Source of the DNA: an uncultured Clostridia bacterium | GTDB taxonomy: Bacteria > Bacillota > Clostridia > Lachnospirales > CAG-274 | DNA length: 33,027 nucleotides | Assembly: GCA_947631975.1 (NCBI GenBank) | Contig: CANRNM010000007.1 | Coordinates: 1 to 33,027, forward strand | Reading direction: 5' to 3' | Shown here: piece by piece, positions 1 to 33,027 of the stretch | Position numbering within the stretch: the stretch's first letter is position 1 | Layout: each line of letters starts with the position of its first letter | The notes under the pieces: generated by a model | Told to the model about the DNA's origin: nothing | Seen by the model: only the letters and a program-made list of their open reading frames with translations | Database searches by the model: none | Translations under genes and position numbers: made by a program

Positions 1-78
1 GGCATCGCTTTCCCGAAGGGAAAGTTCTGATACCCGAAGGGCGACTGAAGGGTCAAAAAGCATTTTATCGACACGCAG
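1..78. other. Non-coding edge sequence with CCCGAAGGG hairpins
   Basis: No gene is recognised here. The stretch contains a perfect hairpin CTTTCCC-GAA-GGGAAAG at 8-24 and a second CCCGAAGGG at 34-42. A plus-strand terminator follows immediately. It is probably the 3' end of a plus-strand transcript (an RNA leader, an ncRNA or a gene tail) that begins outside the window. I could not match it to a known riboswitch. Confidence 0.35.
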
Positions 79-115
79 CGCAGGACGGAAAACCGAAAAC
101 CGTCCTGCGTTTTTT
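79..115 (+). terminator. Rho-independent terminator, plus strand
   Basis: The 10-bp stem CGCAGGACGG (79-88) pairs with CCGTCCTGCG (100-109) and is followed by six T residues. The T-run lies on the plus strand, so it terminates a transcript entering from the left edge. It faces the 3' end of ade, which comes from the other direction. Confidence 0.85.
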
Positions 116-116
116 A

Positions 117-1766
117 TCAAATATAACAGAATCTATCTACATCGAAAAGCCCCTTATCCCCCAGCTTAAGATGCGGTATCACAAGCAGCGACACGAAGCT
201 GAGTATCATCAGCGCCTCGCTGCTGCCGTGGGGCGAGAGCGTACTGACCGCCTCGACGGTCTTTTCGTATTCCTCCGCGGTCTCCTCCGCAGATTTAAGC
301 GACATAAGCCCGCCCACGGGAAGCTCCGTGAAGGCGATCACCTTCTTATCCCGCACGACGGCTATACCGCCCTGTTTTCCCAGAGCGTTCACGGCGGCAG
401 CCATATTTTCGCCGTCGCTTCCCAGAACACTTATATTGTGAGAATCATGCCCTATAGTCTGAGCCACGGCGCCGTTAGCTATGCTGAAGCCCTTTATAAG
501 ACACCTGCCTATGTTTCCCGTGCCGTGATGCCTTTCTATGTTGGCGCAGAGCGAAAGTCCCTCCGCGCTCTCGCAGTACTCGGCTTCCGTTACGAGAGAC
601 CCGCCTTTAAAGGCTATTACGGGTTTGCTCTTGTCGAAGCTTATTTCAAGGCTCTCGGGAGTTATGCCCGAAACATTGACTGTGTTCTCAACCTGTGAGC
701 TGTCGGCTTTTATCCTCTCAAAAAGCGGTTTTCCGTCAAGAGCTGCAAGCCTGCCCTTTTTATATACCCTCTCTATATCCGTTGCGTTTATATCCCTTGT
801 TACCACAATATCCGCCTCATAGCCCGACGCTATTGCGCCCTTTCTGCCCAAGCCGAAGCTCACGCAGGGGTTATAGCAGGCTATCGTGTAAACATCGAGG
901 GGATCATAGCCCAGAGCTATTGCCTTGTCTATGCAGTGAGATATTGTGCCCTCGCTCAATATTTCACCGCTTTCCTTGTCGTCGGTGCAGAAGGCAAAAT
1001 GCCTCATATTATATGGATCTACAGCCTTCATAAGCTCCTCAAGGTTTTTGCTGCCCGTACCCTCTCTTATGAAAATATCCAGACCCGCGCTAAGCTTTTC
1101 AAGAGCCTCCTCATAGGATGTGCACTCGTGGTCGTTGCTTATTCCCGCGCAGATATATGCGTTGAGCTCTCTGCCCGTAAGTCCGGGACAATGACCGTCT
1201 ATGCGCTCCGCCGCTTTGAGCTTCTTCATCACATCGCCGTCGCAGGCGAGCACGCCGGGATAATTCATCATTTCGCCCAGCCCCAGAAAGTCATATTTTT
1301 CATAGAGTCTTTTGGTAAGCTCTCCGTCTATCACACAGCCGTTGTGGTCGAAGGGCGTGGCAGGCACGCAGGAGGGGAGCATAAAATGCACTTCCAAGGG
1401 GGTAGCCTTGCTGTCCTCCAGCATAAACTCCAAACCCTTTTCTCCGCACACATTGGCTATCTCGTGAGGGTCGGCTATTATGGTGGTAACGCCCTTTGGC
1501 ATAACGGCGCGGGCATAGACCGAGGGAGTGAGCATGGACGACTCTATGTGCAGATGGCTGTCCACAAAGCCGGGAGCTATATATGCGCCCTTTACATCCA
1601 CTTCCTCCTCCGCCTCGTAATCGCCTATGCCGAGTATAACGCCGTCCTTTATGCCGACGCTGCCCTCAACTATGCGGTGTCCGAGCACATCTATTATTTT
1701 TCCGTTTTTAAGCGCTATATCCGCCTTTTCGCTGCCGAGCGCAGCTTTTATTATTTCTTTGGGCAT
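117..1766 (-). CDS. ade: Adenine deaminase
   Basis: Hydrolyses adenine to hypoxanthine and ammonia in purine salvage; cytoplasmic metal-dependent amidohydrolase. The 549-aa protein has the family order: an N-terminal beta segment with NGKIIDVLGHRIVEG, the metal-binding motif HLHIESSM (His71 and His73), then ADPHEIANVCG (His101). Further on are a conserved TDDKESGEIL segment and the C-terminal Ade domain with TIGHDSHN and ALGKQGGIAVV. The length is close to bacterial Ade proteins (roughly 570-600 aa). ATG at 1766 is preceded by AAAAGGAG. The gene starts 12 nt after the stop of the SGNH esterase gene, and its ribosome binding site touches that stop, so the two are probably cotranscribed. Identification is secure from the motifs. 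Confidence 0.96.
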   Translation of the reverse strand: MPKEIIKAALGSEKADIALKNGKIIDVLGHRIVEGSVGIKDGVILGIGDYEAEEEVDVKGAYIAPGFVDSHLHIESSMLTPSVYARAVMPKGVTTIIADPHEIANVCGEKGLEFMLEDSKATPLEVHFMLPSCVPATPFDHNGCVIDGELTKRLYEKYDFLGLGEMMNYPGVLACDGDVMKKLKAAERIDGHCPGLTGRELNAYICAGISNDHECTSYEEALEKLSAGLDIFIREGTGSKNLEELMKAVDPYNMRHFAFCTDDKESGEILSEGTISHCIDKAIALGYDPLDVYTIACYNPCVSFGLGRKGAIASGYEADIVVTRDINATDIERVYKKGRLAALDGKPLFERIKADSSQVENTVNVSGITPESLEISFDKSKPVIAFKGGSLVTEAEYCESAEGLSLCANIERHHGTGNIGRCLIKGFSIANGAVAQTIGHDSHNISVLGSDGENMAAAVNALGKQGGIAVVRDKKVIAFTELPVGGLMSLKSAEETAEEYEKTVEAVSTLSPHGSSEALMILSFVSLLVIPHLKLGDKGLFDVDRFCYI

Positions 1767-1778
1767 GGTCTTCTCCTT

Positions 1779-3836
1779 TTATTCTATAATGTCGTTTTCG
1801 GTATTTATGTCGGAGCCGAGCACATACATGAAGTAGAGCGACTTGGCTGCCTTTTCCCTTGTTACCTTGCCCTGCGGGTCGAGAGTGAGACCGTTTTCCA
1901 TCTTGCCTCTCTCGCTGTCCTCGCTTCTTATAAGACCCAGTTCATAGGCTTCCTCCACGGACTTTTCGTACTCGGGAGAAATTTCCGCCTTATCCTTTAT
2001 TGCGCCGTAGCCCGCAAGCGGATAGTACTGCGCCTCCTCGCCCACAAGGTTGGGGTCGTACTCAGGATCGTCGGGCGAAATATTGGTGCCGTTGTACTTT
2101 GTCATATAGTCGGGCTTTTCGGTATATTTGGCGTTGTATGCCTTAAGATTTATGTCAGCCATTACCTCTCTTGTGAGGACTTCGCTGCCGTAATATCTGT
2201 TCAGGTCAATGCCGTAGAGCTTTTCTATGGCTGCGGCGTATTCATATACGCTCATTGTGTCCTTGGGTCTGAAATTGCCGTTTTCGTCCTTTACCATTAT
2301 GCCGAGCTGAACCATTTTTTCTATCTGATTTCTGTAGTAAGCATCCTTGCCCGTAACATCGGCGCAGACCTCGGGATATACCTTGTCCCAGTCGCCCGAG
2401 CGCACATCTGCCGTCATAGCCTCCGTCATGGGCGCAAGCTCGGTATATTCCGTTGAGAGCCTCTTTATCTCCTCTGCCACTATCCTTGCATACTGCTTTG
2501 CAAGGGCTTCCTTCATATGAGTTGTGTCTATCTTGTTGTCGGGATGACCGTTTGCATAGCTGCCGCTGTTTGTCTTTCCGGGGGTCTCGCCCGCCTCAAG
2601 GCTCATAACAAGCGACATTGCGGCGTCGTAGCCTATCTCCGTGAGATATTCGCAGCTAAGCGTGTTGAGGTCTGCAAGAGGAACATTCATTTCCTCCGCA
2701 ACGCTTTTCATCACTTTTACAAACTCTCTGTCCTTTGTGGTAAAGCTGTTTTTGAACTCGCCGTTTTCATACTTGCTCGCTCTTGTCATGGGCGTTACGA
2801 GCACGGGTATCATGCCCCTTGCCCTTATGGCGGGTATATAGCTTTTTTCGAGATATTCCTTATACATAGCCTCAGTGGAGCCCACGCCGAAGCGCGCCGT
2901 GGGGTCGGATACCATGCCTATGTCTCCGCCCTTTTTCTCGTCGTTATGTCCCGACTGTATGAGCACAAAGTCGCCCCTGTGTCCCGTCATGAGCACATCG
3001 TTGAGCCTGCCCTCCTGATACATCTGCTTTACGGAGCGGCCACCCATGGAATAATTGACAACATTTATTTTGTCCGTGTCAAAGAGCCTGTCAAACACCT
3101 GTCCCCAGCCGCACATAGGCGCCTCCTCAAAGAGATAGGACTTGAGGGTGGAATCTCCCAGGAGATAAACGGTGCTCTTTTCGCTCTCGTTCACGGGTAT
3201 TGCCGAAATTGATATCGTCTTGAGCACAACGGGCTTGTTGAGCTCCTTTGCCTCTATCTCTATGTCAATGAAGTCTCTGCCGTTGGCATAGTCGAAGCTC
3301 CACACATCGCCGTCCCATACGGCAGGGTGGAGATTTGGCACAAGCTTTGCCGCATCCCAGTATTTAGAGGTCTCCAGCCTGTAGGTCTGCATAGCGTTCA
3401 CGCTCAAAAGCGCATTTTCGCTGCCGCCCGCAACATTCACCTCTATGTGATAACCGCCCGCGGGAGCCTTCACTCTGAAAACCATACCGCCGTAGTTGTA
3501 GTCCGTGGCCTTGTTTATGTCGAGATGAGCGCCGTTTTTATCCACGGTGTTGAACATCTGCACATTTTTCTCGACAACACGAAAGCCCTCGTCGGTCTTT
3601 TCTATCTTGCCAATGCTCACCGTCCTGTCGGGCATGGACGTAGTCTTTTCAACAAAGCCGTAGCCCCTGTCGAAGTCGTACTTGAGCACCTCGGGTATCA
3701 CCCTCGAACCCTTTATATACTCCGATGTGAAGTTGAATGTGATGTCCTTGAACTCCCCGCCAGCGCCGGCAAAAACGGGCACCGACATTGTAAATACCAT
3801 AGCCATAATAATAGATACCGCCTTTTTCAGTTTCAT
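1779..3836 (-). CDS. Secreted rhamnogalacturonan acetylesterase-like SGNH hydrolase with SLH-like tail
   Basis: Predicted to remove acetyl groups from pectin (CE12-type rhamnogalacturonan acetylesterase family). Translation from the ATG at 3836 gives about 685 aa: AAAGGAGG lies 6 nt upstream, and an upstream in-frame ATG at 3869 has no such site. Order: signal peptide (about 1-24), an N-terminal beta-sandwich (about 30-215), then the SGNH domain with block I LLGDSTLKS (Ser about 229), block III QSGHND (about 294-299) and the C-terminal DTTHM carrying Asp and His (about 437 and 440). From about 495 to the end come two or three SLH-like repeats (NQIEKMVQLGIM..FRPKDTMSVYEYA; AYELGLI..LDPQGKVTREKAAK), suggesting attachment to cell-wall polymer. 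The family is clear; the acetyl-rhamnogalacturonan substrate is inferred from family and the pectinase neighbourhood. Confidence 0.85.
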   Translation of the reverse strand: MKLKKAVSIIMAMVFTMSVPVFAGAGGEFKDITFNFTSEYIKGSRVIPEVLKYDFDRGYGFVEKTTSMPDRTVSIGKIEKTDEGFRVVEKNVQMFNTVDKNGAHLDINKATDYNYGGMVFRVKAPAGGYHIEVNVAGGSENALLSVNAMQTYRLETSKYWDAAKLVPNLHPAVWDGDVWSFDYANGRDFIDIEIEAKELNKPVVLKTISISAIPVNESEKSTVYLLGDSTLKSYLFEEAPMCGWGQVFDRLFDTDKINVVNYSMGGRSVKQMYQEGRLNDVLMTGHRGDFVLIQSGHNDEKKGGDIGMVSDPTARFGVGSTEAMYKEYLEKSYIPAIRARGMIPVLVTPMTRASKYENGEFKNSFTTKDREFVKVMKSVAEEMNVPLADLNTLSCEYLTEIGYDAAMSLVMSLEAGETPGKTNSGSYANGHPDNKIDTTHMKEALAKQYARIVAEEIKRLSTEYTELAPMTEAMTADVRSGDWDKVYPEVCADVTGKDAYYRNQIEKMVQLGIMVKDENGNFRPKDTMSVYEYAAAIEKLYGIDLNRYYGSEVLTREVMADINLKAYNAKYTEKPDYMTKYNGTNISPDDPEYDPNLVGEEAQYYPLAGYGAIKDKAEISPEYEKSVEEAYELGLIRSEDSERGKMENGLTLDPQGKVTREKAAKSLYFMYVLGSDINTENDIIE

Positions 3837-3887
3837 AGTTGTCCTCCTTTGCTGTGAATGTTTATACATAGTTGTTTATAATTTCGC

Positions 3888-3916
3888 ATTTGGCTTTTAT
3901 TACAAAGCCAAATTTT
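3888..3916. repeat. Inverted repeat at a gene 3' end (possible terminator)
   Basis: ATTTGGCTTT pairs with AAAGCCAAAT around the stop codon of the 134-aa gene. The T-run (TTTTT) is on the plus strand, where no gene is read. It is therefore a poor terminator for the minus-strand gene and may allow read-through into the esterase gene. Confidence 0.35.
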
Positions 3917-4304
3917 TCTCCTGCATAAAAAGTCCGTAGATATAGTTGGGCGACTGACCGTAAAGCCCCGTGTCGTCATCCGACAGAAGGGCAGCCGTGT
4001 CGGAGGTATAAAAGAGATCCAACGCCGCCCTATAGTCCATATTTACCTTTTTCATTATTTTTTCTACAATAACGGGAATAATTGTAGCCCTTATAAGATA
4101 ATGCTCCATGCTCATGCCTCCCAGATAATTGTCAAAAAACTGCATGAGATATTCCATACTCATGCCGTGGAGGTCCTCGTAATCATCTTCAAGCATATCC
4201 AAAAGCCCCGATGAAGAAAATATATCATACACCTCATTGCTTGGCTTTCCTATATGATGACTGTAATATTCTATGCAAAATGTGTTAAATGATAATTTGC
4301 TCAT
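3900..4304 (-). CDS. Hypothetical protein, DUF3791-like
   Basis: A 134-aa acidic, probably cytoplasmic protein with no signal peptide or membrane segment. Residues about 1-60 (FCIEYYSHHIGKPSNEVYDIF..YEDLHGMS) resemble the DUF3791 pattern of small Firmicute proteins. Residues about 90-130 (DYRAALDLFYTSDTAALL..DTGLYGQSPNYIYGLF) resemble a second short module often seen in small clostridial accessory proteins, sometimes next to toxin-like genes. No such partner is present here. A weak site (TGAGGT) precedes the ATG. It lies 63 nt upstream of the esterase start in the same direction, so it could head that transcript. Function unknown. Confidence 0.7.
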   Translation of the reverse strand: MSKLSFNTFCIEYYSHHIGKPSNEVYDIFSSSGLLDMLEDDYEDLHGMSMEYLMQFFDNYLGGMSMEHYLIRATIIPVIVEKIMKKVNMDYRAALDLFYTSDTAALLSDDDTGLYGQSPNYIYGLFMQEKNLAL

Positions 4305-4387
4305 AAAAATACCTCATAAAGCTATGCTCCTACTATAATAAAAGTATAGCATAATTTATTTGTCATGTCAAAAACCTTTGTAACAAT

Positions 4388-4417
4388 ATAAAAAAGAAGG
4401 CGCCCTGAAACGCCTTC
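4388..4417 (-). terminator. Minus-strand terminator hairpin (copy A)
   Basis: Stem GAAGGCG (4396-4402) pairs with CGCCTTC (4411-4417). On the minus strand it is followed by TTTTT and an AT-rich run. It is nearly identical to the hairpin at 4702-4727, so two copies bracket the repeat cluster. Confidence 0.65.
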
Positions 4418-4449
4418 TCTGCGTGTTTATAATCACCTTATTGTATGAA

Positions 4450-4665
4450 ATTCTGCGGGCGTGCAATGCACGCCCCTACGAGTGATTAGTTCATATATTG
4501 GTTTGTAGGGGTGAGCATTGTCTCCCATGCAACCAAGGCTCGCCCCTACGAGTGATTAGCTCACATTGTGGTTTGTAGGGGCGTTCAGCACTTTCAGCTA
4601 CGCTGAAAGCCGACCTGCGGTCGTGCGGATAAGTCTTTCCGCTGCAATCATTGCACGCCCGTATA
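4450..4665. repeat. Cluster of palindromic GTAGGGGCG repeats with a tandem duplication
   Basis: This 439-base intergenic stretch (4305-4743) holds no gene. GGGCGTGC-AAT-GCACGCCC spans 4457-4475, and GTAGGGGTGAG..CTCGCCCCTAC spans 4505-4549. A third copy starts at 4576, contains the hairpin CTTTCAGC-TAC-GCTGAAAG and ends with ATTGCACGCCC near 4660. A 44-bp unit containing GAGTGATTAG at 4473-4515 is repeated with a few changes at 4542-4585. Related palindromes recur at 17896, 17993, 20054, 20352 and 32822, so this is a dispersed extragenic repeat family. Confidence 0.85.
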
Positions 4666-4701
4666 TAACATTTTATATATTTTGATTTTTTCGACAGTAT
4701 G

Positions 4702-4727
4702 AAGAAGGCGCCCTAAAGCGCCTTCTT
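4702..4727. terminator. Hairpin after the PL1 lyase gene (copy B)
   Basis: A 10-bp perfect stem AAGAAGGCGC (4702-4711) pairs with GCGCCTTCTT (4718-4727) across a 6-nt loop, 16 nt past the PL1 stop. The minus-strand side has only CTTCTT rather than a long T-run, so it may act with copy A. Confidence 0.6.
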
Positions 4728-4743
4728 ACAATAATGTTTCATT

Positions 4744-7700
4744 TTACTTCACATTCACATAGCTATATGTGCTGTCGAGTGTTTTCTGGAGTATCTGAGC
4801 GACATCCGCCGATGTGAGCTTATCGTTGCCCGATACCTTGCAGCGCTCTATCTCCTCGTCCGTCATGTCGGAGGCTGCGGGAGAAAGAACATATTTAAGC
4901 ACTCTGTCCGCATCCTTAACGGTTATTTCGCCGTCGCTGTCTGCGTCGCCCCTGTTTCCGGCGTCAAGCTCGATATTGCTGAACTGTGTTGCGTTGTATC
5001 TCACAAGCTTCATGGAATCCTGAGCCGCATCCGTGGCAAAGCCAACATAAACGGTCTCGGGAAGAGTTGTTGTGTATGTGCCTATATCATACCACTTGCT
5101 GCCGTCAAGAGAAGCTAAAAGAGTAATCTCCTGTCCCTTTCTCTCTATCCTTGCCCAGCCGATATTTGTTTCCTTGTCAACTCTTACCGCGGGAACGCCG
5201 AGCATGGTCGAAGCTCCGCCGTATCCTACATTGCCGTCTGCCGTGCCGTCTACCGTGCTTCTGTATATTGCTCTTATATTTTTAGCCTTTACAAAGCTGC
5301 CCGTTATGTCCGTAGAACCTTCATAGTCCTCGCCCTTTAAGTATGTGAGCGAAGGCATATAGAACTCTGCCGTGGGCTCAAGGCTTGCGCGTACCATAAG
5401 ACCCGACTGCTGATAGTAGTCGAGCTTAGCAAGGTTTTCAACCTTTGCAGTGAATGTAAAGTCGCCCTTTACCTGCTTATAGTTGAAGTGGAAGGCGTCG
5501 GGAGCCTGAGCCGAAGCCGTGGCGAGCATGCCTATGTGACCTGCGCCCTCCGAAACAAGCGTATTTGACGCGCTGTCGTAGTAGTCTGCGCCCTTTGCCT
5601 TTACCTCGCCTATGTCGGCTGATGTGAAGCCTTCAAGGTTTCCGTTCTGTGCCGCCTCAACGACCGTTACGGGAACCACGGTTGAAATATTGCTTCCCTT
5701 GTCGCCCTTTACGCTGAGTGAAAGAGTGTATGTTCCTACAGCCGTATCTGCGGGAATTGTAAATTCGTCGCTGTTTTCGGCGATCACCTTGTCATTGAGC
5801 AGTATGCTGTAATTTCCTGCGCCTGCGCTCTTTGTGATGGTGTAGCTCTTGCCCTTTGCAAGAGTAACGTTTACATCTATATCGCCTACGGTCTGACCGT
5901 TTTCGTTAACTGCCGTTATAGCAGCCTCGGGAGCCTCCTCCTTTGCGGGCTTTGTGCTCTCGTCCCATTCGCCCAGAAGGTCGCATGCATATACCTCTAT
6001 GTTTGTGTAGCCAAGATAGGGCTTTGTTTCGTCCGTAACTATGGCAGATGCGTCAGCATTGTCGTTGGGATCAAGACCGTGAGCGCTCTCCCATTCGTCG
6101 GGTATGCCGTCGGAATCTGTATCCGTTGGCGCGGTGCCTGCGTTGAGAGTACCTATTCCGCCCGCTTCAAATTCATTGTTTATGAAGCGGCCCGTGCCGT
6201 TTTTAAGCTCTCTTATGAGCCTTGCGTCCTGAGCGTCTCTCACATAGCTTGCGCCAACGCCGTCAAGAACTGCCTTGTAAGCGTCCTCTGCGCTTGTTGC
6301 TGTATATTTTTCCGTAAGCTCAACGGGAGCAGTAAGCGTTCTTGCGTCGCTTATACCGCTGAAACCGAGCTTATTGTCTGCGGTTACTTCGGCGCTCGAA
6401 GTCATTACATTGTCCTTGAAGTAGAAGCTGCTGCCGTCCACATCAAATATCTGTGTGCCTACCTTTTCAAGAGTGTTGTTGCCGGGCTTATAATAGTTGC
6501 CTATCATATTAGCCTTGCCGTCGCCTCTCTCTCCGCCGTAGCCGGAGTTATGTCCCCAGTTGTAGACTACATTGTTTGAAAATTCAAGCTTATTGGGATA
6601 TGTAATGCCCGAATATGTGAAACCGCCCTCAAAACGGGGATTTCTGGTGCCGTGGTTAGCCCAGAGGTTGTGCGTATAGCTTACATCGGAGCCGTTTATT
6701 ATAGAGCCCATGCCGTGCTTTGCTTCGCTCTCGCCCGCAGCCACCTCATTGTCGCCGTTCATTATGCCCGTCTTGTTGGGGAATGAAAGGCTGCTTGCGA
6801 TGATGTTGTACTGTATGCTGGAGTTTATTATTTCCTTTGCCGAGAAGCACTCGTCAACGCCCCATGAGAATGTACAGTGGTCTATAACTATGTTTGAACC
6901 CGTTGCGGAAGCCGCATCCTGGTCGTAGCCCTCGCCGAGACGGAAACGTATGTATCTTGCGATTATGTCCGTGCCGTCAAACTTTGCGGAAGCGCCGTAT
7001 ATGGTTATGCCTTCTCCCGGAGCCGTCTGACCCAGAATAGTGGTGTTGCTGTTTATATTGAGTCTTCTTGCGTTCTTTGCAACCTCGGGGTCTACATTTA
7101 TAACACCGCCTACGGCAAATGTTATTATAACGGGATAATTCTTGTCGCCGTCGGTCCTGTATTTTCTCTCAAGACCATAGCGCAGAGAACCCGGCTGAGG
7201 ATCGGAAACGCTGTCCGTAAGGTTTGTAACAATGTACACATCGGCAGGCCTTGTCTCGGAGCCTCTGCCGCCCTGCGAATACTTTCCGCTGCCTTCAACG
7301 GTGGGGAAAGCGGGGTATTTTATAGCGGCAGCAGGAGTAACTACGGATGTTTCAAATGTTTTGAGCGTATTGCCGCTGCTGTCCTTTGCCGTAACTCTGA
7401 TGAGGTATTCCTTATTGCCCTCTACAGAACCCGTAAATTCCTCCGCAAACTGATTAAGAAGGAAAAATGTAGTACATCTGTCTGTTGAATCGGGTCTTTC
7501 AAGCTTCTTGCCGTGTATAAGGTCATCGGGATTTGATATAGTCTTGTCGGTATCCCAACTTGCGCCGTTATCACCGGAATATTCTATTACATATGACCTT
7601 GCAAAATCATTTGCAACAACTTTGTCGCTGAGATATGCATCTTTTATAAATTTGTTATTTGCATTTATGCCGGGGTCATGTATAACAATAGGATAATCCG

Positions 7701-8079
7701 TCTTTTCGTCTGTCAGACCAAGAAGTACCTGACAAGGCTGCTTGGATGATTTGTCCGGATTTGTGGTGTGTGAACCGTCTATTTTCCAGTTAGGGAAATT
7801 AACTATCATACCCTGTGTGGGGTTTGTCCATCCCTGCTTAGGATTTTTGGTCGATTCCATCTGTCCATCCGCTTTAAGGGGATTAGCCTGGATAGGTTCG
7901 CCCTTTTCGTCAACGGCAGGCCATGTGAGAATAACCTTGCCGTCCTCAATGCTTGCTTCAAGATCGTTGGTAATGTGATAATCATAATCATTACTGTTAT
8001 AATATCCAAAAGCAAATGAATTAAAGAGCGTAAGTGTCATTACCATAGCAAGTGCCATGGCTGTAATTCTTTTAAGCAT
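4744..8079 (-). CDS. Secreted PL1 pectate lyase with C-terminal dockerin
   Basis: Cleaves polygalacturonate by beta-elimination outside the cell. About 1111 aa: signal peptide (1-24); fibronectin-III-like region (about 35-250); PL1 right-handed beta-helix (about 255-640) opening with the family pattern PAFPTVEGSGKYSQGGRG and PGSLRYGL. It carries IVIDHCTFSWGVDE (398-410; Asp/His of the Ca-binding wall) and NHGTRNPRF (475-483; catalytic-arginine region). Next come a DTDSDGIPDEWE calcium-type motif (about 652-663), an Ig/cadherin-like domain (715-807), a DUF1349/concanavalin-like beta-sandwich (about 815-1037) and a type I dockerin (about 1042-1104). The first dockerin loop DADSDGEITVKD is canonical; the second (KVSGNDKLTSAD) lacks the usual Asp1. 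GAAAGGAG sits 11 nt upstream of ATG. Most PL1 enzymes are 350-500 aa, so it is unusually modular. Confidence 0.93.
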   Translation of the reverse strand: MLKRITAMALAMVMTLTLFNSFAFGYYNSNDYDYHITNDLEASIEDGKVILTWPAVDEKGEPIQANPLKADGQMESTKNPKQGWTNPTQGMIVNFPNWKIDGSHTTNPDKSSKQPCQVLLGLTDEKTDYPIVIHDPGINANNKFIKDAYLSDKVVANDFARSYVIEYSGDNGASWDTDKTISNPDDLIHGKKLERPDSTDRCTTFFLLNQFAEEFTGSVEGNKEYLIRVTAKDSSGNTLKTFETSVVTPAAAIKYPAFPTVEGSGKYSQGGRGSETRPADVYIVTNLTDSVSDPQPGSLRYGLERKYRTDGDKNYPVIITFAVGGVINVDPEVAKNARRLNINSNTTILGQTAPGEGITIYGASAKFDGTDIIARYIRFRLGEGYDQDAASATGSNIVIDHCTFSWGVDECFSAKEIINSSIQYNIIASSLSFPNKTGIMNGDNEVAAGESEAKHGMGSIINGSDVSYTHNLWANHGTRNPRFEGGFTYSGITYPNKLEFSNNVVYNWGHNSGYGGERGDGKANMIGNYYKPGNNTLEKVGTQIFDVDGSSFYFKDNVMTSSAEVTADNKLGFSGISDARTLTAPVELTEKYTATSAEDAYKAVLDGVGASYVRDAQDARLIRELKNGTGRFINNEFEAGGIGTLNAGTAPTDTDSDGIPDEWESAHGLDPNDNADASAIVTDETKPYLGYTNIEVYACDLLGEWDESTKPAKEEAPEAAITAVNENGQTVGDIDVNVTLAKGKSYTITKSAGAGNYSILLNDKVIAENSDEFTIPADTAVGTYTLSLSVKGDKGSNISTVVPVTVVEAAQNGNLEGFTSADIGEVKAKGADYYDSASNTLVSEGAGHIGMLATASAQAPDAFHFNYKQVKGDFTFTAKVENLAKLDYYQQSGLMVRASLEPTAEFYMPSLTYLKGEDYEGSTDITGSFVKAKNIRAIYRSTVDGTADGNVGYGGASTMLGVPAVRVDKETNIGWARIERKGQEITLLASLDGSKWYDIGTYTTTLPETVYVGFATDAAQDSMKLVRYNATQFSNIELDAGNRGDADSDGEITVKDADRVLKYVLSPAASDMTDEEIERCKVSGNDKLTSADVAQILQKTLDSTYSYVNVK

Positions 8080-8175
8080 AAAAATATATTCTCCTTTCGT
8101 TTGATGTATATAGAATAATTATAACATATAACAGAAAAAAATAAAAGCGGTATTATATAATTTTTAATAAAAAAA

Positions 8176-8210
8176 CTGCCATAGCTATTTTAGCTTTGGC
8201 AGTAAAAAAC
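8176..8210 (-). terminator. Terminator of the mcrBC operon
   Basis: Stem CTGCCATAGCT (8176-8186) pairs with AGCTTTGGCAG (8192-8202). On the minus strand it is followed by eight T residues. It lies 24 nt after the mcrC stop and isolates the operon from the PL1 gene downstream. Confidence 0.88.
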
Positions 8211-8225
8211 ATTAAATACCAAGTT

Positions 8226-9260
8226 TTAATTATCTAATACTAATTGCGCAATATTATTCAGCTGATATTTTATTTCGTTGAACTCACAGTTTAAATCCAG
8301 AGTTTTAACAAATATATCATTGCCGCTCATGCTGTATTTTTCATCTATATCTTCATCATTTCTTGCATAGAGAAGCATACCCGACACTTTGTGCGGTTTA
8401 CCCTTCATTTCTTCCTCTTTATTTTTTACATAAGTAAAAATCTGGTATAAATTGGCAGAATGTATAGTCTTTTTACCATATCTAATTTGTGTGGTATGAG
8501 AATAACACTTTGCGTCAATTATCAAAATATTTTCATTCTTTTGATCCGACAATACAACATCGCTTCGCATAATAGGCAGCATACCAAAATTTTCATCGTC
8601 CAACTGCCATTTTATTTGAGGAGAATCTGTATTTATACGAGGGAATTCTTTTTTGTAATATTCGCGAATAAAATTTTCGTATAAACTGTACATTCTCTGT
8701 TCATCAAAGAAGTCCATAAGTCTTGTTTTTCCCCTATCGGTCGTTTGCAGTAATCCTTTCACGACTAAATAGCAAATAGAGATCAAAAGAGCATAATGAC
8801 GGTTATTTCTGTTATATGTAATTTTCCAGTTGATAGACTGCGGTTCAATTATGTCTACATCAGAAAAATATACCATAAGCTTGCGCAATGATTTTTTTCT
8901 TTTTCGCGATATATCCGATTTTATCAGCAATTTCACTGTGGATTTTATAATACGGTTCATATAGGAATTTACTGTAAAATCATCATATGTGCATACGATT
9001 TGCTGTTTCAAAAGGCTCATTGATCTTATGGATGACGATATGTTCAATTTCCCTTTGGGCGTAGAAATTGGTTCCGTTTTATCTATGTATTCTTTATACA
9101 AGCCCCTTTTTAATTGCAGAGAGATGCCTTTTATCAAAATAGCAGCACATATATCGGCAGTATTTTCAAATTCCTCCACAGCAATATCTTTATATGTGTT
9201 TTCCCGCAATATGGAAAATGCATATGACAACATATAATAAATGTTTCTTATGGGAATCAT
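8226..9260 (-). CDS. mcrC: McrC-family 5-methylcytosine restriction nuclease subunit
   Basis: Endonuclease partner of McrB in a modification-dependent (type IV) restriction system that cuts foreign methylated DNA. 344 aa, close to the family length. The N-terminus MIPIRNIYYMLSYAF is the McrC signature, followed by a TPKGKLN segment. The PD-(D/E)xK core is visible: Glu195 in YENFIREYY, Asp234 in MRSDVVLSD and Asp249-Ala-Lys251 in LIIDAKCY. The ATG overlaps the mcrB stop by four bases (ATGA, 9257-9260), so translation is coupled. Both genes are clearly richer in A and T than the flanking pectinase genes, consistent with horizontal acquisition. All catalytic residues are present, so it should be functional. 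Confidence 0.94.
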   Translation of the reverse strand: MIPIRNIYYMLSYAFSILRENTYKDIAVEEFENTADICAAILIKGISLQLKRGLYKEYIDKTEPISTPKGKLNISSSIRSMSLLKQQIVCTYDDFTVNSYMNRIIKSTVKLLIKSDISRKRKKSLRKLMVYFSDVDIIEPQSINWKITYNRNNRHYALLISICYLVVKGLLQTTDRGKTRLMDFFDEQRMYSLYENFIREYYKKEFPRINTDSPQIKWQLDDENFGMLPIMRSDVVLSDQKNENILIIDAKCYSHTTQIRYGKKTIHSANLYQIFTYVKNKEEEMKGKPHKVSGMLLYARNDEDIDEKYSMSGNDIFVKTLDLNCEFNEIKYQLNNIAQLVLDN

Positions 9261-11779
9261 TTTATTTTACTCCTTAGCTTATCGCTCCATTCATCAACCT
9301 TTTTGGGCTCATCAAACCAATATTCGTTTAAAAGCGGAATCAGCTCAAATTCAACAATCGAAGTAAGCAAATCATCTGTAATGGGTTTTTCCGTACAGAA
9401 ATAGCTGTGTCCTATTCTGAAGCCGTTTCCCAAAGTTTCATCCTCGGCTATTTCTTGATTTAACTCTTCCACACAATTTATGAGGTCATTAAATTTTTTG
9501 CTGTTCTTTTCCTGTTTATATTTTATGAATTTTTCATTGGAAAAAGCGGGATTAAGTTCAAAAAAGGCAAATCTTCTGCGCAAAGCATAGTCGAGCATTG
9601 CCAAACTTCTGTCGGCAGTATTCATCATTCCTATAATATACAGATTTTCGGGTACGGCAAACTTTTCATTTGAATATAACAGATCCAATTCGACTCCTCT
9701 TTTGTCGGCTTCAATAATCATAAAGAGCTCACCGAAAATTTTGCTCAGATTTCCCCTGTTTATTTCATCTATTATAAAGAAATAATCATTTTCATTATCT
9801 TCCTCCGCTTTTTTGCAAAACTCATAAAAAGCTCCTTTATGCAATTTAAAGCCGCCGCTGCTTGTCGGTCTGTAACCCATAATGAAATCTTCATAAGAGT
9901 AGCTTTGATGAAATTGTACCATTTTTACTCTTTCTATATCGCGCATACCCATAATTGAATATGCAAGCCTTTTTGCGGCATAGGTTTTGCCGACACCGGG
10001 TGCTCCCTGCAAAATGATGTTTTTCTTATACTTTAGTGTGTTCACAAGTGAAGAATATTCATTGTCAGAAATATAGACTTCTTTTAAAAAGTCGTCTTCC
10101 GAATATTTATCATAGACAACTTCTTTTTCTTCAATTTTTTCTGACATGTTGTTATTAAAAAGAGAATTTAATTTCTCAACATAATCAGTGTATTGCGTTA
10201 CATCAGTCAAGGTCTTTATTACTGCAGGTCCGGGGTGCTGCCATTCGCCTTTATGTGTCCAATTAACTTTGCGTATATTGTTGTATGTGTCCGACACTTG
10301 GTCATCAAATTCATAATCCGAAGCAACAACGCCTCTTCCTATGACCGTGTGCAGTCCCTTCTTTGCAAAAACTATGTCTCCTACCTTCATTTCTTTTGCA
10401 AATTGCCATGTTGCCAGAGCGTCATTTTTATAAGAAAGCGTTGGATCATAACATTCTTTCATTTTCTCTTTAATTTCTTCTTTGGAAGTAAAAGCGCTTA
10501 AATCACCGATTTCACCCCATCCGATACCCATTATTCCTTTGGTGTAAAATTCTTCCCATTTTGAGGCACCGTCTCCCGGAGCATATATCCAATAGTGAAC
10601 GGTATCTATTCCTTCATCGCCGATAGCCTGTCCTTCTGTTCCTCTCTTTTTGTTTTGCTCTACACCCTGTCTGAATATTTCCGAAGCCAGTTCGTCTGTC
10701 ATCTCAACTGTCTTTCCCTTTTCAGTCAAAGCCCAGATGCCACGGATTTCATTGGAAATATAACCGCCATAAACAAGATAATTTCTTGCAAAGGCAACTT
10801 CATTTTCAAACTTATTGATATTGGTCTTACCTCTTGTTGCAGAAATAACTTCAGCGGATAATTTTTCATTTTCAATAATTTTTTCTCTTGCTTCTTTTGG
10901 CGTAGCTTTTCCGCCCAAATCACGAATAGCGGTGATGAGCGGTTTAAACCATTTTAAAAATTCTGCTTTTGAAATGTTTTTGGCGTTGCCGTTTAAATTA
11001 GGACCCCAAAAAGCTTCCTTTGTATCCGGCTGTGTTGATAAATACCATGCAGAGTATGATAAATCAACAAAAGATCCATACTGTTTGAAAATATCTTTGC
11101 ATTTTTCTATGAGAGCTATATATCCCTTTCCATTCGGAACCTCGGAAATTCCTTTTTTCTTACCGTTTTTTATTTCACACAGTAAATCATTGTTGAATAG
11201 AAATTGCCTGTTTACCGAATCCAGATTCAAAAAAATATTAGGTCTTATCCAGAATAATCCCATTGTGATATTCCATTTTATACCTTTTTGTTTTTTTACC
11301 GTGTCAAAACAACGGATAAATTTTTGTTCGTTCTCATTATTTGGTGTGTCTGCATATTTTATTGCACTTTCAAATAAATACCACAAATTATCTATATCAT
11401 TTTCGTTCCTTTCGCCCACAAAATAATAGAACGCAGCAGAAAGCGCCATTATAATAGGTATTCCGTCAAAGTTAGTTGGTACGGTCGAAGTCAGACCAAA
11501 TTCTTTTTTATATGATTCAATAAGTTTTATTCTGTTTGTGTCGTTCAAATTTTTGTTGATTGTTCCAAAAACAGTAAAAGGGTCGATATCAATAATATTA
11601 TTATCTTTTTCCAGCTTGGGAAGATTCATTTCCGCATTTTCAAAAACATTTCTTACCTTTTCTATCAAAGCTTTTCTGTTGTTTTTATATTCCAACAGCT
11701 TTGTTGCAAATTCCGTGTAAAACGCTACCCAAGTATACCTGTCAATGTTTGTTTCAAACAACATGTTGTTTTCAGCCAT
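9257..11779 (-). CDS. mcrB: McrB-family AAA+ GTPase with winged-helix and EVE-like domains
   Basis: Motor and specificity subunit of McrBC restriction. 840 aa in four parts. Residues 1-260 are a conserved N-terminal region found in Firmicute McrB-like proteins (IDPFTVFG..NFDGIPII). Residues about 272-360 form an Mrr_N-type winged helix ending GIWALTEKGK. Residues about 393-535 are an EVE-like putative modified-base reader (YWIYAPGDGASKWEEF, GIGWGEIGDL, VGDIVFAKKG). The AAA+ domain has Walker A GAPGVGKT (592-599), HQSYSYEDFIMGYRP, Walker B FFIIDEINRG (667-676) and the McrB signature MNTADRSLAMLDYALRRRF (719-737). GGGAGG lies 8 nt before the ATG at 11779. Base specificity cannot be read from sequence; E. 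coli McrB has a different N-terminal reader. Confidence 0.95.
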   Translation of the reverse strand: MAENNMLFETNIDRYTWVAFYTEFATKLLEYKNNRKALIEKVRNVFENAEMNLPKLEKDNNIIDIDPFTVFGTINKNLNDTNRIKLIESYKKEFGLTSTVPTNFDGIPIIMALSAAFYYFVGERNENDIDNLWYLFESAIKYADTPNNENEQKFIRCFDTVKKQKGIKWNITMGLFWIRPNIFLNLDSVNRQFLFNNDLLCEIKNGKKKGISEVPNGKGYIALIEKCKDIFKQYGSFVDLSYSAWYLSTQPDTKEAFWGPNLNGNAKNISKAEFLKWFKPLITAIRDLGGKATPKEAREKIIENEKLSAEVISATRGKTNINKFENEVAFARNYLVYGGYISNEIRGIWALTEKGKTVEMTDELASEIFRQGVEQNKKRGTEGQAIGDEGIDTVHYWIYAPGDGASKWEEFYTKGIMGIGWGEIGDLSAFTSKEEIKEKMKECYDPTLSYKNDALATWQFAKEMKVGDIVFAKKGLHTVIGRGVVASDYEFDDQVSDTYNNIRKVNWTHKGEWQHPGPAVIKTLTDVTQYTDYVEKLNSLFNNNMSEKIEEKEVVYDKYSEDDFLKEVYISDNEYSSLVNTLKYKKNIILQGAPGVGKTYAAKRLAYSIMGMRDIERVKMVQFHQSYSYEDFIMGYRPTSSGGFKLHKGAFYEFCKKAEEDNENDYFFIIDEINRGNLSKIFGELFMIIEADKRGVELDLLYSNEKFAVPENLYIIGMMNTADRSLAMLDYALRRRFAFFELNPAFSNEKFIKYKQEKNSKKFNDLINCVEELNQEIAEDETLGNGFRIGHSYFCTEKPITDDLLTSIVEFELIPLLNEYWFDEPKKVDEWSDKLRSKIK

Positions 11780-11847
11780 TTTATTTTCCTCCCGTTTTTT
11801 GTATTTTATATTTTAAGTGCATAGTTTTTGTTACCATTATATAACAA

Positions 11848-11876
11848 ATTATAACATATTGCATTAAATAAAGCAA
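11848..11876 (-). promoter_or_regulatory. Candidate promoter of mcrBC
   Basis: On the minus strand, TTGCTT (11871-11876), a 17-nt spacer and a perfect TATAAT (11848-11853) lie about 70 nt upstream of mcrB. The -35 is weak (three of six). A second TATAAT follows 10 nt downstream. Confidence 0.45.
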
Positions 11877-11901
11877 TATAAGCATAAATACGACAAAATC
11901 A

Positions 11902-11930
11902 AAAAACTGCCCACCTCATGAGCAGTTTTT
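11902..11930. terminator. Bidirectional terminator between the PL9 gene and mcrBC
   Basis: AAAAACTGC (11902-11910) pairs with GCAGTTTTT (11922-11930), with a T-run on either strand. It ends the PL9 transcript 16 nt after its stop. Its ACTGC/GCAGTTTTTT core resembles the hairpin at the other end of the mcrBC island (8176-8202). Confidence 0.8.
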
Positions 11931-11945
11931 ATCATCATTCAATTT

Positions 11946-13628
11946 TTAAAACACATCGCATATCTGTTCGCCGGGTATCCTATCATTATATACATAGCTG
12001 TATATCATATCCCTATAAGCGTAGACCTTATCGGTGAGTTCCTTTGCCTTTGCGTCATCGGGAACGGTCAGCGTAAGGTCGCCGGGAGTATCCGGATATT
12101 TGGGATTTGAGGTCTTATTTTCGCCCTGTATGCTGTAGAATACGCCCTTCATGCTCTTTGCCTTCATTCTGTCCATCCAGTAGTTCTGGGCATTGTTGAA
12201 GCTCAATGTGTTTTCGATGTCATAGCCTGCGCTGCCGTTGTTCTGGTCAAAGCCCTTGGCGTTTTCCTGATTTGGCGTGCTTGCATGGTCGAAGGCTATA
12301 CAGTTCTTTATATATCTGTAAGAGCTTGACGGGGTTTCCGCCGAGCCGAACTTGAAGCCGTTGGGGTTGCCTCCCCAGCTGCCGCTGTGTATATTGTTAT
12401 AGTTGTTGCTCGTGCCGAGAAGCCTTACCGTTTCCTTGGGCCAGCTCGTTACGCTGTGAGAGTTATACTTTGCCTCGAAATCGGGGTCGTTTTTGAGTAT
12501 TTCCTTTACATACAGAAGATTCTTGTCAAGCGGGAAACCGTGTTCGTAGTCATATTCGCCCGTGAAGGCATAGGGATTGCCGTTATTCCAGGCAAGACAT
12601 TCCTCATAGTATACGCTTCCTATATAAGGCGTGCCTCTGTCGTAGCTGTCCCAGCCGTCGTCGCTGTTTTCCCATGCACGGCAGTTGTAGAATTTGTTTT
12701 CCTCGCCCGCCTGGAGCTTAACGGAAAATCCGTCCGCATCGGCGCCGTTTTTCTGTATAAGGTCGGCATTTCTGTAGCTGTCCACAAATCTGAAGGTATT
12801 GTGAGAACTGCCTTCCGTAATGGAAACGCCCGAATTGTTGTTATATCTGAATACGCAGTTTTCAAATGTGCAGTAGCCTGCGTTTTTGCCCTTTATTCTT
12901 ATTCCGCAGTCACCCGCGTTCTGAACTATAATATTGCTGAAGCTGTAATAAGAACCGCTGACACGAATACCCGTTCCGCTTTCACCGCTCTTATTTAAGC
13001 TGTCTCTGAACTTTGCAAAGTCGAGAGTTGCCGCCGTGCCGTCGGGATTTGTGATTCCCACTATGTCTACATTTGCATTTTGCGCCTCAAGCATAAGGCT
13101 TTCCGTACACTCGATGGTGCCCTTTACATAGACCTTATTATTTTTCTTTGCAAGCTCACGCTTGAAGTCGTCAAAGTTGTCCACCACAACGCCGTCGCTG
13201 TAATCGCCCGTAGTAACCTCTGTGGTTTTGTCGGTCGTTGCCTCCGTAGGCTTTTCGGTAGCTTTTTCTGTAGTGGTTTCCGTAGGCTTTTCGGTGGTGG
13301 TCTCCGTGGGCTTCTCCGTGGTGGTTTCCCTTTCGGGCACAGCCGAAGGCTTATATCCCGAGTCGAGTATCATCTGGAGTATTTCTGCCACATCTGCCGA
13401 ATCAAGCGTATTGTCGCCGTTTACATCCACTATCTCCATATAGTTTTCTTTGCTTTCGATAGGCATTTTTTCTCCCGTGAGTACCCTTTTGAGCACTGTG
13501 GAAGCGTCGTTGATCTCAAGCCTTCCGTTGTTGTCGGCGTCGCCGTAAACTATAGTGTCGGCGCTGACAAGAGCCGTGAGCGAAAGCGCGGCTAAAATCG
13601 CAGAAAATGCAATAACAAGTTTTTTCAT
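11946..13628 (-). CDS. Secreted PL9 pectate lyase with N-terminal dockerin
   Basis: Cleaves polygalacturonate outside the cell. 560 aa: signal peptide (1-23); type I dockerin (about 27-92) with two canonical Ca loops, DADNNGRLEIND and DVNGDNTLDSAD; a Thr-Glu-Lys-Pro repeat linker (about 101-139); then a right-handed beta-helix of the PL9 type. In Dickeya Pel9A four Asp residues bind Ca and a Lys is the base. The equivalents here are Asp299 (GADADGFSV), Asp323/Asp324/Asp327 (NSDDGWDSYD) and Lys426 (NPNGFKFG). Dockerins are more often C-terminal, so the order is notable. The ribosome binding site is AAAGGAGAGG. It starts 22 nt after the YgiT-like gene and may be the last gene of a four-gene run. 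Confidence 0.92.
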   Translation of the reverse strand: MKKLVIAFSAILAALSLTALVSADTIVYGDADNNGRLEINDASTVLKRVLTGEKMPIESKENYMEIVDVNGDNTLDSADVAEILQMILDSGYKPSAVPERETTTEKPTETTTEKPTETTTEKATEKPTEATTDKTTEVTTGDYSDGVVVDNFDDFKRELAKKNNKVYVKGTIECTESLMLEAQNANVDIVGITNPDGTAATLDFAKFRDSLNKSGESGTGIRVSGSYYSFSNIIVQNAGDCGIRIKGKNAGYCTFENCVFRYNNNSGVSITEGSSHNTFRFVDSYRNADLIQKNGADADGFSVKLQAGEENKFYNCRAWENSDDGWDSYDRGTPYIGSVYYEECLAWNNGNPYAFTGEYDYEHGFPLDKNLLYVKEILKNDPDFEAKYNSHSVTSWPKETVRLLGTSNNYNNIHSGSWGGNPNGFKFGSAETPSSSYRYIKNCIAFDHASTPNQENAKGFDQNNGSAGYDIENTLSFNNAQNYWMDRMKAKSMKGVFYSIQGENKTSNPKYPDTPGDLTLTVPDDAKAKELTDKVYAYRDMIYSYVYNDRIPGEQICDVF

Positions 13629-13650
13629 TTTAGTCCTCTCCTTTGTGATT

Positions 13651-13878
13651 TTATGCTACTTGCTTATTATAATCTATTACCGTTATTTCACTTAATACAT
13701 TTTTGACCTGTGCTATGATATCTTCAATTTTTTCCAGCACATCATCATTAAAATAAACCTCTCCGCATTGCGAACACTCCATACAGGGAACATTTTTAAT
13801 TATTATAATACAATCATTTATATTAACTGTATGGATCGTGCGGCTTTCCTTAAGGTCCCCCTTACAAAAAACACACAT
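13651..13878 (-). CDS. YgiT-type zinc finger protein (antitoxin-like, no toxin partner)
   Basis: A 75-aa cytoplasmic protein with the YgiT/MqsA N-terminal zinc-finger pattern: CVFCKG near the N-terminus and VPCMECSQCGEVYFND around residues 30-45, giving two CxxC pairs for one zinc. A helical tail follows (VLEKIEDIIAQVKNVL). There is no C-terminal helix-turn-helix as in full MqsA. Such short forms are usually encoded beside a small DUF4258 or MqsR-like toxin. None is present: the neighbours are an SseB-like gene 15 nt upstream and the PL9 lyase 22 nt downstream. The ATG has AAGAGGTAA upstream. It may be a stranded antitoxin half or a regulator. Confidence 0.8.
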   Translation of the reverse strand: MCVFCKGDLKESRTIHTVNINDCIIIIKNVPCMECSQCGEVYFNDDVLEKIEDIIAQVKNVLSEITVIDYNKQVA

Positions 13879-13893
13879 TTTATTACCTCTTAT

Positions 13894-14667
13894 TTATTCC
13901 TTCTCATAAAACGCCTTTACGCCCTTTATATACCTTGCTGCCATTTTGTCGAAGGCGGGCATAAGTCCTATCTCCTCGCCCTCCGAAAGCGTGCTGTGAG
14001 CTGCGGCTGCAATGCCGTCGAAGGCGTCCTTAAGGCTGCCGTCTTTGCAGAAGTCCACCACTATCACATATGTGGGCTTTTTATCGCCTTTTTTGACAGT
14101 CTGCATAAAATATGCCGCCTTTATGTTGTCCTTGGAGGCGAAGTATTCCTTAAGCGCGTCCGCAAGCTTTTCAGGCGGGTTATACGCGGGCAGAAGCCCC
14201 GAGTTTCCCTCAGTTTCGACTCTCTGCGTGTGCAGCGTATTGCTGCCGTTTGGCGAGAGCCTTTCCACATTTTCCATAAGCTCGTTTTTAACGGCTATGT
14301 TGCAGCCCATGGGGTCGAGCACAAAGCCGTCGTAGTGCTTTCTGTTGGCAAGCACGAGCTGCTTTATGCTCTCGTAGCTGCGCACAAGATACATCTTATT
14401 GGGATTTTTGTTCCATTTGCCCATTTCCTCAAGGCTCGAAAAAACAGCAAGATAGGTCTGTCCCGATTTTGTCTGCATTGAAAAATAGTTCACCGTGGCG
14501 TCCTCGGGTATTTTGTTGTTAACGGGCTGAGGTATTATAACTACGGGCAGTATAAGCCTTGCATCTATAAGCTCGTGAAGGAGCCAAAGCCTGTTCTCCT
14601 GCGTGGGATCTGAGCCGTGTCTTTCTATCGCCTCTTTAAGAGAGGCGTTCTCTATGTCCTTATCCAT
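13894..14667 (-). CDS. SseB family protein
   Basis: 257 aa, cytoplasmic. The N-terminal half (about 15-145) matches the SseB N-terminal domain: ENRLWLLHELIDARLILPVV, TYLAVFSSLEEMGKW and GFVLDPMGCNIAVKNELMENV. The C-terminal half (about 175-250) resembles the SseB C-terminal domain (LADALKEYFASKDNIKAAYFMQ..YVIVVDF). The family takes its name from E. coli SseB, linked to enhanced serine sensitivity; in Firmicutes its role is poorly known. AAGGAG sits 6 nt upstream of ATG. It lies 21 nt after the flavoprotein gene and 15 nt before the YgiT gene, all codirectional. Confidence 0.82.
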   Translation of the reverse strand: MDKDIENASLKEAIERHGSDPTQENRLWLLHELIDARLILPVVIIPQPVNNKIPEDATVNYFSMQTKSGQTYLAVFSSLEEMGKWNKNPNKMYLVRSYESIKQLVLANRKHYDGFVLDPMGCNIAVKNELMENVERLSPNGSNTLHTQRVETEGNSGLLPAYNPPEKLADALKEYFASKDNIKAAYFMQTVKKGDKKPTYVIVVDFCKDGSLKDAFDGIAAAAHSTLSEGEEIGLMPAFDKMAARYIKGVKAFYEKE

Positions 14668-14688
14668 ATTTTCTCCTTAAATGACCTT

Positions 14689-15744
14689 TCAAGCCTTCCT
14701 GTCAAGCACCTCGTCTATGATATCCTTTACGGTCGAAAGCTTGTCTATTTTATATACGTTCTCTCCGCAGAATACGAGGGCGTTGTCTATGTCGCCCTTT
14801 GCGGCGTTAAAGAGCGCCTGCGATATGCAGTAGGGCGTAGTCGCGGGGTCGCAGTGGTAAAGACAGCGGAAACAGCGCGTTACCTTTATGCCCTCGGGCA
14901 CTATGTTTTTTATAAAGTTGTTGTTGAGAGCTCTGCCGGGCATACCCACGGGACTTTTGACTATCTTTACATCCTCGAGCTTTGCGTCCACATACGCCTG
15001 CTTGAACGCCATGTCCGCATCGCATTCCTCCGTTGCCACAAAGCGGGTCGCCATCTGCACGCCGTCAAGTCCGAGGTCGTCAAGGCAGTGCCTTACATCC
15101 TCTCTTGTGTACACTCCGCCGCCGAACACAACGGGTATGGTCTTGTTGTATTTTTCCTCAAATTCCTTCTTTGTTTCCTTTATTTTGAGAATTTCATCGT
15201 CGAAGTTGTCTATATTCAGCACCTCTTCCGCCTTAAAGCCGAGGTGTCCGCCCGCCTTGGGACCCTCTATAACGAGCAGGTCGGGCAGTCTGTCATACTT
15301 CTTTACCCAGCGCGAGAATATGACCTTGCACGCCTTTGCCGATGAAACTATGGGAGCGAGCTTTATGTCGGAATCCGCGGCAAACTTGGGAAGATCCATA
15401 GGAAGACCCGCGCCCGAAACTATGAGATCCGCGCCGTTTTCTATACAGCAATGCACAAATTCCTCGTAGTGCGTCGCAGCCACCATTATGTTTACGCCTA
15501 TTATTCCGCCGTTTGACTGCTCCTTTGCAAGCCTTATCTCTCTTGAAAGAGCGCGCATATTCGCCTCAACGGTATTGGTGTAGAAATCGGGCTCCAGAAA
15601 TCCGGGCTGAGCCGCAGAAATAACGCCTATACCGCCTTCCTTTGCGACTGCCGCCGCAAGAGAATGCATACTTATGCCTACGCCCATTCCGCCCTGTATG
15701 ATAGGGATATTTGCAGTTAAGTCTCCAATAACCAGTTTTTTCAT
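14689..15744 (-). CDS. Nitronate monooxygenase family FMN-dependent oxidoreductase
   Basis: 351-aa TIM-barrel flavoprotein of the NMO/2-nitropropane dioxygenase family. Visible are the N-terminal IPIIQGGMGVGISMHSLAAAVAKEGGIGVIS, GVNIMVAATHYEEFV, the FMN-phosphate region IVSGAGLP, EGPKAGGHLGF and GGGVYTREDV, then GLDGVQMATRFVATEECDA. A short Cys-rich insertion near the C-terminus (TRCFRCLYHCDPATTPYC) could bind metal. Related enzymes include the enoyl-ACP reductase FabK, but no fab genes are nearby, so the substrate is uncertain. The site AGAGGTAG precedes ATG. It is the first gene after a strong minus-strand promoter. Confidence 0.88.
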   Translation of the reverse strand: MKKLVIGDLTANIPIIQGGMGVGISMHSLAAAVAKEGGIGVISAAQPGFLEPDFYTNTVEANMRALSREIRLAKEQSNGGIIGVNIMVAATHYEEFVHCCIENGADLIVSGAGLPMDLPKFAADSDIKLAPIVSSAKACKVIFSRWVKKYDRLPDLLVIEGPKAGGHLGFKAEEVLNIDNFDDEILKIKETKKEFEEKYNKTIPVVFGGGVYTREDVRHCLDDLGLDGVQMATRFVATEECDADMAFKQAYVDAKLEDVKIVKSPVGMPGRALNNNFIKNIVPEGIKVTRCFRCLYHCDPATTPYCISQALFNAAKGDIDNALVFCGENVYKIDKLSTVKDIIDEVLDRKA

Positions 15745-15837
15745 AAGCTACCTCTTTTTATATATTAAGTTCCCCGAAAAGCCTTCGTCGGGTGAAAAAA
15801 TCCGTAATTTTAAAAATCAAAATTATAATACAGCTTA

Positions 15838-15866
15838 ATTATAACATTAAAAAATCCTTTTGTCCA
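15838..15866 (-). promoter_or_regulatory. Sigma-A promoter for the nmo-sseB-ygiT-PL9 run
   Basis: On the minus strand, TGGACA (15861-15866), a 17-nt spacer and TATAAT (15838-15843) match 11 of 12 consensus bases. It lies about 95 nt upstream of the nitronate monooxygenase start and is divergent from the promoter at 15895. Confidence 0.8.
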
Positions 15867-15894
15867 TAGATTTTTAAAATACCTTTAAGGCATT

Positions 15895-15923
15895 TTGACA
15901 TCTGCGTGATAATGTTGTATACT
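15895..15923 (+). promoter_or_regulatory. Sigma-A promoter for the NusG-II/Gx/apbE operon
   Basis: TTGACA (15895-15900), a 17-nt spacer and TATACT (15918-15923) match 11 of 12 consensus bases, 18 nt before the start codon at 15942. The leader is therefore very short. Confidence 0.88.
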
Positions 15924-15941
15924 TAAATAAAAGGTGATATC

Positions 15942-16307
15942 ATGGAAAAAAGAAAATTTTTTAACAAAAAAGATATTGTCATAATTGCGCTTATAATTCT
16001 GGCGGGAATATTTCTCATGTATTTAATGCCGGGCGAAAGGGGAAGCAGGGCGCTTGTGATATATAACGGGCGGGAAATAGACTCTCTCCCTCTTGACGAG
16101 GATATGATATACCGTCCCGAAGTGAATGAAAATGTCGAGATAGAGATAAAGGACGGGCGCGTGCGCTTTTTAAGCTCCGACTGTCCCGACAAAATATGCG
16201 TCAATACGGGCTGGCTCGAAAAGGCGGGACAGAGCGCCGTTTGTCTGCCGAACAGGCTCTCGGTAACGGTGAGCGGAGGAAAAGACGATATCGAAGGAGA
16301 AATATAG
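15942..16307 (+). CDS. NusG domain II-containing membrane-anchored protein
   Basis: 121 aa: a positively charged N-terminus (MEKRKFFNKKD), one membrane helix (about 12-28, IVIIALIILAGIFLMYL) and an outward-facing NusG domain II-like fold. The family motif is SSDCPDKICVNTGWL..GQSAVCLPNRLSV, with conserved cysteines Cys84, Cys89 and Cys102 by count. It has no transcription-factor KOW context and is not NusG itself. The family is typically encoded beside Gx transporters and ApbE, as here. The ribosome binding site is AAGGTGAT. The next gene starts one base after its stop. The precise role is unknown; a part in extracytosolic redox or flavin handling is inferred from the neighbours. Confidence 0.88.
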   Translation: MEKRKFFNKKDIVIIALIILAGIFLMYLMPGERGSRALVIYNGREIDSLPLDEDMIYRPEVNENVEIEIKDGRVRFLSSDCPDKICVNTGWLEKAGQSAVCLPNRLSVTVSGGKDDIEGEI

Positions 16308-16308
16308 C

Positions 16309-16833
16309 ATGAAAGACTGCTCAAAGGCAAAATATATATCATATATGGCAATGATGCTTGCGCTTATAGTGGTGCTCTCCATATTCGAGGGCGCTCTTTG
16401 CGCTGCGCTTCTGCTTCCGCCCGGTGTAAAGCCGGGGCTTGGAAACATAGTCATAATGTTTGCGCTCTTTTTCATAGGCAAAAAGCAGGCATTTTGCCTG
16501 AATGTGCTCAAGGGGCTTTTCGCCCTCATCACAAGGGGCATTACCGCAGGCATACTTAGCCTTTGCGGAGGGCTTTTGTCTATGGGCGTCATAATACTTC
16601 TCATGCTTATATTTAATGAAAAAATATCTTATATGCTTTTAAGCATAGCGGGCGCCATAGCCCACAATATGGGTCAGCTCGTCATGGCAAGCATAATAAT
16701 AAACAGCAGCTTTGCGCTCTACTATTTCCCCGTTCTCATAGTGTCGGGCGCAGTGATGGGCAGTCTTACGGGCATACTCTTAAAAACGCTCCTGCCCGTA
16801 TTAAAATATCCGCTTAAGGAGGTAAGGAAATGA
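16309..16833 (+). CDS. Gx transporter family membrane protein
   Basis: 174 aa with about five hydrophobic helices, matching the Gx transporter family (older name: heptaprenyl diphosphate synthase component I): MMLALIVVLSIFEG, PPGVKPGLGNIVIMFALFFIGKKQAF, LKGLFALITRGITAGILSLCGG, AHNMGQLVMAS. The fold resembles ECF transporter S components, so import or export of a small cofactor such as a flavin or quinone precursor is plausible but inferred. AAGGAG overlaps the end of the previous gene. Its stop overlaps the apbE start (ATGA, 16830-16833), so the three genes are translationally coupled. Confidence 0.87.
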   Translation: MKDCSKAKYISYMAMMLALIVVLSIFEGALCAALLLPPGVKPGLGNIVIMFALFFIGKKQAFCLNVLKGLFALITRGITAGILSLCGGLLSMGVIILLMLIFNEKISYMLLSIAGAIAHNMGQLVMASIIINSSFALYYFPVLIVSGAVMGSLTGILLKTLLPVLKYPLKEVRK

Positions 16834-17834
16834 AAAAAATAATTGCATTGATATTTTTATCCGCGCTTGCGCTCATGCTCACGGGCTGCGCGGGAAACAA
16901 ATACACCTATTCGTACTACGATGTATTCGATACATTTTCGTCCATAACGCTTTACTGCGAGGATGTAAAGGAGGCAAAGAGCGTAAGCGACGAGCTGCAC
17001 GAGGAGCTTTTGAGGCTCAACAATCTTTTTGACATATACAATAACTACGAGGGCGTAAACAACATAAAGACCATCAACGACAACGCGGGAAAAGCGCCCG
17101 TTAATGTGGACGAGGACATAATAAGTCTTTTGTCCGAGGGCAAAAATGCATATGCCGAAACCGACGGCACGGTCAACATAGCGCTTGGCTCCGTGCTTGA
17201 AATATGGCATAAATACAGGGAAAACGCCCTTGAAAACGAGATATACGCCGTTCCCTCCGACGAGGAGCTTAAAGCCGCCTCACAGCATACGGACATAAAC
17301 AGCATAGTGATAGACGACATAAATTCGACCGTGTATATAACAGACCCCGAGGTTTCCATAGATGTGGGCGCCATAGCAAAGGGCTACGCTACGGACTATG
17401 CAAGAAAATTTCTGAAGGAACGGGGCATAGGCGCAGGCATGGTAAATTTGGGCGGAAACCTCATTGTGCTGAACGACGAAAACAAAAAGAACTTCAAGAC
17501 GGGCATAACATCGCCCGAGGGCGACGGCAAGTATTCGGATATCATATTCCTTTCAAATTCCTCTGCCGTAACAAGCGGCAGCTATCAGAGATATTATGAA
17601 TACAACGGCAAGCGCTACAACCACATAATAGACGGCAAAACACTTTATCCCGCGGAAAACAATAAGTCCGTAACGATAGTTGACGAAAGCTCGCTCAAGG
17701 GAGATATATTCTCCACAGCGCTTTTTATACTGCCCTATGAGGATGGTAAGGCTCTCGCCGAAAAGAATAATGTGGAAGCCCTCTGGATAACGAGCGCAGA
17801 TGAGAAATATAAAACGGATAATTTTGGGAAATGA
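16830..17834 (+). CDS. apbE: FAD:protein FMN transferase lipoprotein
   Basis: Transfers FMN from FAD to a threonine of secreted or membrane redox proteins outside the cytoplasm. 334 aa, normal length. The lipoprotein signal is MKKIIALIFLSALALMLTGC with the lipid-modified Cys at 20. Family motifs: YYDVFDTFSSITLY, GTVNIALGSVLEIWHKYR, VSIDVGAIAKGYATD, GMVNLGGNL, AVTSGSYQRYY, YNHIIDGKTLYPA and the metal/active-site stretch GDIFSTALFIL. AAGGAGG lies 5-6 nt before ATG. No FMN-binding substrate domain (for example RnfG/NqrC-like) is encoded in the window, so the target is elsewhere. Coupling to NusG-II and Gx genes is a recurrent clostridial arrangement. Confidence 0.94.
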   Translation: MKKIIALIFLSALALMLTGCAGNKYTYSYYDVFDTFSSITLYCEDVKEAKSVSDELHEELLRLNNLFDIYNNYEGVNNIKTINDNAGKAPVNVDEDIISLLSEGKNAYAETDGTVNIALGSVLEIWHKYRENALENEIYAVPSDEELKAASQHTDINSIVIDDINSTVYITDPEVSIDVGAIAKGYATDYARKFLKERGIGAGMVNLGGNLIVLNDENKKNFKTGITSPEGDGKYSDIIFLSNSSAVTSGSYQRYYEYNGKRYNHIIDGKTLYPAENNKSVTIVDESSLKGDIFSTALFILPYEDGKALAEKNNVEALWITSADEKYKTDNFGK

Positions 17835-17895
17835 CGGGCTTTTGGCTGTGAGCAAAATGATAAGTTAAGCCACTGCCCTTGCCATTTGTTTGTAG

Positions 17896-17920
17896 GGGCG
17901 TGCATTGCACGCCCGTTTTT
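17896..17920 (+). terminator. REP-type palindrome acting as terminator after apbE
   Basis: GGGCGTGC (17896-17903) pairs with GCACGCCC (17907-17914) and is followed by GTTTTT. It belongs to the GTAGGGGCG repeat family and sits 61 nt after the apbE stop with a T-run, so it can end the operon. Confidence 0.6.
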
Positions 17921-17985
17921 GTTGAGTTTTAAGCACAAATATAGAATTTTGCACTGCCCTTGCCTATATGGGAGGGCTGCATATC

Positions 17986-18016
17986 CTCCTGCGGGCGAGC
18001 AATGCTCGCCCCTACA
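17986..18016. repeat. GTAGGGGCG-family palindrome
   Basis: GGGCGAGC (17993-18000), a 3-nt loop and GCTCGCCC (18004-18011), then CTAC. The sequence CACTGCCCTTGCC occurs just before this copy (17952) and before the one at 17896 (17871), so the repeat unit extends beyond the palindrome. Confidence 0.75.
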
Positions 18017-18099
18017 TTGAAAAATGGTGCAAATATTACATTAGGGGCAGTCCGCGTTTGACGCCGAAAACCGCTGTCATTTCCTATCCCACACACGAA

Positions 18100-18129
18100 A
18101 ATAACGGGTACAAGACCCGTTATTTTTTT
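18100..18129 (+). terminator. Terminator-like hairpin with no plus-strand gene
   Basis: AATAACGGG (18100-18108) pairs with CCCGTTATT (18116-18124) and is followed by seven T residues on the plus strand. The nearest plus-strand gene (apbE) ended 265 nt earlier. On the minus strand it could end a transcript started at the promoter 18334-18362. Confidence 0.6.
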
Positions 18130-18291
18130 ATACAAAGGCGCGAAGTATTTTGTCTGTCCCCGCAAAGGCAAGGGACCTGCAGCATATAAATAAAAGCACA
18201 GAGGAAGGAGTCCTTATTAATAAGTTCAATGTGCAGAAAAGGTAAAAAAGGGAATACACCGCTATGGGCAAAAAACCTTATAAAACAAAAT

Positions 18292-18322
18292 AAGGCATTG
18301 AAGCCTTAAGCTTCAACGCCTT
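18292..18322 (-). terminator. Hairpin terminator after the 199-aa lipoprotein gene
   Basis: AAGGCATTGAAGC (18292-18304) pairs with GCTTCAACGCCTT (18310-18322). On the minus strand all 13 pairs form (one G-U) and ATTTTGTTTT follows. ATAAGGCAT at its left side can alternatively pair with ATGCCTTAT at 18345-18353, giving a mutually exclusive structure. Confidence 0.7.
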
Positions 18323-18333
18323 TGTATAAACTA

Positions 18334-18362
18334 AGTATACTCGTTATGCCTTATTTTGTCAA
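18334..18362 (-). promoter_or_regulatory. Consensus sigma-A promoter without an assigned gene
   Basis: On the minus strand, TTGACA (18357-18362), a 17-nt spacer and TATACT (18334-18339) match 11 of 12 consensus bases. It begins 18 nt past the stop of the lipoprotein gene and points away from it into a gene-free stretch. Confidence 0.65.
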
Positions 18363-18380
18363 TAGTAATTTTAAAAAAAA

Positions 18381-18980
18381 CTACTCATCTCTTATTGCCG
18401 TGTCGCCCATAGCCATATTCACGCCGAAGCAGTATGTGAGATAGCCTCCCGAGAAGTCGTCGTAAATTCCCACATTGTCCTCTATGACCCACTTGCCGTT
18501 GTCCTTCACAAAGTCGATGCTCGTTTCCTTTTCATAGGGCGTTATGTTTTTGAGGTGCTCGTCCAGTATGCTTTCGAGCGCCTGCGACATTTCGTCCTCC
18601 GTTATGGTGTCGGCGTTGTCCTTGCAGTAGGCTGTGTATTCCTCCACCACTTCCTTAAGCAGGGTGTTGAAATCCGCCGTTACTATGTGCATGGTAACAT
18701 TGGCGTTTTTGCCCTTTCTCTCTCCGCCCGTTATTTCATATGTGAGGTTGGACGCCATGGCGTCAAAGAGCTTGCTGCCTATCACGGAGTTTTCGTCATA
18801 AGTGCCTGCGAGATAGGGGTCTTTATAGTATGTCATGGCATACATTCCCTCAAAGTCCTTAGCCTTGAAAAGCTCTGCAAATTCCTCCGCCTGCGTTATA
18901 CATTCCTCGGGCGCCTCCTTGGCTGCGCAGGCGCAGAGCATGAGCGAAAGCGCAAGCATCAAGCATATTATTTTTTTCAT
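18381..18980 (-). CDS. Small secreted lipoprotein of unknown function
   Basis: 199 aa. A lipoprotein signal peptide MKKIICLMLALSLMLCAC ends in a lipobox with the modified Cys at 18. The mature part is acidic with alternating helix and strand (ITQAEEFAELFKAKDFEGMYAMTY; VTMHIVTADFNTLLKEVVEEY; IDFVKDNGKWVIEDNV). It resembles the NTF2-like DUF4878/DUF5105 lipoproteins common in clostridia; this is a resemblance, not a firm assignment. GGAG lies upstream of ATG, and an extended -10 TGATATAAT sits at 19011-19019 on the minus strand. It is transcribed alone and divergently from the coat-like gene. Confidence 0.8.
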   Translation of the reverse strand: MKKIICLMLALSLMLCACAAKEAPEECITQAEEFAELFKAKDFEGMYAMTYYKDPYLAGTYDENSVIGSKLFDAMASNLTYEITGGERKGKNANVTMHIVTADFNTLLKEVVEEYTAYCKDNADTITEDEMSQALESILDEHLKNITPYEKETSIDFVKDNGKWVIEDNVGIYDDFSGGYLTYCFGVNMAMGDTAIRDE

Positions 18981-19028
18981 AGTTTGTCTCCTTTTTCCTT
19001 TTTTTATTTTATTATATCACATACATTC

Positions 19029-19055
19029 ACAAAAATAAATATATTTCATATCTTA
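19029..19055 (+). promoter_or_regulatory. Sigma-K-like (late mother-cell) promoter
   Basis: AC at 19029-19030, a 16-nt spacer and CATATCTTA at 19047-19055 match the Bacillus sigma-K pattern AC-N16-CATANNNTA. It sits 38 nt before the start codon of the Cys-rich protein at 19094. Confidence 0.55.
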
Positions 19056-19093
19056 AAATCAGAGGGGGAAATAAAAAACAGGAGGCAATAATA

Positions 19094-19996
19094 ATGGGAA
19101 TATTTGATTTTGACAACAATTGTGTTTCGGGAAACACAAAGGTTAAGGACGAATGTATCATCGCCCTTAAGGTATACGACGCCTGCAGACAGCAGGACTG
19201 CCTTACGGTGAATGAGATAGGTCCCGCCAGAGCTGCCGTGAGCGGTACTTTCTGTTCAAACATTTCTCTTGAGCAGGGCGAAGTCATCACTCCTCCCGAC
19301 ACTGCCGCTGCCGTAACCATAAATAACTTCGGCACGGAGAGAGTTATAGTTGTGTCAAAGACACCCAGTCCTTTCAGAGTGGGCTACTGGGATGTTGACC
19401 TCAAGTATGTATTCAGCTACGACCTTGTGTTCAGAAATGTAAACGGCGGAGTTCTCTGCACTATCCCTGCCCAGAGCGTATACAACAAGAAGGTAACGCT
19501 CTTTGGCTCCATCACTACGGATTCCACCATATCCACCGACTTCCTTACAGACGGCGGAACGAGCTTCGACACGGGCTCGCAGCCCTTCGTGCTCGTTGAG
19601 TCCAAGGCTGTTGCTCTCAGCGCAGACCTTGAATTCGGCTGCTGCTGCGACGGAGGCGACGGAGCTTATCAGGTGAATGTTACGATAGGTCTTTTCACCA
19701 TAATCAAGCTGTTCAGACTTGTCAACCTCACGGTCGAGTCAAAGGGCTTCTGCATTCCCAAGGAGTGCGAGGATGTTTCAAACCTCAGCGCCTGCGATTA
19801 CTTCGACGGTCTTGACTTCCCTATGGATGTATTTGCGCCGCCCCAGAAGAAGGAATTTCTTGCCGGCATAAGCGGAAATATACCCAATGACAACAGCAAT
19901 GTCGGAAGCGGAAATAACAACAACGGCTGTAACTGCGGCTGCAATAACAATGTGAATAGCAATAACGGCTGCAACAGCTGCGGATGTAGGTTTTAA
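19094..19996 (+). CDS. Cys/Asn-rich protein, possible spore coat or exosporium component
   Basis: 300 aa without signal peptide or membrane segment. The N-terminal half holds KVYDACRQQDCLTVNEIGPARAA, a pattern I know from uncharacterised clostridial proteins. The body is rich in beta-strand (VFSYDLVFRNVNGGV..KVTLFGSITTDS) with a CCCDGG cluster near 182. The last 50 residues are an Asn/Gly/Cys tail (NNNNGCNCGCNNN..GCNSCGC). High Cys with a low-complexity tail resembles clostridial exosporium proteins such as CdeC, without clear homology. The sigma-K-like promoter supports late sporulation expression. GGAGG precedes ATG by 8 nt. The gene is relatively GC-rich. The function is inferred, not shown. 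Confidence 0.72.
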   Translation: MGIFDFDNNCVSGNTKVKDECIIALKVYDACRQQDCLTVNEIGPARAAVSGTFCSNISLEQGEVITPPDTAAAVTINNFGTERVIVVSKTPSPFRVGYWDVDLKYVFSYDLVFRNVNGGVLCTIPAQSVYNKKVTLFGSITTDSTISTDFLTDGGTSFDTGSQPFVLVESKAVALSADLEFGCCCDGGDGAYQVNVTIGLFTIIKLFRLVNLTVESKGFCIPKECEDVSNLSACDYFDGLDFPMDVFAPPQKKEFLAGISGNIPNDNSNVGSGNNNNGCNCGCNNNVNSNNGCNSCGCRF

Positions 19997-20007
19997 ATAA
20001 AAAGGGG

Positions 20008-20027
20008 GGGGAGCATATGCTCCCCTT
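20008..20027 (+). terminator. Terminator of the Cys-rich protein gene
   Basis: GGGGAGC (20008-20014), loop ATAT and GCTCCCC (20019-20025), 12 nt after the stop. The T-run (TTAATTA) is weak. Confidence 0.55.
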
Positions 20028-20051
20028 AATTATGCAAAAATAGATATTCCG

Positions 20052-20071
20052 GCGGGCGTGCAATGCACGCA
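20052..20071. repeat. Partial GTAGGGGCG-family palindrome
   Basis: GGCGGGCGTGCAATGCACGC is a copy of the dispersed palindrome with a degraded right arm. It lies between the Cys-rich gene and tRNA-Thr. Confidence 0.65.
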
Positions 20072-20139
20072 TAAACAGCATTAAACCATATCTTTTAAAC
20101 AAGCCTTATCACAAAATATTCAATTTATAAAAATAATTG

Positions 20140-20168
20140 TTTACTTTTTGCCCAAAATGGAGTATAAT
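20140..20168 (+). promoter_or_regulatory. Promoter of tRNA-Thr
   Basis: TTTACT (20140-20145), a 17-nt spacer and a perfect TATAAT (20163-20168), 45 nt before the mature 5' end of the tRNA. Confidence 0.7.
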
Positions 20169-20212
20169 AATTTTGTGCCTGTCGTTCGGGCACGCAAAAC
20201 GCTTTGATATAT

Positions 20213-20284
20213 GCCGATGTAGCACAGTGGTAGTGCAGCGCATTCGTAATGCGCAGGTCGCAGGTTCAAATCCCGTCATCGGCT
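20213..20284 (+). tRNA. tRNA-Thr (anticodon CGT)
   Basis: A complete cloverleaf: acceptor GCCGATG/CATCGGC, D stem GCAC/GTGC with loop AGTGGTA, anticodon stem GCGCA/TGCGC with loop TTCGTAA giving anticodon CGT, then T loop TTCAAAT. CGT reads the Thr codon ACG. The T stem GCAGG/CCCGT contains an A-C mismatch and a G-U pair. CCA is not encoded (TCTT follows). It has its own promoter and terminator. Confidence 0.95.
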
Positions 20285-20290
20285 CTTAAA

Positions 20291-20318
20291 AACACACCGC
20301 CATGACGGTGTGTTTTTT
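20291..20318 (+). terminator. Terminator of tRNA-Thr
   Basis: AACACACCG (20291-20299) pairs with CGGTGTGTT (20306-20314), with a run of six T residues from 20313. Confidence 0.9.
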
Positions 20319-20349
20319 GCGTGTTGATAAAATATCTGCTGCATAAAAA

Positions 20350-20414
20350 ATTTGCGGGCGAGTATTGTACGGTTATAACATCTTTTATATTTTGACTTTT
20401 TTAGACAGAATGAA
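20350..20414. repeat. Extended extragenic repeat (palindrome plus conserved 39-nt block)
   Basis: A degraded GCGGGCGAG..palindrome is followed by a block at 20376-20414 (TAACATCTTTTATATTTTGA through GACAGAATGAA). It is nearly the same as the block at 4666-4703. Both blocks abut a hairpin at the 3' end of a minus-strand gene. Confidence 0.7.
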
Positions 20415-20442
20415 ACGGGACCCGCAGGTCCCGTTAATTTTT
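20414..20442. terminator. Hairpin terminator at the 3' end of pgm
   Basis: AACGGGACC (20414-20422), loop CGCA and GGTCCCGTT (20427-20435). The T-run AATTTTTTT is on the plus strand; the minus-strand side has only TTCATT, so it is a weaker terminator for pgm itself. Confidence 0.6.
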
Positions 20443-22176
20443 TTATGCTAAAATTTTGTCCACTATTGCAAGTATGCCGTCGCTGGCAGCCTTTATCTTG
20501 GCTTCAACCGCTGCGTCCGTCTTATCGCTTGAACCGAAGTAAACCTTTATCTTGGGCTCTGTGCCGCTGGGTCTTACGCAGAACCAAGTGCCGTCCTCAA
20601 GCACATAGTAGAGAACGTTGCTTGCGGGAAGTCCGCTCTTTGTTTCCTCGCCCGTAACATTGTTCACTATCTTGTCTATTGAGTAATCCCTTGATTCCAC
20701 TACCTTTACGCCTGCAACCTCCTTGGGCGACTCCGCTCTTAAGGTGTCCATTACCTTCTTTATCTGAGCTGCGCCGTCTATGCCCTTTAATGTGATGGAG
20801 GTTATTGTTTCCTTATAAACTCCGTATTTGTCATAGAGAGCCAGAAGTCCGTCGTAGAGGCTCATGCCTTTTGTCTTGTAGTATGCCGCAAGCTCGCATA
20901 TGAGCATTGTTGCAAGGCAGCCGTCCTTATCTCTTGCGTATGTGCCCGCAAGGCAGCCGTAGCTCTCCTCAAAGCCGAACATATACTCATAGCTTCCGTC
21001 AGCCTCAAATTCCTTTATCTTCTCGCCGATGTACTTAAAGCCCGTGAGCACGTCAAAGTACTTCATGCCGTATTCCTTGCATATAGCTTTTGTCATGTCG
21101 GTTGAAACTATTGTTGAAACAACAGCGCCGTTTTTGGGCAGAGTGCCTGCCGCCTTCTTCTGCGAAAGGATGTATTCGCAGAGCAGGGCGCCCGTCATGT
21201 TGCCCGTAAGCACCATATATTCGCCGTCCGTCTTCTTTACAACGGCGCCAACTCTGTCGGCATCGGGGTCTGTGCCAACTATGATGTCGGCGTCGACCTT
21301 CTTTGCAAGCTCCATAGCGAGGTCGAAAACAGCCTTGTTCTCGGGGTTGGGATAGCCCACAGTGGTGAAGTTGCCGTCAGGCCTCTCCTGCTGCGGAACT
21401 ATGTATACATTCTTGAAGCCTGCCTTTGCAAGCGCGCGTCTTACGGGCTTGTTGCCGGAGCCGTGCAGAGGAGTATACACTATCTTAAGATCTGTTTCGT
21501 CTATTATTTTCTGATTTACTATCTGCGCCGTTATGGCGTCAAGATAAGCCATGTCAAGCTCGGGGCCCACATACTGTATCATACCGCTTGCGAGAGCCTC
21601 GTCGAAGTCAGCCATCTTTATCATCTTGAAGTCGGTTATGGCGTTGACTTCCTTTATAATTTCGCCGTCTCTGGGGAAGGGCACCTGCGCGCCGTCCTCC
21701 CAGTAAGCCTTATAGCCGTTGTATTCGGGCGGATTGTGGCTTGCGGTGATAACAACTCCGCCCGTGCAGCCCAGATGTCTTACTGCGAAGCTCAGCATAG
21801 GAACGGGTCTCAGCTCGTCCGAGAGATAAGCCTTTATGCCGTTGCCTGCCAGAACTCTTGCCGTTATCTCGGCAAACTCTGGCGAGTAATTTCTGGAGTC
21901 GTAAGCTATGGCAACGCCCTTTTTAACGGCAGCCTCGCCCTGCGACTTGATGTAGTTTGCAAAGCCCTGCGTAGCCTTGCTTACGGTGTAGATATTCATT
22001 CTGTTGGTACCTGCGCCGAGTATGCCTCTCAGACCGCCCGTACCAAACTCCAGATTTTTGTAAAATCTTTCCTCGATCTCCTTGGGGTCGTTGGCTATAG
22101 CCTTAAGCTCTGCCCTTGTGGCTTCGTCAAAATAGCTGTCCTCACACCAACGCTTGTATTCGTCCATGTAACCCAT
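20443..22176 (-). CDS. pgm: Phosphoglucomutase/phosphomannomutase (alpha-D-phosphohexomutase)
   Basis: Interconverts glucose 1-phosphate and glucose 6-phosphate (or the mannose equivalents), feeding sugar breakdown and polymer synthesis; cytoplasmic. About 577 aa from the ATG at 22176, chosen because AAAGGAG lies just upstream; an in-frame ATG at 22248 overlaps the promoter -10 region and lacks a site. Motifs in order: FGTGGLRG, the phosphoserine loop TASHNPPEYNGYKAYW (Ser about 146), the metal loop DPDADRVG, the sugar-binding FGFEESYG and the phosphate-binding CVRPSGTEPKIKVYF. Length fits the Firmicute PgcA-type enzymes of about 575-580 aa. Sugar specificity (glucose versus mannose) is not decided by the sequence. 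Confidence 0.95.
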   Translation of the reverse strand: MGYMDEYKRWCEDSYFDEATRAELKAIANDPKEIEERFYKNLEFGTGGLRGILGAGTNRMNIYTVSKATQGFANYIKSQGEAAVKKGVAIAYDSRNYSPEFAEITARVLAGNGIKAYLSDELRPVPMLSFAVRHLGCTGGVVITASHNPPEYNGYKAYWEDGAQVPFPRDGEIIKEVNAITDFKMIKMADFDEALASGMIQYVGPELDMAYLDAITAQIVNQKIIDETDLKIVYTPLHGSGNKPVRRALAKAGFKNVYIVPQQERPDGNFTTVGYPNPENKAVFDLAMELAKKVDADIIVGTDPDADRVGAVVKKTDGEYMVLTGNMTGALLCEYILSQKKAAGTLPKNGAVVSTIVSTDMTKAICKEYGMKYFDVLTGFKYIGEKIKEFEADGSYEYMFGFEESYGCLAGTYARDKDGCLATMLICELAAYYKTKGMSLYDGLLALYDKYGVYKETITSITLKGIDGAAQIKKVMDTLRAESPKEVAGVKVVESRDYSIDKIVNNVTGEETKSGLPASNVLYYVLEDGTWFCVRPSGTEPKIKVYFGSSDKTDAAVEAKIKAASDGILAIVDKILA

Positions 22177-22228
22177 AAAAATTTCTCCTTTCGATTTTGA
22201 ATTTTGGCTTTCAGCCGTGTTTAATACT

Positions 22229-22257
22229 ATTATACACAAATAATCCATTTTTTACAA
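22229..22257 (-). promoter_or_regulatory. Promoter of pgm
   Basis: On the minus strand, TTGTAA (22252-22257), a 17-nt spacer and a perfect TATAAT (22229-22234), about 52 nt upstream of the pgm start. Confidence 0.7.
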
Positions 22258-22341
22258 GAGGTAAAGATTTATTTTTTTAATTAAGTAACATTTGTTTTTT
22301 TCAATGAATATTTTACACTATAACAAATTTCGGAGGTAATT

Positions 22342-22920
22342 ATGTATTACAATATAACGGAGTGCGTTCCGGTAAATGAAAGTATTTCGGGAGGCTACAG
22401 AGCGGGTAGAGGCTGGCCGTCGTATAAAGGGCTGAATGTTGAGCAGATGGCGGAAATTATGGAGGAAACGCCTCTCACGCCGAGATATGACACTCTCCCC
22501 GGCAAAAGCGTTGACAATGCGCCAAAAAGGAGCGCCGAAACATACAAGAAGGACACCGAGCTTATGAAGGCGCTCTACGGCGAGATAAATTCGCTTTTCA
22601 ATTCGTATGTAATGCGCGCAATGGATAGCTATGAATATTTGGAAAGCCCCATATATTCTGCCGACGGCATAGACAGGGAAACGCTCGCGCAGATAGTCGA
22701 CGGCGTTATAAAGCTCGCGGGAGAGGAAACCGATGAGGCGGAGGAAATAACGCTCGAAGACGGCTGCGAGGAACCGTGGTCGAGGTTAAGACTGCTTAAA
22801 AATGTGATAGAAGCGATAGTGCTTTCGGAGATATTCTCCGTAAGACGTCCCAATTATAAAAGAGTGATGGATAACTATGTGTATAGAGGCGGCAAGTACG
22901 ACGGCGTAAGGGAGAGATAA
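22342..22920 (+). CDS. Hypothetical protein
   Basis: 192 aa, mostly helical and charged, with no signal peptide or membrane helix. The N-terminal 70 residues look extended and contain PVNESISGGYRAGRGWPSYKGLNVEQMAEIMEE; the C-terminal two thirds are helical (LMKALYGEINSLFNSYVMRAMDSYEYLESPIYSADGIDRETLAQIVDGVI..LRLLKNVIEAIVLSEIF). I do not recognise a family. A strong GGAGGTAATT site precedes ATG. It is divergent from pgm and stands alone on the plus strand. Codon use matches the GC-richer core genes. A spore-associated or clostridial-specific role is possible but unsupported. Confidence 0.75.
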   Translation: MYYNITECVPVNESISGGYRAGRGWPSYKGLNVEQMAEIMEETPLTPRYDTLPGKSVDNAPKRSAETYKKDTELMKALYGEINSLFNSYVMRAMDSYEYLESPIYSADGIDRETLAQIVDGVIKLAGEETDEAEEITLEDGCEEPWSRLRLLKNVIEAIVLSEIFSVRRPNYKRVMDNYVYRGGKYDGVRER

Positions 22921-22936
22921 AAAGTTGGGCGAGAAT

Positions 22937-23092
22937 GGGGACTGTCCCGAAAAGTATTGTTGTTGGTTCTTTGTCGAGGTATAGTTCTTTTTTGCAGGCA
23001 GTCAATAAGGCTTATGTGCTGCGGGACTGCTCCTCAATTATTAGGCTTATCTCTTATTTTGGGGACAGTCCCGGCTTCGCAGGACAGTCCCC
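22937..23092. repeat. GGGGACTGTCCC-bounded repeat element
   Basis: GGGGACTGTCCC at 22937-22948 faces GGGGACAGTCCC at 23061-23072 and GGACAGTCCCC at 23082-23092, giving inverted ends around about 155 bp. The interior has a direct repeat TAAGGCTTAT/TTAGGCTTAT and no gene. Palindromes of this kind often accompany REP-associated tyrosine transposases in Clostridia, but no transposase is present here. Confidence 0.65.
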
Positions 23093-23150
23093 TTTTGCCG
23101 CTAGGCGCGTGTTGTGATGGGGCAGTCTATGTTAAAGTACAACGGAATAT

Positions 23151-23175
23151 AAAAAAAGGAGGCTTACGCCTCCTT
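23151..23175 (-). terminator. Terminator of the diguanylate cyclase gene
   Basis: AAGGAGGC (23156-23163) pairs with GCCTCCTT (23168-23175) and is followed on the minus strand by a run of seven T residues. It lies just after the stop at 23183. Confidence 0.9.
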
Positions 23176-23182
23176 ATCCACA

Positions 23183-24277
23183 TTATACAAATTTATCCGC
23201 GACATAGCCTATGCAGGTGTTTCGCGATACGCTCTTTGCTCTGTAAAGCGCCTTATCCGCCTTATCAATAAGCTCCTCGTATTCCTTCTCGTTCTTTATA
23301 AGACCCTCCGTAAAGCCTATACTTACGGTAACTCTTTCATAGCAGGAATATTCCGCGGGAATATTGAGCGCCCTTACCTCTCTTAAGAGGTTATTTGATA
23401 TTTCTCTAAGCTTCTGGTTGGAGTGAGTTTTGGATATTCCTATAAACTCCTCGCCGCCGTATCTGTAGAACGTCAGGTCGTTCTTGCTGCCGAACTCGGT
23501 GAAGCACTTGCCTATTGTCTTAAGACATTCGTCGCCTTTTTCGTGTCCCTTGGTATCGTTGAGCTTTTTGAACCAGTCTATATCTATCATTATTATGCCC
23601 ACGAACTTGGCGTTCTTGCTGTCCTCCGTGAGGTCGTCAAAGAGCTTGCGCCTGTTGTACATACCCGTGAGCTGGTCTACATATTTCTGCATGGAAAGTG
23701 TGTAAAGACCCTTGAAATGCTTTATTCTCGTACCCTTGAGCACCTCGCCCAAGTATATGCCTATTATGGTGAATACGGTGTAGTGAATGAGGTCGAAGCC
23801 CGCAATGTATGTACTCTTTAAAAGGAAGGATGACACAACGGATATAAGCCACATTATGCCCATCATTGTGTTTACCTTCCAGCTTTCGTCTATAACGATT
23901 ATGGGAAGGAGCACGAACACGGGAAGAAGTATCGTAGCCATGTGTGCGTCGTAGCTCACATTGAACTCCATGCCCACAAGGAAAATACCTATTGCCAGCA
24001 CGTATGACATCCATATGCTGTAGCCGGGGAGTATGACATTTTCAAGCAGTGCAAGAAAAGCTATAAAGCCTAAGCCGATAAGGTATACCATCTTGTTTGC
24101 GCTTATTGTGGGAGCGAAAAAGCTTGCAATAAAGAGCACAGCAAAAACAATGCTCAATATAAAAAGTGAGCTGAAAAACATCTTTTCATTGGCTTCCCAC
24201 AGTCTTATTGCATTGTTCTTGTAATCTTCTTTTGTAATTTTGTTTAAGTCAAATCTCTTTAAAATTTTTCTAAGCAT
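23183..24277 (-). CDS. Membrane-bound diguanylate cyclase (GGDEF)
   Basis: Makes cyclic di-GMP, a signal controlling attachment and motility. About 364 aa from the ATG at 24277, where CGGAG lies upstream; the further in-frame ATG at 24325 has no ribosome binding site. The N-terminal half has about six membrane helices (about 35-180) forming an uncharacterised sensor region. A linker then leads to the GGDEF domain starting DQLTGMYNRRKLFDDL and MIDIDWFKKLNDTKGHEKGDECL, with active-site RYGGEEF (about 272-278) and VTVSIGFT. The RxxD product-inhibition site is SKND here, so the Arg is missing. A weak promoter (TTGATT-17-TAATAT) can be read at 24316-24344. It is a single-gene unit. Confidence 0.92.
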   Translation of the reverse strand: MLRKILKRFDLNKITKEDYKNNAIRLWEANEKMFFSSLFILSIVFAVLFIASFFAPTISANKMVYLIGLGFIAFLALLENVILPGYSIWMSYVLAIGIFLVGMEFNVSYDAHMATILLPVFVLLPIIVIDESWKVNTMMGIMWLISVVSSFLLKSTYIAGFDLIHYTVFTIIGIYLGEVLKGTRIKHFKGLYTLSMQKYVDQLTGMYNRRKLFDDLTEDSKNAKFVGIIMIDIDWFKKLNDTKGHEKGDECLKTIGKCFTEFGSKNDLTFYRYGGEEFIGISKTHSNQKLREISNNLLREVRALNIPAEYSCYERVTVSIGFTEGLIKNEKEYEELIDKADKALYRAKSVSRNTCIGYVADKFV

Positions 24278-24480
24278 TGCTCCATCTCCGATTTTGTATC
24301 CCCTTATCCAATATAATATTAACATAAATAATAATATAAATCAATATTTTTTAATATAAAAATACAAAAAAAATTCACAAAATTTTAAATTGTAAACCTT
24401 GTTCAAGTATTTTGGGTAATATTATATATAAAAACAGGGTGCGGGAGTATGCTCCGGGTCTGTAAAATATATCGAAAATA
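24278..24480. other. AT-rich intergenic stretch without a gene
   Basis: No coding potential was seen on either strand. It contains the start region of the diguanylate cyclase transcript and AT-rich sequence leading to the type I toxin-like promoter at 24485. Confidence 0.6.
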
Positions 24481-24484
24481 TGTA

Positions 24485-24513
24485 TTGTATTAATCGAGGT
24501 ATTATGATATACT
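24485..24513 (+). promoter_or_regulatory. Promoter of the toxin-like peptide mRNA
   Basis: TTGTAT (24485-24490), a 17-nt spacer and TATACT (24508-24513). The resulting leader of about 87 nt begins with a stable hairpin TTCGGG-TGTTG-CCCGAA (24524-24540). Further on, CTCACCC (24572-24578) can pair with the GGGTGG of the ribosome binding site (24596-24601), masking it. Confidence 0.65.
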
Positions 24514-24606
24514 TTATATAAGTTTCGGGTGTTGCCCGAAGCTTGCACAATGGAGCGGCGGGCGGTTGTTCCTCACCCTATTCTGAAAAAGAAGGGGGTG
24601 GTGTAT

Positions 24607-24669
24607 ATGACGGATATTCAAATTATTTTGTTTTTGATACTGTTGATAATAATATACATAAAGAAATAA
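24607..24669 (+). CDS. 20-aa hydrophobic peptide, type I toxin-like
   Basis: A 20-codon frame: MTDIQ, then an unbroken hydrophobic stretch of Ile/Leu/Phe residues (about 6-18), ending in two lysines. This is the classic form of membrane-acting type I toxins, and the MT-start plus lysine end recalls the holin-like toxin group, though it is shorter than usual (about 30 aa). A very strong site AAGGGGGTGG precedes ATG and is potentially masked by an upstream CTCACCC. Its stop codon lies inside the hairpin at 24666-24698. An antisense RNA from 24752 would run into its 3' end. It is too short for most gene finders. Toxicity is inferred from architecture. Confidence 0.65.
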   Translation: MTDIQIILFLILLIIIYIKK

Positions 24670-24752
24670 TCGCCCTATCTGCTACATAGGACGATTATAA
24701 CTTAAACGTTTTATTGGTTGATATGAGGAACTTCCGAAGTCGTTCCCTCTTG
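24658..24752 (-). ncRNA. Candidate antisense RNA antitoxin
   Basis: A minus-strand transcript starting near 24752 and ending after the hairpin at 24666-24698, where ATTATTTCTTT follows. It would be about 95 nt, open with a GAGG..CCTC stem-loop (24725-24749), and be complementary to the 3' end of the peptide mRNA, including the stop codon. This convergent layout is that of the TxpA/RatA and BsrG/SR4 systems. No transcript evidence is available. Confidence 0.6.
24666..24698. terminator. Shared bidirectional hairpin of the toxin-like locus
   Basis: ATAATCGCCCTAT (24666-24678), a 7-nt loop and ATAGGACGATTAT (24686-24698). On the minus strand all 13 pairs form (one G-U) with a T-rich tail; on the plus strand there is one mismatch. 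It contains the peptide stop codon. Confidence 0.75.
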
Positions 24753-24759
24753 TGCTTTT

Positions 24760-24788
24760 ATAATAACATAAATACACATTTTTGTCAA
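24760..24788 (-). promoter_or_regulatory. Consensus promoter of the antisense RNA
   Basis: On the minus strand, TTGACA (24783-24788), a 17-nt spacer and TATTAT (24760-24765) match 11 of 12 consensus bases. No gene lies downstream except the antisense of the 20-aa peptide. Confidence 0.75.
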
Positions 24789-24829
24789 GGGTCTTTGATT
24801 GGCTCTTTTTTTATTATCGCCACTCAAAA

Positions 24830-24847
24830 GAGAGCCTCACGGCTCCC
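24830..24847 (-). terminator. Terminator of the mazF transcript
   Basis: On the minus strand, GGGAGCC-GTGA-GGCTCTC with one G-U pair, followed by TTTTG, 15 nt after the mazF stop. Confidence 0.7.
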
Positions 24848-24861
24848 TTATGTAGTAAAAT

Positions 24862-25203
24862 TTATAATCCCAGGCTCACAACAAGCCCCTTATTCACCTT
24901 TTCCATCATACCGCTGTCGAGGAAGCCTATTTTTTCCCGCAGTCTGCGCTTGTCTATTGTCCTAAGCTGTTCGAGAAGTATCACGGAGTCCTTGCTCAGC
25001 GAATAATGGCAGCTGTCCACCTCTATATGGGTAGGCAGCTTAGCCTTGTTTATCTGCGAAGTGATGGCTGCGCATATAACGGTGGGCGAGTATCTGTTGC
25101 CCACATCGTTTTGAATTATGAGTACGGGTCTTATACCTCCCTGCTCGGAGCCTATCACGGGGCTTAAGTCGGCATAAAAAATATCTCCTCTTTTAACTAT
25201 CAA
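24862..25203 (-). CDS. mazF: MazF/PemK-type endoribonuclease toxin
   Basis: Sequence-specific mRNA-cleaving toxin of the MazEF type. The core matches B. subtilis EndoA closely: [41 protein letters not shown], then [18 protein letters not shown] and [20 protein letters not shown] place the start at TTG 25203 (113 aa, MIVKRGD) because it fits the family N-terminus and AGGGTGTGAT lies just upstream; GTG at 25212 would add three residues. It follows alr by 98 nt as in Bacillus, but the mazE-like antitoxin gene that normally sits between is absent. A 9-bp inverted repeat (25205-25213 with 25255-25263) can fold over the ribosome binding site and start, so expression may be restrained at translation. 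Confidence 0.93.
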
Positions 25204-25204
25204 A

Positions 25205-25263
25205 AATATCACACCCTGCCAAATAAGTTTCTGTCTTATATAAAGCTTTTCTTATGTGATATT
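25205..25263 (-). promoter_or_regulatory. Inverted repeat masking the mazF start
   Basis: AATATCACA (25205-25213) and TGTGATATT (25255-25263) are perfect inverted copies. In the mRNA the right arm covers the GTG and the GTGTGAT part of the ribosome binding site. Confidence 0.45.
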
Positions 25264-25301
25264 ATGTACCGCTTTGATTTTTTTTAAACCTGTTTTGATA
25301 T

Positions 25302-26453
25302 TTATTTTTTGTGAGTACTTATTATTTCCCCTCTTTTGATATATACCCTCGGCACTCTCTTGCCCACATTGCACACTATCTCATAGTTTATGGTGCCCGA
25401 AAGCTCGGCAAGCTCCTCGCAGGACACGGTGTTTTTGCCGTCGCTTCCCATTATTATAACGCTGTCGCCCTCGCACACATCGGGTATGGCGGTAATGTCC
25501 GCCATCATCTGATCCATGCATACATTTCCGCGGACGGGCGCATAATGTCCTCTTATTATGACTCTTGCCTTATTTGAGAGCCTGCGCGAATAGCCGTCGG
25601 CATAGCCTATGGGTATTGTGGCAAGCCTTGTTTTCTTGTCCGTGAAATAAGTCCTGCCGTAGCCTATGCTCACGTTTTCGCCAAGCTCCTTCACAAAGCT
25701 CACCTGCGATTTAAGGCTCATTGCGGGCTTGAGCTCTATTGTATGCTTCACCTCGCCGCTGGGATAAAGACCGTAAATTATAATGCCTGCCCTCACCATA
25801 TCGAGCCTTAATTCGGGCATATCGAGTATGGCTCCGCTGTTGGCGCAGTGCCTTATGAAGTCCTTATGCCCGCGCCTGTTCAACTCGTCCGTAACATAGC
25901 GGAATTTTTTGTACTGCTCATATGTAAAGGCTTTGTCCTTTTCGTCGGCTGTGGCAAAGTGAGTGAATACTCCCGTAACATTCACATTGGGCAGGGCGAA
26001 AATTTTTTCCATTTCGTCTATGCACTCGTCCGTGGGCTGAAAGCCTATCCTGCTCATGCCCGTATCTACCTTTATGTGAACATAAGCCTGCTTGCCGAGG
26101 CTTTGGGCTATGTCTGACAGACGCCTTGCGGTCTCAAGGCTGAATACCGTCTGCGTGAGGCTGTTGTTTATGACCGTTTCGAGCTGTCCCTCTACCGTGT
26201 TGCCGAGTATCAGAACGGGCACCCTTATGCTCCACTGCCTTATCTGCACGCCCTCGTCGCAGGTGGCTACGGCAAGCTCGTCGGCGCCGTTATAAAGGCA
26301 TACCTTCGAAACCTCTTCCGCGCCGTGGCCGTAGGCGTCAGCCTTCACAACGGCAAGCAGTCCGGAGCCGCCGAGCGTTTTCTTTATTTCCCTTATATTG
26401 TGAGCTATGGCGTCAAGGTCTATCTCCGCCAGCAGTCTGTGGTATTCGTACAT
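25302..26453 (-). CDS. alr: Alanine racemase
   Basis: PLP enzyme converting L- to D-alanine for peptidoglycan. 383 aa, standard length. The PLP lysine lies in LLAVVKADAYGHGA (Lys37). Other family landmarks are HIKVDTGMSRIGF, GVFTHFATADE, RHCANSGAIL, VRAGIIIYGLYPS, the catalytic-Tyr segment SIGYGRTYFT, ATIPIGYADGYSR and RGNVCMDQMMADIT. AAGGAG precedes ATG. It lies 12 nt after the GerS-like gene, the gerS-alr2 arrangement known from Clostridioides difficile, and precedes mazF as in Bacillus. It may be a housekeeping or sporulation-linked copy; the sequence alone does not tell. Confidence 0.97.
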   Translation of the reverse strand: MYEYHRLLAEIDLDAIAHNIREIKKTLGGSGLLAVVKADAYGHGAEEVSKVCLYNGADELAVATCDEGVQIRQWSIRVPVLILGNTVEGQLETVINNSLTQTVFSLETARRLSDIAQSLGKQAYVHIKVDTGMSRIGFQPTDECIDEMEKIFALPNVNVTGVFTHFATADEKDKAFTYEQYKKFRYVTDELNRRGHKDFIRHCANSGAILDMPELRLDMVRAGIIIYGLYPSGEVKHTIELKPAMSLKSQVSFVKELGENVSIGYGRTYFTDKKTRLATIPIGYADGYSRRLSNKARVIIRGHYAPVRGNVCMDQMMADITAIPDVCEGDSVIIMGSDGKNTVSCEELAELSGTINYEIVCNVGKRVPRVYIKRGEIISTHKK

Positions 26454-26465
26454 TATAAAAGCTCC

Positions 26466-27077
26466 TTATTTATCCAAAGTAAAGTCCTTTTCTCCTATAT
26501 TGCAATTATAAACGAAATTTTCAAATTCTTCAACTATTCTTTCATTGTTCTCGCTGTCGTATATCACAAGCCTTACGGGAAGCTGCGTCTTGTTGTCCAC
26601 CCAGAGCTTTTCTGTGCACAAAAGAGGGCTGTCGCCCGCAAGCTTGGCTTCGAGCACGGTGCAGAGGCTTTCGTCGAGGCTTGCGCTCTCAATGCCCACA
26701 TCCTTGCTCTTTACATAGTTTTCCATGAAGCTGAAAAGTATTATCTCGCGTCTTGACGCCTTGTCGGGCGGGTCGACGCTTATTTTGTTTTCCTTCACAA
26801 GCGGATTGTAGTGCCACACCATATTTCCGTCGTAGAGCACCACATTGTCCCTGTAGTTTTCGGGCGATGAGGTCTTTATTCTGTACCGCCCGTCGCTTGA
26901 GGCAAGCTGTGTCGCCTTATACACGGTCTCGCCCTTGTTGGATATGTAGGTCAGCGTGCAGTCGGCAGAGTAAGAGCTCATAGCCATTAGCTTATCCTGT
27001 ATTGAAGGATAGCTTTTTTTGCCCGACATACAGCCCGTCATAAGTAAGATAGCCAAAAATAAAAATAGTCTTTTCAT
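26466..27077 (-). CDS. gerS: GerS-like germination lipoprotein (LolA/LolB fold)
   Basis: 203 aa. The lipoprotein signal MKRLFLFLAILLMTGC has the modified Cys at 16. The mature part has the strand pattern of outer-membrane lipoprotein sorting-like domains: DKLMAMSSYSADCTLTYISNKGETVYKATQ, GRYRIKTSSPENYRDNVVLYDGNMVWHYNPL, then LWVDNKTQLPVRLVIYDSENNERIVEEFENF and a C-terminal NIGEKDFTLDK. In C. difficile, GerS is needed for cortex modification with CwlD and is cotranscribed with alr2; here the gene sits 12 nt before alr. The assignment rests on fold features and synteny. GGGAG lies 6 nt before ATG. A 16-bp inverted repeat spans its start codon. Confidence 0.78.
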   Translation of the reverse strand: MKRLFLFLAILLMTGCMSGKKSYPSIQDKLMAMSSYSADCTLTYISNKGETVYKATQLASSDGRYRIKTSSPENYRDNVVLYDGNMVWHYNPLVKENKISVDPPDKASRREIILFSFMENYVKSKDVGIESASLDESLCTVLEAKLAGDSPLLCTEKLWVDNKTQLPVRLVIYDSENNERIVEEFENFVYNCNIGEKDFTLDK

Positions 27078-27120
27078 ATATACTCCCGGTTCTTTATAGG
27101 TAATTATATGAAAAGACTAT
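27065..27120. repeat. 16-bp inverted repeat spanning the gerS-like start codon
   Basis: ATAGTCTTTTCATATA (27065-27080) and TATATGAAAAGACTAT (27105-27120) are perfect inverted copies separated by 24 nt. The left arm holds the start codon and codons 2-4 of the GerS-like gene. In the mRNA the ribosome binding site would be in the loop and the AUG in the stem. Confidence 0.8.
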
Positions 27121-27128
27121 ATTTTTCA

Positions 27129-27623
27129 TCACTTTTTTTTGTTTTTGTCCTTAGCCGCCTTTTTAGCCACTTTCTTTTCCGCCTTAGCCTTTTCCTTCTT
27201 TTCCTGCTCTATAGCCTTGAGCTGTTCGGGAGATTTAAGACCTATCATATTCACGATGTAAAGTCCCGCTATCTCAATTTTAACGGTCTTTTTCACAGGA
27301 AGCGCCTCGTAAAGATGCTTGTCCGTAGTCATCAGCGTAAGTATCTGAGGACCAATCTTGACCTTCACAAAGTACATCTTCACAAGCGCCGCGCGCTTAG
27401 GCATATTGTCTGTTACTGCCTTGGGCAGAGATTTTATGTTTGTTATTCTGTCCCGCGTTTTATCTATGATAAAAGCAGTCTGGAGCATTTTGTTCTGCTC
27501 TATAAATTCATTCTGCTCATCCATCTTTTTGTAGGCTTTTTTGCTCAGAAAAATAAGAATACCTACTATAACCGCAATAATAACAACTATCAGCAAGAGC
27601 CAGTCAGCCCATGTCATAGTCAT
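27129..27623 (-). CDS. Single-pass membrane protein with Lys-rich tail
   Basis: 164 aa from the ATG at 27623, chosen because AAAGGAGG lies 7 nt upstream; a further in-frame GTG upstream overlaps that site. Residues about 6-27 (WLLLIVVIIAVIVGILIFLS) form one membrane helix. A soluble part follows with beta-strands and aliphatic segments (MLQTAFIIDKTRDRITNIKSLPKAV; VKVKIGPQILTLMTTDKHLYEALPVKKTVKIEIAGLYIVNMIGL). The end is highly basic (KAEKKVAKKAAKDKNKKK). I do not recognise a family. It lies 51 nt upstream of the GerS-like gene in the same direction and may be first in that operon. Confidence 0.75.
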   Translation of the reverse strand: MTMTWADWLLLIVVIIAVIVGILIFLSKKAYKKMDEQNEFIEQNKMLQTAFIIDKTRDRITNIKSLPKAVTDNMPKRAALVKMYFVKVKIGPQILTLMTTDKHLYEALPVKKTVKIEIAGLYIVNMIGLKSPEQLKAIEQEKKEKAKAEKKVAKKAAKDKNKKK

Positions 27624-27686
27624 AGCTCCGCCTCCTTTCACTATGTTTGCTTCCTTAAAAGGAAGTATATATATAATTTATCATTA

Positions 27687-27703
27687 TTGACAAGGCTTGT
27701 CAA
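27687..27703. promoter_or_regulatory. Perfect 17-bp palindrome over the nth -35 (candidate operator)
   Basis: TTGACAAGGCTTGTCAA is an 8+1+8 perfect palindrome. Its left half is the -35 box of the nth promoter. Its right half gives TTGACA on the other strand, facing the membrane protein/gerS/alr genes. Confidence 0.6.
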
Positions 27704-27715
27704 GTCAACTATACT
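27687..27715 (+). promoter_or_regulatory. Sigma-A promoter of nth
   Basis: TTGACA (27687-27692), a 17-nt spacer and TATACT (27710-27715) match 11 of 12 consensus bases, 31 nt before the ATG at 27747. Confidence 0.85.
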
Positions 27716-27746
27716 TAAATTAACAAAAAATCAAAGGAGAAATATC

Positions 27747-28391
27747 ATGCAGGATAAAATGAAAACAAAGGTAAAAAATGTGCTTGAAGCGCTGGACAGG
27801 GAATATCCCACGGAGGATAAATGCTATCTTCACTACGAAAAGCCCTATGAGCTTCTTGTAGCCACAATGCTTAGCGCACAATGCACGGATGACAGAGTGA
27901 ATATGGTCACGGCGGAGCTTTTCAAGAAGTACACGAGCCTTGAAGCCTTCGCAAATGCGGATTTGAAGGAGCTTGAAAGGGATATACATTCCACGGGCTT
28001 TTATCACAACAAGGCGAAGAACATCATAGCTGCGGCAAATGAGCTTATAGAGCGCCACGGCGGCGAAATGCCCTCGGATATAGAAAAGCTCACGGCGCTT
28101 GCGGGCGTGGGCAGAAAGACTGCCAATGTCGTGAGGACGCATATTTTCCACATACCTAGCATAGTTGTGGACACCCATGTCAAGAGGATAAGCAATAAGC
28201 TTGGGCTTGTGGACTGCGACGACCCCGTCAAGATAGAGTTTGAGCTTATGAAGATATTTCCCGAGGAGCATTGGGGAAGGTATAACACGCAGGTGATAGC
28301 CCACGGCAGAAAGGTCTGCAAGGCAAGAAAACCCAACTGCGGGGAGTGCGTGTTGCGGGATTATTGTGATGAGTATAATAAAGGGAAATGA
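27747..28391 (+). CDS. nth: Endonuclease III (DNA glycosylase/AP lyase)
   Basis: Base-excision repair enzyme removing oxidised pyrimidines. 214 aa, standard length, from the ATG at 27747 with AAAGGAG 7 nt upstream. Landmarks: LLVATMLSAQCTDDRVN, the helix-hairpin-helix LTALAGVGRKTANVV with the catalytic Lys, VDTHVKRISNKLGL with the catalytic Asp, and the C-terminal [4Fe-4S] motif C-x6-C-x2-C-x5-C (CKARKPNCGECVLRDYC). The frame is open far upstream to 27108 antisense to the membrane protein gene, but that extension is not coding. It is divergent from the gerS-like operon and ends at a shared terminator. Confidence 0.96.
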   Translation: MQDKMKTKVKNVLEALDREYPTEDKCYLHYEKPYELLVATMLSAQCTDDRVNMVTAELFKKYTSLEAFANADLKELERDIHSTGFYHNKAKNIIAAANELIERHGGEMPSDIEKLTALAGVGRKTANVVRTHIFHIPSIVVDTHVKRISNKLGLVDCDDPVKIEFELMKIFPEEHWGRYNTQVIAHGRKVCKARKPNCGECVLRDYCDEYNKGK

Positions 28392-28393
28392 AA

Positions 28394-28414
28394 AAGCCCC
28401 CGAAATGGGGGCTT
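28394..28414. terminator. Bidirectional terminator between nth and the 50-aa peptide gene
   Basis: AAGCCCCC (28394-28401), loop GAAAT and GGGGGCTT (28407-28414). TTTTT follows on the minus strand; AAAATTATTTTTT follows on the plus strand. It closes both converging transcripts. Confidence 0.85.
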
Positions 28415-28418
28415 AAAA

Positions 28419-28571
28419 TTATTTTTTCAAATCATTAAGACTAACTTTTTTAAGAGCACCTGTATCTGCCGTACCCACAGTTGCCGTTGTATTTGATATA
28501 AGATTATTTGTATTATCTGCGGAAGCGAATATAACTACTTCTGCATCGGGATAAGTATATGTCTTTTTCAT
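28419..28571 (-). CDS. 50-aa peptide cotranscribed with the pectin methylesterase
   Basis: A 50-codon gene with an ideal AAGGAGG site 7 nt before ATG, starting 16 nt after the stop of the pectin methylesterase gene and ending just before a terminator. The peptide starts MKKTYTYPDAEVVIFASAD, continues with a Thr/Asn-rich middle (NTNNLISNTTATVGTADTG) and ends LKKVSLNDLKK. It has no signal peptide, cysteine or membrane helix. The KxYxxPxAExVxF start resembles a loose group of 45-60-aa peptides common in gut Firmicutes and Bacteroidetes, whose function I do not know. A secreted or processed peptide precursor is one possibility. The ribosome binding site and position make a real gene likely. Confidence 0.72.
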   Translation of the reverse strand: MKKTYTYPDAEVVIFASADNTNNLISNTTATVGTADTGALKKVSLNDLKK

Positions 28572-28587
28572 AATATCGCCTCCTTAA

Positions 28588-31500
28588 TTACTCTGTAATA
28601 ATAGTATTTAAAGCAAATGTCTTCGCAGGACCGTAAACGGTTTCGTCATCTGCTGTTTTCTGTAATGTTCTTACATAGAGATTTTCAGCATCTCCAAGAT
28701 TATCTTTCGTTGCATCTTTTATGACATAAGCAAAGATGTATTTACCTTCTTCTGTGATCTCTTTTTGTTTACTTCCGCCTTTTTCCGTATATGTTATTTT
28801 TTCATATACATTATCATCTGTGTATTGTTCCTTTGTATCAGTAATAAGATTATCCTTGGTAGAAAGTAAGAAGCCTATATTATCTGCACCCTTAATATTA
28901 CCCTTTGCAATAGTAGCATATACAATAAGATTTTTGTTGTTGTCTGCCACAACGCCTATTTCATTACTACTTGCGCCGGTTTCGTCAACTATTGAAGGTG
29001 TATAATGCTTAGGTGTCCAGCCGTTTAGATAAGCAGTATCAATGCTTGCAATGAGTTTATTATAGTCCTCATCTGACATGTGTATCTTATCAATCGGAAT
29101 ATTAGTTTTGTTTCCTTCTTCAGGTTGTGATAAAAATTCTTCATCGCCTTTCTTATTCATGTATTCGCCAAAATTAGCTGAACTAGGCTGTCTGCCGCTC
29201 ATTTCGTGCCAGCCTTCATCAGGAACGCATCCATTTGTCTGAGTATTTATAAACTTAACATCTGCGCCTTCTTTCCAAGGTCTGCCATAATAAGCTGTTG
29301 CAGGATACTCCTGATTAATTGTATTTGCTTTAATAGTACAATTAAGGAAAAGATATTTAGTATTCTGTGCAGCTGTAATGTAGCTAGCCTTGTCACTCTC
29401 TTGATAGCCTAATATCTGGAGTGTACAGCTTTCAAATACCATATCGCCTGCACCACATATATAGTCTACATTACCGCCAAGTACACATTCCTTGAAATAT
29501 GCTTTTTTATTGTGAGCGCTATTATATCCTATAGCGTCCTGACTACTTAAAACAGTTACCTTGTAGAATTCTGCATTATCACTTTTATCTGAAAGTGCCA
29601 GTGCATTTGCTCTTTCTTTGGCAGCATATGTAGTTACATCAACAGAGGCATTGCCGTATCTTCTATAGCATCTGTCATTCTCTTCTTCTGCTCCAAAATT
29701 ATCGAGTTCATCAGGATCATATATAACTGCATTGTTTTCTATCTTACAGATATATGCTCCGTCTGCCTTTTCTTTATCATCTATTACATAGTTATATGTA
29801 TTTTTAAAGGTAACATTTTCAGCATAGAAGTAAGGTGCGTCTACTATAACAACACCGCCCCAGAATTTTGAGCTTGCAATGTTTTTTTCGTATTTATCGT
29901 GGAAAAGCTCGTCATCATAAAAGCCGTCTGAATTTACGCTGTAATAAGCACCGCGCATACCGTAATACCAACTTATGGTATGACCATCGCCATCACCTAC
30001 TATAGAAACATAAGGTACATCTACATGAACCTGTTCCTGTATATCTTCAGTAAGTGTTATTGTTACTCTACCGTCTTCATCCAGTGTTCTGTCCATGGCT
30101 TTTATAGCTTCAATAGCCTTAGTAATCGTAGGATAATCACCGGGAACCTTAATATCTTTCTTTGTTTCTACTGCATTCTGTACCTTTATCCATTTAAGGT
30201 ATGTATTATCTGCCTTTATGTTTACAGTTACACTTGTTTCTTCTCCGTCTGATGTATAAGAGGTTGTTTTAGGATTGCTTTCGCTTGAACCATCGCCTTG
30301 TGTAACGGTTACCACGTTTTGACCGTTAATATCCCATGTACCACTGTTCCAGCCTGCAACAGTTACAGTCTGCTTACCGGTTACGGGAACGATTATTGTT
30401 GAGTTGGTTTTACAGAGTACAGCCTTACCCTGATGTTCATCGACACCTGCAGAATATTTAAGTTTAGAACCCTCTCCCAGCTTAATATCATCAGAGAGCA
30501 TATACGTTGTAACTGAAGGCATTACAAAGAATATTTCTTCATTTTCAACATTATTGTCACCAACGTGTACCCTGTTCTTTGTAGCAGCACCGTTCTTTGT
30601 AACGGCTACGGTATTATAATCACCTGGTTTTACACTTGCAGTATAGGTCACATTACCGCCGTTGCCTGCAGCATTTATATCAAATTTAGTCTCAGGGTCC
30701 TCCATACTTACAAACTGAATGCTTGTAATATCAGAAGCATCGGTTACAGCACCTGTTATTTCACCCGATACAGTTATATTACCCTGTGACTCAACATCAA
30801 TTGTTATTTCACTCTGACTATCGACCGTAATGGTTCTTTCACCACCTACTGTAGCCTTAAAATTAATATCGCTTGATTTTATATTATAAGTATGGTTTTT
30901 GAGAAGAGAAATACTTCCATCGTTTGTAACAGCCTGATATTTTTCACCTGTCAATGTATCTATAAAACCTATTTCAGGCGTTGGCTGTTCTGAGGTATTA
31001 TTTATTTTTACATTGATATCTTGAGGTGTTTCTTCGGTAACCTCTATTATACCGAAATAATCATTTCCGCCCATAACAACAGGAACATATGATTTCTCGG
31101 CAAGATTTACAGTTCCATAAACCTTATTTATAGTATCTGAGTTCTTTGCAACTTTGTTGATAGTCATAGGTATGTTAGGCGAAAATGTAGTTATAGAAAT
31201 AGTTGATACGCCTTCTTTAACAGGAATACTTACAATAGTATCCTTGTTTACCTGTGCCCAGTTGCTGTAAGATACACCGTCATTGTTTAGTCTTACAGAA
31301 TTAAACTTTGCACCGGTTGCTGTAGCATCAATAATAAGGTCGTGGAATGTCTGCTTTGAACCCTGATTTACTTCAATACCTTTTTCATTTATTAATTCCT
31401 TATCATTCAAGAAATCCCATTTTGTTCCAAATTCAGCGGGAACTTGTTCCTTTTCCGGATCCGGTTTGATAGTTAAGTAGTGAATGTATGTATTGCTAGG

Positions 31501-32505
31501 GAAAGTCAAGGTAATAGTTGCACCTGTACCCTCGTATCTAAGTTTGTATTCCTTATCTTCTGTCTGGGTACCTTTAATATCCGTATTAGATTCAATAATA
31601 CCATTACCATCAACTTCAGCCGTTAATGTTGCTTCACTATTGTTATATCTACAACCGCCATACAAAATATCTGTATCACCGGGAACTTTAAATGATATTT
31701 TTGTTTCAGAGTTAATTCTTAAACCATGATTATTGCTGCCTGTCTCATATGAAATATTACCATTTAATTTTAAGTTGCCCTTATCAATATACTTATCATT
31801 GCCTGCCGTTGCAGAAAAACCATTGTATATTGATTCATCTTTTAAAAACTGGTAATCATAGGGTTCACCCTTTTTCATTTCTGCCAATCCGGTTATGTCA
31901 CCTTTAACAGTTATGCCTAAATAGTGAATATATGAGCCGACAGGAACAGTAATAGTTATTGTATCTTCTCCGCCTGTGTATTCAATAGTTGTTGCGCTTG
32001 ATGCATCTGTCTGACAGGATGAACTTTTATTTGAAAAGCTTTCTGGTTTTAAAGTACCGTCTCCTTCTTTTGCAACGGTAATATCTATAGCACCATTATT
32101 AGGCCATGCGCAAACTCCTAATTGTATTGTTGCATCACCTGCAACCTTAAACTTTATAGTTGCTTCACCGTTAAAGTATAAACTACCATGCTTGGTACGA
32201 TAACAAACACCATCTGTATTATTTGAGGCTGTAACAGATACATAGCCATCTTTTGAATCATATGAAGTTATACTTGTAGTGATTGGATCTGAATCTCCAT
32301 ATGATGGCAATAGAGTATCCGAATAGTCTGAGAATGTGCCATTACCTCCTTCGGTAGCAAAATTTTTAAAAGAATAACTTAATGTTTTATCCTTTGGAAT
32401 AACTGTCAATTCTTCCGCGCTTGCCGTTACCGTCATAATGCTCACGCAAGAAAGCATCATAACCAACGCCATAAGAGCGCTTATGCCCTTTCTAAATTTT
32501 TTCAT
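28588..32505 (-). CDS. Large secreted pectin methylesterase (CE8)
   Basis: Removes methyl esters from pectin, making it a substrate for the pectate lyases in this window. 1305 aa: signal peptide (1-30); about 750 residues of beta-sandwich modules, of which three end in related motifs (SYIHYLGITVKG near 200, NTYIHYLTIKPD near 348, NTYLKWIKVQN near 776); then the CE8 beta-helix (about 784-1120). Catalytic landmarks are QDAIGYN (Asp990), GNVDYICGAG (Asp1014) and GRPW (Arg1075, Trp1077). The C-terminal 125 residues form an extra beta domain. Unlike the two lyases it has no dockerin, and unlike the esterase no SLH-like repeats. The ribosome binding site is GGGAGG. The gene is more AT-rich than most neighbours. 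Confidence 0.93.
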   Translation of the reverse strand: MKKFRKGISALMALVMMLSCVSIMTVTASAEELTVIPKDKTLSYSFKNFATEGGNGTFSDYSDTLLPSYGDSDPITTSITSYDSKDGYVSVTASNNTDGVCYRTKHGSLYFNGEATIKFKVAGDATIQLGVCAWPNNGAIDITVAKEGDGTLKPESFSNKSSSCQTDASSATTIEYTGGEDTITITVPVGSYIHYLGITVKGDITGLAEMKKGEPYDYQFLKDESIYNGFSATAGNDKYIDKGNLKLNGNISYETGSNNHGLRINSETKISFKVPGDTDILYGGCRYNNSEATLTAEVDGNGIIESNTDIKGTQTEDKEYKLRYEGTGATITLTFPSNTYIHYLTIKPDPEKEQVPAEFGTKWDFLNDKELINEKGIEVNQGSKQTFHDLIIDATATGAKFNSVRLNNDGVSYSNWAQVNKDTIVSIPVKEGVSTISITTFSPNIPMTINKVAKNSDTINKVYGTVNLAEKSYVPVVMGGNDYFGIIEVTEETPQDINVKINNTSEQPTPEIGFIDTLTGEKYQAVTNDGSISLLKNHTYNIKSSDINFKATVGGERTITVDSQSEITIDVESQGNITVSGEITGAVTDASDITSIQFVSMEDPETKFDINAAGNGGNVTYTASVKPGDYNTVAVTKNGAATKNRVHVGDNNVENEEIFFVMPSVTTYMLSDDIKLGEGSKLKYSAGVDEHQGKAVLCKTNSTIIVPVTGKQTVTVAGWNSGTWDINGQNVVTVTQGDGSSESNPKTTSYTSDGEETSVTVNIKADNTYLKWIKVQNAVETKKDIKVPGDYPTITKAIEAIKAMDRTLDEDGRVTITLTEDIQEQVHVDVPYVSIVGDGDGHTISWYYGMRGAYYSVNSDGFYDDELFHDKYEKNIASSKFWGGVVIVDAPYFYAENVTFKNTYNYVIDDKEKADGAYICKIENNAVIYDPDELDNFGAEEENDRCYRRYGNASVDVTTYAAKERANALALSDKSDNAEFYKVTVLSSQDAIGYNSAHNKKAYFKECVLGGNVDYICGAGDMVFESCTLQILGYQESDKASYITAAQNTKYLFLNCTIKANTINQEYPATAYYGRPWKEGADVKFINTQTNGCVPDEGWHEMSGRQPSSANFGEYMNKKGDEEFLSQPEEGNKTNIPIDKIHMSDEDYNKLIASIDTAYLNGWTPKHYTPSIVDETGASSNEIGVVADNNKNLIVYATIAKGNIKGADNIGFLLSTKDNLITDTKEQYTDDNVYEKITYTEKGGSKQKEITEEGKYIFAYVIKDATKDNLGDAENLYVRTLQKTADDETVYGPAKTFALNTIITE

Positions 32506-32530
32506 GGAAAAATTCCTCCCTTTTAATTTT

Positions 32531-32644
32531 TATTTATTTGCGCAAAAAAGCAAAAGGACAAAAAAACTACCCCCGTCCCATGCGAGATCCTTGGATCTCG
32601 CGTGGGGGGGGGTAAAATCGGTCGCTTTTTTGCGCAAATATTTA
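32531..32644. repeat. MITE-like element with terminal inverted repeats
   Basis: TTTGCGCAAAAAAGC (32537-32551) and GCTTTTTTGCGCAAA (32624-32638) are perfect 15-bp inverted ends, flanked by TATTTA on both sides (32531-32536 and 32639-32644), like a target-site duplication. The interior is a strong hairpin. It lies in the leader of the pectin methylesterase gene. Confidence 0.6.
32560..32613 (-). terminator. Intrinsic terminator (attenuator) inside the pectin methylesterase leader
   Basis: On the minus strand ACCCCC, CCCA and GCGAGATC pair in order with GATCTCGC, TGGG and GGGGGT, giving about 18 pairs. The sequence AG and seven T residues follow. It lies between the promoter at 32662 and the start codon, so it would stop most transcripts unless relieved. 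Confidence 0.7.
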
Positions 32645-32661
32645 ATTTACTTTCATTATTA

Positions 32662-32690
32662 AGTATACTAAATTTGCCCAAAACGGACAA
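32662..32690 (-). promoter_or_regulatory. Promoter of the pectin methylesterase gene
   Basis: On the minus strand, TTGTCC (32685-32690), a 17-nt spacer and TATACT (32662-32667). It gives a leader of about 150 nt carrying the terminator hairpin. Confidence 0.65.
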
Positions 32691-32821
32691 TGTATATTTT
32701 GCATAGTTTAAAAATAATTTTTTTGTGCAAAATGCAAAAATAGGATGTTGGTTTAGGTATACGAGGCACGCCCCGGCATTGTAAAGTAGTACAAATTATA
32801 GATTTTGTTACATCCTTGTGT

Positions 32822-32869
32822 GTAGGGGCGACTTGTAGTCGCCCGCGGGCGAACGCAGTTCGCCCCTAC
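32822..32869. repeat. Double palindrome of the GTAGGGGCG family
   Basis: GGGCGAC-TTGTA-GTCGCCC (32826-32844) is followed by GGGCGAAC-GCA-GTTCGCCC (32847-32865), enclosed by GTAGGGG (32822-32828) and CCCCTAC (32863-32869). Either two small hairpins or one large one can form. Confidence 0.8.
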
Positions 32870-32879
32870 AATTAAAAAG

Positions 32880-33027
32880 GCTATTTGCTCGTGCGAGCTG
32901 CTAGTCTGCCCCGTAGGGGCAGGGAGCAAATAGCTCGCACAGTAATGACACTTTTGTGCGGTATTAATTCCACTAACCTATGGGGCACAAAAGCCGTTAG
33001 GGGTGTGGGGCGACTCGGAACGCCCCA
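32880..33027. repeat. Interlocked palindromes at the right edge
   Basis: No gene is seen from 32506 to the right edge. CTATTTGCTC (32881-32890) pairs with GAGCAAATAG (32924-32933), and GTGCGAG (32891-32897) pairs with CTCGCAC (32934-32940). CTGCCCC-GTA-GGGGCAG (32906-32922) lies inside. CTTTTGTGC near 32950 pairs with GCACAAAAG near 32985, and TGGGGCG..CGCCCCA closes the window. Confidence 0.7.

Follow-up and report, generated by a model that had tools for sequence, protein, structure and literature searches.

A 50-residue peptide gene behind a secreted pectinesterase in an uncultured Clostridia bacterium: a proposed LPP-like RiPP precursor

What does a 50-codon open reading frame do directly behind the gene of a large secreted pectinesterase? 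The question is raised by a 33,027-nucleotide stretch of DNA from an uncultured Clostridia bacterium of the lineage CAG-274 (contig CANRNM010000007.1), here called the window. The reading favored below is that the gene encodes a dispersed, LPP-like RiPP precursor, probably matured in trans and partnered with the C-terminal domain of the secreted protein; this reading is drawn from sequence comparison.

The peptide gene and its family

A preliminary description had noted an ideal ribosome-binding site, a 16-nt spacing from the esterase stop and a terminator after the gene. All three are present, and the coordinates hold on the minus strand (Table 1). The minus-strand translation of 28571 to 28419 is MKKTYTYPDAEVVIFASADNTNNLISNTTATVGTADTGALKKVSLNDLKK; a plus-strand reading of the same positions contains a stop and makes no sense, and was ruled out. 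The esterase stop codon TAA is followed by TTAAGGAGGCGATATT and then by the ATG of the peptide gene, a gap of 16 nt. The terminator hairpin is common to the peptide gene and a convergent endonuclease-III-like gene.

Table 1. Features of the peptide locus in the window and of the enzyme cassette elsewhere in the same genome (L185)
Feature	Position	Strand	Basis or remark
50-aa peptide gene (proposed LPP-like RiPP precursor)	28419..28571, stop codon included	minus	translation, family profile, coding constraint
Shine-Dalgarno AGGAGG (perfect) of peptide gene	28579..28584	minus	sequence
Intrinsic terminator, strong hairpin, 3' of peptide gene	28394..28414	minus	hairpin scan
Predicted leader MKKTYTYPDAEVVIFAS, with RRE-binding motif YTYP	28521..28571	minus	register Y0, P+3, F+10, S/T/A+12
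Predicted core ADNTNNLISNTTATVGTADTGALKKVSLNDLKK, 33 aa	28422..28520	minus	remainder past predicted cleavage site
Secreted pectinesterase, 1305 aa, partner and first gene of operon	28588..32505	minus	Pfam Pectinesterase E 3.2e-24; signal peptide MKKFRKGISALMALVMMLSCVSIMTVTASA
C-terminal beta-sandwich domain of esterase, predicts downstream peptide gene	28612..28941	minus	profile A5 match, reciprocal test, low-confidence model
Stand-alone RRE	L185:5090-5356		same genome
HprK-like kinase	L185:5353-6072		same genome
Signal-peptidase-I-like (SpI-like) protease	L185:4642-5100		same genome

Among 433 kb of the window genome, 27 ORFs of 40-60 aa with a strong Shine-Dalgarno sequence were counted. Two carry YxxP near the start, and the window peptide is the only one of the 27 with both a fit to the family described below and a secreted protein upstream. 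The sequence comparisons confirm that the 50-residue ORF is a real gene and that its arrangement goes beyond chance. No match above cut-off was obtained for the window peptide and its relatives in Pfam and NCBIfam, and a PDB sequence search with the peptide gave nothing useful.

A search of 97 related genomes with the single peptide sequence returned weak matches only, yet these supplied the seeds for profiles; several were ORFs of equal size with the same N-terminus, located behind long proteins. The same single-sequence scan of the window genome's own contigs found no relatives. Profile A1, built from six peptides, identified 11 places in the window genome and members in 33 of the 48 genomes of its taxonomic family. 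Profile A2, built from 50 members, detected as many as 18 copies in a single genome of that family. It had no match in 213 genomes sampled from the order's remaining families, and among 299 genomes sampled across the phylum it matched the window genome and one other (G526). The peptide family is undescribed. The named relatives are metagenome-assembled genomes labelled uncultured Clostridia with the isolate names 'Lapin', presumably from rabbit gut. Most peptide loci of the window genome sit on short contigs (C25-C143). Repeated modular secreted proteins seem to break the assembly, and the copies in this genome are probably undercounted.

Arrangement and motif were counted at 60 loci dissected in detail. 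The consensus is MKKxYxxPx[MIV]x[VI]xx[FY]x[STA]xD..., with a length of 42-56 aa. YxxP keeps its Y and its P in every peptide (60/60). Counted from Y, position +5 is always hydrophobic (60/60), +7 is V/I/L/M in 57 peptides, +10 is F/Y in 51, +12 is S/T/A in 53 and +14 is D/N/E in 54; S or T occurs somewhere in +16 to +19 in 51 of the 60. The cores vary strongly; at the C-terminus, [IV]xF or FxLH[SKR] is conserved. The Thr/Asn-rich core remarked on earlier is present in the window peptide, as one of many core types in the family. Over 45 alignable pairs the median dN/dS is 0.35, and changes by codon position number 472/450/764; the low ratio and the excess at third positions indicate that the frame is translated and constrained.

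The preliminary description had held that loss of the frame at homologous loci would speak against the gene; the frame is conserved at the 60 loci, including a same-genus esterase locus (L077). The short length and the lack of a curated database family above cut-off would fit a functionless ORF that arose by chance or is decaying. Conservation of frame, start, Shine-Dalgarno sequence and motif at 60 loci, together with the dN/dS value, makes this explanation scarcely credible.

Secreted partner proteins and their C-terminal domain

All 60 peptides lie directly behind a long ORF. They start -4 to +33 nt past the upstream stop, mostly 12-22 nt, and nearly all have a strong Shine-Dalgarno sequence. 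A clear signal peptide, called by a simple hydrophobicity rule, is found in 37 of the upstream proteins, which is most of those that do not run off the sequence. The partners comprise pectinesterases, a pectate lyase, GDSL esterases, an M60 peptidase, BspA-type LRR proteins and a Big_2 protein, as well as many unannotated secreted proteins without a Pfam domain. A coupling specific to pectin methylesterase is ruled out by this diversity. The earlier suggestion of a role tied to the esterase is partly supported: the peptide and the esterase's C-terminal domain are inherited together.

Across 433 kb of the window genome, the peptide stands behind 1 of 40 secreted-like proteins and behind none of 362 other gene models. 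The system is therefore selective, and a general secretion element was ruled out. Dockerin, SLH and cohesin models gave no match in 29 upstream proteins, some of them cut at the 5' end; several peptide-less secreted proteins of the window genome bear such domains. A second secreted pectinesterase of this genome (L205:2363-6562), joined in one polypeptide with a GDSL esterase and an SLH domain, has no peptide gene behind it. Within the window, pectin-degrading proteins with dockerin-like ends are encoded at 4744-8079 and 11946-13628, the dockerin of the latter just under the Pfam cut-off, and a cohesin protein is encoded on L216 of the same genome. These sequences hint at a small cellulosome-like system alongside the peptide system.

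Similarity between cores correlates with similarity between the C-terminal 110 residues of the partners (r 0.63; 0.84 within genomes), and none of 2000 permutations reached either value. Part of this co-variation must reflect duplication of both genes as a unit; that peptide and secreted protein stay together as a unit is informative in itself. A profile of eight partner C-terminal domains (A5), built blind to the peptides, gave matches in 17 genomes, all of which carry peptides. A YxxP peptide gene stands immediately behind each of its 15 strong matches (E < 1e-11), and seven of these matches are outside the earlier set. Over all matches this holds for 21 of 25, and in the four exceptions the domain is non-terminal or the contig ends. 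The esterase C-terminus was modelled by AlphaFold2 from one sequence, and at a pLDDT of 58.6 a beta-sandwich is all that can be read from it.

These results bear on the idea of the core as a secreted signal or antagonist peptide, with the secreted protein merely a co-expressed neighbor that shares its niche and regulation. RiPPs are often signals or bacteriocins, and strongly variable cores would suit such a role. It is at odds with the presence of up to 18 divergent copies in one genome, every one with a secreted protein of its own, and with the tracking of core type with the partner domain within genomes; no immunity or receptor gene was noted beside the window gene. We regard a role of this kind as improbable.

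An operon of kinase, RRE and protease

Two family peptides gave weak, sub-threshold NCBIfam matches to lasso-precursor models. Because of these matches, and because YxxP is the leader motif read by RREs (PMC13381572), the same 48 genomes of the family were searched for PF05402 (PqqD/RRE). Among the near-complete ones, all 26 that carry peptides also encode a stand-alone RRE (about 88 aa, E < 1e-12), and none of the 13 peptide-free ones does (Fisher 1.2e-10; the genomes are phylogenetically clustered and not independent). The genus g5 includes both states, and RRE and peptides change together there. Three exceptions to the co-occurrence are genomes that are 70-78% complete. The RRE resembles the lasso RRE TbiB1 and PqqD-family chains in PDB.

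In about 17 of 20 neighborhoods, that of the window genome (L185) included, the RRE gene lies between genes for an HprK/ScmC-like kinase and an SpI-like protease. In three g5 genomes the RRE is accompanied by the kinase, and an ABC exporter gene adjoins them in two or three of these. Residues S33, H71 and D87 of the protease form a candidate catalytic Ser-His-Asp; a PDB sequence search with the kinase yielded nothing useful. No precursor was seen adjoining the enzymes in the 20 neighborhoods, and the L185 cassette has neither exporter nor NTP transferase. NTP_transf_5 was not found in the window genome; within the family it is confined to peptide-bearing genomes (19/26 vs 0/13). In several genomes of the family there is also another RRE type, divergent and 113-134 aa long, and NTP_transf_5 genes number as many as five, which suggests further RiPP clusters.

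Peptide and enzymes are physically joined in two other families. Locus L225 (G526) encodes, on one strand throughout, a long protein, a peptide beginning MKELYEEPVIEIVHFQPEDIITNDS..., a small lipoprotein-like product, kinase, RRE and protease. Locus L237 (G639), found via a kinase profile, encodes a 1237-aa fn3 protein, a peptide beginning MKKIYEKPVIEIEIFEIEDIITSSG..., kinase, RRE, protease, ABC exporter and NTP_transf_5, in the order of the published lpp genes. Three additional loci (L239, L240 and L241, in G439 and G271) contain an HprK-like kinase, an RRE, a CxxxCxxC-like radical-SAM-motif protein, an SpI-like protease and an ABC exporter, with further YxxP peptides, some of them behind other genes; these seem to be RiPP clusters of a related but different type.

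The peptide might instead be an unprocessed cytosolic partner, a small export chaperone or pilot that binds the C-terminal domain of the secreted protein at the ribosome exit, with the RRE operon delivering or modifying it without cutting, or co-occurring for some other reason. The pairing with the C-terminal domain fits this picture, the peptide is never fused to the secreted protein among the matches seen, and its conserved C-terminal end suggests that the full-length peptide may matter. It is nonetheless unlikely in view of the leader-like N-terminus with YxxP and F-x-[STA], the peptides within the kinase-RRE-protease operon in G526 and G639, and the perfect co-occurrence with the RRE.

Relation to known RiPPs and proposed maturation

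Linear polyphosphorylated peptides (LPP) are RiPPs of Bacillota, exemplified by the lpp cluster of Paenibacillus alginolyticus, whose core enzymes are an HprK-like kinase, a discrete RRE and an SpI-like protease; an MsbA-like exporter and an NTP transferase are also encoded (Popov et al. 2026, PMC13381572). There LppB binds the YxxP leader, LppK phosphorylates the core and LppS cuts after F-E-T, so that LPP maturation has experimental precedent (PMC13381572). Features of LPP are a phosphorylated Ser at core position 3, a VLxHQxI motif and a precursor within the biosynthetic cluster (PMC13381572). The window family shares the enzyme trio, in the window genome and in 17/20 neighborhoods, and the YxxP leader with F-x-small residue ahead of the likely cut; exporter and NTP_transf_5 follow in the same order in the G639 cluster. 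However, its Y-to-F spacing is 3 residues shorter, VLxHQxI is not conserved, and neither is the phosphosite S3, where I/N/V/K mostly occur. The precursor lies in the biosynthetic cluster in G526 and G639, whereas in the window's own family precursors are scattered, up to 18 per genome and each behind a secreted protein, with none beside the enzymes; exporter and NTP transferase are missing from the window-genome cassette. These differences in leader spacing, phosphosite and precursor location set the family apart from plain LPP members.

Paeninodin-like and other lasso peptides also have a YxxP-type leader read by a discrete RRE, and an HprK-like kinase occurs in paeninodin clusters, although paeninodins themselves use WxxP (PMC13381572). 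The lasso B2 protease (PF13471) gave no match above cut-off in 48 genomes and none whatever in the window genome, and no asparagine-synthase-like macrolactam cyclase was seen beside the RRE in 20 neighborhoods. Lasso-peptide identity was rejected, as no B2 protease passed the cut-off in these 48 genomes. The SynChlorMet and HPr-rel-A cassette models (NCBIfam TIGR04249, TIGR04352, TIGR04353) have an HprK-related kinase and a PqqD-family chaperone in common with the system, but lack an SpI-like protease and a pairing with secreted proteins; the kinase and RRE of the window genome match them weakly, far under the curated cut-offs. Many precursors served in trans by one enzyme locus are also a feature of the prochlorosins, which depend on lanthipeptide enzymes and whose precursors are not known to be individually paired with secreted proteins. 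Literature searches returned nothing on such peptides behind secreted proteins. As far as these searches show, it is new that precursors occur in many scattered copies and that each is paired with one secreted protein.

The sequence data themselves show that the genes form a family, that they are linked in two-gene units to secreted proteins and the C-terminal domains of these, that the peptides occur together with the RRE, and that in two other lineages they are encoded within the kinase-RRE-protease operon. For the window peptide we infer leader binding, phosphorylation, cleavage, export and function as follows. The esterase and then the precursor would be translated, probably from one mRNA. 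The stand-alone RRE would bind YTYP of the leader, and the HprK-like kinase would phosphorylate the core, perhaps near D-x-[IT]-[TN]. The SpI-like protease would cut after F-x-[S/T/A], here FAS|ADNTN, to release the predicted core; the site was placed by analogy with F-3 x T-1 of LPP. The core of about 33 aa would be exported and act with the beta-sandwich domain at the C-terminus of the esterase encoded beside it, possibly retaining or decorating that protein at the cell surface. This surface role is the weakest step, drawn solely from the absence of other anchors in the partners. The processed peptide envisaged in the preliminary description agrees with an N-terminus that resembles a processed-RiPP leader.

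The LPP-like reading, which we consider likely, is based on the position behind a long ORF at all 60 loci, the 37 signal peptides, the RRE distribution, the operon in 17 of 20 neighborhoods, the G526 and G639 loci, the F-x-[STA] leader, the likeness of the RRE to TbiB1 and PqqD, the tracking of core and domain, and the 15 of 15 strong A5 matches. Against it stand the lack of a precursor beside the enzymes of the own family, the non-conserved S3 and VLxHQxI, the shorter Y-to-F spacing, the cassette without exporter and NTP transferase, the clustered co-occurrence and a possible unit duplication. As a bolder and rather doubtful proposal, LPP-type RiPPs might be protein-associated. Each matured, phosphate-bearing core would be joined, covalently or tightly, to the C-terminal domain of the secreted protein encoded with it, and would act as a modular tag for surface retention or decoration in place of dockerins, SLH domains or sortase.

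The locus offers a first clue to the job of LPP, a recently discovered peptide class (described 2026) with no known role. With precursors that are multiplied and dispersed, each of them tied to one secreted protein and that protein's C-terminal domain, the purpose of LPP becomes a testable peptide-protein pairing. A search confined to the surroundings of the biosynthetic enzymes would overlook most or even all of the precursors in genomes of this kind. For uncultured gut Clostridia, the system is a possible new way to handle extracellular enzymes.
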